A stretch of DNA of 64,000 bases, from contig OY754469.1 in NCBI GenBank assembly GCA_963575645.1, forward strand, positions 23,888,001 to 23,952,000. The letters are read 5' to 3'. Source of the DNA: Xanthostigma xanthostigma (Eukaryota; Arthropoda; Insecta; Raphidioptera; Raphidiidae). Below the pieces are notes generated by a model that did not search any database, was not told the origin of the DNA, and saw only the letters and a program-made list of their open reading frames with translations. The position numbers were made by a program, and so were the translations under genes. Each line of letters begins with the position of its first letter. Positions within the stretch are counted from its first letter, which is position 1. Positions 1 to 64,000 of the stretch are shown in pieces.

Positions 1-762
1 CATCTTTAGAAGTCCGCCATATTGGATTTAGAGTGACGTCACTTTATTTTTCGAGTTATTCTCAGCAAGCCCTTTCATTTGATACCCATAGTGTTGGAAA
101 GCATAATAAAATTAGTCCGCCATCTTTAGAAGTCCGCCATATTGGATTTAGAGTAATGTCACTTTATTTTTCGAGTTATTCTCAGCAAGCCCTTTCATTT
201 GATACCCATATTGTAGGAAAACATAATAACATTAGTCCGCCATCTTTAGAAGTCCGCCATATTGGATTTAGAGTGACGTAACTTTATGTTTCGAGTTATT
301 CTCAGCAAGCCCTTTCATTTGATACCCATATTGTAGGAAAGCATAATAAAATTAGTCCGCCATCTTTAGAAGTCCGCCATATTGGATTTAGAGTGACGTC
401 ACTTTATTTTTCTAGTTATTCTCAGCAAGCCCTTTCATTTGATACCCATATTGTTGGAAAGCATAATAAAATTAGTCCGCCATCTTTAGAAGTCCGCCAT
501 ATTGGATTTAGAGTAATGTCACTTTATTTTTCGAGTTATTCTCAGCAAGCCCTTTCATTTGATACCCATATTGTAGGAAAACATAATAAAATTAGTCCGC
601 CATCTTTCGAAGTCCGCCATATTGGATGTAGAGTGACGTCACTTTATTTTTCGAGTTATTCTCAGCAAGCCCTTTCATTTGATACCCATATTGTAGGAAA
701 GCATAATAAAATTAGTCCGCCATCTTTAGAAGTCCGCCATATTGGATTTAGAGTGACGTCAC
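1..762. repeat. 120-bp tandem satellite, about 6.3 copies
   Basis: The same 120-bp unit repeats head to tail and the array is cut by the window's left edge. It ends abruptly after the last GTGACGTCAC at 751-762. Because 120 is divisible by 3, the array leaves long repetitive open frames that are not genes. Most units hold the palindrome TGACGTCA; units 2 and 5 have TAATGTCA and unit 3 has TGACGTAA. Units 1 and 4, 2 and 5, and 3 and 6 share diagnostic variants, which points to a 360-bp higher-order period. Confidence 0.97.
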
Positions 763-934
763 CGATTTTCCCCAAATAATTTACAAAAATTTCTAGTAAA
801 AATAGATAGAGTAAAAACCGTTTTAAAAACTATATTATTATTATATAAAACAACATTATAAGAGATATATTCTTTTACGCATGCGCCGATGTTCCCCAAA
901 AGCAATAGGTCACTTCATATTTGCATATCAAACA

Positions 935-1922
935 TCCTCTCAAAATTTGGTTTCAATCCGCTCATCCTTGGTGTCGGAATGATAAGAAATGTCAAAAGTG
1001 ACGTTTGCTTCTGTCAAAGTATTAAGTTCTAATAATTACTTATTCAAATTGTTAACTTAGAAGGCGTTGCATTTCAGAAATATTCGAAACGGCATCCGTT
1101 TTTGAACAAATGCTATCTTTTAATTTCATTATTGTCATAAATAAAATTATCGACCAATTTTATTTTAAGACTGAACATACGCAATAATTATATTGCCATG
1201 TTATACCGTGCAACAGAGAGAGATAACCGAAAGATGTTTGCTATCGGTTATATCAGATTGAATTTATTTCTATATAAATGTGTATAAGAAAAGTGATTGG
1301 GCGAATTCTGTTGTACGAAATTTATGTAAAATTTTCTCCTCTTTCGTTTAAGACAGGTTTCGAACCGATCTGATTTAAATTGAGCGAGATATAAGCGAAA
1401 AACTTCGTTTTTTCTAAATTGCTCCCCTCTGGAGCAAAAATTCAAAAATCGGGCGACGTTAGGATTTAAGTTACCCGGAGACAAATCGAACAAAAAAAAG
1501 TTTTTTAAAATCGGTTAAGTCGTTTGGGCTGTACGCTGGATACAAAAAGCGTGACTCACAGATTCACAGACAAAGCGAGTACATATAGGCGCTTTAGCTT
1601 ACGCTATTCGCGCCTAAAAATAGCTGTATAAATGCAATGTTGTCTAATGCATGGCGCGACGCGGTCGGTCGTCTTTGTTTGCCGTACATGGAAATTAGAA
1701 AATAACGTATGTCTTGTCTTAACATGAAAACGGCTGCATTTCTAATGTTTAATTCAATTTTTTGACATTAGTATTTTGTGAAATGCAACGCCTTCTAAGT
1801 TAAGTATTGGAATAACTAATTATTATTAGAACATAATACTTTGACAGTTGCAAACGTCACTTTTGACATTTCTTATCATTCCGACACCAAGGATAAGCGG
1901 ATTGAAACCAAATTTTGGGAGG
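935..1922. mobile_element. Foldback element with about 145-bp inverted arms
   Basis: The arm at 935-1078 returns as its reverse complement at 1784-1922. Both contain CCGACACCAAGGAT (or its complement) and the GGCGTTGCATTTC block. The roughly 700-bp interior has no convincing gene, although it includes a copy of the AAATTATCGACCAATTTT end motif near 1143 that also bounds the palindromes at 10.4 and 15-16 kb. It is probably a non-autonomous DNA element or a composite of nested insertions. No clear TSD was found. Confidence 0.7.
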
Positions 1923-1924
1923 TT

Positions 1925-2000
1925 TAGGTTATGTATTACGGAATACGTTATCACGTAAAACTATCGTCCGTAAACCGACTTTACAGACAACCAATTTTTT
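1925..2000 (+). repeat. 76-bp dispersed repeat, inverted copy at 59.9 kb
   Basis: These 76 bases occur almost unchanged as the reverse complement at 59885-59960, and similarity stops sharply at both ends. The left edge abuts the foldback element ending at 1922. No coding capacity is visible. Confidence 0.85.
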
Positions 2001-4715
2001 AGTTAAATCCGTACAAGCACACACACCAAAGAATTTTATGTAATTGTTTGGATGAACTTATTGTTCGTTTGGAACTTGATAGAATATATACCTATGTTAA
2101 TAATTTCATCGAGGGGTACCGTACATTTGACAATTCATAATGTGCACACGCCATGACAGTTTATCGAATGTTGTTTTTATCCACTTCAGTCGTTGATAAA
2201 GTGATTCATAGATGACACTAATATGTATTTGTATATTATGAAAAACAAATTATCGCATTAAGCTGTCAATATAATATAAATATTATAATATACCTAATAA
2301 AGTATATTGTTACTGTAAGGTCAGTGAGTAAGATATCTAATGATAAATTCCAACGATAATTTAACAAGTTGTAAAATATAATAAAAAATAGGTTTAAAAG
2401 TAAAAACCTAACTATTTGTTACTCTACGAGACTAAAAAAATTAGGGAAAAATTGAATTTCACGTATATATTGGAAGCCTGTAGAAAACCAGGTTTTTTTT
2501 GTGGCCACCCTATTGTAAAAGTGGATTTTTTTCTATAAAAACACTGTACGAATTTGGAAATAAAAATAATTTTCTATGAAGCATACAATAAGATATATGT
2601 ATGATAAAATAAATTAAACAAAAAATGTGGAGGTTCTATTAAAATATTTTTTAACTTCAAATATTAGAATCGATTTTTAACGCATAGGATTTTTTATCAG
2701 ATTTGTATTATGCAGAGCGAACACTATAGGTACATCATTTCGATCAAATGTTTAATATTTGAAGTATCGTTATTGAAGTTGAGTGGTATTTAATCAAGAG
2801 GATACGAAAATGATTTTTATCCCTTGCATTCTTCAAATGTAAAGTTTACTTTAAACACTCAAATTACATTTAAGCGTTTTTAAGTAGACTTTTTGCTATT
2901 TATTTTTAAATACATTAGTGGACGAAAATTCCTACTATATCAGAATACCCGCTTTTCCTCAGCTCTAATGTAACCATTAATACAATTCGTTATACCTGTA
3001 CCACACATCGAAAACATTAAAATATGCTGCTTATGATATGCTTATTGATACATCTACGTAAAAAGCTCTAGGCCACAAAAACATTTTTTAAGCAAAATTG
3101 CGTTTTCAACTTGTATCTATAACAAAACACAAAGTCGAATTTGTGTTTATAAAGATTACAACTTTTTAGTTATTCGAGTATTGTGCATATTCAATATCAC
3201 TTTATTGAAAAATATGGTGGAAGTGCTGAGTTGGCGGTGGTGGCACCGGGTATAAGTTATTGCGGTCTGCAATAAAATATTAAACGCTGCTTTGTTTCTG
3301 CAGATTGCCAGAATGCATGAATATTTTGCAGCTCTCGCTTTCTGTGCATGGTGCTGAAATTATGTTGAATAATTTTAATTAATAATAGCCGCACATATCT
3401 GTTGTATGAAACATAGTTTTAATTTTGATTTAAATAACCTAGATTATTTTGAAATTGTTACAATTTTCGGAAGTTTAGGGCACTGGACTTTTATAAAACA
3501 AGCCATTGTCGGGAAAAAATATTTAATAAATTATTTTCAAATTTAATTTGAAATATAAAAAAATATTTAAAGTATAAATAAAATTTGGTGATAGACTCAA
3601 ATAATCCTGGCAATTTTTGGACGTTAATTAGCCAAATTTTCAGTTCAGTTCAGTTTTGCCAAGTAAGTGACAGTTAACTGACCAATGATAAATATATAAA
3701 TAAATAATTGTAATATACACTACGCTAAGTTAAAGTAGGCGGAGATCGACAAAAACTGCCGTTGTCAAGCGATGACGTAGCAGTGTTTAACTTACAGCGT
3801 ATAATTCTACCGCAGTGTTTTGTGTTGGAGTACGTCTTTTGAAGAAAATGTTTCAACGTTTTTGAAATTTGACTCTTACTGAATAAACAAGCAAACGCAT
3901 GTTCAAATTTTTGAATAAATTTAAATGATACTTCTTTGACTTTTAAACAAATCCCAAAGTATTCTTACATATTTATTTTTTACAAAGTTGTAGCGAATTT
4001 ACCATTGGCGCATCCCTGTTATCATAGGCGCAGTTCTACGTCGGAATCATTATAGTTTCTAGTGTTTTAGATATATAAACACTATGCCTACATTTTTTTT
4101 TTGAAAATGAGAATAGATAAGTGTCTCTACATGTACAACTACATTATTGAAACAAAAAAATGATCGAAAAATTACAAAGTTCGTATTTACCATTTCTTCA
4201 AGAGAAGGAGGTCATGGAGAAACAAATTTTTATACCTTAATTTTGTTTATTTTGTCAAGAGAAATTCGTTTTCATACTTTTATGAAATCACCCAGTTGAG
4301 AACTCAACACAACACTAAACGTTATCTGATGCACACATTAATGTGAATAGATAGGTTTGTTTGGATGTGTTTCTTTGCGTTTGTTCGCGACGTCTACACA
4401 TTACGGAAGTGAAGATACGTTTACAAAAGTGCCTGCGCTACATGTATAAACGCTATTATTGAAGCAACAGAAACTTCTGTCTCACTTTTCTGTTTTGAAC
4501 TAACACCCACACAAAACACATACATGGGTGCGTCTCTTATATTTTATAAATAGCTTCGATATTTTTTATACTAATCGAAGTTAAAAAATCGGTCATATGC
4601 AAGCTATACTTGTACAACTAGTGTTCCGTGCCACCAACCCCACACTTGTGTTGTATAGTCAAATATTGGCTCTGCGGTTATAAATAATTGCTAAACTTTT
4701 GCAATCCTGATAATA
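2001..4715. other. No gene recognised; AT-rich unique sequence
   Basis: No homologous protein or element was recognised. A slightly GC-richer patch at about 3215-3420 (GGCGGTGGTGGCACCGGG onward) stands out in composition but has no significant open frame; it could be a conserved noncoding element or an old repeat. Confidence 0.5.
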
Positions 4716-4805
4716 TTTTTTTTGCTCGACGGGCAGAAAGCGTCAACTTTCGTCTCGCTGCGCTAAACGAAGTTGCCTCTTCCTGCCTACGTCGAGCAAA
4801 AAATA
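4716..4805. repeat. Hairpin with GC-rich loop
   Basis: TTTTTTGCTCGACG at the left pairs with CGTCGAGCAAAAAA at the right, and an inner stem brackets a GC-rich loop containing CTCGCTGCGCT. It lies directly against the next inverted element, so the two may be parts of one MITE. The short open frames across it are hairpin artefacts. Confidence 0.75.
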
Positions 4806-4941
4806 GTATACACACCACGGTAAGTAAAGTAAGAAAGCCTAAGATCACATCTTTGTTGACCTCGGCTTCGCCTCGGCCAACAATAAATGTGATCTCAGAC
4901 ATTTCTTACTTTACTTCCCTAGATGTGTAATATACTATTTT
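4799..4941. mobile_element. Small foldback MITE with AAAATAGTATA-type ends
   Basis: Ends AAAATAGTATACACAC and GTGTAATATACTATTTT are inverted copies. Between them lies a long stem (4820-4917) in which GTAAGTAAAGTAAGAAA pairs with the reverse complement at the far end around a GCCTCGGC-type loop. A shorter relative with the same ends is at 31686-31736. Confidence 0.75.
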
Positions 4942-4969
4942 GCATTTTTTAGGCTGTAAAAAAATTTTA

Positions 4970-5480
4970 TTACAATATAGAACAATTCCAGTCAATTGGG
5001 CGACAGAACCATTCCAACTTCAAAATAAATAAATAAAATAAAATTTCTGATATCAGGTGAGGTGACGCGGGTAATGGCTAGTATTAAATATGACATTTTC
5101 TATTCGTTGCTATGGTTACCTACATAATATGTTCCACGTCATGTAAAAATTAATGAAAGCATACTTGACTAGTTTATTTCTGACATATCTACGAACCAAA
5201 AGAACAGTTGATTTTTTTTATTTTCAAAATATTTCCAAAACTGCGCCGATTTCCCCAAAAACAATTGAACTCTTCATATTTGCATACCAAATATCCTCTG
5301 AAAATTTGATTTCAATCCGCTCATCCGTTTGACCTGTATATCGTGCTCACAGATTAACAAACAGACGCACAGAATTTTTCCAAAAATATGTTTTTTGGAT
5401 TCGTGGGACCTCAAAACGAAAAAATATTGTAAAATTTTGAAAAGTGATTTTTGACCTAAACTAGGACCATTTCCCAATTG
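4970..5480 (+). repeat. Dispersed repeat, long inverted copy at 62.2-62.8 kb
   Basis: Several blocks match the reverse complement of 62240-62820 in the same order: the CAATTGGGCGAC block, the GCTAGTATT edge, the ACATGACGTG/CACGTCATGT block, the TCATATTTGCAT block and the AAAAATATTGTAAA block. Part of it also appears at about 885-960 and 56890-57060. It is likely an old non-autonomous element; its class is unclear. Confidence 0.7.
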
Positions 5481-5739
5481 TGGGTTGGGATGGTAAAGTT
5501 AAAAAGCATCATTTCCAAACACACGACTCTATGATTACAAGTCTAGCTCTCTACCAACGGTCCTATAGCTAATAACTTGCATCAGACAGCGCTCGATATC
5601 ACTATATACCAGTTTGACATTCATTCATTATTTTGAAACATATTGTAAATTAAATTGATTGTAATAATTAATAGCCCTATAATTTTTCAATCCTGATAAT
5701 TTTCCTTAAATCTACACCTAATTTTTATTGTTCATGATT

Positions 5740-6098
5740 TTCCTTTTAGTGATTAGGGTGGGGGGCATCAATTTTTAGTGTTTTTCCCGAAAAATTAAAA
5801 AAAAAAAACATATTGCTGAATTCGTGCTTCAACAAAATATCATTTAATACTCTACACGGATACCCTTAAAAAAATTGTTTATTTCCATTTCCCTACAATT
5901 TATCCCCTGAAATTAACCCCCAGAATCAAAATTTAACTTTTTTTATACTGTATGTGTGTATTTGGACTACCACACTGTATCTCTGGGCCAAATTTCATTT
6001 TTTTGCTTCAAATAGTTTCAAAGAAAATCGCCTGTGACAGGCAGACGAACAACGAAGTGATTCCATAAGTGCTGCGTTTTACAAGGAACACTAATAAA
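5740..6098 (+). repeat. Dispersed repeat, related copy at 23.66-23.82 kb
   Basis: The stretch CACACTGTATCTC..., GCCTGTGACAGGCAGACG and GAAGTGATTCCAT through GGAACACTAA is repeated with divergence at 23660-23818 in the same orientation. No protein is encoded. Confidence 0.7.
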
Positions 6099-7010
6099 AA
6101 TGATATTACTGTGTATAAATAATTAAGTTTCAGCACGATGACATGCCCCTGGGACGAAGTGAAATGTGCAACATGTAATGGATAATAACGAATGACTTTT
6201 TAAATTCTTAATCTGTATTAATGTGGTTATAGAAAGACGAACATTTAAAACACACTAAACATTGTAAAATACGGCTGTATGAAGAATGTTCAATTTTTCA
6301 ACAACTTTAACCAATTTTTCATAAACAAAAACAAAAGAACTGTCACAAATACAATTTAATTTAAAGAGAAAAAATATTTCGACCATGGCACGTCACTCAC
6401 ACTAAAACTTGCAATCTGTTTCGCGGTATGATCCTTGTAGTTTATACAAAGAAAGACACATCTAATTTATAACTGGCAAAAATTTCAAGTTATCCATTTA
6501 TTCCGTCCCGAGTTATCAATTGCTAGAAAACTGCTTTAAAGTTTTATAGGTTTTTAGGCATGTATCTCCTCATATTCGCGTGTAAAATTTACCTAGGCTT
6601 AATCAAACTAGAACAATATTAAAGTCGCAATGTTTCTTAAATAATTTGTTATTAGGTGTGATTATGGCTTATGACGCATATTTCCTGCCGCATTTTAATA
6701 TGGCCGCTATTTACTTGCGCTTTTAACATAACGATGACACCTAACAGTCGACTTGTAAAGTAGTATATCGATATCTGAACGCTATAATTTATCACTCATC
6801 TAGAAATCACTTACTGAAGCTAGAAGTATATACCATGGATCACCAATTTTAAAAAAATATATACATCTGTTGCGGTCCGTTTGGTAGATGATGAGTAGCA
6901 TCCAAGATTAATAACACCAATTAAAAAATAAAACGAAAAGAACTCTGAATATTTTTTTATTAAGGATACCTCCACATATAATTAAAAAAGAACAAAGTAA
7001 GTACGTAATA
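6099..7010. other. No gene recognised
   Basis: AT-rich sequence without a recognisable protein, RNA gene or clear repeat boundary. Confidence 0.5.
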
Positions 7011-7444
7011 TTAATGCGAAAAATAACATTTTTTACTCTGAACAATCTGTCTGAAGTCTGGAGTTAAGTTGGTGCAAGCTATTTCCATTAAATCCTGGAG
7101 ATGGTCATCGGTAAGACGAGATTGAAATTTATTTTTAATGAAGTTCATCTTAGAAAACGCTGCTTCACAATTATATTATGCTGATCCAAACATTGTACAA
7201 AGTTTCAAAGCCATTTTTTTAGTTCTGGGTATTTATTACCACACACAAATCTTATCCAAAATTCTTGACAAAGAACTCCCGAACTTTTGTGTTTTAAAAC
7301 ATTATTTTCTTGAAAGTCAATCATTTCCATTTGTAGTGCAGCTTTATTACTCCCGAAAACATTTTCAGCTTCATTACTCCATTTACCATCGGGCTGTAGT
7401 GAAAAAATGTTACTGAGAATTTCTACAACGTTCTCAGTTTTCAT
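7011..7444 (-). pseudogene. hAT-type transposase C-terminal fragment, broken
   Basis: Read on the minus strand, this gives about 140 residues resembling the C-terminal dimerisation region of hAT-family (ZBED-like) transposases. The first part is open to about 7205 (ending PELKK). A one-base shift in the run of A/T at 7214-7220 moves the frame, after which LKLCTMFGSA, a TAA, YNCEAAFSKMNFIKNKF and SRLTDDHLQDLMEIA follow. The family pattern there is FGS-x-Y-x-CE-x-x-FS followed by a basic stretch and SRLTDEHL. The TAA lies between GSA and YNCE, so the copy is dead twice over. The DDE catalytic core upstream is absent. Family assignment rests on motif recognition only. Confidence 0.7.
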
Positions 7445-8275
7445 ATTGATATTCTTAGATTCTTCTGGGTCCGCACAAAATAAGTCGGCTGTCCGCCATT
7501 TGGTGACCCCTGATCTATACTATATTATTATTTGTCAATGAGTGCTAGATATCAAGAATCATTTTCCCAAATTAATGTCAGTTTTCATGACCTTATCGTA
7601 ACTCGATCAAAATTAACCTATATTTAGTTTTGGTCGAGCCATTCTGAAGAGGAGCAACGGCGACCCAAACTTTTTTAAGAGCTTAAATCATTTGATGCGC
7701 CACTGTTATCGAAAATTGATTGATTTTTTTAAAACTTAAAAAAAATCCCCCCGAACCCATATTTTCTCTGCTGCACTACAAAATAGCGAAAAGAAAATGA
7801 AATTACAGACGGAGATCTCGTTTCAATTTTTAGTATTGACAAACATTTATTCATGCCGCGGACGACACCACTGACACAATATCACTGCATTTTACAGTAC
7901 ATGACTTTGTTGTGTTGAAATACCTAACTTCGTACCTAGCTATTTATATTATTTGTGTTCAACCGTCATCTGAACGTGTTCACTGAATGAAAACTTTTCT
8001 GGCTATGTATTTATGAATTTACTATCTGCATTCATTTACTGTTCCATTTACGTGTGTGTTTTGTTAGTTTAATTTAATCCTTTTAAATTTCCGTGTGCAA
8101 ATGTATAACTTGACAAAAGTCCAATCTTAAATTAACAAGTTACTTCGTTACTAAGAAATCGTGCCATAAATGAAACATTTAATAAAATAAAAATAGATAT
8201 GTTTTTTTTCAGCAACAATCCGCCTTTACCCGCGATTTGGCTTGCATTAATAATGGTATAGACAGAAATAGTAGG
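7445..8275. other. No gene recognised
   Basis: The stretch next to the hAT relic (7460-7510) may still belong to that element. The rest shows nothing identifiable. Confidence 0.45.
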
Positions 8276-8291
8276 TTTCATCTACACATAA
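8276..8291 (+). repeat. 16-bp target-site duplication, left copy
   Basis: TTTCATCTACACATAA is identical to 9950-9965 and flanks the PLE insertion. A base or two may be microhomology with the element. Confidence 0.85.
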
Positions 8292-9949
8292 AAAATATAG
8301 AATAGTTACTTCTTACCACAACAAGTTTATTAGTGGATGTACATTTCGAGAGCTATGCTCTCATCTTCAGCAATACACTAAACTAGGTTCATAAACAAAA
8401 ATCTTTACATTATATAGCAATTACAGGTATAAATTAAAATAATAATGTAGGTACTAAAAATTAACCATAGACTTATGAAAGTCAGGTAACGTCAATCTGG
8501 TATATCCAATATAACCTGAAACTATGTCAACCAAGCGCTGGTCCGTGTCAATGAAAAAACTGTAAAAAACAAAGGAAAACAACAAAACCAAAAAACACAA
8601 AAATTAACGAACTTCGGTTACAAAAGATCGAATAATGCTGAAAAAGGTATAGGGCCATTATCTGAATTTAAAAGTTTCTGTGTGTCACTCTTGGCTATGT
8701 ATATACTTTCAAAACTATCCAACTGCTGTTTATTATGTACTGTTTTTAGCAAACTTAAGTTATTTATACTAATGTCATGGTTAGTTTCTAAAATATGGTT
8801 AGCTACGCTGGATTTGTCCGGTCTACAAAATTTTATATGGGAGAAGTGTTCTTTCCATCTGGTAGCTATTTGACGTCGAGTTTGTCCTATGTATAATTTG
8901 TCACACGTACCGCAATTAATTTTGTATATACCAGACTTTTCTAAAGTGGGTATGCTGTCTTTCGGGTTACCTAGGTGTTTACTAATACTATTTTCATTTT
9001 TAAAGGCTTTAATTAAATTAACGTTTTTGAATATATTATCTAATCCTTTAGTAAGAATGGGATCGTATGTTAGGCCAATATATTTTAATGGGGGTTTATC
9101 TGTAATTAGTGTCGTACTATTTCTAAAATTTAACTTTACTTTTTTCTTTTTAAGAATATTCAAAACCATATCTTTAGAATAACCGTTTAATTCAGCTATA
9201 TTAATTATATTAAGTAATTCTCGATCAAAACGATGCTTGTTAAGAGGAATAGTTAACAGTCGATGTATCATACTTTGGAAGGTCGCTTGTTTGTGTATTA
9301 GGGGGTGATTAGAATGGTTCATAATATATCTGTTATTGTTCGTCGGTTTTCTATAAATATCAAATTCTAATGAGTCTATTTTTTTGTGGATCATGAGGTC
9401 TAAAAAAGGTATGCTATTGTTGGTTTCAATTTCATGAGTGAATTTAATGGATGGATATCGACTGTTGAGATCATCAATGAAGCTATTAATATCGTACTTA
9501 CTAGTATCGAAGATGGCAAAAATATCATCAACGTACCTAAACCAAATGCGGGGGAAATATTTAAGGTCGTTTTTAATTTCTGATTCTAAGTTGCACATGA
9601 ATAAGTTCGCTATAAAGGGGGAAAGACAATTACCCATAGCCGTACCAGAGTGTTGTTTATAAAACTTACCGTTGAATTGAAAGAAGTTATTGTACATGCA
9701 AGTTTCAGTTAATTTTATGTATTCATTAATACTATCAAGGTCAATATTATTTAACAAAAGAAAGTTTTTGAGGTGTTTAAGCGTCACCTCTATAGGGATA
9801 CTTGGGAAGAGAGCACAGACATCAAAAGAAACTAATAGTTCGCTACTTTTTAATTTTATGTCTTTGATCTTGGTTACTAAATCTAAGCTGTTTTTAATTG
9901 AAAACTGATCATGGATTTGCTGCATTTTACTAAATTCCGTAGTTAACCA
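8292..9949 (-). mobile_element. 5'-truncated Penelope-like retroelement
   Basis: This minus-strand insertion carries the second half of a PLE reading frame, a 3' untranslated part with a hammerhead-like motif at 8339-8372, and a perfect 16-bp direct repeat on both sides. Complete PLEs are usually about 3 kb; here the first part of the RT is missing and the coding begins directly at the TSD, as expected for a 5'-truncated retrotransposition event. The intact frame and perfect TSD argue for a fairly recent insertion. Confidence 0.9.
8339..8372 (-). ncRNA. Hammerhead-like motif in PLE 3' region
   Basis: On the minus strand, CTGAAGA (8364-8370) is followed by one extra T, a 6-bp stem GAGAGC/GCTCTC with an ATA loop, and GAAA (8344-8347). 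The order matches a hammerhead core with one added nucleotide. Past GAAA the sequence is TGTACATC, so the usual CGUC is absent; ATGTACAT is itself a palindrome. Stem I is weak (about 2 bp). It is probably a diverged ribozyme of the kind known from PLE terminal repeats; activity is doubtful. Confidence 0.45.
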
Positions 9950-9955
9950 TTTCAT
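8618..9955 (-). CDS. PLE reverse transcriptase (partial) with GIY-YIG endonuclease
   Basis: The 445-residue open frame is uninterrupted. RT motif A is SFDVCALFPSIP (residues 43-54), motif B SGTAMGNCLSPFIANLFM (103-120), and motif C contains the catalytic YVDD (141-144). The PLE-typical IYRKPTNNNRY is at 200-210. The C-terminal GIY-YIG nuclease has GIY at 342-344, YIG at 355-357, following arginines at 360-361 and 366, and a candidate catalytic glutamate in SFESIYI (residue 416). RT copies the RNA and the endonuclease nicks the target. The first codons overlap the target duplication, so the ATG is accidental; the N-terminal fingers and RT motifs before A are missing. It is unlikely to be functional alone. 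Confidence 0.93.
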   Translation of the reverse strand: MKWLTTEFSKMQQIHDQFSIKNSLDLVTKIKDIKLKSSELLVSFDVCALFPSIPIEVTLKHLKNFLLLNNIDLDSINEYIKLTETCMYNNFFQFNGKFYKQHSGTAMGNCLSPFIANLFMCNLESEIKNDLKYFPRIWFRYVDDIFAIFDTSKYDINSFIDDLNSRYPSIKFTHEIETNNSIPFLDLMIHKKIDSLEFDIYRKPTNNNRYIMNHSNHPLIHKQATFQSMIHRLLTIPLNKHRFDRELLNIINIAELNGYSKDMVLNILKKKKVKLNFRNSTTLITDKPPLKYIGLTYDPILTKGLDNIFKNVNLIKAFKNENSISKHLGNPKDSIPTLEKSGIYKINCGTCDKLYIGQTRRQIATRWKEHFSHIKFCRPDKSSVANHILETNHDISINNLSLLKTVHNKQQLDSFESIYIAKSDTQKLLNSDNGPIPFSALFDLL

Positions 9956-9965
9956 CTACACATAA
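9950..9965 (+). repeat. 16-bp target-site duplication, right copy
   Basis: Identical to 8276-8291. It marks the truncated 5' side of the PLE. Confidence 0.85.
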
Positions 9966-10354
9966 TTATGGATGTGTTCCTAATAAGTTTTTAACTAGTC
10001 CATCACCCATGCGCTAAATGTAACTAATTGGAAACTAATCTCACGCTTGTTTTTTGAAACAGCTGACGCGGTGACTATTGTACGCAACAAAAAAAAAGAA
10101 ACAAACAAACAAAAGACCTAACTCAAAACCTTTCGTTGAATCTTTTGCAATTCCACTTCGGCACGTGCTAACGTGCACGAACGTTCGACACGATCACAAG
10201 AGTTAAAAATATCAGTGAACAGATACCAAGGTTCTGTTCCAAACAGACAGACAATAATTAATTATTGCACATATTTTCCGATCCCAGTTGCCTTACAAAA
10301 TGTTTACCATAGGTGTAGCTAGATTTGGCTTTTGGTCAAAAGCACGAAAACTCA

Positions 10355-10400
10355 ACTAACAGTATTTACAAATCTTTGTTTAACGTCTGATTAAAACTCT
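10355..10400 (-). repeat. Roughly 40-bp dispersed module
   Basis: Minus-strand form of TTATTGAAGAGTTCTAATCA followed by the GACGTTAATCAAAGATTTG block. Copies occur at 16312-16350, 38374-38412 and 57409-57447. Two of the four abut the palindromic element. Confidence 0.75.
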
Positions 10401-10403
10401 TCA

Positions 10404-10587
10404 ATAAATAAAATTATCGACCAATTTTTCAAACAATTATATTAACAAAAATATATAATTATAATTCAATACATTAACGTTTTGGTCCGGATTTAAAGTT
10501 TCTTCAGAAACGTTAATGTATTGAATTATTACTATATATTTTTGTTAATATAATTGTCTGAAAAATTGGTCGATAATTTTATTTATC
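10404..10587. mobile_element. Near-perfect palindromic element with hammerhead-like centre
   Basis: The left half (AAATAAAATTATCGACC... CAATACATTAACG) is mirrored by the right half to about 10587. The centre holds, on the minus strand, CTGAAGA (10500-10506) and downstream AAAACGTTAATG, which looks like a decayed CUGAAGA...GAAACGUU arrangement whose stem II partner is lost. A roughly 40-bp module abuts it on the left (about 10355-10400). The same palindrome family, split by another transposon, is at 14980-16318. Confidence 0.75.
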
Positions 10588-12310
10588 CTTTTATTTATTT
10601 AAAAGTATTTACTTATTAAAAATGGTTTTATAAGAAAATATAGGAAATTCATATATTTTTCGCTGCATTACTTGAGCCATGGTAAGGCACACACGACAAT
10701 TTTTAATAAGAAAGACTCAAACATCTTCAAAAAATTTAATTGACACGTCTGAGGTTTCGTGTAAATTTTATAGATTGTAGTGCTCATATTTTAACATACT
10801 ATACGTAATTATATTTTTTGAACTAAGCATTCAAACAGAATTCATTGTAAACATTTTTATCTAATTTATTATTTTTTGTTACAGGTAAGAAACTCGAGCT
10901 AAGAAAATTTTCAACGCAGCAGGCACCTATATATATTTTCATCAAATATAAGGGGTAATAAAAATGAATTCGTAAAAAATAGTCTCGTCATATTACAAGT
11001 TATTTTATATATGTATACTACAGGTATAAAATACCTCGTATCATGAAAATATTCACGTACTATATTATCGGGGGAAAACCGGTCATGCATCCAAAAGAAA
11101 AGTTAACGCATAAGATAAACTTAAAAAATTGGAGAATACGCTTTTTCACTTTGAACTTGGGACCAATCAACTTATGCTGCCCAGAAAATGAAAAAAATAC
11201 ACATCTTTTCACATAAAAAAGGGTTCTCTTTAGATGATAAAAATTATCAGAAAAAAAAATGTGTTGAAATTTTTAAATACAAATGTAGAGAAAAATAATA
11301 ATATACAAAGCAAGTATCCTTACATGTTGATAAATCAGAGTTATACATACTATCCTGCGAAATAAAATTTAACACAAAAAAGAAGAGAGAGAGAGAGAAA
11401 AGAAAAACAAATTGTATCACATAAGCAATTTAAAAAGTGAAGACATCGTATGATATTTTGCTTTCTAGTATTTCAGATTGAAAAATCCATTCTCAGATAA
11501 CATATTTTCGTTCGTCAGTATTTTGAAGTGGAAAATAAAATTTACCAAGTTTATAAATACGTAATCAACGACAATCTTTCTACGTCAAAAGAAGCGCTTC
11601 TCCTCCCCCGGCCTGTATTCCTATAATATATGTTTAAGGTCTAAAGTGTATATTGAAACATCCCCTACATGCAGAATGTGTAAGCCTCGACGCGACGTAT
11701 GCGCAATAATAGTAGTCTGCTTATATTAGAAAATGCTATGCAATCGGTAAGTCCCTGTTTACACAACCGCCAATTGCTGAAGTACTGTTGGAACCACAAT
11801 GATTTTATCACAATGGTTCATGAACTTTTCCTTGCTATGTATCTCCAGCCATACCAGATGTTATTGCCTCTCACCGAAAAAAAAAACTGTTTGATTGCAA
11901 TGTAATCGTGTGGAGAGCAAATACTGATGGATTATTATCAGTATACTGATAATACTTTAGCGATCCTGAAAGCATTTGGATATAAATACTGAGTGTGTAA
12001 AGTGAATTTCAAAATACTGACAGTATCAAATAATGTCAATAATAGTGATCGTGTATAAAGGGAGCTTAGCACGAATTTCAAATTTGTTTTCTTATATCCA
12101 TATTGACGAAAGTGAAATTGCCCATTATTATAATATAGTTATTTTGTAGAATAGCGATATATTTTAATTAAACTTTTCAGTATTGCATTTTTCACATTTT
12201 TTTTAATCGATTCATAAGTTTTATGCATATACCTAAAAAAGAGATGTCATTTGATGAGCACTCAATTGCAAAAATACCTGAATAATATTGTTTTTGTTTA
12301 TGAGTTAGGT
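10588..12310. other. No gene recognised
   Basis: AT-rich. A short (GA)n tract occurs near 11386-11398. No readable protein or repeat boundary. Confidence 0.5.
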
Positions 12311-12774
12311 TGTTACCGGGCCCCAGGGGAATAGTAAATAAACATTTTGTTTGTTTAATTGAAATTCTATTTTGTTTCCGGTAGATAGTATTTGATTGAA
12401 TAATATGAATCGTTTGGTTAGCATTTTGTAATCCTAATATAATTGTTATGAAAAGCTGCGATATAATTATTGTTGTTTATATACACCCAATATTCCACGA
12501 CCTGAGCGCATAAATAAACAGATGTAAATAGTAGTTTACGAGAGAGCGCGGTGTTGACGGAGCACGTGTACTGGAAGTGGATGGGAAAGGTGGGACGATT
12601 GGGGAGATCTATTGAACCGCGAACTGTGAAGCATGTGGCGGCTTTTAACGCCCAAGCTTCCCAGTCACTCTGCGTTGCATACGGAGTGTACTGTTTTCAT
12701 TGTACTGTACACAAGAATAAATAAATAATCAGAATAATAACTCTTCATTACGAGCTTTATTTCTTCCCGTAACC
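12311..12774 (+). mobile_element. Candidate solo LTR
   Basis: The block starts TGTTACCGGG and ends near CTTCCCGTAAC, giving short imperfect inverted ends. Inside are a TATA-like TTTATATAC (about 12477) and polyadenylation-like AATAAATAAATAA (about 12716), and the middle is markedly GC-richer than its surroundings. This order fits U3-R-U5. No second LTR, primer-binding site or pol frame is present. The candidate 5-bp flanks (TAGGT/TCGGT) match only partly. Alternatively it could be part of an unrelated gene or repeat. Confidence 0.35.
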
Positions 12775-14577
12775 TCGGTGCTCTATATTAACCTGAGATT
12801 CTATCCTTTTTTTGCAGTGGGGGAAAAATCTTTTAAAGACATCACATTTGTGATAGTGTGGGATTTCCACCCACTAAAAAACCCCTACCTCTACCGCAAG
12901 CCATTTCGTAACTGCTAATTAAGCATACCGTCAAAATCACTACTTTGTCTATTCTGAAATGACCATTGCTGTACAGTCTCGGGTGTTAAAAGGTTTGCAG
13001 CGAATTGTATCTTACTCCTCGGGTTTATTGAATTATTTTATCTAGGGACTTGTTTTATATCATTTTAAAAGATAGCATAAACTTTTTTTGGAAACAAAAC
13101 CGTTAAATATTATTAATTAGGTACTACGTCAATGAAAAAGCAACCAAATTTCATCTTTTACTTGGAACCGATGGCACAAATCCGTCGGCAGACACATAAT
13201 AAGCATTGACTTCTGGCTATTTACTTATTTTTGTGCTGTACATTTATTATAAAAAGTTATCAACTACTGAACCACCAAAATCAGTAGTACCTACTTCTCT
13301 TTACGAGTACAATTTTATCAACTTAATGCTGGGTTGCAGAAATTATTGTCAAAAAATTTGATTTGACAATCACCTTAGATTGTGATCATACGTATTTTTC
13401 AATATGAAAAGCATTGTAGAGTTTTAAATTGATCCTATTCGAAAAATGAAAAAGTATGTTCATACAATATTTTTTTTGATTGAGTAAAAATGCTAAATAA
13501 GGAAATTGTGTAATAATCAACTATTTTTTTAAAATTTTTAAATTTCGAAGCTATTTTGATACCTAATATTTATTTACGAAATAATATATAGAATTATTTA
13601 AGCACGCTTTCGCTGTTTCCACGTATCGATGATTTGATCTGAAATTTGGCAAAAGCTTGACAGATAAATGAATACTTTTGTCTATAATTGTTGCGTCGGT
13701 ACTGCTACTACTACTGTCCCATCAGTGATTGTTGATTCACTGAAAATTTCAAGTAGTACAATGTTCGGCGATTGTTATTTATCGAACTAAAAACTAAAGG
13801 TAGATTAAAATATTTGCAAGAATAAACAGAGTTCCGCGAACTACGAGAACATTCAATTGGATTGGCAGAGAGCATATTCGATACAGTGGGGTGAGAGTTT
13901 ATTTTTGTTTTCGAAAAGTGCAGATCATTCTGTGCGCGGTCTAGTTCACGGAATACACTATATTATGCAAACGTAAAAATGCGGAATTACTTTTCAAATT
14001 ACAACCAATTATTCAAAAATGACACTCATTCATTTCCTTCGTATTTTAAATTGAAACACTTTCGAAGTTTTGTATACATACCGTCTGAACAAAACTAAAG
14101 ATAAGACGATAATAACCAAGTAGACGCTTTTCATATCATAAGGTAGTGTCGCTACTGTGGAAATTGTGACAGTGTTTCAATTCATGGCACTGATTAAGTA
14201 CACATAATTAACTTCGTAATTAATAAACATAGCCTATTAATGACTCTTAGCTATTTATTAAACATTTTCTTAATTAATTATCATTAACAGTAAAGTAAGA
14301 ATCGGGCGCACCAACATTGCTGTGGTGAAAGTGAACAGACAGTTTTAAAAATTATGAATTGTAAAGCATACCACAAACAAATGATATATTTTTGTGTTTT
14401 TTTAACTCTTGTTCTCTATTAAAAAGCTTGTGTTTAAATTTTTTATTATCTTTTCCATTTACCATCTCTCCAGAGATGGACTAGAGCTAACAAATTCGGA
14501 AACTTCTCATTTGTCACTGAACAATAATATTAGGTTTGTGGCGCAACTTTTTTATCTTAAATCTAGATTTAAGCATA
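12775..14577. other. No gene recognised
   Basis: AT-rich. A short hairpin (ATTGTCAAA/TTTGACAAT) occurs at about 13345-13370. Nothing else identified. Confidence 0.5.
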
Positions 14578-14920
14578 TTAGTTTTCAACTAAATGAAGAT
14601 CTCCATTTAGTTGAAAAGATGTGAAATTTTTAGATTTTGATTACAGGTTAAAGTCGTATCAGAAAACTCAGCACAAACCTACTGTAGGTAGTATTTGCTA
14701 TGGGAAATTATTTTTTAACAAAATAAAGAGTGGAAAGACGTGACTTAAGGTATGCTATATAATTATATAATTAATTCTCCTGCTCTGATAGTACAGGTAC
14801 GTAACTTCCCGAAGGTACCTACCGGTACTGTTATCATAATTTTATGAATTCTAAATATTGTAACAGCACCGATACTTCTTGTTCTTTCAGAAGACGAACT
14901 CATATTCTCAGAAGTAAATC
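14578..14920 (+). repeat. About 340-bp dispersed repeat, copy 1
   Basis: Matches 20038-20372 in the same orientation with scattered differences. Shared landmarks are TGCTATGGGAAATTATTTTT, GATTCTCCTGCT-type sequence, ACAGGTACGTAACTT and AACAGCACCGATACTT. No protein recognised. Confidence 0.85.
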
Positions 14921-15006
14921 TTTTATATACCTACATTGATAATTAATTTACGGTTGACAGAAAATTGAAATTTAAATTAAATTATCGACCAATTTTTCAG
15001 ACAATA

Positions 15007-16067
15007 GCTGGCCACACACAGAGAGATCGAACCGGCAGTTTCAACCGGCACAGATAAGTCTGCCGGTTTGATGCGTCACGCCGGCATGTCGGTTTTAACC
15101 GTTGTCACCCACTAACGCAAAACAAAAATCCACGCATCAACCTGGCACCGGGCGGTCTGTCACATGCCAAACTGCACGTTAGTGTGAGAAACTGGCAGAT
15201 TTATCCACAGATTCAACCGTATGGATGGAATTTCGTCTTGACGAAAGTTTGGAACGGCACGGTTTTATATGTTAGTAAAGTGAACTGCAGGTAAATAATT
15301 TATTTGACGTATAAAAAGTGCACCGTTTTTATAAAAGTTAATATTAGTCAACTGCTGAAATGTTAAGTGATAAAAAAAAACTAGCTTTGTGTTGTGCAAT
15401 AATTAATATGGAAATAATGGACAATACGGGTGTAAGAAAGCGACGTTCTAAATGGGTTAAAAGTTATTTGCTATAGAAAAAACAACTCAGCCATAGTGTT
15501 CTATTAAAGGAGCTAAGAGAAAATGACCCGGACGATTTTAAGAATTATTTAAGGATGGATATAAACACATTTTTATTAAATTTAGTAAGAGGTGCCCTCA
15601 CGAAAAAAAAAACTGTAATGAGAGAAGCAATTGATCCAGAGGAACGCTTAATACCCTTCGTTTTTTGGCGACGGGAAGGTCGTATTTAAAATATTCAGTG
15701 GGAATTTCCGCACAGGCGCTGGGATATTTAATACCAGTAACATGTGCCGTAATATTTAATTAAAGACAGATTACATGAAGGTACTTTTGATTTTCCATAA
15801 AGTCGGATGCTGTTTATAAATCTCTATAATTCCAAAAACACCTTCAGAACACATGTTGATTGTCGCAGTTAGAACTTCAAAACAAAACTGCACGAAAACT
15901 GCCCGTTTGTGGGCGGCGACGGTTTTCTCCATGGCAGTGCAAACTGGCAGACTAGTCTGGGCCGGTTACATCTGGCGCGTGCATACCCCACAAACGGACA
16001 GATAAATACGCACGTTTGAACCGCGCCGTTCCAAACCGGCAGATCGAACTGTGTGTGTGTGGCCAGC
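15007..16067 (+). mobile_element. Non-autonomous PIF/Harbinger transposon
   Basis: The terminal inverted repeats start GCTGGCCACACACA and end TGTGTGTGGCCAGC and stay similar for roughly 30-45 bp (GATCGAACCGGC/GCCGG...GATC region). The element interrupts the palindromic repeat. The duplicated target is ambiguous, ATA or AATA, roughly consistent with the 3-bp TWA of this superfamily. Only the N-terminal third of a transposase survives. Confidence 0.75.
15360..15763 (+). pseudogene. PIF/Harbinger transposase N-terminal relic
   Basis: From the ATG at 15360 the frame reads about 38 codons to a TAG (VKSYLL*), continues in frame through LLKELRENDPDDFKNYLRM, then MREAIDPEERL, and stops at 15687. A one-base shift near 15655 restores LRFLATGRSYLKYSVGISAQ and ALGYLIPVTCAVIF to about 15763. 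The motifs LLxEL, FxNFLRM, MREAIxPxERL and TLRFLATG are typical of the region before the DDE core in HARBI1-like transposases. The catalytic domain is deleted. One stop and one frameshift make it non-functional. Confidence 0.85.
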
Positions 16068-16311
16068 TAATATATTGGCAAAATATATAATTATAATTCA
16101 ATAAATTAACGTTTCGATTCGGGTTTGGTTCTTCTTTAGATTAACAAGCTAAAATATAAAAAATATAAAAATGGATTATAATTAGTTTAATAACAAAAAT
16201 GTGTAAGTTTTTTCTGAATGAAAAAAATGTTTAATGACAATTTTTTTATTGAAAAATATATATAATTATATATTTTGTCAATATATTGTCTGAAAAATTG
16301 GTCGATAATTT

Positions 16312-16350
16312 TATTTATTGAAGAGTGATTAGACGTTAATAAAAAATTTG
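16312..16350 (+). repeat. Roughly 40-bp dispersed module
   Basis: TTATTGAAGAGTGATTAGAC followed by GTTAATAAAAAATTTG; a shortened relative of the modules at 10355, 38374 and 57409. It directly follows the palindromic element. Confidence 0.65.
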
Positions 16351-17189
16351 AAAATTGAAGTTATTTTTCTATTTATAAATTACAACACAAAATTCTAAAA
16401 TAATATTCGAATCTATATGTGGGGGGAACTTCAATTAGTTAAAAAAAAAAGAACTCAACGGGTTTCGCTATTTGGGTTTATGAGCCAGTCCGTTCCTGAG
16501 TCTCTGTTATTCGGTTATAATTGGCTCCATTACCGTGTATTTTTGTAATGGCTTAACGAATAACTGTCATGTTTGCTGAATGTTTGAGAAAAAATGCTGA
16601 ATTAATGTTCGGATACGCCTGTAGTGGTTTTGTAACATTCTGACCACTTTTTAAATGTGTTTTGCTGTTTGCGGAAATGGTTTTTCACCGTTGACTACTT
16701 GATTCAACAAATGATTTTGCATCAAAAACAATTATAATTGTAAAATTACGGTTTCATTATAGTCTATACTTAAAATTGGTTTGTAAACGGGTTTCATAAA
16801 AAGTTTTTTGATTTTTCAAAGACAGATCTTTAAATGTATTGAATTTACTGAATTATCGAACAATGATTTGTGACACAAAATTACATATTTATTTTTTATT
16901 ATATTATATATATATGTATTTTAGTAGTTTGGTGGGATACGTGTTTCTAATGTTACAAGAGATCCAGAAAAGGATGTTTTTTTTATTCATTCTACAATGT
17001 ACCAATCATGATATCAACTGAGAATGTTCATAGATTGGATCCAAGTGTGTATAAAGCTCTACCTCATAAGATGTGTACATACCAATTTTACCGAAAATCA
17101 GTTCAATCATTTGTTCTTGCATTATGCGGAAAACAGTTATAAGTATGCTTGAATATGAGAAAAATTGTTGGGATTGTTGGGATATACAC
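16351..17189. other. No gene recognised
   Basis: AT-rich, no identifiable element. Confidence 0.5.
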
Positions 17190-17585
17190 TGCACTATACT
17201 CCTTGCTCTTTTTGTCGAATATTTTGACGTTAGTGTAAACGTAAAAAAAAGTTTCACAAAATAATAATGTGTAATCCTAACCCAATAGCACACAAAACTT
17301 CCACTAACTTTCATGTTTTACAACTAGGTATACACTTCGCAAAAGGTTAATAAAAACACAAATAAATTCATAAGAGCAAACTGTAGATATAATACTCCAC
17401 GTTTATAGATTAGGTATTATTACATATGTTGCGGCCATTATTATATTATCAGGCGAATAAATAATACTGTGGAAGTAAGACAGAATAGATTTATACGTGC
17501 AGTAATCATAATTATGGTTGGTGAATTGAATTATCGCTATTTATTCGGAGGAATAGTTGCCTGAAGAACAAATGAACGGAATAAT
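17190..17585 (+). repeat. About 400-bp dispersed repeat, copy 1
   Basis: Matches 26967-27387 in the same orientation, sharing AACTTCCACTAAC, CTGTAGATATAATACTCCAC, GTTTATAGATTAGGTATTAT and ACCTGAAGAACAAATGAAC-like blocks. The 27-kb copy has a small extra segment near its start. No protein recognised. Confidence 0.85.
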
Positions 17586-18145
17586 GGCTCATCAAATTTA
17601 TGAGTACCTACCTATGTTTGTGCCACGATAGCACTTAAAAGGCTACATGGAATTTCACGCTTTGATTCATCATAATTTCAAGAGTGACACTGAGTTAAAT
17701 ATAATATCACGGAAAATTCAATTAGGCAGACGTTAGACGCCATATTGTCAAAATACTGAAATCAATTATGAACTAAACCTTAAGTGTGGGATATCAAATG
17801 AAAATGCTTGTCGAAAAGATCTCAAAAATATGTAAAATAAAAACATTAAATTTTTTAAAAAACAAAAGAATCTACTGCGTGAATATCGAACCAAAATAAA
17901 GACGACATAATAATAGGTATATTAATGTTGATTGATTTGTCCCATATCGAAAATTTATTATTGGTCCATCGCTTTCCACTCAGTTAAGTTTTTAGATTTT
18001 TTAAAATTGGCGCGCTTAGAATTATCTTTGTAAAAATATACTGCCAAAATATTGATCGAATTTCTTGAGTTATCTTTGTAAGATATATACATTGCTCGAG
18101 ATATCGCAAGCAACTTTACGATAGAAAAGAGAACCAGTCAGGAAC
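17586..18145. other. No gene recognised
   Basis: AT-rich. A partial internal repetition (GAGTTATCTTTGTAA-like) occurs at 18020-18085. Confidence 0.45.
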
Positions 18146-18153
18146 TCGGACAG

Positions 18154-18393
18154 CAAGGGCGTAGATATTTTTTTTCTGAAGGGGGGGGGGGGTAAAGCAA
18201 AAAAATCAATATTTTTTTTAATTTTATTAATACGAATGGCCATTTTTTTAGCAAACTAACTTAGAGAGCAAAAAAAGGTCCTTTCATTTTCGCAACAAAA
18301 AGGTCTTTTTTCGTTTGTTGTGGCTGGGTGCCTGCATTCCTGATGAATCCTGGGGGGGGAATTACCCTCTGTACCCCCATATCTACGCCCTTG
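18154..18393. mobile_element. hAT-type MITE, 240 bp, perfect 8-bp TSD
   Basis: The ends CAAGGGCGTAGATAT and ATATCTACGCCCTTG are perfect inverted repeats. The flanks TCGGACAG (18146-18153 and 18394-18401) are identical 8-bp direct repeats, the hallmark of the hAT superfamily, whose ends are commonly CAGGGGCGTA-like. The interior has no transposase. It carries G-runs at about 18180-18192 and 18351-18359. The perfect TSD suggests a recent insertion. Confidence 0.93.
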
Positions 18394-18401
18394 TCGGACA
18401 G

Positions 18402-18902
18402 CAGGAAAAATGGCTGCCTACATGGAGAGAAACGACAACTTCATTCTTGTGTTCTCCTTTTTCTCTTTTAGATATTGCTTTTATTTATTATCACTTTATT
18501 ATGTACTAGAACCATCAGGTCAGAAATTATAAAATATTGTGGAAATGCATAGGTAATGAACCTAACAGGCATTTCTAACAAAAACGAATAGTTTTAACAG
18601 TTACTTGTATTGTTTTGAAGTAAGCAATGGTAAAGGAACCCTTCCGGCTTTCTGCTCTAAATTGATTTATTTCACACCTGAAAGTTGAAACTGTTGATAA
18701 CGTTGTATTTCATATCATAGCAGTCAACACAACCTCAGTAGTCAGTACTCAAGTTTCAACAGAAAGCGCATTGATAACTTTGTTGGCCAAACTTTATAGC
18801 ACGATTATTTCAGAACTGTGAACACATCAAATACAGTACTGTGCTGAAGAATAAACATCAAATGCAGGTGATAAATATGAAACCAGAGAGAAGTTTCTCT
18901 AA
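18402..18902. other. No gene recognised
   Basis: No identifiable feature. Confidence 0.45.
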
Positions 18903-19228
18903 TCCTTTCCCGGTTTATCTTGAATCCTTGCTCTGGAGCATTACGAGACGAGACTTAGTGATAAGCGCATGCGGCCATATACAAATATAGTTTTCGGAAT
19001 AAAGTATGTCATTGAAATAACTATATTTAAAACATTTTTATTTCCCAAAACAAATATTTTTTAAAATAAATTATTTTAAAATAGAAATAAAGTGACAGGT
19101 AGTGACCGGAGTGTAGATCTTGTGTGAAGACTACTCCATTCAAATTTCACACAGACTATAAAACACGATTCAGTTGGTTTCTCATCCTCCATGCTGTCAC
19201 CAATACGTGGCTCCTAACCGGAAAAGGG
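18903..19228. mobile_element. Possible piggyBac-like MITE
   Basis: The left end CCTTTCCCGGTTTA and right end AACCGGAAAAGGG are imperfect inverted repeats. The right end is followed by TTAA; the left is preceded by CTAAT, which could be a mutated TTAA. TTAA flanks and CCYTT-type ends are characteristic of piggyBac. No transposase inside. Confidence 0.4.
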
Positions 19229-19699
19229 TTAATAATTCAAATTGGGGGCAAAAATAAATCTATTTAGTAATCTACAGTAATATATAAAAGAACAAGTTTG
19301 TGTTTATGTTACCTCAAAACTCGAGAACTACTAAACTCTTCATATAACTCTTTATTAAAATGCCTACTTCTTTTTGACTAGAGAATCTGGACTATATATT
19401 AAGCCTTACGACAAAAGAAGAATGATCAGTGAGCAAATGTGACCGGGTTGTTAGTATTTTATAATACGTAAAATCAAAAATGTATATTTGGCAACAAGCG
19501 TTAGTAATAAGGTACTTTTTTCAAAACTAGCAAATTCTTCAATTTCTGGCTGCGCCATTGTTTGCTAAACATGTTTTTGAACATTGTAACATTCATTCTT
19601 TTATTAATTCATCTAATTATTTATATCTGTTGAATTTCCGTGTACATATTCATTTTGCCTTTACTAGTACTTTTATTGTCAATTATTTTGTTCCAATCT

Positions 19700-20037
19700 A
19701 GGTTTCTATTATTTTATTCTCGCAAATAAATTTTCTGTGGGAACGTTCAAGCATTACGCAACCTTTCGTATTATCTTCATAAACCTTGGCCACCTATACT
19801 CGTGTTACTAGCCATTTTAATAATGGCTATTACCCTATTCTGTACTTAATTATTTTTCCTTAAGATAATTAATATATCGTAAAATTATTTCAGTGCCTTC
19901 CTACCTCTTGATCGTTGATAACAGAAAAGTAACGCCGATGTTAACGTTCGTAATATTTGAATTTTCCCTGTGGTCCCTCTATTATTCCGTCATTTACATA
20001 GGGTTCCTGAAAGACCATGTATTTCACATTGAGAACC
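19700..20037. repeat. Unknown segment, duplicated at 20.36-20.56 kb
   Basis: TATTTTATTCTCGCAAATAA, GTGGGAACGTTCAAGCATTA and, further on, GGTTCCTGAAAGACCATG recur in the same order and orientation at 20362-20563. The first copy has about 140 bp of extra sequence between the two blocks. The minus strand of the second copy is open (20418-20621, 67 codons), but no protein family was recognised. Confidence 0.7.
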
Positions 20038-20372
20038 AACTTTACTAAATGAAGCTCTCCATTTACTTGAAAAGGTATGAAATTTTTAGATTTGATTACA
20101 GGTAAAAGTCATATCAGAAACTCGGCTTGAACTTATAGGTTGTATTTGCTATGGGAAATTATTTTTTAACAAAATAATGAGTAGAAAGACGTGGTTTAAG
20201 GTATCTTAGTAAAAAAAAATATAAATGATTCTCCTGCTTTGGTAGAACAGGTACGTAACTTTCCGAAGGTACCGATCGGTACTATCATATAGTTTTATGA
20301 ATTCTAAATATGGTAACAGCACCGATACTTGTTCTTTCTGAAGACGAACTAAGATTTTCTAAGAAGTTTCTG
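20038..20372 (+). repeat. About 335-bp dispersed repeat, copy 2
   Basis: Second copy of 14578-14920. It sits exactly between the two copies of the 19.7/20.4-kb duplicated segment. Confidence 0.85.
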
Positions 20373-20563
20373 TTATTTTATTCTCGCAAATAAATTGTCT
20401 GTGGGAACGTTCAAGCATTACGCAACCTTTCGTATTTTTTCATAAACATTGGCCACCTGTTCCCGTGTTACTTGCCATTTAATTTCGTTCAGAAGAGGCA
20501 CCTCTATTATTCCGTCTTTTACATATGGTTCCTGAAAGACCATGCATTTCACATTGAGAACCA
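20362..20563. repeat. Second copy of the 19.7-kb segment
   Basis: A compact copy of 19700-20037. Downstream there is a (CA)n microsatellite at 20660-20677. The minus strand has an open frame running into this segment; its product is unknown. Confidence 0.7.
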
Positions 20564-20749
20564 GCGAAGCAGAAGAAATTTTCGACATGTTCAACAAATA
20601 AAGCTTTCTTTTGCACGGCACTACATATTATTATATTATATAGCTGCAAGCTTCGCTGCCACACACACACACACACATATACAAAGTACGTAGTACGTAC
20701 ATATCCTATATCCGTGGTATAATGTAACAGCGGCAACATCTAAACCCAA

Positions 20750-22480
20750 CTAATGTGGATAAGTCGTTCGTGTAAGTTCTCACAAGATCAAGAGTGCACC
20801 GCCATGGCCATTGCTTCGTCTAATATTACTTCCTCGCCAGCCACTTCGTTCCGAGCTGAGCTACTTTTGATGGATCTTTCAAATCCCTCTTTCTGCGCCG
20901 CTATACGCATTATAGATGAATATTCTTTTGGAATCTTTTCACTTCAGCCCATATTATATACTTTATTTTTATCTGAATATAGGTATAGTAGTAAATAGTA
21001 TCGGTTGTATTTTTGAGTAATGTAACCTATTTTTAGTTCAAACGTGAAAGATAAATAATCAAAACATTGATTCCTTAAGGGTTAGCGCACACTTGTCAAG
21101 CATAAACGTGCACAGGTTGCACAGCGCGGATGAAAAAATTCCAGCCAATTGGGCGACCGGACCATCTTGCTGCCGAATCTTGAGTAGACAGATATAAGTA
21201 TTAAATAAATTGGTTTCCATGGGGGCTCAAATTAAAGATAAAAAATTGCCATTTAATGGATAAATTTCCCCCAGCCCCCTCCTTCATGCCCAAAAGTGCA
21301 AATGAAAAATTGTTATTTTTTTTTGTTTTACGCGCCAAGCGCGCATTTGCAAAAAATAAATTTTTCCGCCATTCCCACCTTTTAGCTTATAGAAAAACGA
21401 AGACAATGAGCCCTCGTACGGCCCTCTAGCTCAATTACTTTCGGAGCTATAAGCGTCTCCTGTGAATTAGTTTCAGGCCCATATTTTCAAAAACTAGCAT
21501 ATTATATGCACTGGCTCTAGGAAATATTTTTAATAATAATAATAATAATAGTAATAAATATTTATTTCCCAACAGAGAATTACAAATTTTTGAAAATAAA
21601 TACATGTTTTAAATAAATAAAGAAAGAAAAACACGTTATAAAAATATTACCATTAATATCTAAAGCATAAGTTCATGATCTTATTAATTTTCTTAAAACC
21701 TTATAACTGACGTGGAAAAAGTCTAAAAATGGCTTGTTAGCTTGAAGACTCTTCACTAATGTCACCATCCTACACAATGTTGTGTTGAAGCCTGAGGACG
21801 TGCCAAAAGTTGATGTTTTGGTCTAGTTGGTACGTTTGAAACTTTAAAATTAACTTTACTTAATAGACAATTGTCATTGACCATGTCACCATATTATTAT
21901 GAATAAGTTTATAAAAGAAAAGTATTAGGTACAGCATTATTACGTCTAATTTCCAATGTGTCCACATCAAACATTTTAACTAGATCTTTATATGGAATCA
22001 TTGTCAGATAAATATGAAAAACACTTTAGGAAAAATGTAAAAGAAAACCGTTGTTTTTCGAAAAATTCGGGTAAGAAGTTCTTTTTATGTTTGGTAACCT
22101 GTACTTGATTACGAGACTGAAAATGGCTCAAACGTTGACGGTGAAGTTATTAAAATTCATATTCATTTGTGATGGGGTAATGTGCAAAAGTAGAACTCTG
22201 TATATTTTTAAAAAATCTTTTTTTGAGGCAAGTACTAGAAGAATTATATTTAATGTTAAGTTGCAGCTGACATTTGAACATCGTCATATCGGTTTTATAT
22301 AAATAAACTTTTGTAAGATAACTTTGTTGTCCGTCTGTCTCTGTCTGTCTGTCCGTCCAAATCAGCTTTTTCAAGAACGACTAGACGTATCAAGTTGAAA
22401 CTAATATCAATTACTAAGATCTACAACCCCACAGTCCCGTAAAAAATTCGAGCTTCTAAATCTGTATACAATAAAAAAAA
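20750..22480. other. No certain gene; old repeats and a (TAA)n tract
   Basis: 20753-20998 has somewhat protein-like composition on the minus strand (an open MRIAAQKEGFERSIKSS frame), but it was not recognised. 21130-21190 shares the CCAATTGGGCGAC block with the 4.97-kb repeat family. A (TAA)n run is at 21535-21555 and TCTG-type repeats at 22325-22360. Confidence 0.4.
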
Positions 22481-22605
22481 GTATATTGTGCGACTAGTGA
22501 GAGAAGGAGAAGATTCCATGAGCGTGAAATTTGCCGCACGAGCGTAGCGTATGCGGTAACACGTGAGTGGAATATTCTCCTTCGATCAATAGTCGCACAT
22601 AATAC
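22481..22605. repeat. Long imperfect hairpin
   Basis: GTATATTGTGCGACTAGTGA with GAAGGAGAA at the left pairs with TTCTCCTTC...AGTCGCACATAATAC at the right. The loop side contains GAGCGTAGCG, similar in style to the GC-rich loops at 4.7-4.9 kb. Probably a MITE. Confidence 0.75.
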
Positions 22606-22616
22606 TTTATTTAACT

Positions 22617-22825
22617 AGCACGAGTAATATGTTATATATTATAGTATATAGTATATATTGTAATATATTGCCGCGTTCCTATTGGTCCAGAAACTATGCA
22701 GTAATATATTACCGTTCAGTTTCGGCTCATTATTCGCACTCTACGCGTCAACATGAAGTAATTTATTATTTCTCCCGAATTTAGAAGGGCCCTGAAATTA
22801 TATATTACTCACGCGTGTTGAATAA
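22617..22825. mobile_element. Probable foldback MITE
   Basis: AGCACGAGTAATATGTTATA at the left is an inverted relative of TTATATATTACTCACGCGTG at the right. The interior is an AT palindromic mix without coding potential. Confidence 0.45.
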
Positions 22826-23528
22826 ACACATTTTTTTATCCTGACATCAAAATTTATAGAACGATCTCATAATACAGGTGAAGGAAAAAATTCGAAAATT
22901 GTTCGTTTCTGTTCTATGTGACATTATTACTTATTAGTGACACAGATAAGGAATCACCCCCAGAAAAATAAAAAAAAACGAACATTGAGGATATGTGCAA
23001 AGAATCTATTGAAGGTATATTTTTAAAATATTATGCATAACAAAGCAAAAATTATTTTATCACATTTGTTAGCAAAAATTTTAAGAAAAAATTGTTTTTA
23101 AGATTTTATAGATAAAGTGAAAAATAAAATAAATGGTCTATTCGTCGCAAGAACAAGACGTCTTCCAGAAGTTGTTGCTGAAATAGCATTTAAATTATAA
23201 AGAGGAGGTTATGATTAATGAATTAAAGTCATCTTACACCTTTTATATAACTGACAGATTTATTTGTACATATAGTTAGAGAGATGACGCGCAAAAAAAA
23301 CTATGTCGTCCCAACCTTCTGCCGCTTGGTACATAAGTTTTTTAAGTAATTTAGAGCATTTTTCTTATAATATGAGATACCTATAGGCGGAAACTGGACC
23401 CAGTTTAAGATAAGGGGGATAAAAAATGTCAAAGATAGTAACAAAATAGTTAAAATTTAAAAAAAATGTTTACCACTTCGTTTTTAGGTTCTCTTAGAGC
23501 CCTATGACCAGGAAATACCAGCGGCAGA

Positions 23529-23637
23529 AATTTTTGACCAATTGCACCCTCCCCAAGCTACTCCTAAGAAATTGTATTTATGATCATAAATCCACTTTCT
23601 TAGAAGTGGCTTGGGGAGGGTGCAATTGATCAGAAAT
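23529..23637. repeat. Palindrome with about 47-bp arms
   Basis: The arm around CAATTGCACCCTCCCCAAGC (23540-23559) is repeated as its reverse complement GCTTGGGGAGGGTGCAATTG at 23609-23628. Pairing extends outwards to ATTT/AAAT and inwards to TCTTAGAAGT, with TGATCA near the centre. Confidence 0.9.
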
Positions 23638-23659
23638 GTATACCTATACTTTATAAACT

Positions 23660-23818
23660 TTTTTATACTTCACTTCTATGATTAGGCCACCACACTCTAT
23701 CTCCTTGCCCAAATTTTTACGTTAAATAATTTCAGAGAAAATTGCCTATGGCAGACGGACGGACGTACACCGAAGTGATTCCATGTGTTTCGTTTGCACG
23801 GAACACTAAAAGAGTAAG
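23660..23818 (+). repeat. Dispersed repeat, copy of the 5.9-6.1 kb family
   Basis: Aligns with 5945-6098 by eye: CACCACACTCTATCTCC, GGCAGACGGACGG, GAAGTGATTCCATG and GGAACACTAA landmarks. Confidence 0.65.
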
Positions 23819-26459
23819 AAATATCCTGATAACAACTCGACTTCTGATAGGATAAAATCACAGAACTTTGCAAAGGTATCTGTTCTGCCCCCATGATTCC
23901 CATTCGTTTTTTTTTCATAAATAGCTTAAGGTAGTTATTTTGAACAAGGTCCGAAAAATCCTCATCGATATCGTGCCGGCGTTACAAGATATTGAATTGT
24001 GAAATATTTGTTTGTAATTAAAATTGGTGGTTAAGACTGTTAATTTAAAATATTTTGACTTCTTTTTAGAAATTACAGTACATATGGAGCAACTAAACAC
24101 TAAACTTTTTAAAAACATATTTCGTTTAGTTTTATTTCTTTGTACATCCGCTTCAAAAGTTTTTCTATCAGTTTGTGTAAAAGTAGTTATGAAGATGTTT
24201 TGCCAAAATAAAATTTCGTGAAGAAAGTTTTGCGAACTGTTGTTGAAAGTTAGAGGTTAAAAAAACATATCATGTAAAATGATCATAAATATGCGAATCA
24301 AAAAAACTTGTATATTTCTAGCACATCTGGCTATAATCATCGAAAGTTGGAAAAGGAACTCTTGTATAAAGTATAAACGCGCTTACTGCACCACGTTATA
24401 ATATCTCTCTCTTTTTCTAATACTTCTTAAATATATAGTATAATACTGGTTGTGATCAAAATGTTCATGTTTAAATGTCGTTTCTTGTTTTCGTATCCAA
24501 TATCGTTTAGCAAAGATTTATTGAAACTAAACTTTGCGGTGCTTTGTCTTTGAAAGTAAGATTCCAGAAGACCCTTAACATATTTTTTTTTATTTCATAC
24601 ACCTTATCAACATTCAACATGCCGCACAAATCGACATTGCAGACGTTATTGACTTCATTTGTCGAGCGTCTATAATGTACAATAATCCTACCAAATCCAC
24701 ATTCCATTTTTATCTTATCGATTTTTAACAAAAATATCTACTACCTAAAGGCTAGGAAACCGTTGGCGAAGGCTATGAAATTTGTTTGAGGTTGTGTGCA
24801 GCTATCAGCATATTCGAATCTGAATGTCCACACATCTTTTAAGAGTACCGGGGTCAACTTACCTCCATCGTTTGCCTATTTTTTTAATAAAATAACGTGT
24901 TATAAACTTTAGAACCACAATTAAGTATCAAATAGAGGCTTCATTTATCAAAACATTCATTAATGTGGATCGTTTGAGTTATATTCAGAGAATGGCCCTG
25001 CCAAATTTCGTTAAAGTTGGGATACATATTTGGTCGTAATTGCGCAACAGATGGACAAGCAAGTTACAAATTATTAAAACTAGAAATTAAAGCTTAAAGT
25101 GGTTACATATACCTAAATGCTATGTAAAGCGTATATTTAAAAAAATATATTTTAACGATAATTAGGTAAATAAAAATATGAAAAATTGTCGATTATACTT
25201 ATGTCTTTATTAAACTGTAAGTTATAATAAAAATATGTATAAAAATTTCTGTAATATTAATTATTTTCTATGGGGTCGAATGAACCACTGATGAAAACGA
25301 TGACGCTTCCTGAGCAGGATTTTTTTTTTTATTTTAAAAAATACAAAATTTATGTTGTTTTAAACTTTAACGTGCAATTAAAAAAAAATGTGTGTTAATT
25401 TATCTGTAAATAATTGTCTAATAATTAAATAAAAAAAAAAAACTCCCGTCATACGATAACTGCTGAATTAACTTGCAAGACGATTTTGAGTTTTTGCAGA
25501 CTGAATCATTATTTGCGAAGTTATCTCCTTGCCCAGGAAGCGCCAATTCCACCCCATTGAAAACAATGTTAATATTGGAAATATATTTATTATTATTATA
25601 TTTTAAAGTCAAAGACGTATAATTGACATTTTTTCATATTGTACATTTAGTCACCGTAAAAATATATTTTTCAAAAATACAAAATTTACGTAGCGCACAA
25701 GTATTGTCAGGAACAAAACCTTTTTTTATAAATCTAATTTCATTGTAAGTATGAAAACGAATGGAAAAAAGTGTGAGCATTTTCATTGATGTACTTTTTT
25801 TAGTTGAATATATTCCGACAGATATTAGAAAAAATTAAATGTTGGTCAGCTCATGTAGTATCATCATCATCTCCCTTGAACCCTCCCTTGTTGTTCTGTT
25901 GTATCGCAGCGTTTTCCGACCAACTGACGGTAAAATGTTTGACAAAGAATCTGCGCGCCCTGTTTTGTTACCCTGTTCACAGAACTTGTAGAGAACGAAG
26001 AACTACATTACACAGGAAAATGACAAGAGTTTTTGACTTACTGCTGACTGCCGAGAGATATCTTGTCGAATGTTGAAATTACTTCCACAACTTCTAACAT
26101 ATCAAATATTACAGGACGCTTTTATTAAACGCGTGCTCCACTTTATTAACGAGCTTCTGCACAATTCGATTCATTTCAGGTAATTGAAATTGGATTTCTT
26201 CCATGAGTTTCAACAAACTGAACTGAAGTTCACAAATCAGAAACTGTGCCAAGCCCTCATTCACACTGATTACTTTTTTTCACTACCTCGACTATAAAAT
26301 AGATGCTTTTCATGCATGTGTATTCAGGTTTGTAAAGTGACTCATTACGCACTAGTGCTGTAATCAAAAACAAAATTAGTTATTTAATGTTAATAACCTA
26401 GTATGTCAGTGTATTTTCAGGGAATATTACTTGCATTTAGTAGAAATTTGGAAGTGAAG
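23819..26459. other. No gene recognised
   Basis: AT-rich throughout. The slightly GC-richer patch 25850-26080 has one open frame of 90 codons on the plus strand that was not recognised and is probably chance. Confidence 0.4.
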
Positions 26460-26640
26460 TTTGACACATAAATTAATTGTCAAAAATATACTGAAAGTAA
26501 AAACCAGCTATTTTGTAGAGGGACCGCGCAAAAAATACCATATATGTTTCGGACGCAATGCTATTGACTCTTATGACTGTTAAAACTCGCTGTCACTCGT
26601 TTTCACATGTTACACCCTCTTAGTTAATTAACTGCATTAC
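26460..26640 (+). repeat. Dispersed repeat family (four copies), copy 1
   Basis: Carries the AGCTATTTTGTAGAGGGAC block and the GACTGTTAAAACTCGCT-like tail shared with 51690-51970, 56480-56810 and 59430-59785. All four copies share one orientation. It is the shortest copy. Confidence 0.7.
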
Positions 26641-26966
26641 ACCCTAAATGCATAAACTACAATTAAATTCCTACTTAAATGAAAATTGTACATTTGTTGT
26701 TCAATCACGTCCTAACTACTCAAGGAATCTAATTGAAAATGTGTACGGATATATCAGACATAGGTACTAGAATAAAACATATAGTAGACTGTGGTTTACT
26801 TCCTATCTTCGACTTATGTCCATATTCAGCGAACACTATAGATATTAAAGATAGAAGTCACTAATCTTGGTGCAAATTTATTCGTTAGAAACAAATTTAC
26901 TTTCAATTCACCAAGCAAAATATTAAATAGAAAAGTTAGTTAAAGAATAAATATACCTACACTAAA

Positions 26967-27387
26967 ATATACTCCTTGCTGTTTTTGTTGAATATCTTTT
27001 ACGTTCATCCAAAAATCCGATCGATGTGTTAGTGTAAACGTCAAAAAGAAGTTTCAGAAAATAATAATGTTTTATTCTAACCCAATTGCACATAAAACTT
27101 CCACTAACCTTAATATTTTACAACTATACACTTCACAAACGGTAATAAACAACACACAAATAAATTCACAAGAGCCAACTGTAGATATAATACTCCACGT
27201 TTATAGATTAGGTATTATCTGTGTGGCGGTCATTATTATTTTATCAAGCGATTAATATTAATTATACCCTGGAAGTAACACAGAATAGATTTATACCTGC
27301 AGTAAACATAATTCTGGTTGCTTAATTAAATTGTCACTATTTATTCGAAGGAATAGTTACCTGAAGAACAAATGAACTGAATAAATA
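26967..27387 (+). repeat. About 400-bp dispersed repeat, copy 2
   Basis: Second copy of 17190-17585. Confidence 0.85.
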
Positions 27388-29622
27388 ACTACTTACGTTC
27401 GGTGAATATGGCCATTAATAATGTAAAATGTAATAAGTTTGTTTAAGCTATATACTTACGTGTCGGCTAGAAAATAAAAAAATATATATCTACTTCAATA
27501 GCGCTGCCGCCGCCTAGACACAAGCGAACATCGATGACACGTCATGGTTTTCTGACGCTACAATATTTTAGTCATACTAACCTTATTTTCATTGCATTAC
27601 TCGGGAATGACAATATTCCATTACAGTATCACTTAGACCTGCGTCAATTAGTTACCTTATTAGCTTATTGGAGATTGAACCGCGATATATTCATAACTTT
27701 AATTTAATTCGTTGTTTAAACTACGTACAAATCACTATGTTCATAGATTAAAGATTATCAAAATCTTGCCGAAATATTGTTAGTGTGAATAAATTTTGTT
27801 AGCTTGTTAATCGAATTCGATATTAGTGCAAATTCAAGAAAATTCAGTGTAAATCATCAAAAAACTATGCCTTAAAATTGATACAATGTTGCTTTCAGCA
27901 TTTAATTATTTTAAAAAATGATCTAGGTTCTCCAAAAATGTATCTAAGCAAATTTGGTTTCTGATACAATAATTAGCTGCAGTTTTTTTAATCGATTCGG
28001 GTTTATTCTTATTAGTTTAAACGTTATGGCTCATAAAAGAAATAGTGTAATTGGTATGCATTTATACAAAATTCTAGTAGTTTAACCTGCAGATCGATAA
28101 AAGAAGAATTAAACTTTGTTGAAATTGTAACATTTTTTCAATTAAGCTAATGCACCTGAACTAGATAGCTCGAGACGTGTATTTTATTAATGTTCACACT
28201 AGGAACGCTGGTGACGTCAAATTCTATCACAAAACTCTTAGTACGAATTAAACTGCAAGTTTCCTCTTCCTCCTCTCCATCTCGTCGTCACTGCCGTCCT
28301 GGAACGACAGAGCACACCCATTTCCTGGATTAAAAGTGAACTTGCGGCTAGTGGTAGAAGTAGCTGTGTGACAATTTACAAGGGTAGTCGATTAAGGGTT
28401 GTAGACACGTATAGTTCAACGGAACTGAACTTAGCCGATGCGAGGGATCTATTCTATGAACGATTTGATGGACCAACTGATAATATTGATTAATATCATA
28501 AAGACTATAAAACGGTAGTAAATATTATAATTATCTGTATAAAAATACAAATAAAGTATGATTTTAGTATTTAAAATTGCTCAGTAATTTTGAAACGTAA
28601 CTTTTAGAAACCAAAACAAAACGATGTTAAATCGGCGAAGAATATAGTTTTTTAGTTTTTTTAGATTAGTTTTTCGTATTTCCCTATATCTCACTCCTCT
28701 GAAACGTCGATTTCTATATGTAAAATTAAGATTTGTAGTTAACATTTTCAATTCCGTTCGATAATTTGCAATAATTTTACCCTCGTGCTGAAATCTTGAA
28801 GCAAATTGATGTTGTTCCACTATTTCACTTGGGTTGTTTGACATAAATTATCAATCTATCTTCAGTAATTTGTATACATTTTCTAAGTTCTAATATTATG
28901 TGATCAGTCTTGAGCTGTAAAACTTGTTAAAGTGTGATAAGTTTTCGATTTCAAACAGTTTATATCAAAATTTAAACCCATCTTCTAATCGGTTATATTA
29001 TTCCACCCTGATTGAGTAACTGTTTTAAAGTTAAACTTACCAGCCATCGTATTCGAATTGGATGCTTACACATATTAATGACAGAGTTGACTGTTGATTT
29101 TCGATACATCGAGTACACCGACAAGTTTATCTGAGCGAGCGTTGGAGCACACACACGGGGATCCACAATTATTATTATTGTTATTTTGTCGTAAATTGAA
29201 AAAAAAAATAGGGCTGCCAAGAAATCAACTGTGGCAATCCCATGGTCATGATGATATGAAACCATTCATTATATATCGACATACTAAGGCAATCTAAAAC
29301 ATCAATATCCCATGATTCGACAGAATAAAAATAATGTTGGTATAGGTATATTCACATCCATGATTTTATTAATCTTAGAAATCGCAGGAAATTGGACAAA
29401 ATTAATAAAAGAATTAACACTGAATTTATTGTTGTTAGTTGCTGAGGAAACTGAAATGTAGCAGAGAAACGTTCATGGTTAATACAAAAAATGGTCTCTC
29501 TGTTTGTGTATTCGATAGGAATTCTAACGGTTGGTTCTACGTCTATATCTGGCGAGTACGGGAACTAACTGTGTTTACGTTTGGAATTAGTATTTCTAAA
29601 AGATCGCACACACGTATCAAAC
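27388..29622. other. No gene recognised
   Basis: AT-rich. 28260-28330 is a short GC-richer patch with CCTCTTCCTCCTC, and 29100-29165 another. Either could be noncoding exon or regulatory sequence, but no splice-bounded frame was recognised. Confidence 0.4.
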
Positions 29623-29701
29623 ATGGACCAGCACAACCAACAGAACACTAGCTCAAACCAGCACGGGCCTCAATTTTTAGTGCGGATTCACGGCTGGACA
29701 G
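29623..29701 (+). CDS. Possible first coding exon of a host gene
   Basis: An ATG in good animal start context (ATCAAACATGG) opens 26 codons, reading MDQHNQQNTSSNQHG then PQFLVRIHGW, and ends at ACAG followed by GTGAGA (29702-29707), a good 5' splice site. The N-terminus is rich in Gln, Asn and Ser, as in many insect transcription factors. The frame would stay open into the putative intron, so splicing is not proven. No family was recognised and no acceptor exon was found in the window. It could equally be a chance frame. Confidence 0.3.
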
Positions 29702-32374
29702 GTGAGAGACTGATGGTCATTGCTGGTTACAGGTGCTGTTCTAAAGTGCGCTACATTAGTACCTTTACGTACAGGCTTTTCGGCTTCGTGCTGTGCTGGT
29801 CTGCGCGATCTTTTAATATTACTAATATGCGTCTGATTTGGAGAATAGCACCCGTAACTGAAACGAACAGATTTTAAGTTAAAAAGAGTGTTTAAAAATT
29901 TAATGACACGCTGTTAAAGGTGGGGGCACTGCTGTGATAGAGTTCGCGCTTCGATATTGAAATGATTGATCACCCGAATTTACTGTATGTAAAGTTTTAT
30001 ATCGCACTAGGTGCTGAAAATGTCAGCTGTCATTTTTTTTATCTCACTTCGTTCTTTTCAGTCTATATAATGTACTTTTAAATTTGTTTTCGACTTGTAT
30101 TTGAGATCGTATTATTATTGTGTTTTATCGATGATTATGTAATTTAAATCTGCTTTTCATAAAAAAAATCTGAGTGCGTTGCATATTTTTCCCAGCTTCA
30201 GTTCTTATATCCATTTCATAATCTTATATATGATTTCAATTTATATTTTCGCTGACAAGATAATTATAGCGCTTTTTATATGCTATCGAAAAAATATAGT
30301 CTTTTAAGTTATTTGTAAATTAAGACGATACGGTACGAATATTTGAGCTTTTTTGTGGTACATCACTCATTTTATGTGCCTTATATGGCTTAGGCTTTTA
30401 TACAGTATGTAAACACGTAAGGTGCACATAGGGAAATTAACATTGGGACATTAGGTGTATTGGTCTGTCATTTGTGGTACAATACTTGGTTACAGATATA
30501 TTATTCTATCTATAATACAAAAAAATAATCGTTCGTTTAGTCTGTACAATAAAACGAAACATTACAAACAATGTGTAGTGTTATACCAATAAAAATCATA
30601 CACTTAATTTAACTACACGGCCATTTAGTTTTATGATACACCGTTTGTAGCGCAAGTGTAGAGCAATGGCGGTTGAATTGCTGTGTATAATACACTAATG
30701 GCTACCGATTTGGTAAAAAATGCACACAAACTGATATTCATTATTTCCATACTCATCCTAATGAGACATCTATATTTTGTCTGCTAGCAACAAGTCTGCC
30801 CTCATACCTATTGCTTCAGCTTTTGTTTAAAAGATTAATTAAAAAAGTATATAATTGGACGATAAGCCCGAAATTCTGGCAGCTTATGTATTTAAAATTC
30901 AATTCTTTTTTCGTAATCACTTTATAATATTTCTTATTGTAAAGATATTAAATACTCAAAAAAATGGCTCACTGCATCTGTTTTGTTTGTATCAAAAAAA
31001 ATAACAAAAGTGTTTGTGTAGACATCTTAGAGGTCGCCCACGGTATGTGCTGCATGGCAGATCTGACCGTCAGGTGTAAAGTAACTAAAAGTGAGAGAGA
31101 GAGAGAAATTGTAGATAATAGACGCTCAACAACTGAGGTGACAGGCGCTATTGTTAGTAACAGCTTTGTGGTGTGGGCCTTATGCTGCATACGAATTGTG
31201 AACAAAATTCAATACATATTTCATTTTATATTACAGCAAAATTTAGGATATTATAACAGTTTAAAAATAATCTTTTGAAAATAAACTTTCAGGTGAGAAT
31301 GCCGAAATGATTTTTGGTTCAATCATTGAAATTTTGAAATTATTAAAAACAAAGCACGTTTCAAATTGTTTTAAATGTAGCTTTGTAATAAATCTTTTTC
31401 TTCATACCTAGATCGAAAATGCACACTTTCGGCACCAATTGTAAAGCGGAAAGTCTAACAACATTTACTCCTTGGTGTGATAGTAAAGCAAAACCAATCA
31501 ATCAACTGTTGTTTAGATGTCGTTTCCCATATCTAACCTATTTTATTTTAGCTAATAGTCGCGATCAGCTGTAATTCTTGTTTTTACGTACTTATAACCT
31601 CAAAGCTTCTTGCTTGGAATTTATTTGTGTTTTTATTTAATTAATTAATTAGTGTATTAAGCGTGCTTACGACCGATGTATGAAGAAAAATAGTACACAC
31701 CACACTGGCCCTTGTGGTGTAATATACTATAAATTTTCAAAAATACTAAATATAAACTGAAGAAGCATTATTCCCATTACAATCCACGCGAACAATAATT
31801 TCATGAAAGTATGCCGTATATAATGTGTGCCATAATATTCGTCTTGTTCTATGTTCTGCTGTCTGCGGTACTTCAAATCGTTTGCTGACCATTAAACTGA
31901 CCCATCGGCCTTATAAATCTAGCTCACTCAACCGCTACAACTGGATATGTACAACTGAACGCACATTTACCTTCTCACCTTGGCTGCTCTCCTGCTCAAG
32001 AAAAGGAAATATCGCCCTTATATTAACTCTAAAGGGCCGCTAGGGCATTGTGATACACATATTCCCTACCTTCACAATTGACGTCTGGAGCACACACGTA
32101 GCTATCTCGGTTTTGTTCTAATACAATAGACCTGACTAACTATACTCTATTCTGATTCATAATATTATTACCTAGACGATTAGAGAATCGTTTAGGAAAT
32201 GAAATGGTACATTAGTGATAAATCAATCAGATTTATAACACTATCGGGTAGAGTTTTTTTGCGTCAACATTGTTTTGTTTTGAATTTGTATGAGCTACAC
32301 GTAATAATTAACAAACAAGTTGAATCAGTCGTATTTTATTTCGTTTTTTTTATTTATTTTTATTTTTTTTGAAG
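29702..32374. other. No certain gene
   Basis: A (GA)n tract is at 31092-31107. 30964-31278 and 31825-32043 are open on the plus strand but unrecognised. 31686-31736 is a short palindrome with the same ends as the MITE at 4799 (AATAGTACACACCAC/GTGGTGTAATATACTA). Confidence 0.4.
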
Positions 32375-32386
32375 ATTAGTGATAAT
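32375..32386 (+). repeat. 12-bp target-site duplication, left copy
   Basis: ATTAGTGATAAT, identical to 33509-33520. It overlaps the first base of the inverted arm. Confidence 0.85.
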
Positions 32387-32447
32387 GTATGTAAATGATA
32401 GCGGGAAAGTGGACAGGTACAAAAAGTCAAACACCTTATTTGGCTTT

Positions 32448-32486
32448 GTATGACGTTTCGCTGGAGAACCCAGCTTCTTCAGATAC
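32448..32486 (-). ncRNA. Hammerhead-ribozyme-like motif, left arm
   Basis: Minus strand, 39 nt. GTAT (stem I), CTGAAGA, an extra A, stem II GCTGG/CCAGC with loop GTTCT, GAAA, CG, TC, then ATAC pairing with GTAT. All core nucleotides of a hammerhead are present in order except for the extra A between the CUGANGA box and stem II. Stem III is only ACGU, self-complementary, so cleavage would need two molecules, as described for dimeric PLE hammerheads. Activity is untested. Confidence 0.55.
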
Positions 32487-32802
32487 TGAAATTATATTTT
32501 GAAAAAATGTTTAGTTTTACAATATGTACAAAAGTTTCCAGGTTATTTACCTTAGCTGAAAGATGTTATTGTTGTAAAAGCTATACATTATATTCAAACG
32601 GTTGACCAAACACATATACAATTAATGTTTTCTTTGTTAATGGAGTAAAAATTGTAATTAATTCTGCAGTAAACAATATAAACATTTTTAATCTTTATCT
32701 CCAAGCAGAACACATGGTTTTGAAAAATTTTTTTTATGATAACAGTTGTCATGCAACCAACATAACAGAGTTGAGTTGGGGCGCGAATATTGACATTTTG
32801 AA

Positions 32803-33000
32803 TTAATGTGACGTTATTATTTGATTATATACCATACTTAAATTTTTGGTATCTGTCCTCATGTTGATTGTGTTGTTCGACTTAATGAAGATCACCTCAC
32901 TTACATTTCGTTTTCTCCAGTTCGGTTCTTCATCTAAAATAGTGACTTGTTCAAAATTAAATATATGTGCAGTAGTATATGATGATGTGCCAATGCTCAT
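32803..33000 (-). pseudogene. PLE protein C-terminus (fragment, minus strand)
   Basis: About 66 codons end at a TAA. The reading HIFNFEQVTILDEEPNWRKR, then SEVIFIKSNNTINMRTDT and NLSMVYN resembles the tail that follows the GIY-YIG nuclease in PLEs (pattern I-DxExNWxKRxxxEx-x-I, then NxxxDTxxLxxxY). RT and nuclease cores are missing, so this is a 5'-truncated copy. The apparent ATG at 33006 lies across the inversion junction and is not a natural start. Confidence 0.8.
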
Positions 33001-33063
33001 CAACATGAGGACAGATACCCAAAATTTAAGTATGGTATATAATCAAATAATAACGTCACATTA
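33001..33063 (+). pseudogene. PLE protein C-terminus (second, inverted copy)
   Basis: Plus-strand codons NMRTDTQNLSMVYNQIITSH and a stop repeat the end of the minus-strand fragment with one substitution (K to Q). Truncated at the inversion junction. Confidence 0.75.
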
Positions 33064-33380
33064 ATTCAAAATGTCAATATTCGCGCCCCAACTCAACTCT
33101 GTTAAGTTGGTTGCATGACAACTGTTATCATATAAAAATTTTTTTCAAAACCATGTGTTCTGCTTGGAGATAAAAGACAAAAAAAATTTTATATTGTTTA
33201 CTGCAGAATTAATTACAATTTTTACTCCATTAACAAAGAAAACATTTGTATATGTGTTTGGTCAACCGTTTGAATATAATGTATAGCTTTTACAACAATA
33301 ACATCTTTCAGCTAAGGTAAATAACCTAGAAACTTTTGTACATATTGTAAAACTAAACATTTTTTCAAAATATAATTTCA

Positions 33381-33419
33381 GTATCTGAAGAAGCTGGGAT
33401 CTCCAGCGAAACGTCATAC
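33381..33419 (+). ncRNA. Hammerhead-ribozyme-like motif, right arm
   Basis: Same 39-nt motif on the plus strand: GTAT 33381-33384, CTGAAGA 33385-33391, extra A 33392, stem II 33393-33397 with 33403-33407 (loop GATCT), GAAA 33408-33411, CG, TC with predicted cleavage after C33415, and ATAC 33416-33419. One loop base differs from the left-arm copy (GTTCT to GATCT); the paired bases are unchanged. Confidence 0.55.
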
Positions 33420-33508
33420 AAAGCCAAATAAGGTGTTTGATTTTTTGTACCTGTCCACTTTCCCGCTATCATTTACATACATCAATATAATGGACGTGAA
33501 ACCAGAAA

Positions 33509-33520
33509 ATTAGTGATAAT
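33509..33520 (+). repeat. 12-bp target-site duplication, right copy
   Basis: Identical to 32375-32386. Confidence 0.85.
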
Positions 33521-36500
33521 ATTTCATTATCCAAATTAATCGTTGTACTGTATTATGCGGGTATGAATATTTACTATGTAGGTACAAAATATTAGGAGGC
33601 GGCAATCAACTAGAAATAGGAATTCCGTGTTAAGAACGACTTTTAACGATGCTACAGAACATTTGTGCGCCGGCTGCGAGAATAAGTAAATCTCCATTTG
33701 CATTTATTTTGAACTATGTTATTATCTAAACATAATTTATAAACAATTATAGGACACTCTTCTACTAGAGTAAAATCTGTATCGAGAGAAAGAATTCATG
33801 TGTCCACTGTGTTGATGCGTATATTTGTGTTAATGTGGCCTATATTTTGTAAGAGGACAAATGAAAAATATACGAGAAAACGGGATAAACGCGTATTCCA
33901 TACACACACGAGCGGTCGCAAATATGATTTGGATTATTTTTAAAGCTTGCTGATATGCATTCACCTCGATGAAATACATCAATATTATAACCGCATTGCC
34001 AACAGCTCTAATTATAATAAAAGGGAATTAAATCAGCACTTAAACAGCCCTTAATTCTCATTACATTAATCTTGTTATCCGGTTATTTGGCAGTGCTGAC
34101 TTTAGTGACGTTATTTTGTTGACTCCAGATTTTCTTACGTCTGTAACAATTTAATAATAAAACAATTTGAGTCCAGTTGGATAGCTCGATGTGCCCTGAC
34201 TTTTTTTAAGTCATAGAAAGCACTAAATTTTGACATTTCAAAAAAAAAAAAACTGCGGATTATTCACAATTTTCCTTAAAATTACGTAAAAACTTTTCGT
34301 CTTTCACTGTCATTTTTTGAATCTAACCAATCAGAAATCACCTATATACGTCATAGTAACTGGTGTATAATTGCTGTATTACTATCTCACTTTGTATTTT
34401 TTAAAGAACTGCCCTCAAACGCCGTCCCCTTTTCACTGCGCAAGAAAAACGCCATCGCATCGACACGACCCCGTAATTGTTTTTTATAGAACTCCCCCAG
34501 GCGCAAAAAAAAAACGCCGTCGCATCGACATGACCCCGTAATTGTTTTTTAAAGAGCTCTCCCCAAACGTCTTCTCCTTTTCATGCGCAAAATAATTTAT
34601 AAAAATCAATTTTCCGCACTTAAAACGGCTAATAACACTGTTGTTATATTATGTTATATAAAATAATAATTGTGTATTTCCAATGGATATTTTGCACATC
34701 GAGTTATCGTACTCAAACAATTTTTAAAATTGTATAAACATATTCATAACATGAAAATCTGACAGGTATATTATATTTTTGTACTAATACGTGCCTTAAT
34801 TTTAGAAACTTAGAAATAAATAATTTTGACCACGCTTGTGTGAGTGCAACCTGTTTCTGACAAATGAATCTAGTATAGCAGTAGAAAGATCTTACTACTT
34901 TTTGAATAGATATATCGGCATATCCCAGTTGAGTTACTTAGATAGCTGGATAGGTAAATGGTTTGGAACTGAATACTCTGCTCCAACTCAAATGTCCACA
35001 TTAGTTTGAACTGTGCTGATTTTAGTCTGGCCATTAGCCGCATATGTAAAAGTGACACCGCCGCGACTCTGCGTACTTCGCTCGGCTGATATTCTAACTT
35101 TTAACTCCCAAACAAAAGTAATACACATTAATGTGACTTAAATTCTTGAATATATGTTTATTTTTATAGCCATCCTTTTTTCGAAAGTCAATTACCATGA
35201 CCGGAATTTATTTACTCGATTGATTGTCAATAAGAATATTATTAGTAGTAATAATTATTTATGTAATTCGTAGAAAGAACGCCTGTATTTTTATTTTAAA
35301 AAAACGTAAATGAAGGCGTAACGATTTTCTATTGTCATAAAGAACAATTGAATTGTGTTATCAATTGTTTTGGAAGCATGATAAATGGTACATGCAAATT
35401 TTAAGCTGTTATTGACTTTTGGATGATTTTGTACATATTGTTTTGAATTTGATATGTTATGTTATGAATATTCAGGTTGTGTGATTTTAATTCTTTTAAT
35501 AAAAATCGTTTTGCACTTGCTTTTGTATTAAATTTTTTCTATATTTATAACGTGTATTTGTTTAAATTATATTAATGAAATGCACTCTTTGCTGGTACAT
35601 TTAAATTTCAATCGAAATTTTTACTCTTCTAAAAAATTATAAAATTAATTAAATACTTACAGAATTAAAAATAAGAAAATGTGTACTTCATATAGTGTGT
35701 TTGAGATCTGAAAAAGTTTAAGTTTTTTGATTTTTATATTATTTTCTTTTTAATGCCGCAGCTTTTTTGCATTATGTTACATTACAGTGTGGCTTCCCCG
35801 TGCGCCCCTATCGTGCGTTCATCATTTAGAGGTTATTTTATTATTTTTAATCAAAATATACACTAGAATTGCCCACGCAGTAAGTTTTGGTTTCGAAATT
35901 CGGTTTGTAAAAACTAGTTTCGGTCGGACACTACTCAAAACACGGTTGTTGGAATCTATAAAACTACAATTTTCTCCCTGTTAATGCGGTTAAGAAGTGA
36001 CTGAATTTATATATTTTTTTTCCAATAGTAATCAGTAAAATAAAATAATTCTCAAACAATACAATTTATATTCGTAATTTTATTTGAAATCAAACGGGTA
36101 TTTTTATTTTATTTTGTCGTTAACACGTATATAATTTTAAATTCCTGGTAGAAAAGCAGAAGTCGTCAAATATTTAATTCTTCACAATTGATGTAAAATT
36201 CCATAAATGCCTATGCGGCGTACATGTACAGTAGGGATCCTATGTGATAGAAACAAATGATTTTAGTAGAAACTTCATTGATTAAACATTTTTTTTTGAT
36301 AACATTTTAATGTGCGGTCTTCTTCATATAACTACAAAAACAAAGTTTCAAACTGATTGATTCACGTAGCTTTGCGGATAGGCAACAGTACGTGACTATG
36401 TGCCAGTGTTCCCCATCACAAAATTTGGAATAGTACTTAATCTAAAATTGTTTTTAATGCTCCAGTCAATAAATAATGAATACAAATACGCTTAGCCATC

Positions 36501-36840
36501 GGTCTTATTTTTTTTTTTGTAATTTAATTTAAAATTTGGCGCTTTGAATTAAAAAATGTAATTAAACGTAGTATATGTGTATGCCTTAAAATATTTCAAT
36601 GTAGTGCATAATTGAAATTTGATAGGCGTATTAAAGTGAAAAATCCTAAACTAAGCCTTCACATTTTTAGGTGAAATAATTTATTATTACAGTGTGTTTA
36701 AATCGTAGCCAAAAATCAAACAATTCAAGACATTTCTAAAGTTCATAATTCCAAAAAATAACGAATTCAAAATATCAGCATGGAGTTTTTGAAAAATTTT
36801 AATTTAATAAGAATTAATGTTAATACAAATTTAACACGCT
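33521..36840. other. No gene; one short tandem duplication
   Basis: 34425-34590 holds two related units with CGACACGACCCCGTAATTG / CGACATGACCCCGTAATTG and AACGCCRTCGCATCGAC, about 85 bp apart. A diverged relative (CGCAAAAAAACGCCATCGCA) is at 58665. The rest is AT-rich and unremarkable. Confidence 0.55.
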
Positions 36841-37064
36841 CAGGATTAGTGGTGGACGTTGATTCAACGAACCAGTTAATTTAACTTTTTGCCGTTTAAC
36901 GAATCAACTGTTTCTGTGTTTACCCGACTGCGGCGAAACCAAAAGGAAGGGTTATGAGTTCAGCAGTCTATGTATTTACGGATTTTCCACCATAGCGTCT
37001 AAACTGTTCATCCGATTTTGACAAATAAGGTGTCAATCGATTCGTTATTATGGCCCGGGTAACA

Positions 37065-37720
37065 TAATAATAATAATAAATTACTTTAATTCCTAAGTGG
37101 AGTATAGGGCCTCTACGAAAATTTTAAATCTAGTCCTATCTTTTGCCATATGTTTGACTTGTAGCCAGGTAGTTCCTTGTTCCATAACTTCTTCACGAAC
37201 AGTTCTTCTCCAGGATATTTTTGGTCTGCCTCTTTTTCGGTATCCCTGTGGGTTCCAATCCAAGGCTCTCTCCGCTATGTCATCATCTGTCTTTCGTAGC
37301 ATGTGTCTTATCCAATACCATGTCCTACGTTTTATAGTTACAACGCTTGGGATGCTTTTTTGATTCTACTGTCTACATCCACTTCTGCTCCTCCATCATT
37401 GCTAATTATACTGCCCAGATAACAAAATTCTTCCACTCCTTTAACAGGTATATCTTTTATTACCAACTGTTGACGACTCACCTTACCGACTTTCATAGCG
37501 ACTGTCTTATCTATATTGATACGAAGACCTGCGACTGTCCCACGAGGAGATGTATTTTTGCTTGCATATCCGCGCTATTATTTGCCAAAAGGCAGACATC
37601 ATCTTCCAGTCTTCTAGTTGATGTCCACCTAATTCCTCTGTACTAATAACATTTTCCATTACCTATATAATTAATTACCAACGTAAATAACATTGGTGAA
37701 AGTATGCAGCCTTGTTTTAG
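37065..37720 (-). mobile_element. 5'-truncated, frameshifted LINE fragment with (TTA)n tail
   Basis: On the minus strand the order of pieces is: LKQGCILSPMLFTLV (RT motif B region, about 37675-37720), DDVCLLANNSADMQAKIHL (a decayed YADD-type motif C, about 37570-37610), LRINIDKTVAMKVG, EEFCYLGSIISNDGGAEVD, then an open stretch 37302-37093 with WNPQGYRKRGRPKISWRRTV. The last motif is common at the C-terminus of LINE polymerases of RTE-like and related clades. Frameshifts separate the pieces. The sense 3' end is a (TTA)n run (plus strand 37067-37082). Clade assignment is uncertain. Confidence 0.82.
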
Positions 37721-37803
37721 TAACATAATATGCTACATTTATTTTTGAATTTTGGTCCCAGAGGGGAGAAAATAAAAGGCAAATAAAAAATAAGTTCAAA
37801 AAA

Positions 37804-38123
37804 AATAATTTAAATAAAAAATAAGTTCAAAAACTAAAACCCGACTACTGAAAAGTATGAAACAATAAAATATTCTCATAAGAGGATAGTCGTGGTCGTA
37901 TGCCATCTCAAATATATGAGGCTCCTCTAGAATCTAGATGTATAGCGTAATGCACTTTGCCCTAGAGCTTATGATCGCTTACTACCTTTAAAATGTAATG
38001 TTTTGATAGGGTAGGTGGCATATGACCACGGCTATCCTCAGATGAGAATATTTTATTGTTTCATACTTGTCAGTAGTCGGGTTTTAGTTTTTGATTTAGT
38101 TTTTGAACTTATTTTTTATTAGA
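37804..38123. mobile_element. Foldback MITE with about 95-bp arms
   Basis: The arm 37810-37908 (AAAATAAGTTCAAAAACTAA, CCCGACTACTG, CAATAAAATATTCTCAT, GGTCGTATGCCA) is mirrored at 38025-38118. The loop of about 115 bp is unique. A partial extra copy of the end (AATAAAAAATAAGTTC) lies just outside at 37780-37800. Confidence 0.85.
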
Positions 38124-38373
38124 ATTAACTAGTTGACGATTCAGGTCCTTCAATCAACGAAATGAAATCGACAAAAAATCCACAGCAATGCACTAGTTTA
38201 AGTTATGACAACGATATACAAAAAGTTTTATAGTTCTTTGTAATTAACATTAACTAGTTAACGAAATCAACTGATTTTTCATCTAGTAGACGTGGTACAG
38301 GTTACGACAGCACGGCTGCGTTTCGTTGATTCTAAAAGCATCAAAGGAGAATTTAATTTTTTTTTTAATTTAT

Positions 38374-38412
38374 TGAAGAGTTCTAATCAGACGTTAATCA
38401 AAGATTTGATTA
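38374..38412 (+). repeat. Roughly 40-bp dispersed module
   Basis: ATTGAAGAGTTCTAATCAGA followed by CGTTAATCAAAGATTTG. Nearly identical to 57409-57447 and related to 10355-10400 and 16312-16350, here without a palindrome next to it. Confidence 0.8.
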
Positions 38413-39792
38413 AAAGTATGTAACCTGTAATTGCACGACATCCTTCATATAACGCTGTAAGTCGTCGAATAATATAGTTTGGAACTTGAATTTTAACCCG
38501 TTTCCACTGGCACGCCTTTCGCGAAACTTGGATTTCAAAACTATCTGCGTATTGGACCTCAAAATGTGCAATCCAGATTAGTCGATTAGTAGAGTTTTTG
38601 TTGAAGTTCAATATTTAAAAGTTCGGCATTTCGAAATTTGGAAGCGTAGTGTAATGCGTGACTGATTTCGTTTTAATTTTTATTGGTATCTGTGACACTA
38701 CATGCGTCGTTTGGTCCTCCGGCGCGGTGACCGCGTTTGAGTTGTGACAAGCTTTGAGAATTGTGGCAGGGTTTAATGCTCGTCTCATCAACTGCTGTAA
38801 TGGGACATAAAAATACCTACAGTCGCTTCCACGTGCTCAGTTGTTTTTTAAACACTTTTATCGTTTTTCAGATTATGTCTAAACGATAAGATTTTTTTAA
38901 TGGATTATATTCTATTTTATTATTCTCTTATAATTGCATAATAAACGGAATAATGGGTTTTTGTTTTATTAAACTTCGTTAAAAAATAAGTGTTTGTTTT
39001 AAAATGTTTTATTTGATATGCAATCAAGATTTATTATAGGAGAACTTTTTTCCACTTTACTATAAAAAAAGTTGTGGTATAACCTGAAAAGTGTAACCAC
39101 ACAAAAATAAATCAATAGTCCAACCTTAGGGATATTTTTTTAATGACGCGGGATTATTTATGCTTAAATGAGGTACATCAGTCCTAAATTTAAAGATTCA
39201 TTGTCTTCAGCATTGAACAATTTTTAATTGAGTAGGTAGTGTTTCATTTAGTACAAAAATTCTGAAAGCTATCCTTCTCTATGAAAATTAATGTTTTCAG
39301 TGTATTATTATTATGATTATCTTAAGTAATTATACGAGTTAATCTTCCATTCGCTTTGATTTGAAATTCACTCTGCTGGATCTTGACTTGAGCATTGGTC
39401 AAAAGGTGCATTTATATAAGTGAAACAAATTAATGCGCGGAAATTATTAAAAAGTCAACTTTACTTTTCCCATTTGTCAGACCCTTCTTTTGTCGTAGAC
39501 ATGAGGTAGTATAATCTCAAATAAAATAACAGAGGAACAATTTTACTTTTGTGCTGAAACAAACGTTTTTATTTATTTTATTTTTTTGTGCAAACGACAC
39601 TATAATAAAACAAATTTTGCTGTAGATGCTTTATTTAGATTTGATTGAAAAAATGAAGATTAACTGCAGCCAACCGAATCAGAATTTTCTAATTTCGAGT
39701 TAGATACTTCGCCAGTTACACGACTGCATGCATTTATTTTTCTCTCTATCAACATTTCAGTTGATTAATTATATTTAAGTTAAAAAGTTTTT
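38413..39792. other. No gene recognised
   Basis: AT-rich, nothing identified. Confidence 0.45.
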
Positions 39793-40858
39793 TAACTTCC
39801 CGCTATAAAAATAAAAAAAAAATGTTGTTTTCAAAAATCGGGAAGTTATTGGTTTCACCCCGATTTTAGAAAATCGAGTTTTCGCCAGATCTCGACGTTT
39901 TGAGGTCCTGGGAAGCTATTGAAACTATTTTGGCGATGATGTCCGTAGGGCTGTATGTGTGTGTTGGTGTGTGTGTATGTATGTATGTAAACCTTTCATA
40001 TCTTTTGAACGGAGTGTCCGACTGAAACGCGGTTTGCGGCATCTGACGTGATCTTGATGAAATTAGACTTCCTGAAAATTTGAAATGATTCGGTCCAAAA
40101 AATTTTGAGAAATCTTAAAAAAACAAGTTTCAAAAATTTTTGAAAATTTGTTTTTGTAAGATATTTTCTAAACTACTAAACCGATTAATTCCAAAATCTA
40201 ATCAGATCTTCTCCTCAATAAACTGCGTCGATTTCCGCAAACCGCATCAAAATCGGGTCATTTGTTAACGAGATACCGTGAACGAAAAAATCGTAAAAAA
40301 GTGTTTTTTTAAAATGACTCTTAAAATTGTTATCAGATCGATTTTTTTGTAATAAATTACTTTTTTAGGCTATAAAAACTGCGTCGATCGCCGCAAACCA
40401 GATCAAAATTGGTTCATTTGTTCATGAGATAACGTGAACGAAAAATTAGGAAAAAAGTAATTTTTAAAATTACTCGTAAAATTCTTATCAAATCGATTTT
40501 TTTGTAATAATTTACTTTCTTAGGTTAAAAAAACTGCGTCGATCGCCGCAAACCGCATCAAAATCGGTTCATTTGTTCACGAGATATCGTGAACGAAAAA
40601 TTTCTAAAAAATGTTTTTTTTTAAATTACTCGTAAAATTTCTAAGATCGATTTTTCTGTACTAAATTACTTTTTTAGGTTAAAAAATTGCGTCGACTGCC
40701 GCAAATCGCATCAAAATCGGTTCATTTGTTCATGAGATATCGTGAACGAAAATTTCGTAACAAAGTGTTTTTTTTGAGCTCAAAGAGCTAAAAAATAAAC
40801 TTCTTGCTATATTTTATATATTTTTGAGCATTTTGAACTCGAAAATAGCGGGAAGTTA
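39793..40858. mobile_element. Element with 14-bp TIRs and internal tandem repeats
   Basis: TAACTTCCCGCTAT at the left and ATAGCGGGAAGTTA at the right are perfect inverted repeats. The first 280 bp hold a second GGGAAGTT and a TGTGTGTATGTATGTATG microsatellite. From about 40224 the element contains roughly four tandem units. Related pieces lie at 45750-45770 (ACTTCCCGCTATG) and, reversed, at 46020-46145. No transposase is present. Confidence 0.8.
40224..40790 (+). repeat. About 155-bp tandem repeat, 3.6 copies
   Basis: Each unit begins near AACTGCGTCGATCGCCGCAA, then ATCAAAATCGGTTCATTTG, GAGATATCGTGAACGAAAAA, a T-rich run, ATTACTCGTAAAATT and ATCGATTTTT. Units start at about 40222, 40378, 40531 and 40688 and differ by substitutions and small indels. 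Confidence 0.9.
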
Positions 40859-42652
40859 CAGGGATGGCCTGCAGGGTCAAACTTCTTTTCAAATTTTTTT
40901 ACGTATGTTGAAATGAAATCTACAGTTAGCTAAATGGAGATTTATAATACTTGACCTAAGTGTAGTGGTGTTTTTACTAAATTTATATTAGATACTCGTA
41001 TCATATCCATCGTGTTAATAATAATACGAAAAAATCGCAGGTACGTGAACAAAAATATATTAGATAGATTTATTTATCGTACGACGTTTCGCTTATATTC
41101 GCTTATATATTTTTGCCCACATACCTGTGATTTTTTTCTTATAGGTAACTGTTTATATTAAAGCTTATAGAAAATAACAATAATTATAAGTATACCTAGC
41201 TATGACAGTTATTTTTTTAGGTTTATAAAACTCTTCTGCTGAGACAGCCACTGAAACTTCGTTTTCTACCTGTCTATAACTCCTAGATGGCTGAGCCTAA
41301 AACGCGTTTGCAAGTTTCTCGGTTGCCTGCGTGTTAATAAAAATATCGATCGTTTTTTTAAACCTATGTGGGTTCAAAAAGTAGTTTTTTATTTATTGAA
41401 ATGGGGTATACTTTAAAAGAACTTCCTATGAGGAATACATTCTGACTAAAAAAATCTGAAAATATAAAGATTAGAGGAAAATAAATAAATAATGAAGTAA
41501 TAACATAATAATGGAGTAGAAATAAAAGAATTTTAGATTTTCTCGCATTCTGAAATCTGATTAATAAATCAGATTAAAAACGGGTTTTAACATCTAACGT
41601 TTTGCTGGCAAAAAGTAAAAAAGATCTTATAAATAAGGTATTTTTTCTAAGCAATCATATTTCCCGCGCAGCCTTTTTCATATAGATCTATTTTAACCGT
41701 TGTTTGTGTTGTTGGCAATGAATAGTAGATGATTTTAAGTAAATTGTACGTCATAAAACGGGTCCACTTAAGGCTGTCTCGCGATCAGAATAACAATAAC
41801 TCGACTGGATGGCGCTGCAGCAGGAGGCGTGCTTGTGTATCTAACGAAACGTGAAATGTATGAGCTAACATAAAACATTTCAAGTGTGTAAAACCTAAGC
41901 TATGTGTAAGCCTTAGTTTAGTAGGACGTTGTACCGATGCCGCTCGCACGACTCTGCTCTGACGCTTTGGAGATACTGGATTAGTCAAGAGTTCGCCTCA
42001 TTTTTGGTATTATCTCAAAATAAAGAACTAGTAGGACCTTAAAAAGTCTCTCGGATCCTTTTTCTAATTTGATATTCTTATACAGACCTGGAAACTTAAA
42101 AAAGTGAATTTCCTTGAATATTCACTAGGTATAATCATAAACGGCGCAACTATACCTATAAATTTAGAGTTCAAAATGTATAATAAAATAATATCTCAAC
42201 ATCAGTTAAATTTTGAAGGAATTGATTTTTTTTCTCTTTGTCACTATCTCAAAATTCAATTCCTTAAAAATAAACTGCATGATGTGACCCCATGACAATC
42301 AGTACCTACTAAATCGGTTAAAATCTGTATTATTGAATCTTTTTACATATTATAGTGAAATAATTCCTAGAAAACTCCTGCATGAACCTTGGAAAAACTG
42401 GGAATGTCAAGGATGTTTAAATCTCGCAGCCGGTGCCAACTTTGTCGCCGTTTTGAAATCAGAGTCATTCAAGAATATTTTTTATTTGAAAAAGCTCTTG
42501 GATATTGACATGCTTTAACTATACTCATATTCGGAAGATACTGGATTTAAATCTCGACGGAAGCAGATGCAATTAAAATTTTGTCCTATGCTTCATGCCT
42601 CCTAGACCAGTCATCGAGATATTTTCCATGATCTAACTAAATTTGTAAAATA
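40859..42652. other. No gene; one small hairpin
   Basis: 41030-41140 is an imperfect hairpin (AAAAAATCGCAGGTACGTGA against its mirrored form). On the minus strand its loop keeps GAAACGTCGTACG without an upstream CUGANGA, which looks like half of a hammerhead-like motif. Confidence 0.5.
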
Positions 42653-43060
42653 AACCGAGCGGTGTAACGTAGTGGTAAAAGCACTAGACTCGCATTCGGG
42701 AGGTACCGGGTTCGAATCCCGGCGGGGGTAGATGTGGCTGGGACTTTTTCCTGCTGCCTCTCGCCGAGAAACGGCAATTCTTTTTGTACCGGCTATCTTT
42801 TTGAGGTTTTCCATATTTTCCCTCAATAATTCCAGATAAATATCGAGATGGTTCCTTATTCAAGGCCATGACTGATTAGGTATTTGTCAAACTCCTATGC
42901 TCAAAATTTGCCTACCTTATCCTATAATGTCCTAAAATCCTTTTATTCGGTCATTGCTATTTATTTGTTGAAGTTAAAAATTTATAAAATAACGGAAAGT
43001 GTGATAGATGGAAAATAGTAATGGTGCGTTAAATGCATTATTATTATTAATATTATTAAA
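42653..43060 (+). mobile_element. tRNA-derived SINE with (TTA)n tail
   Basis: The 5' head has a polymerase III A box (TAACGTAGTGG, 42665-42675) and a perfect B box (GGTTCGAATCC, 42709-42719). The T-arm pairs fully (CCGGG/CCCGG), but the acceptor ends do not pair, so this is not a functional tRNA. A unique body of about 300 bp follows, ending in an ATT-type run at about 43037-43058. Transcription would be by RNA polymerase III from the internal boxes. Confidence 0.88.
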
Positions 43061-43304
43061 TTTCTAAATAAATACTATTGAGATGGATTCTTACAAAACT
43101 AAACTACCATGCTCGTAAAGTTAACTTTTTTAATTTATCTTAATTTTCATATATTTTCCTCACATTGCTATTAATATAATTGAAATTTAATAAACATATA
43201 AAATACCGGGAACGTGGCCAATTGAAGACGTTTAATCAAAATCTGTTCAGCCGTCCTCGTGTGAAAATTCCGAAGACAAGTTTTCTGATCTGAAACAAAA
43301 AATG

Positions 43305-43317
43305 TACACACTATTTA
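43305..43317 (+). repeat. 13-bp target-site duplication, left copy
   Basis: TACACACTATTTA, identical to 43625-43637. Confidence 0.85.
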
Positions 43318-43369
43318 GAGAAAAGAAACGAAACGGCTGATTTATGAGCCAATTTTGTTTATTGTAGGA

Positions 43370-43411
43370 AGACTACGTTTCGACACCTGTTTTGGTGTCT
43401 TCCTCAGGTCT
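43370..43411 (-). ncRNA. Hammerhead-like motif, left arm
   Basis: Minus strand: AGAC (stem I), CTGAGGA, an extra A, stem II GACACC/GGTGTC with loop AAAACA, GAAA, CG, TA, then GTCT, which pairs with AGAC. Predicted cleavage would follow a GUA triplet. The extra nucleotide after CUGARGA is in the same place as in the 32-33 kb and 8.3 kb motifs. Confidence 0.5.
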
Positions 43412-43500
43412 ATAAGAAAATAAATAATACATATAATAGTTAAAACTTAATTATACATTAGTAATAAAACATAATCAAATATACCTTTAATTAATTGACA

Positions 43501-43537
43501 TTGAGGAAGACACCAAAACAGGTGTCGAAACGTAGTC
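43501..43537 (+). ncRNA. Hammerhead-like motif, right arm, core mutated
   Basis: Same motif on the plus strand, but the core starts TTGAGGA instead of CTGAGGA and the upstream stem-I partner is lost. GAAA is at 43527-43530. Probably inactive. Confidence 0.4.
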
Positions 43538-43624
43538 TTCCTACAATAAACAAATTTGACTCATAAATCAACCGTTTCGTTTCTTTTCTATAATATACAA
43601 TTGAGTGATCATGATTATTAAAAA

Positions 43625-43637
43625 TACACACTATTTA
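43625..43637 (+). repeat. 13-bp target-site duplication, right copy
   Basis: Identical to 43305-43317. Confidence 0.85.
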
Positions 43638-44476
43638 CCTCGTTAGAAATATGGATAATTTAATATCTTTCCTTAATCATCATTTATGTAACGTAGTTGT
43701 TAACTTGTTGAAAATATTAATAAATTCGATACATTTACTGGTGCTAGACCCAGATAACCCTAACCTGAAATTAAAAAAATCTAAATTAAATGGACGTAAA
43801 CACATTGAATACAATTAGAATACTTTATCCTATTTGTAGAGCCTGAAGAGAAAACTTTGTTCGATCCTTTAATCGTTGTATAGGTTCATTCAAAGTTTAT
43901 CTTGAATGTGCCCAAACTCTTTAATAAAAACACTCCACTCGTAGAACGTCAGTATGTACGGTGGAGGTAGAGGTGCTGCGCCCGTTAAATCCTCCGGCCC
44001 TTAAACCCGGTGATTTACACGCTCGTGTGTCGTCAATGAAAGTAAAATAAAGTGCTCTAGCTTGACCACGTCTCTCTAACAGTCTAACTCTAACCTGAAC
44101 GCTTCAACTAGATTATACAACATAAACTGCGGTTTATGTTAAATCTAAAACCGAACTTAACGTGTCCAATTTTAGAAACTCTTCAGTCCCTTTTTTAACA
44201 ACACGGAAATTTACAACGTCCAATTTATTATTTTATTTTTATTATCAGATTTTGTTTGTTTAAACTTGTAATACAATAATAAATAAATTAATACATTTGT
44301 ATATCTAAATTTTTAACAAAATTTATAATGTACCTAGACTTGCAAAAATATTTAACCATTTTCAAAATTTTTGTGTATTATTAGTTTGTTTGACCTGGGT
44401 TAGCTCAAAAGCTACTGAACTAATTTAGATCAAACTTTCACTGTAGTATATGCTATTTTTCAGGAGATAGTTTAGG

Positions 44477-44810
44477 ATTAGGCATTGCAATCCGGAAAAC
44501 CGGATGCGGTATTCCGGCGGATCCTGCATAACTAATCAGTTACCGGATCCGATGATGCCAATTTTTGGCAAAATAATTGCATGCATAATTGCATGAGTAG
44601 GTACTTTAAACGCGCGGTGCTGGTGCGTGCGAGACGTTCACTGCTGAGCGGCCTCCTCTCCCACCGCGTGCTGAAAAGTACTAAAAAAGGAAATGACTGC
44701 AGGAGTTCGAGTACAATACTTATCTGCTGTTCATGATTATTTGTTGACAATAAAGCCGACGAGTGTAGAAGCTGAAAGAGCCTTTTCGGCCACTGGCCGT
44801 TGACGATACC
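44477..44810 (+). mobile_element. hAT-type element fragment
   Basis: Begins near TTAGGCATTGCAATCCGG, resembling hAT ends, with several CCGGAT-type short inverted motifs after it, and contains the transposase relic at 44684-44803. No matching right end was found. Confidence 0.5.
44684..44803 (+). pseudogene. hAT transposase dimerisation-domain relic
   Basis: Forty codons read KKEMTAGVRVQYLSAVHDY, then LLTIKPTSVEAERAFSATGR, and stop. The PTSVEAERAFSxxG motif is the hallmark of the C-terminal hAT dimerisation region. Upstream there is a stop in frame only four codons away, and the catalytic core is missing. A different hAT subfamily from the relic at 7.0-7.4 kb. Confidence 0.85.
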
Positions 44811-47019
44811 AATTTTGGACAAACGTATAATTAAACCATATAACTTTTCCAATATCCAATAGTTATAAAATCGGTTAGAATTAATTTTTTCCAAAAATTC
44901 CAACGGGATACTAAAGTTGAATGGATTTGTGATTTTTCTGGCTTGGTCCGACCAGCGAAACCCGTTTGTTAAAAAAATGGCGCAATTTGCAATTAAGGAA
45001 ACTAAAAAAAAGTGGTCGATAATTACTCGAGAAGTAATTGACCGATGACGCTAAAATTATTCATGCATGTTTGAGTCAACATAGACATCATTTTTGAGAA
45101 TTTTCAGCCATCTATGTGCGGTCATTTTTTAGTAAAAAAATAGTGAAAAAACGTGTTTTTTTAACTTCCGGGGGTATTTGCAAGTTAACAATTGCACTTA
45201 ACGACCTCTGTCAGTGCTCATTTTTTTAGGAAATTTCATAAGGAACAACTTTCTCAATGCATATGCTATACTAAAAGTCAAGAGGAACGGCGATATTAAA
45301 GGAAATAGAGAAAAAAGCACTATTTTCGTCTCTAATTTATTGTTAATTATAAAATCAACAACAATTTGTAAGCAAACTTAGGGGGTTGAATTACACCCTA
45401 AAACGAAGCGATTCCAACAATAATCTTGCCTGTGCCCGAAAAATACACTTAAAACTCCTCGCCGTCTCGCCTATTAGATTTGATTTTTGATAATGTATGT
45501 AACTTAAAATAATTATGAAAAATGTTGCAAAATGTAACTCAAAATTTGTCCGTTCGACAAAAACTTTTGAACGGTAACTCCGATCATCATGAAATTTGGA
45601 CACAACATTTATCTCGGTAAACTAAGATGAATGTGCGTGCTCATGTCTCCCCTCCCCCCCAACCGTTCTTTTGCACCCGGGTAAAACCGGGCGGGACCGC
45701 TAGTATAAAATAAAAAAATGTGGAAAACGGTTGACCTGTGCAGGGTCAACCCGAAAACTTCCCGCTATGTGTTAAAACGTTACAATAAATTGGTACTATT
45801 GGTACTTTAATTTTGATATATTGTTTTGTTCTATTCACAATCAAGTTAGTTCACTCATGTTTGTTGTTACTGTTCACAACTTAGAAAAATGTGTCAAGAT
45901 GTTGTAAATCACCTTGTCGCAGTTTTTTTTGTACGGATTTGGTATATCTAAGCAATAAATTGAGCACTATAGACCCAGACGCAACTTCGGTTGACCTACA
46001 CATTAAAGACGCGTACGGACGTCCATACAAAAATTGTCAGAATAGCTTCCTAGGACCCCAGAAAGTCGAGATCTGTTGACAATTCGATTTTCAATAATCG
46101 GGCCGAAACCAATACTTCCTTTTTTAATTTTTAATCTTGGGAAGTAAAAATAACAATCTACTTAATACGCAAAAAATAGAATTTTGATATCTGTCTAATA
46201 CAAAATTTAAAAAATGCGTTGAAAGAAAAGTTTGTAAATACAAGTAAACAGAGTTCGTTAAAAGTTTTCTTTAGAAATATCATCGTGTTTATGAAAATTA
46301 ATTTAAAAGAAATCAAATTAATTCTAATGAAACTAATTTGTATTATAGATATAAAAAAAGTTTTAATAAATGAAATAAACATTTTATTGCTGCAGGATAT
46401 CTTTTTGGTCAGACTGGAAAATTGCTATATAAATAAAAAATTTCTTCCAAGCGCCAACTCAAATAATTTTTAAGACGAAACTGTTTTTATAATTCTCAGA
46501 GATTTTAAAACATTCATTAAACGGTCGATATTAAGAAAAAAAACTAATGTCAACTATGGACACTGTTAAGTAATTGGTTAACTAGCGATAAGTAGGGGAG
46601 CCTGTCAAAAAAACCTAGCCTTAAGGCCCGCTTTGGGACAGTGATCTTAAATTTCTTCGTATACAATATACTAACATCGTCATGTATGTTTAGGCGTATG
46701 TGTGTTTCCTGATTTAATTTATTTACATTGGGTGCTAAGTGTATTTTATCAAAGAATTATTTAAATTTAAAAGAAATTTGCATAACTAATTATAATGCCA
46801 TAGCCATATACTGTGAATGTGTACCTATTTATAACTTATCATATTTTACAACTGCGAGATGACGATTAAACTATAATTAAAAATCAAGGTCAGGCCAATG
46901 CACCAATACATTACCAGTTTTTTTTTTCAAATCCGTATTTTTTTACTTTTCAACTTGACGATTATTAAAACAAATGTTCGTTAATAAATAACTATAGCGA
47001 CTGACGTTAACTGTTAAAA
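44811..47019. other. No gene; pieces of the 39.8-kb element family
   Basis: 45750-45770 and 46020-46145 (reversed) resemble ends of the TAACTTCCCGCTAT family. 45640-45720 has a CACCCGGGTAAAACCGGGCG edge typical of insect repeats, and 46140-46560 is extremely AT-rich. Confidence 0.5.
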
Positions 47020-47543
47020 AGTGTAGAGCATCGTCGTATCGTCGAGCCGCGCCGGCAGCAGCGTAGTTACCCTCGAGCTGTACGGCTTTAGCGGCCAGTA
47101 TGGTCGACGAAGCAGAGAATGGGATTACCGGCCCCACGCTCTCATCGCAGAGGAGGCACTGGCACCGTGCTTAACGGCCGCTATATACAGATATCTACCA
47201 ACATTGCTAGCGAAAGGATGAAAGTTGTGTGCGGAGAGAAAAATAAACAAATCAACATCATCAACATTGCACAGTCTCTTCTGCTGTCTATCTTTCCGTA
47301 CTCTGTATCATCTGCCGCAGCCTCTTTCTTGTGACTTGATACGATATACACTAGGTCTTGTCTTTTGCTCGATGCGGATACTGTCTTGTGGATTTGTGTG
47401 TGACAGACGAAGTCAATTCTAAAGTGATTATGTGTCATCTTCTATAGTGCAGTGAAAAGTTTTTATTCGACAAATTTTAAAGTGATACATTGATGCAGTG
47501 ATTTTTAAAGGATAATATTTCACAGAGCATTTTTCTTTTTTCG
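47020..47543 (+). promoter_or_regulatory. Possible host promoter and 5' leader exon
   Basis: A GC-richer block (about 47030-47180) with GCTATATACAG at about 47179 is followed by several hundred bases of A-rich leader-like sequence with repeated AGTG elements (GCAGTGAAAAG, AAAGTGATAC, GCAGTGATTTTTAAAG). It ends TTTTTTCG followed by GTAAGTT (47544), a strong splice donor. There is no long frame, so it would be untranslated. The start site is unclear. It could be an unrelated GC-rich repeat. Confidence 0.3.
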
Positions 47544-47894
47544 GTAAGTTGCGTTTGAATAAGTTTATTTTATTAACACGCTATAAGCTTGACTTGTATG
47601 TTCTATAAAAACAAATCTTGCAACTCTTGATTTTCATTCTCTTCAATACTCCAAATTGACGTGAAACTTTGCAGTCGTATGTGGTTTTGATGATAGAACA
47701 TAATATTTTGGCTATAATAATATTTATAGAACAAGTTGATAAGTTAAAACAAAAGACAAGAACGGTGTTGATGGTGGCAAAGCGTATCTCAAGTCGTTTA
47801 AAATTATGTACAAATAATGTAGTTTGTAATGAAAATTGGAAAATAAAGTATATAAATTTAAAGAAAATTGTAGAAATGCGGTTATGTCAACGCA

Positions 47895-48385
47895 TCAAAA
47901 AGTAGAAAATAAATGTCATTCTTTTCTATAACTTTTAGAAGCGTGGAACACTCGCTTTACCTATTTAATTTAATTCATCGAGTGCTTCACGCTTAGAGAT
48001 GCACGATATATCGCAATATATTAAAACTCTCGATATTGATATCAATATTTTGAAATTCGATATATCGCGTATATCGATTTAATTAGTAACAGCATTTAAT
48101 ATAAGTCGTTAAAGTTAAAATTTATAATACGTAGATTTTTTTTAATTTTTTAACTTAATAATTGTTGATACTAAGAATTTAAAATATTTTTTTTTGTAAT
48201 TATTTCTTTTACCTTTAAATTAATTCTATATATTGATATTCTGTGCGATACATCGAAGCTATCTATATTCTTGTCTCGATTTATCAAATATGTGATATAT
48301 CGAATCAATACATATATTATTATTATACATCTCTATCGACGCTTCTAAACGAGAAGTCAAAGATTTTCCACTTTTTAGTGTGTAA
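47895..48385. mobile_element. Hairpin MITE interrupted by a hAT MITE
   Basis: AGAAGCGTGGAACACTCG and CGAGTGCTTCACGCT form a stem whose last bases lie beyond the inserted element (GCTTCT at 48341-48346). Weaker pairing extends further out (AAAAAGTAGAAAAT against ATTTTCCACTTTTT). Confidence 0.6.
47994..48335. mobile_element. hAT-type MITE, 342 bp, imperfect 8-bp TSD
   Basis: Starts TAGAGATGCACGATATATCG and ends TACATCTCTA, with inner CGATATATCG-type palindromes. The flanks TTCACGCT (47986-47993) and TCGACGCT (48336-48343) agree at 6 of 8 bases, consistent with an aged hAT duplication. AT-rich, no coding. Confidence 0.75.
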
Positions 48386-50269
48386 ACCAGTTTTTCATTA
48401 AAAAACACTATAACTGGAACATTCCGCAAAAAAGTGTATACTTTTCCCATTATACGAAATCCTATTAAATTTTAGTTTTGAAGACACGTAATCAATTATT
48501 TAACAGGTGTGGTAATAAAGGACATGTAAATTTTAGTATACATTCTCCTCATCTATCTTTTGCTGATTCCGTACACAGAAGAAAGTAAAATTGCACTTCT
48601 TGGTTGAATCTAATTTAATATTTGCCTACATAAAAAAAAATTAATTTGATCACGTAATAAATCTCTAATCACAAGGCAAAGTGACTTATGTCAAATAGCA
48701 ATGACAGTAATATTACCAACTGACTTCCCAGCTGCTCAGTAGGTGCGTGCAATTCAATTGTATTCGCTGCAATTACAAAGCAAGACACTAATTACTTGGA
48801 TATTTCATTTTACACAATCCTCGTAAACAATGTGTCAATGAAAATTAATTATTTAAATAAAGTCCAAACGTTGCGAACCCAGCCCTGGTGAAGTCTTACG
48901 AATTAATTTGGATTTAAATGTATACGTTGGCAAGTACAACTCGACGTCATTCACAAAAAAGGTACTTTAAGGCAGTGGTCCGCGGAATTTTCTGCCGGGT
49001 TGAGCGGGACAAAATAACGTATACGTTGGTTGTTATTTTTACCTTAAACTTCAGCGGGTCTACGAAATATTTACTTCTAATTTTATTCAGAATTAAAAAA
49101 GGAACAAACAAAAGAAAAAAAATCTGTCGTGACCACATAATTTTATCTTTGAATGTGGTTTTACTTACAATTTTTATTTAAAAGTTGGTACACAACACAG
49201 AAACATTATAGTGTAAAATGAAACTAAAAATTTTCCTTTCTTAAGGTTTAACATTTTTTTCTAAAACAGCATAAACCACTTTGCGATATAAATATTGTAT
49301 TATCTATGCAGCTCATATGAATTAATATTGTATACAAGAAGAATGCCTTGTCAACAAATTGTACCACTCGGCAATTTGTCAACGGAAAAACGGTTCACTG
49401 TTTACATATCGTTAAAAAATGTTTGAAAAATTGGTCTTTATTTAGGTTTGGCAATCTGTGAATACATCCGTGTTTTTTTTATGTGTCAATTAATCAACAC
49501 ATCCATATTCATAACTGGTTTGCATAGATAAATTGCCTGTTTGTTGTTTACTTACCCATCCCAAATGTTACCGGTTTTTCTTGCAACTCTAAAATTTATT
49601 TAGAAATGCGTTAAACTTTCATTTTGTGTCGATAGTTTATTTAGGTTTTAATTATTAACACTGTAACTTATAATTAAAACGAGTCGGCGCACTTTATGTT
49701 ATCTTTAGTTCCACATCGCAACTTTGAAGATGTATAATTTGAGGAAAATATAAATGCGTAATGTATTAAAAACACTAGGTTATTTAAAAAAGAGGTTATT
49801 TAAATAATATTTTGCCGCAGATATTGGGTCTTACTTTAGTATAATTTATTAATCGCCAGCGTTTGTGAACCAAATCGATTCTTTTAGCAGGTTTTTAATA
49901 TTTATATTCAAAGTTTTTTGTCGTATGAAAAATTATTAGGAAATAATTGATTTGCTTTTCAAACGTTGACCATCAATATTCCGATTAAATAACAAACCAT
50001 GTAAACATAAACAAACATAGGTACGTCATAATTATTGTACATTGGTTGAAGTCGGCACACAGTTTTTGACTCGATCATCTATAACAATGTAATACTGTAT
50101 TCTTGTAAATATTTTTTTGTTAATGCCTGGCAAATTTCCGAATTTAAGCAAAGGAATTTTTGATTTTTTTGCACGACTCTCCTATGCTACTTTTCATGCC
50201 TGCATATAGTCTATACTAATTTGGGTCTTTCATTAAGCGGTTCTTATCTTTAAAAAATAAAACAAAGTG
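48386..50269. other. No gene recognised
   Basis: AT-rich. The open frame at 48918-49181 was not recognised. Confidence 0.45.
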
Positions 50270-51445
50270 TGTGTGAGATATCATCGACATTTTTTATTCA
50301 TTTGAAAAGCCTGTTGATGTCATTATGTGTGGAATATAACATCGTTCAAATGTCCGCCACGGCTTCTCTGGGTGGTGCGGATCCGAAATGTCCAATTTTC
50401 CATGACTCTGGCGCATAAATCAGGCTGAATTTGACCGATGGTATGGGTTATGTTGGCTTTGGGGGCCACTGTGGTTTGTGGCTTATTCGCACAGACCTAC
50501 GACTTAAGAAAACTACACAAGAACAAGTCTCAAGGGGTCAAATCGCACGATCTCGGTTCACATCACATCAACTTCACGTGAGATGACCATGCCCTCAAAT
50601 CGCTCGTGCAGAATGTCCAATGTAGCATGAGCTGTGTGGCACGTAACGCCATCCTGTTGAAACCACATGTCGTTGGTGTCCATATAATCCAATTCAGGCC
50701 AAAAGAAGTTGATAATTATCGACCTTTATCACTCGCCGTTGACGGTGATGGCCTGGCCAACGTCATTCTCAAAGAAATATTAGCCGATGACGCCGCCAGC
50801 CCAAAATCCACACCAAACAGTGGCAATTTTGGTTGTTCACGTACCCATTCATCCAGAAATGGGCCTCATCGCTGAAAATGATTTTTTGATGAAAATTAGG
50901 GTCAGTTGCCAAACTGCTCCAGAGCCCATTCAGCAAACACACATCGTTGTCTATGATCGTTTACCTTCAGCTACTGGGTCAGTTGAATTTTTTGCGGGTG
51001 CAGGCTCAAGTCACGGCGAAAAATTTGCCAAGTTGTGGTCTGCGAAAGGTCGAGTTCTTATGAGCGACGTGAAATCGACTGCCTCGGATTCTATTGCACA
51101 CTTTCACGGACAGCGGCGATGTTTTCGGCAGATCTTGCGTTTCGTCGACGTACGGGTGTTGGTTGATCGTTTACTGAACCAGTGGACATAAATTTATCCA
51201 CCACACTGCGAATAGTCCTCTCGGTAGGACGATTATGACGACCGTAAAATGGGTGAAGCGCGCGGAACGTTGCCCGAACAGAGCACCCATTTTGATAAAA
51301 GAATTTTATCATTTGTACGTGTTGTTGAACTCTATAACCTTCCATGGTGATTTGGCAAAACAGACTGAATAAATGACAGCCAATTTGACAGATGTATCTT
51401 CAACAAGATGGCAACTATCAACTGTCAAATTTCGGAAGTCCCTAT
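50270..51445 (-). mobile_element. Mariner-like transposon containing the decayed transposase
   Basis: The coding relic spans almost the expected length (341 codons of space). Untranslated flanks extend to about 50270 and 51445, where GGAAGTCCCTATTGGATAAT may be close to one end, but the terminal inverted repeats could not be matched by eye. Confidence 0.6.
50323..51345 (-). pseudogene. Mariner/Tc1-type transposase, decayed
   Basis: The ATG at 51345 starts 84 open codons with a helix-turn-helix DNA-binding part (MEGYRVQQHVQMIKFFYQNG, then TERTIRSVVDKFMSTGSVND). After frame changes the catalytic pieces are readable: KIIFSDEAHFWMNGYVNNQN (about 50885-50820; first Asp), MWFQQDGVTCHTAHATLDIL (about 50670-50600; second Asp), and RSCDLTP-stop-DLFLC (about 50540; third Asp), then RSRGGHLNDVIFHT and a stop at 50323-50325. 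About 20 residues after NQNC are deleted, with a frameshift, and there are stops in the third motif. The copy is inactive. The family excises and inserts at TA by a DDE/D transposase. Confidence 0.9.
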
Positions 51446-51689
51446 TGGATAATAAAGAGAGAGTGCAACTTTCGTGTTTTTAGTATATGCGGAGGGTAAT
51501 CTCCGAAACTACTCATCCGATTTCAATTCTTTTTTCATCGATATTTAGAAAAGACCTTCAGGATGGACATAGGCTATATATTATCGCGTTAAAATAAAAT
51601 CACTTTTCGTGGAGACCAATTTTACAACGAAAAAACGGTGCTACAAATTCGGTAGAATCCGGACCACTAGTACCTATATTATAAAATGG

Positions 51690-51970
51690 TGCTTTTTCGC
51701 ACTAATTCGATTTTATCAATACAATAGTTATATCTCTGTCAGCTGTTATTTTAATCCAACAGAGGCAAGCATGGTAGGCGTTACCTTCGTAAGACCGAGC
51801 TGAACTGTCAAAAATATTATAAATACACTTTTTATGGTGTGAAAATCAGCTATTTTATTAGAGGGACGTAAAAATGTAGTTTGTATCACGATTGTGATGC
51901 TTTTATGACTTGTGAGGCTGTTGTAAAACTCACTAATCAAGTGTTTTAACATAATATCACATTTACACAA
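51690..51970 (+). repeat. Dispersed repeat family (four copies), copy 2
   Basis: Contains AATAGTTATATCTCTGTCAG, GGCGTTACC, GAACTGTCAAAAATATTA, TGTGAAAATCAGCTATTTTA and a CACTAATCAAG tail. It abuts the LINE tail at 51989. Confidence 0.75.
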
Positions 51971-51988
51971 AATAATAAATTGCAGTCT

Positions 51989-52690
51989 TGATAATAATAA
52001 TAATAATAATAATAAGCTTTTATTTTAAGAAACTGTAAAGTACAGTGTTAAAAATGTCAAGTGAATGAACATTACAGTAAATATTCATTTAAATTATAAA
52101 AAGCGTTTTCCAGCAAATAAATTTTTAGAGAAATTTTGAAATGTTTTACATCTGTAGCTAATTTTATATGTACAGGCAGTTTATTAAAAATAGTTACCCC
52201 TAGATGGGCTGGGGATCTTTTGCTCAAATTTAAGCGACTATAAGGAACTCTTAGAGTGCTTTTTTGGCGTGTATTGATGTTGTGAATATCAGAACCTAGT
52301 TCATATTTATCTTTATTTGTAAAAGTATATAAAGCTAATTCAAAAATGTAAGATGATGTTAAGGTAAATATTTTGAATTTTTTGAAAAGTTCCCTACAGG
52401 AGCTAGACTGTGTCACCCCGCCAATACATCTAATAATCCTCTTCTGTGAAATAAAAACATTGGAAGCTAAAGTCGAAGAGCCCCAGAAACAGACTCCGTA
52501 GTTCAGCCTCGAATGTACCTGCGCATAATACAGGCAAATCAATTGTTGCTGATCCAAGATATCTCTCAGATTCCTAAACAGATAATATATACATACACTG
52601 CTAATTGAACCACACCGCAGGCGGAACAGTAATATAAAAAAATCGGTAAAAGACACTGAAATCTCCGTGTGTAAATTGACCATGCTTTCG
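51989..52690 (-). mobile_element. 5'-truncated LINE with (TTA)n tail
   Basis: Minus-strand LINE 3' end: the last about 200 codons of the polymerase, a short untranslated region and a sense-strand (TTA)n tail (plus strand TAA run 51989-52013). Truncated at about 52690. No TSD was confirmed. Confidence 0.85.
52072..52683 (-). CDS. LINE reverse transcriptase C-terminus (jockey-like), partial
   Basis: The 203-residue open frame shows LFRNLRDILDQQQLICLYYA, QVHSRLNYGVCFWGSS, FISQKRIIRCIGG, CRELFKKFKIFTL, a NTRQKS element and ending NAFYNLNEYLL. These follow the thumb and C-terminal part of jockey/CR1-type LINE polymerases, where xAxxxSxLxYGxxxWG is diagnostic. The catalytic RT core lies upstream and is missing. 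The frame is uninterrupted, so the insertion is fairly young or the frame survived by chance. The first about 25 residues are unlike the family and may be off-frame. Confidence 0.85.
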   Translation of the reverse strand: MVNLHTEISVSFTDFFILLFRLRCGSISSVCIYYLFRNLRDILDQQQLICLYYAQVHSRLNYGVCFWGSSTLASNVFISQKRIIRCIGGVTQSSSCRELFKKFKIFTLTSSYIFELALYTFTNKDKYELGSDIHNINTRQKSTLRVPYSRLNLSKRSPAHLGVTIFNKLPVHIKLATDVKHFKISLKIYLLENAFYNLNEYLL

Positions 52691-54175
52691 GTTTGTTAGC
52701 TTATTTCTTGTACCATAATATTCGTTTGTTACTTCGACATGAGTTCATAGTTTATAAGATTTGGCCAAGAATATTTTTCTATGCACGAGCACGAAGTCTG
52801 TAAAAAGAATAAAATTACCGGTGTTTGTTTTTCGTTAATATAGTTTCATCTCATGTTACTTTATCTGTCAACTGACAAGAGCAACAAGGATCAGTTCGGA
52901 AATAAGAGGCAGGGACTAATATTTAAGTATTAACAAGTTTAATGGACCGACATGCAATAAAACAATATGAAGCATACTCGTTCATAGATTTTTTCACGCA
53001 TACAAAACTGTGTCGCATTGTGAAATATGTGTATATAGTCACTGTCTTGAACGGAACTTCCAAATACGTGGAACTAAGGTTTAAAATTGGGAGCAACAGT
53101 GTTGCGATACGCGACTTAAATTGCGAAAAAAATTGAACATGTTTAATGTAATCAATAGATTGATTTTTTCAAGTTCCCCTCGTAGCTAAGAGAAATAAAT
53201 ATCGCATTGGAGAAAGAAGAAAATAATGTTGCCAATTAGGAAGTTTCCTCTATTTTTATTTAGTCTTAATCATAAATTGCAAAATTAATGGCGAAAGAAT
53301 TTTTGTAATATCTTTAAAAATAAATTTATGCTACTTAAAAGTTTAAATTTGAAAACTATCTGCGCTATGTAGTTTTCAATGTGGCTGACGTCATGCGGCA
53401 CAAGTGTTATATTTATGATAATATGTAAAAAAGACATACGAACGAATTTTTAGGAAGTCAGATCCTGAAATGTAACCTTCAATTGTTTTTAAATATACAT
53501 GTATAACGTTTATTAATTGTGTATGCATCCATTTCTTTATGTAATTATAATTATAAAAATAAACAACGTGGTTCTTAATGACAGGTTAAAATTACACATT
53601 CTGCATATAATTGATTTATTTATATTCTAAATTGACTTTCACACACTTCTACGAGTACTATATGATATATTAAATTTTTTGTAGAAAGTATATTTTTACA
53701 ACAGAATATTAACATGTTTTCTTATAATTGAAGATAAACATCGTTTCTATAAAACGATTAAATTATTGTCAGTAATTAATATAATTATATGTATTATTAT
53801 TAAATTGTCGTCTTTTTTCAAAGATGCGGTTTCAACAGAGCTGTATTTATAACCATTCATGTACATAAATGAGAAAATTGTGAAAATTTCAATAATGGAA
53901 TAAATTGTAAAAAATGAAATTAAAAAAATACCAAATAAACTGTTGTTTGACCATTGTAAATTATAAAGCAGTAGTATTAAATTTTCTTATTTAATAACAA
54001 ACAAAAATACAGTGTGATTTGTTGTTTGGTAGTTTTTATGTGAAAAGAGCATTGGATGCCTATTGCCTACAAATATCGCCTGCACTCTTTCTCTCAGATC
54101 TTGTCCTTTTGCCTAAATACGGTTACAGATCTTCCGACGCTATTTTTAAGCTAAGGGATTCGAGCAAATACCAAA
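52691..54175. other. No gene recognised
   Basis: AT-rich, nothing identified. Confidence 0.45.
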
Positions 54176-54221
54176 TGAAGAACCAAGCACTGTAATGTGA
54201 ATTGTGATGCTTGGTTCTTCA
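54176..54221. repeat. Perfect 14-bp stem hairpin
   Basis: TGAAGAACCAAGCA (54176-54189) and TGCTTGGTTCTTCA (54208-54221) with an 18-nt loop. Pairing does not extend outward, so it is too short for a typical miRNA precursor. Confidence 0.85.
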
Positions 54222-54989
54222 GAGTTTTTATGAAAAAAAAATTGGCTACGTGTAAAAGATTACGTATCTACTTTATAATTTTTTTTAAAGCTATACAGGT
54301 ACTTCCAGATTTCTTTTCAATTTTTGCGCAACCGTGTTCTAGGCACGTATGCTTATCTGGGTATACAAGATACATGAAAACCCGCAAAAAAATTAAATTA
54401 GGTTCCCGCTAAAATTTTTAATAGATATTCAACATTATAAAAGCCACGACGTCATCCTAAATAGTCTCCAAATAGAAACATAATAACATATAATTAGACT
54501 TTATTGAATAATATATTAAAATGTCTTAATGTTTCAAATTATGTGCTAATTTAGTTAATTAATTCTGAATATATGCTAGCATAATTATTTAGTATTGATA
54601 TATCATAATAAACCATTACATTAAATGAACTCTAATTTATTAAAACATCTAATTACGAACAATTTGTTCTATATTCGTGCTCTTTTCTCATTAAGGATTA
54701 GTGCCTTAATTACGCATACGTCAAATGTTAAACAAAACAAATATACAGAAATTGAACAAACTCTAAAACCCTGTCTCAAACTATAAACTGCACTAATTAA
54801 AATTTTGCGGATTCTGATAGTTTAAGCTCGGTAAATTAGATTTCAAACACATTCGTCATAATAGTTATTTTAATTTTGTGCAGTCGGTTTTGACTCAAAT
54901 AAGAAGTATTCAATACTCATGTTTGCATACCAATAATTGATAGTCTTATAAAAAGCCACTTACTGTTCTTGAGGGATAACATTATAGTC
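54222..54989. other. No gene recognised
   Basis: AT-rich, nothing identified. Confidence 0.45.
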
Positions 54990-55565
54990 TAAGAGCCAAT
55001 GAATTTAATTTGTAAGCAATTTTATAAAAAATGAAAGCTTGTACAATGCTTTCCTGATGAAGGGAACGAAGATCTGAGAGTAATTATGTTCTAAGTTTCA
55101 AAAGCTATCACATGACTGTAATTTATCATTATCAAGAATGTCAAGTCTACTTTTATTTATAAGTAAAATGACAACATTAAAAAATCTCTTAGGATGTGTG
55201 CAATTAATGGAGACCATCATTTTAGTATGAAAAATATATTTTTCAAAATATTCATATTCAATGTTTCCTGCAAATCGATTTATTTTACTTACAAGGTTAC
55301 TTCTTTGTTTATGTGGCGCACATCCTAAAAGATTCTAATGTCACCATTTTACTTATGTTAGTCAACAAATGTAGATCCGACATTCTAATTAACGCTAAAT
55401 TGTCATCTGTAGCCTTAAAGTGACAGCTTTTGAACTTTGAACAGTTTTTGCTGCTAAAGTAACCACTGGCGGCCTGCCAGGTCTTCGAGACCCTCATCAG
55501 GAAGGTAGAAATACCATTCTACAAAGTTTCAAAGATTCATTTGTAAAGTTGCTTACAAAGTAAGT
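54990..55565. mobile_element. Foldback element with about 220-bp diverged arms
   Basis: The left arm (TGTAAGCAATTTTAT, CTTTCCTGATGAAGGGAACG, TTTCAAAAGCTATCAC, AAGTAAAATGACAACATTA, TTAGGATGTGTGC) is mirrored by 55315-55565. The right arm, read on the minus strand, has CCTTCCTGATGAGGGTCTCG and GGATGTGCGCCACA. The arms differ by indels, so it is old. A 62-codon minus frame in the right arm is not recognised. Confidence 0.75.
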
Positions 55566-56479
55566 TCATTGATTCTTGAACTAATATGAAAATCCGTTTT
55601 GTTGTCTAGATATTTTATAAATCAATATAATTATTATATTTGATGTCAAATTGTTGAACAGCTGAAAATGTCATATAAAACACAAAAAGACTTAAGAAAG
55701 ACATTAAAAATATATATTCAGACATAGGTCTCGTTATTATTTAATATATTAATGTTAAGTGTATGCCTTTCAGTTTGCATTTTATCATTCATGAAATACA
55801 AAATTTATATTTTATGTTTGTCTAAAGTAACCTGAGCTTAGTATGTTCAATTTATAATTGCCTTTTATTCCAATTTGGTACTTTTACTAGGTACAAGTTC
55901 CAGATTAAAACCCGAAAAATTAGGGCTTTTGTTAGACAAACCTTAAACTATTGTATAAACCACACCGTCCCACGAATCCCTGGACTTGTTTACACGTGTG
56001 AGATAAGAAATTTGAACTCAATAAGTATCCAATCTACATATACTTGCAGTAGTACTGTCACAAAGAATTAAATGAATAACTGTCTTTCTATTTACAGTAA
56101 TTTTTCTACAATACAAACTGATTTTACGTGTGACTTGAGTGTACTTTTCAATGATGATTATCGTTTGTTTTAATGGAACACAGACTACTTGATCTGGGTG
56201 TGTGTGTGTGCGTGTGTGATGAGCCGTAGTAGCCGTATCTTATAAAATGAAAGGTCATCTCTAAAGGCCATCCGCAGTCACGACATACCTGTACCACAGA
56301 TAGAAGTAATTGCCAATATATGAAATGCATATCTACTTCGTATATTTTTTTAAGTTAATAATTGTTTTTAAATTGAAATCCGCTGATAGGTTTCATTCGT
56401 AAATAATAATATTTTTTTAGTTATCGTTGTGTATAATAATAATTTTGCACGATCTCTTATAAAATTGCTCCTCTTCATG
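55566..56479. other. No gene; one (TG)n tract
   Basis: GTGTGTGTGTGTGCGTGTG microsatellite at 56199-56217. No gene recognised. Confidence 0.5.
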
Positions 56480-56810
56480 CTTATATAGCGGTTGTAAAAT
56501 TACTTTTTTTTGGACTATTGCGGATAGTAAAATAAAAGTATTATTATTGTACTAATCCAATAGTAATATCTCCGTCAGTTTCCATATTTTATTACATAAG
56601 ACAAAGAAGGCGTTCCCATCGTAAACGGTCCACTTGTTTTTCCAATATTTCCGAACTGAACTATTAAAAATATTACACATATACTTATTATGATGTGAAA
56701 ATCAGCTATTTTGTAGGAGGTGTACCTACATGCAAAAATGCAGTACCTTGATTGTATTCCTTTTATAACTCGTATCACTGTTAAACCTCGCTCATCAGTA
56801 GGTCTTGTAC
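56480..56810 (+). repeat. Dispersed repeat family (four copies), copy 3
   Basis: Contains GCGGTTGTAAAATTAC just before it, CCAATAGTAATATCTCCGTC, GATGTGAAAATCAGCTATTT, GTAGGAGGTGTAC and ACTGTTAAACCTCGCT. Confidence 0.75.
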
Positions 56811-59429
56811 ATAAAGTAATATAAAGCAGCATTCGAATTTAGATACATAAACTACTATTGTTGTAAAAGTATTCTTTTGGTAACGCGTTTTATTGCAAAG
56901 ATTCAAATGTTTCACATTAACAAACCTTTTTTGAAAAACAATAAGGTTCTTCATATTTGCATATCAAACCTTCTCCTAAAATTTGGTTTCAGTCCGCTAA
57001 TCCGTTTGACCTTTATCGTGTTCACAAAATCGAAAAAATATTGTAAAATGGTATAAAAATATAAAAAAAATGAAATGTCAACAGGTGTCTGTCTTTGTGT
57101 TTGTACCGCCTAGGTGCGAAAACTACATTTGAATGCCTTATACTTACCGCTCCAAACCTTATTTCTTGAGGAAAATTAAGGTCTAAATACCAACTATTCG
57201 GCCCAGCTTCGCCCGGGTATAAATCGGGTTGAAGTTATATTGAAATCAAGATTATGTCTAAGACCCTTATACCACCACAGTCGAGCGTCTATAATCTACA
57301 ATATCTATGTTTATGTCAAAAGTTGTACAAAATGTTATGTGGCCAATAAAATTAACAATTAGTTACGGACCGGACAGTTAAATAATAATGGTACAATAAA
57401 TATTTATTGAAGAGTTCTAATCAGACGTTAATCAAAGATTTGAATAATGGTACAACATGCAATGCAGAATAACATTAAAAGATGAAAAGTTGTACACATT
57501 TTCCACTAGCATTTTGCAAATGTTCACGAAACTCTAGACAAGGCCTTGGCAAATCTTGTAGATTATAAAATGTGGCCAATATAATGCTTACATGAAATAT
57601 TTTTAAGATAGAGTATGTAAACTGTATACGTAGACAATCATTTTTCATTCATTTCGACTTTGTTCTTGACTTTCTTAACTTTCAAAGACTTTTGCGAAAC
57701 CAGACATTATTTTAAAATTAAAATGTGTTCTTAATTTACTCCCGACCAATAATAAGAGACACGTTATCTGTTGTCATTTGTCTGTATTTTTATGTATGTT
57801 TTTCTGTCTCCTCTGTGCCATCATAATAATCTTTAATGGATGAATCCATTTTGTTAACTATTTACGGGGAGGTTATCGAATACAAAAGAAAACTATTGAA
57901 ATATTAATAAGTTAATATTTAATTATGCAGGAAATAACGGGAACGTGACAAATTGAAAATATTAATAGCGCAAGTAGCGTCTGTAAACGTATTATTATTT
58001 CTTACTGAGAATTTTAAAATAATTGTGTGTCGTTAAATACAAATGGTTTCGCATATAAGATAGTTTAGTTAACTTCTCTGTAAAATATAGTAACTGGGTT
58101 TTTAACTTCCCTGAAGGAAGTAATGTAAATGCCAGTCTTAACATCTTATTTTGTATTTCGTAGAAAAGTAAAACAATGTACACGGTTTATATTTATATGT
58201 TTAATCTTATCTTAAAGTGTATGCTTGTTGCACGCTAACAGTGAATGTCAATATTTCCAATTTTCAATAATAACCTGTTATGGTATGAGAAACAACATGG
58301 AATGTTATTGGTATTCGGAGCAAGAACCAATAAAGAACCATATACATTGGCCAGTTCAGTATGTTCCTACGGTCTAAATTGGCCACTTCTGCATTGACTT
58401 CATGACCATTTATGAGCTATTTAACTGAAACTCTGTAGGTGGCCAACATATGCACCTAGGTTTCACTGCATGGTTTCTTTAAAATAACAGACATTTTTGT
58501 TTCTTTCTAATTATTATGTAACAAATACAGTCCAATTTTATTTTACGTTATTTCGCCGACAAGTATAGGGATCAAAAGGTCCCGAAGATTCACGATGCAC
58601 CAACACACTCCGCGTACGTATTGTTTTAAGGTCTCACCCCAGTACTCCCTCCTTTTCGACCTCGCAAAAAAACGCCATCGCAACAACACCTTCTAAAAAG
58701 AAATGCTCTCCTTGCGAGAAAATCTGTATAGAATCAGTGTTCGTGCATCTTCAGAGTGCTTCAATTTTTGATCCCTAGATTACCCAATAAAGACTGCTGA
58801 AAAAATAAATTTTCTCAAAAATAGAGATGTTTTCAATTATTGTTGAAAGTAGAAAATGTTCCCATGCTTTTAGTTATTAGACCAACTATTGGGAAACACT
58901 GTGCAGTATTAATTGCTTTGCGGTTACTACATATGTAAGTACTTGTTACCATACTATTATTATTGGTTTGCACGATTCCTGATATTTTTTTCGTTGTACA
59001 CAATTAGTTGTTTAAATGATAAAATTGTGGAATTCAGATTACATGTACACGGATATTATTTTGTGCTAATGCAGTTTAAACTTCTGTTTCCTCATAAAAA
59101 TACCAATGAAATACTTCAGTGTTTCTTTATTCATAATCTGAATTTTGATAACATCAACCTTATTCAGTGCAAAAGTAGTCACGATTTGAGGTTATTGTTC
59201 CTTTCAGTGACTTCAAATCTTGTGACAGTTCTTGCTAGCGCTACCAGCTCAGAATTCAATACTTCCGAACGTTTTTTGGAAAATTATGGAAAAATTGAGT
59301 ATTAAATCTTATTTTAAAACACGATGCCCGCTTGAATTTATTTCAGGGGGATATAAGTTGTTGTGAAAAAAAAAAAACAAACACATTTTTTATACGACCC
59401 CTTTAAAATAGTTGCTTTTTGTCCCTGTA
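56811..59429. other. No gene; fragments of known repeat families
   Basis: 56890-57060 matches part of the 4.97-kb family. 57180-57240 has a CCCAGCTTCGCCCGGGTA edge. 57409-57447 is the roughly 40-bp module. 58640-58720 is a relative of the 34.4-kb tandem unit. The open frame 58913-59305 (130 codons, plus) has AT-driven composition and no recognised family. Confidence 0.5.
57409..57447 (+). repeat. Roughly 40-bp dispersed module
   Basis: Near-identical to 38374-38412. Confidence 0.8.
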
Positions 59430-59785
59430 TATCGGTTGTAAAATGACCTTTTTCGCACTAGCACGTAAAATAAGATAAATGTAATTCGATTTTACAAATC
59501 CAATAGTAATATCTCTACCAAATGTCATTTAAACTCATATGAACAAAAGAGACCATAGAGTAGGTGTTGCGTTGGCATCCTAAACTGTCCACATATTCCA
59601 ATATGGGTGAACAAAACTAAGCTGTCAAAAACATTACATACCTATACCTATACCTACTTAATATGATGTGAAAATGAGCTATTTTATAGGAGGTACGTGC
59701 AAAAAGTGTAGTATATATTTCAGTTGTAACGCTTTTGTGACTCGTGTTACTGTTAAATCTCGCTAGTGTCACGTTATTGATGATG
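59430..59785 (+). repeat. Dispersed repeat family (four copies), copy 4
   Basis: Longest copy: CGGTTGTAAAATGACC, TTTTTCGCACTAGCACG, CCAATAGTAATATCTCTACC, GATGTGAAAATGAGCTATTT, GGAGGTACGTGCAAAAA and GTTACTGTTAAATCTCGCT. Confidence 0.75.
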
Positions 59786-59884
59786 TTACATCTCGCAAAT
59801 AAAATATTACAATGGATAAAGTGTACAAACTTTACTTTTTTTCAATCCAAGTAGTCTTAAGTACCTACCTAGAGCATTCAATAA

Positions 59885-59960
59885 AAAAAATTGGTTGTCT
59901 GTAAAGTCGGTTTACGGACGATAGTTTTACGTGATAACGTATTCCGTAATACATAACCTA
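59885..59960 (-). repeat. 76-bp dispersed repeat, inverted copy of 1.93 kb
   Basis: Reverse complement of 1925-2000 with essentially no differences visible by eye. Confidence 0.85.
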
Positions 59961-62239
59961 AATTTATATAATAAATTATTATAATAATTCGAATCTATGA
60001 TATTGCATCTTTCGCTTCAAATTTAGGTTAATTTTATTTATTAAAATTACTCACCATATAATATAATTGTTTTTTTTAACTTTCTTTCTTTCGTATTTAT
60101 TTTAAGTCTCAAAGATTAGCTGTCATAATATTTTGAAAACAATTGTTTCACTGTTTATATAAAATTCCAAAACCTACTTACAATATTTAAGTATTTTCAT
60201 ACGTCAAAAAATTGATTTTTATAATGATAAAATTTGTATGAAAACGATTTTTTCGAAAGATGAGACCTAGCTAAAACGATTTTTTGCCCCCCAAAATCCC
60301 TTTTCAGTAAATTTCATCCAAATCGTTAGGGCCGTTTTCGAGAAAAGCACGCACTGGGTCAGGCGGAACGTTACGAACGTTAGGAACGTTACACTTTTTC
60401 GTGCATGCAGCCGGTGTTTTATCAATTTATAAGATTGGTGATTCATCAATTTATCACGTCAAAAACGCACTAATGTTTTGAAAAAAAAATGTAGGTAGTT
60501 ATATATACACAGTACGAAAACTGCCCGTACCCTAGAATTTCGTTAAAATTGCGCATTTTTGGGACAAAAGACTTCCTGGAAACGGTACAAGTCGACGAAT
60601 TTATGGAAATCCAAAGCTTCTGGCAACTCTAGTCGTAACCACTGTTAATACGACCTTAGTGATTTCATTTCCATGGTAGTCTACTAATTGGGGCAATACT
60701 GCAACTATGCGACGTCTTCCTTTTAGTCGATGCTCAGCAAAACTCAGTTTTTTCCCTCCGGCATCTACCTATTGCTTATGTGTCACGACTCACCCTCTCA
60801 CGAATAGCTTGATACGATTAACGCTGTAATCAGGCAGGTTGAGAGTATATGCTTTGGAACAACGTGGGTCGTAGAAGATTCGTAACTGATGTATCTTGAA
60901 CAATCCTATACTGCACAGTAGACACATATTGGTACAGAAAACGCGAACTTAACAGAAGCTTTTACTCTTTATTTTCTCTTTACCCAAGCCAAACATATTA
61001 TGGAATCTAACTTATCGCAATTTCGTCACGACGTGGAACGTGTACTCGTAACGATTAAAACAGCAAAGCATAGGAAATGGAAGACTAGAAGCACTGATTC
61101 TATATTATAATAATTATTGTAAAGGCTATTGCTGATAAATGGTGCTTTACCGTGATGTGTTAACCATCAATAGCAACAGACATGTAGATTGTCGATCTCA
61201 CATCTTATAGAATGTTCAGTTCTCACGATACTGATTACTGCTTGTCGTGTTCTATCTCTAATATCTGAATTTAGCGACGTGGAGAAGACATTCTAAACCA
61301 CAACTTACTCTCTTCTACCTCCATCGCCTCTCACAAACAGGTATAGAGATACACAGGGTAATTCAAACATGAAAACGAAAAAAGGTCGTAAATGAAACAG
61401 ACTTAAATATTCGTTCTCCTAAAGTAGAAATCAGCGGGCACAGTTTTGAGAAAAACAATGAAAAAAGTTGTGTATTTTATAATCAGTTATTACCGATATA
61501 CATAAAACAGTACCTATACATAATATTTATGAGTGTTGAAAAAACAGGTAAAGGTAAGTTGGCGGATATTCTGGAGAAGCACGCTGATGTTATGCTAACC
61601 GTTCTTTCGGGCATCGTGTCCCTGAAGCAAGCACTTTTTAACAGCGCAACATTAGTCAATTTGTCAATTCTATTGTATATATTTTCAGTTTTGTGATAAT
61701 ATTTACATTAAATTACAACAGGTCAAATTGTTTCATCTCGGATTTTCGATTAAATAAAGTGAGTACCTAATTCAATGCACGTGAACATAGATACAAAATC
61801 GTCAATAAAAGTCGATTCAGTGTAATTGGCACCTCGCTATTTCAAATCTTATTTTCTCGCGTTTGGACAGTAAAATTATAAATGTTTTTGTATTTATATC
61901 GCCTACTTTGTACGTTGAATTTATGAAACAGAAATAAAACAATTAAATAGTTATTAATTTAGAGAAATATAAAAAAAACGTGCCATCATTTCTATTATCG
62001 ATACAGTTTTCATGAGCCTCGGGACTCGGGGTAGTGACGGTTCCGGGTAAATTAACGTTATTTTTTCGCTTTTATTTCTGAATAAGCCCTTACATGTAAC
62101 ATACGTAGATATAATTGATAGATTTGAACAGATTTAATAACAATGATAATAATGGATTTAACGTTCGCGATATTATAACATCACAACATACGTCGTTCGC
62201 ACAGTTACTATATTTAACATTATAACACTACAAGTGAGG
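59961..62239. other. No certain gene
   Basis: 60601-60768 is open on the minus strand (about 55 codons; KLSFAEHRLKGRRRI and TKVVLTVVTTRVARSFGFP) with protein-like, basic composition. It may be a retroelement remnant but was not recognised. 60285-60400 resembles a common insect repeat. 60640-61350 is GC-richer than its surroundings with no frame. Confidence 0.4.
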
Positions 62240-62820
62240 GATGGTTATAAATTAAGTCAAAATTCACTTTTCAAAACTTTACAATATTTTTTCGTTTTAA
62301 GGGCCCCCGAATCCATAAAACATATTTTTTTAAAGAATCTGTGTCCGTTAGTGTCACTGGGAACACAATAAAAGTCAAATGGATAAGCTGATTGAAACCA
62401 AACTTTGAGAGGATGTTTGATAATATTTAAATATGAAGAGCACTATTGTTATTGTATAATAATGATTGACTTTTCATAACGGTTTATTATTCTGTTTATT
62501 TTTACAAGCAAGTTTTGTAAATAATTTTTTTTCGAAACTTTATATTTTCAAACAAAATTTAATATAAAAAAAATCAGCTGTTCTTTTGTTCTGTAGATCT
62601 GTCAAAAGGAAATTGGTTATAGGTAGCTGACAAGCATACTAATTTTTACATGACGTGATAACATATTATGTGCAATGTATATGGTATTATTTAATACTAG
62701 CTGTTACCCACCTCACCTCACGCGTTAACAGAAATTTTATTTCCTTTATTATATATGTCAAACGTCAATATTTTTGAATTTGGAATGGTTTCGTCGCCCA
62801 ATTAGCTGGAATTTTTGTCT
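62240..62820 (-). repeat. Dispersed repeat, inverted copy of 4.97-5.48 kb
   Basis: Runs in reverse order through the same blocks as 4970-5480, including TACTAGCTGTTACCCACC and GTCGCCCAATTAGCTGGAAT. Confidence 0.7.
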
Positions 62821-63119
62821 TGAACTAAGAAGAAATAAAGAGAAAGGGCTCTCAATAAGCTAGCGTTTTCTTCCTCAATAGCACCCATAGATGCTGATTG
62901 AGTTTTTTCACCATAAATATTTAATAGTTGGCAAAACCAAAAGTGCACATCCCGCAAGTTTTCCACTGTATGATAAAAAAATAACAATTAAAAAATATTT
63001 TTAATAAATTTAAAAAGATTTAAAAATTTAAAGAAATAAATAATTAAAAATTGAAAAAATATTTTTTTTGAAGTTTGCAAAAATAAAAAAAATTAAGAAC
63101 TATACATAATATAATATAT

Positions 63120-63256
63120 AATTAATATCAAGTGGAATAAAATAAAACAAAATAAAAAGAAAAAAAAAAGAAAAAAATCAATGATTTCGTAAGGAATCGA
63201 ACCCAGGACCTTGCCCTTGGGGATCCAACGGCATAACCATTACGCCACGGCGGCCT
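63120..63256 (-). mobile_element. tRNA-derived SINE head or tRNA pseudogene
   Basis: Minus strand: A box TGGCGTAATGG (63247-63237) and B box GGTTCGATTCC (63203-63193) lie at tRNA-like spacing. The T-stem pairs poorly and the acceptor ends do not pair, so it is not a working tRNA. It is followed by a T-rich tail to about 63120. Confidence 0.7.
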
Positions 63257-63512
63257 AATACGTGTACTGGTGTTATCACGGTATACAAGTGTAGCACTTG
63301 TTTTATGGATTACACTATATTTACACAGCAATTATTATATTGTTTTTAAACTATTAGCTGTCAAAAATAATAAAAAATAAAACTGTTTATAAAAGTTAAA
63401 CTACTGAACACATTTTAGTGAATTTAAATAGGGTTCTGGTCTGATAGTAAACAAAGTGAATAAAATATAACCCAAGGCAATCCGACCAAAATTGCGATCT
63501 GTAGAGTCGTGA

Positions 63513-63545
63513 CGTACATACGTACGTACGTACGTACATACGTAC
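63513..63545. repeat. (TACG)n microsatellite
   Basis: CGTACATACGTACGTACGTA and continuing; self-complementary. Confidence 0.9.
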
Positions 63546-63750
63546 AGACCAATCGACAACTGCTGTTTGTGATTTTCAATTACAATTTTAATAGTATTTA
63601 TGAACTCAAATTGATTTAAAAATGGTTCTATTTTATAGATTAGAATCTCCTCTTTTCAAAAAGCTTCAATTTGAATGGATTTCGTGTGAAATTTAGATAT
63701 AACTTCTTATATGAACGAAAGTCAGCTCTGACGCACAAAGCGATAATAAA

Positions 63751-63779
63751 GCACATACCGCTAGTTTAGCGGTATGTGC
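63751..63779. repeat. Perfect 12-bp stem hairpin
   Basis: GCACATACCGCT (63751-63762), loop AGTTT, AGCGGTATGTGC (63768-63779). It could be the centre of a small palindromic MITE or a cis-regulatory site. Confidence 0.85.
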
Positions 63780-64000
63780 AATATTGGTTGAGCAACCCTA
63801 TACACTATTCACACCTGAACGTGACTTTTAACGTATGTAATTGAATTTTAAATAATAAATAGGTATTACTTTTTCACTTACATGGTAATTATACATATTG
63901 TATAATATTGTAATGATAAAGTATAAAAGTTTATTCAAACAGCACGCCACAAATATATAGTCACATTCTATTATATGCGTCAGTTCGCGATGTTTTATTA

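Follow-up and report, generated by a model that had tools for sequence, protein, structure and literature searches.

A tailed end paired with a tailless one in head-to-head Penelope-like element insertions carrying hammerhead-like motifs in Xanthostigma xanthostigma

Sampled head-to-head pairs of Penelope-like elements (PLEs) in the genome of Xanthostigma xanthostigma are nearly always asymmetric: one arm ends about 31 nt further out than its partner (a 'tail'), and nearly all classifiable pairs have one tailed and one tailless end. E1, a 1.12-kb inverted repeat (32387-33508) with a hammerhead-like core in each arm, is one such pair. It lies in the window, the whole stretch of 64,000 nucleotides analysed here (assembly GCA_963575645.1, contig OY754469.1, positions 23,888,001 to 23,952,000), which is numbered from its first base. 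E1 probably consists of two 3'-end PLE fragments that abut head to head, so that their 3' ends face outward, within a 12-bp target-site duplication (TSD), and arose, on the same joint reading, by two-ended target-primed reverse transcription from two reverse transcriptase (RT) start sites, one for each DNA end. As a ribozyme the motif is nothing unusual in a PLE, minimal dimer-type PLE hammerheads having already been described; the one-tail insertion rule is the aspect that looks new.

Structure and identity of the E1 insertion

The arms of E1 form a near-perfect inverted repeat (32385-32868 against 32999-33482) between exact TSDs (Table 1). The left arm encodes HIFNFEQVTILDEEPNWRKRNVSEVIFIKSNNTINMRTDTKNLSMVYNQIITSH-stop on the minus strand, and the right arm starts inside the same ORF end, with its stop codon at 33062-33064 (by eye). 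Coding content is limited to this ORF C-terminus, full RT and GIY-YIG domains being encoded in the window by a different PLE (RVT_1, 4.5e-11; GIY-YIG, 1.2e-5), which is flanked by a 16-bp TSD (by eye). Four copies of the E1 family (L088, L090, L092 and L101) match the RT/GIY-YIG protein of the window at 25-28% identity (E 1e-6 to 2e-18), and in each the E1 peptide end overlaps the matching stretch on the same strand; the peptide is therefore a PLE C-terminus. An earlier reading of this DNA, made from the sequence only, had taken E1 for an inverted PLE insertion, and the ORF end in the arm, the TSD and the tail bear this out. We read the 26-nt tail as marking a second, more distal RT start site. 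Because the hammerhead-like motif sits near the PLE 3' end, each arm has its copy near its outer end, the predicted cleavage positions being 67 nt inside one boundary of the insertion and 93 nt inside the other.

Table 1. Coordinates of E1, its parts and other PLE-type elements in the window
Feature	Position	Strand	Remarks
E1 left TSD	32375..32386	+	ATTAGTGATAAT; exact 12-bp copy at 33509-33520
E1 left PLE arm	32387..32998	sense on -	3' end without tail, at 32387; 5'-truncated at about 32998
Hammerhead-like motif, left arm	32448..32486	-	stem I to stem I; cleavage predicted 3' of base 32452
C-terminal end of PLE ORF and stop codon	32803..32998	-	E1 left arm
E1 right PLE arm	32999..33508	sense on +	5'-truncated within ORF end
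Hammerhead-like motif, right arm	33381..33419	+	GUAU / CUGAAGA + A / GCUGG..CCAGC / GAAA, ACGU / C33415 / AUAC
E1 tail	33483..33508	+	26 nt, right arm only
E1 right TSD	33509..33520	+	ATTAGTGATAAT; exact 12-bp copy of the left one
Second inverted PLE-type pair	43305..43637	.	13-bp TSD TACACACTATTTA; arms 43315-43406/43502-43593
Third, degenerate inverted pair	10361..10612	.	arms 10404-10482/10508-10586; model match E 0.93
5'-truncated PLE	8276..9965	-	RT + GIY-YIG ORF 8618-9955; own hammerhead-like core at 8370

The E1 family has at least 50 matches in the 623-Mb genome (40 of 228 candidates were scored) and shows the PLE hallmarks of TSDs, variable 5' truncation and a tandem or inverted pseudo-LTR (pLTR) layout, while a short tail at one end is seen in this family, in the commonest family described below and in the TSD-based sample. 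Four matches lie 2.93-2.96 kb apart on one strand in an array (C2:63654645-63664012) that also includes one inverted copy. Several copies are identical across 477 nt, which indicates recent movement. A search for PLE relatives in viral contigs returned none, and a microRNA reading (MIR4371, MIR2630, MIR2606) was rejected, the matches being below gathering scores and of a kind expected of any long inverted repeat.

The second inverted pair of the window has a tail of about 31 nt on its high side only, with an intact core at 43368-43413 (-) and a partial one at 43498-43540 (+). The third has a weak TSD, with a score of 9 that equals the best of 60 null trials; it is a degenerate palindrome with a loop like a hammerhead fragment, and is perhaps an inverted PLE pair with its junction inside the motif. 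Elsewhere in the window, positions 1-762 form a tandem array with a period of 120 bp (6.3 copies), and one frame is open for 165 aa at 282-779.

The hammerhead-like motif

The two motifs of E1, CTGAAGAAGCTGGGATCTCCAGCGAAACGTC at 33385-33415 (+) and CTGAAGAAGCTGGGTTCTCCAGCGAAACGTC at 32452-32482 (-), follow the minimal PLE hammerhead pattern (CUGANGA, stem II, GAAA, ACGU, H17 and stem I) with one base added after A9. The sequence-only reading correctly described the 4-bp stem I (GTAT/ATAC), the 5-bp stem II, the ACGU and C17, as well as a stem III consisting only of ACGU, which resembles that of the known minimal PLE hammerhead. It joined CUGAAGA directly to stem II, skipping an extra A that stands between them in both motifs. 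Its description of the cores as complete is not supported: they carry this additional nucleotide, the monomer lacks a stem III, and Rfam gives no match. The copies differ solely in loop II, as had been noted, and the change is private to the left arm: among 30 further arms in which this site is occupied, 29 have the right-arm base and one has G. Being near-identical copies within one inverted repeat, the E1 motifs count as one independent occurrence.

The pattern CTGANGA-N4..30-GAAACGTC has just two matches in the window, both in E1 arms (shuffle mean 0.01), and 6,419 in the genome (3145 + 3274), against 99 for the reversed pattern. Scanning for CTGANGA, a stem II and GAAA gave four cores in the window, each with six pairs (G.U allowed) and one extra nucleotide, two of them being the E1 arms; simulated windows had a mean of 0.03 cores with at least six pairs and a maximum of 1 in 200. 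Among the first 100 motifs of contig C1, a stem II of at least three pairs was present with a one-base offset in 55 and without an offset in one, and was not clear in 44. We also scored Watson-Crick pairing at five stem II positions in 63 distinct stem-loop II strings of at least 13 letters, four of them added from the window, with no pre-filter for pairing. With a one-base offset the paired fraction was 0.762 (shuffled mean 0.539; maximum 0.625 of 1000), compared with 0.292 without an offset (mean 0.263, maximum 0.317) and 0.232 with a two-base offset (mean 0.209, maximum 0.251). Since pairing at the one-base offset exceeds that of the shuffles, the extra base is part of the motif and not damage.

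A search with the Rfam hammerhead models, suggested as a check in the sequence-only reading, gave no support: nothing in the window or in seven related loci reached the gathering score, and none of the 14 matches with E up to 10 in 32300-33600 belongs to a hammerhead family. Our own explanation is that the Rfam models need stem III. Conserved pairing across genomic copies, whose absence that reading had listed as a refutation, was found, with stems I and II covarying. A covariance model was built from 11 motifs of other loci in the same genome, taken from 19 that have a fully paired stem II; stem II was therefore pre-filtered for pairing in the covariation set, and stem I, which was not used for selection, showed two-sided changes in 3/3 pairs with 72.7% of cells paired. 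This model matched the E1 copies with E-values of 4.6e-7 (33379-33421) and 5.2e-5 (32446-32488), the E-values of this tool being rough. Its best match in the window was at 43368-43413 (6.1e-9), followed by weaker ones at 16102-16144 (0.001), 8334-8376 (0.0051) and 43498-43540 (0.0053) and the weakest at 54206-54228 (0.16) and 10470-10513 (0.93). The match at 16102-16144 is degenerate and has a CTAAAGA core. Support for the motif hence comes from covarying stems and from the excess over the reversed pattern, not from Rfam. Within the E1 family, copies keep the stem I helix via G.U (GUAU/GUAC), the cleavage position is U in one subfamily, and the core is retained in nearly all copies (CTAAAGA in L095).

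A dimer had been proposed as necessary for cleavage. The E1 locus cannot provide one, because its copies are inverted and a single transcript would contain one sense and one antisense copy in a long hairpin. In ViennaRNA the optimal fold of the E1 monomer (-8.9) is not the hammerhead fold (-8.6), and RNA dimers were mostly extended duplexes, a double hammerhead being beyond what the tool can model. Both E1 arms extend across the cleavage site. Among 110 arms of 55 pairs of the commonest family, each locus having been sampled because it holds one motif or more, 69 cross the whole motif, one has its start no more than 2 nt from the cleavage site and 40 start elsewhere in or after the motif; the signature of a cleaved template at the hammerhead site was not found in these arms. 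In vivo cleavage is not indicated by these sequences, and the E1 copy is most likely a passenger. At other loci, tandem transcripts may allow the PLE hammerhead to cleave as a dimer. The predominance of arms that cross the motif agrees with unprocessed RNA being the main template in vitro (PMC11167929).

One tailed and one tailless end

Ends of the E1 family were placed on a query whose last position is 510. Among the 50 matches listed, 28 end at query positions 505-510, 16 at 478-485 and 4 at 488-498, with two more being inner pieces. We compiled 15 divergent pairs, namely E1, 13 fetched loci that had been chosen as divergent-looking and the array pair L101/L102, and excluded a convergent pair (L103) and a locus with a 17-nt tail-only partner (L111). 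By alignment, 14/15 have one end of each kind. The remaining pair (L099) ends at 510 and 498 by alignment, or at about 484 if its 9-bp direct repeat is a TSD, giving a total of 15/15 in which one case rests on that repeat. Direct repeats flank all 15 pairs; nine are of 12-13 bp, while those of L095, L096 and L099 are only 8-10 bp and stand without a null comparison.

An unselected sample was provided by the first 100 pattern matches of contig C1. Divergent inverted repeats contain 53 of these, and 8 others were seen in convergent arms alone. Scoring of repeat ends and TSDs gave 59 divergent (three from the window) and 6 convergent repeats. A TSD score of at least 10 was reached by 30 of the 59 divergent repeats and missed by 29 (maximum of 9 in 60 random trials). 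These 30 comprise 27 one-tail repeats, no symmetric ones and three others (L013, L018, L047), 'one tail' being defined as one side at -6 to 5 nt and the other at 20 to 60 nt; in the 27, one side was near 0 and the other at 22-52 nt, with a median tail of 31 nt. The commonest family, aligned to a query from L030, yielded 55 divergent pairs: 46 one-tail (L030 included), one two-tail (L058), none tailless and 8 ambiguous, or 46/47 of those classifiable. Its 34 unpaired ends are 16 tailed, 15 tailless and 3 ambiguous. The alignment and repeat-end/TSD methods share loci. Against equal odds, 46/47 has p = 3e-13 and 15/15 has p = 6e-5, with related insertions of one genome taken as independent.

In the 46 one-tail pairs of the commonest family, the longer arm was the tailless one in 21, the tailed one in 16 and undecided in 9, as judged by arm start within the 163-nt query; the longer arm depends little on tail state. 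A search for a partner arm in seven flanks of solo copies detected none in 6/7. Among the apparently solo E1-family copies listed, leaving out L111, 9/12 end at the tailed position, 1/12 at query position 479 and 2/12 at 490-493, partners having been checked in some. L111 (C4:36485940-36486360) combines a tailless arm with a partner of 17 nt of tail end and is a minimal double-ended insertion.

Proposed insertion mechanism and alternatives

We infer that both DNA ends prime reverse transcription and that this priming is coupled to the use of two start sites. The PLE protein would make a staggered cut in target DNA, and the 3' end of each DNA strand would prime internal reverse transcription of PLE RNA, with one strand end using the inner RT start site and the other the outer, about 31 nt apart. 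Each cDNA would then be 5'-truncated independently and the two cDNAs joined. With each start site used once, the product would be a head-to-head pair that has a TSD and a single tail. A near-even split of the longer arm (21 versus 16) is as expected of separate cDNAs. The purified Anolis PLE protein cleaves and extends both strands in vitro and starts RT internally at two adjacent sites, with an interval that matches the genomic tail (PMC11167929). In that system the start sites of top and bottom strands were alike, so the one-each coupling is not predicted by that work; the absence of a strand difference would be in keeping with a complex able to bind its target either way round. Counterpoints to the two-start-site model are the two-tailed pair L058, the 8/55 ambiguous pairs, the 29/59 repeats that had no TSD at a score of 10, the short direct repeats of L095, L096 and L099, the solo copies whose flanks gave no partner (6/7), the overlap in loci between the two scoring methods and the examination of one genome.

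The head-to-head layout has been explained in rotifer Penelope elements by self-priming (PMC3846280), whereby a cDNA or antisense template folds back (snap-back) and is copied into a head-to-head repeat, the tail being an optional end variant. The layout and junction palindromes reported there fit this model, as do the identical or nearly identical arms of young pairs. By our derivation, however, a copied arm should match the end of its template, whereas 46/47 and 14-15/15 pairs differ by a fixed step; were self-priming to have a fixed stop, the template arm should, again by our derivation, always be the longer, and the longer arm was tailed in 16 pairs and tailless in 21. The one-tail pattern speaks against the published self-priming model, which we consider an unlikely source of E1. 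Still less likely, in our judgement, is that hammerheads active in vivo shape the element, with tandem or dimeric transcripts cut at C33415 and the inverted pair formed from processed RNAs. Activity would account for covariation of stems I and II between families (stem II also in the unfiltered test) and for retention of the core in nearly all E1-family copies, and cleavage of PLE hammerheads as dimers is cited in reviews. Yet only 1/110 arms begins 2 nt or less from the cleavage site, 64/100 sampled motifs have just one contiguous stem I pair and 44/100 no clear stem II, while Anolis hammerhead mutants insert normally in vitro and no Anolis RNA ends map to the hammerhead site (PMC11167929).

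A long inverted repeat with a TSD could also be a fold-back element of DNA-transposon type, or a MITE whose terminal inverted repeats are long, in either case not related to PLEs. This is hardly credible given the copies in tandem array, variable 5' truncation and one-sided tail, and it was ruled out by the PLE ORF end in the arm. A 'convoy' model was dropped as well, in which two RTs travel on one RNA and the inner starter leads and gives the longer arm. The E1 family gave a hint of it (tailless arm longer in 11/15, tailed in 4, by eye, with three differences below 10 nt), and the 21 versus 16 of the commonest family led to its rejection. Partner arms are not consistently nearest neighbours, and many young copies are identical and so uninformative on a one-RNA origin.

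That each double-ended PLE insertion uses both internal RT start sites once, one per DNA strand, seems to us evenly balanced between true and false. If true, it would point to an asymmetric dimer as the integration complex, its two RT active sites being set on two fixed RNA positions, and the 'optional' Penelope tail would become the regular signature of one of two ends. For the question of how PLEs integrate, near-strict pairing of start sites provides a quantitative footprint that separates two-ended priming from self-priming; any PLE-rich genome, as well as the published in vitro system, offers a means of checking it.

Comparison with known systems

Minimal type I PLE hammerheads were reportedly described by Cervera and de la Pena in 2014 and by Lunse et al. 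in 2017, with cleavage expected as a dimer. The E1 motif is like them in the absence of helix III and of loop-loop contacts and differs from them in the extra nucleotide after A9. An extra nucleotide in the catalytic core is said to have been reported by De la Pena and Flores in 2001 for the hammerhead of Chrysanthemum chlorotic mottle viroid, a similar feature in a viroid ribozyme of an unrelated element. Reviews describe minimal PLE hammerheads that have no helix III and may cleave as dimers (PMC6155905, PMC6466107, PMC7761336). Metazoan retrozymes are tandem units of 150-300 bp bounded by hammerheads (PMC7761336), an organisation not found in E1, which is an inverted pair. A retrozyme-like organisation is present elsewhere in the same genome, at 1367-2023 of locus L084 (near C1:10656695-10657161), where three tandem 216-bp units have three hammerhead-like cores CTGAAGATGATACAAAACGTATCGAAACGTC about 216-220 nt apart.

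Among PLEs, Pen2a of Adineta vaga has pseudo-LTRs, an inverted pLTR and a 31-bp tail (PMC3846280). The tail is optional there and the layout is ascribed to self-priming, whereas one tail per pair is near-strict here; we found no printed description of the one-tail rule in the open-licence literature, PMC3846280 already noting a tail on one inverted pLTR, as optional. The Poseidon element PAc of Anolis carolinensis (PMC11167929) resembles the present elements in its two adjacent internal RT start sites, in the extension of both strands and in a hammerhead near the pLTR-ORF junction. In PAc, C3 and G8 precede the start codon and the ORF starts at stem II (PMC11167929), a text that is compatible with the same extra-base spacing, the spacing not being displayed there. 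The PAc work is in vitro only and shows no strand difference in start site, and the main text of PMC11167929 uses neither 'head-to-head' nor 'palindrome', with 'inverted' appearing only in 'inverted dT'.
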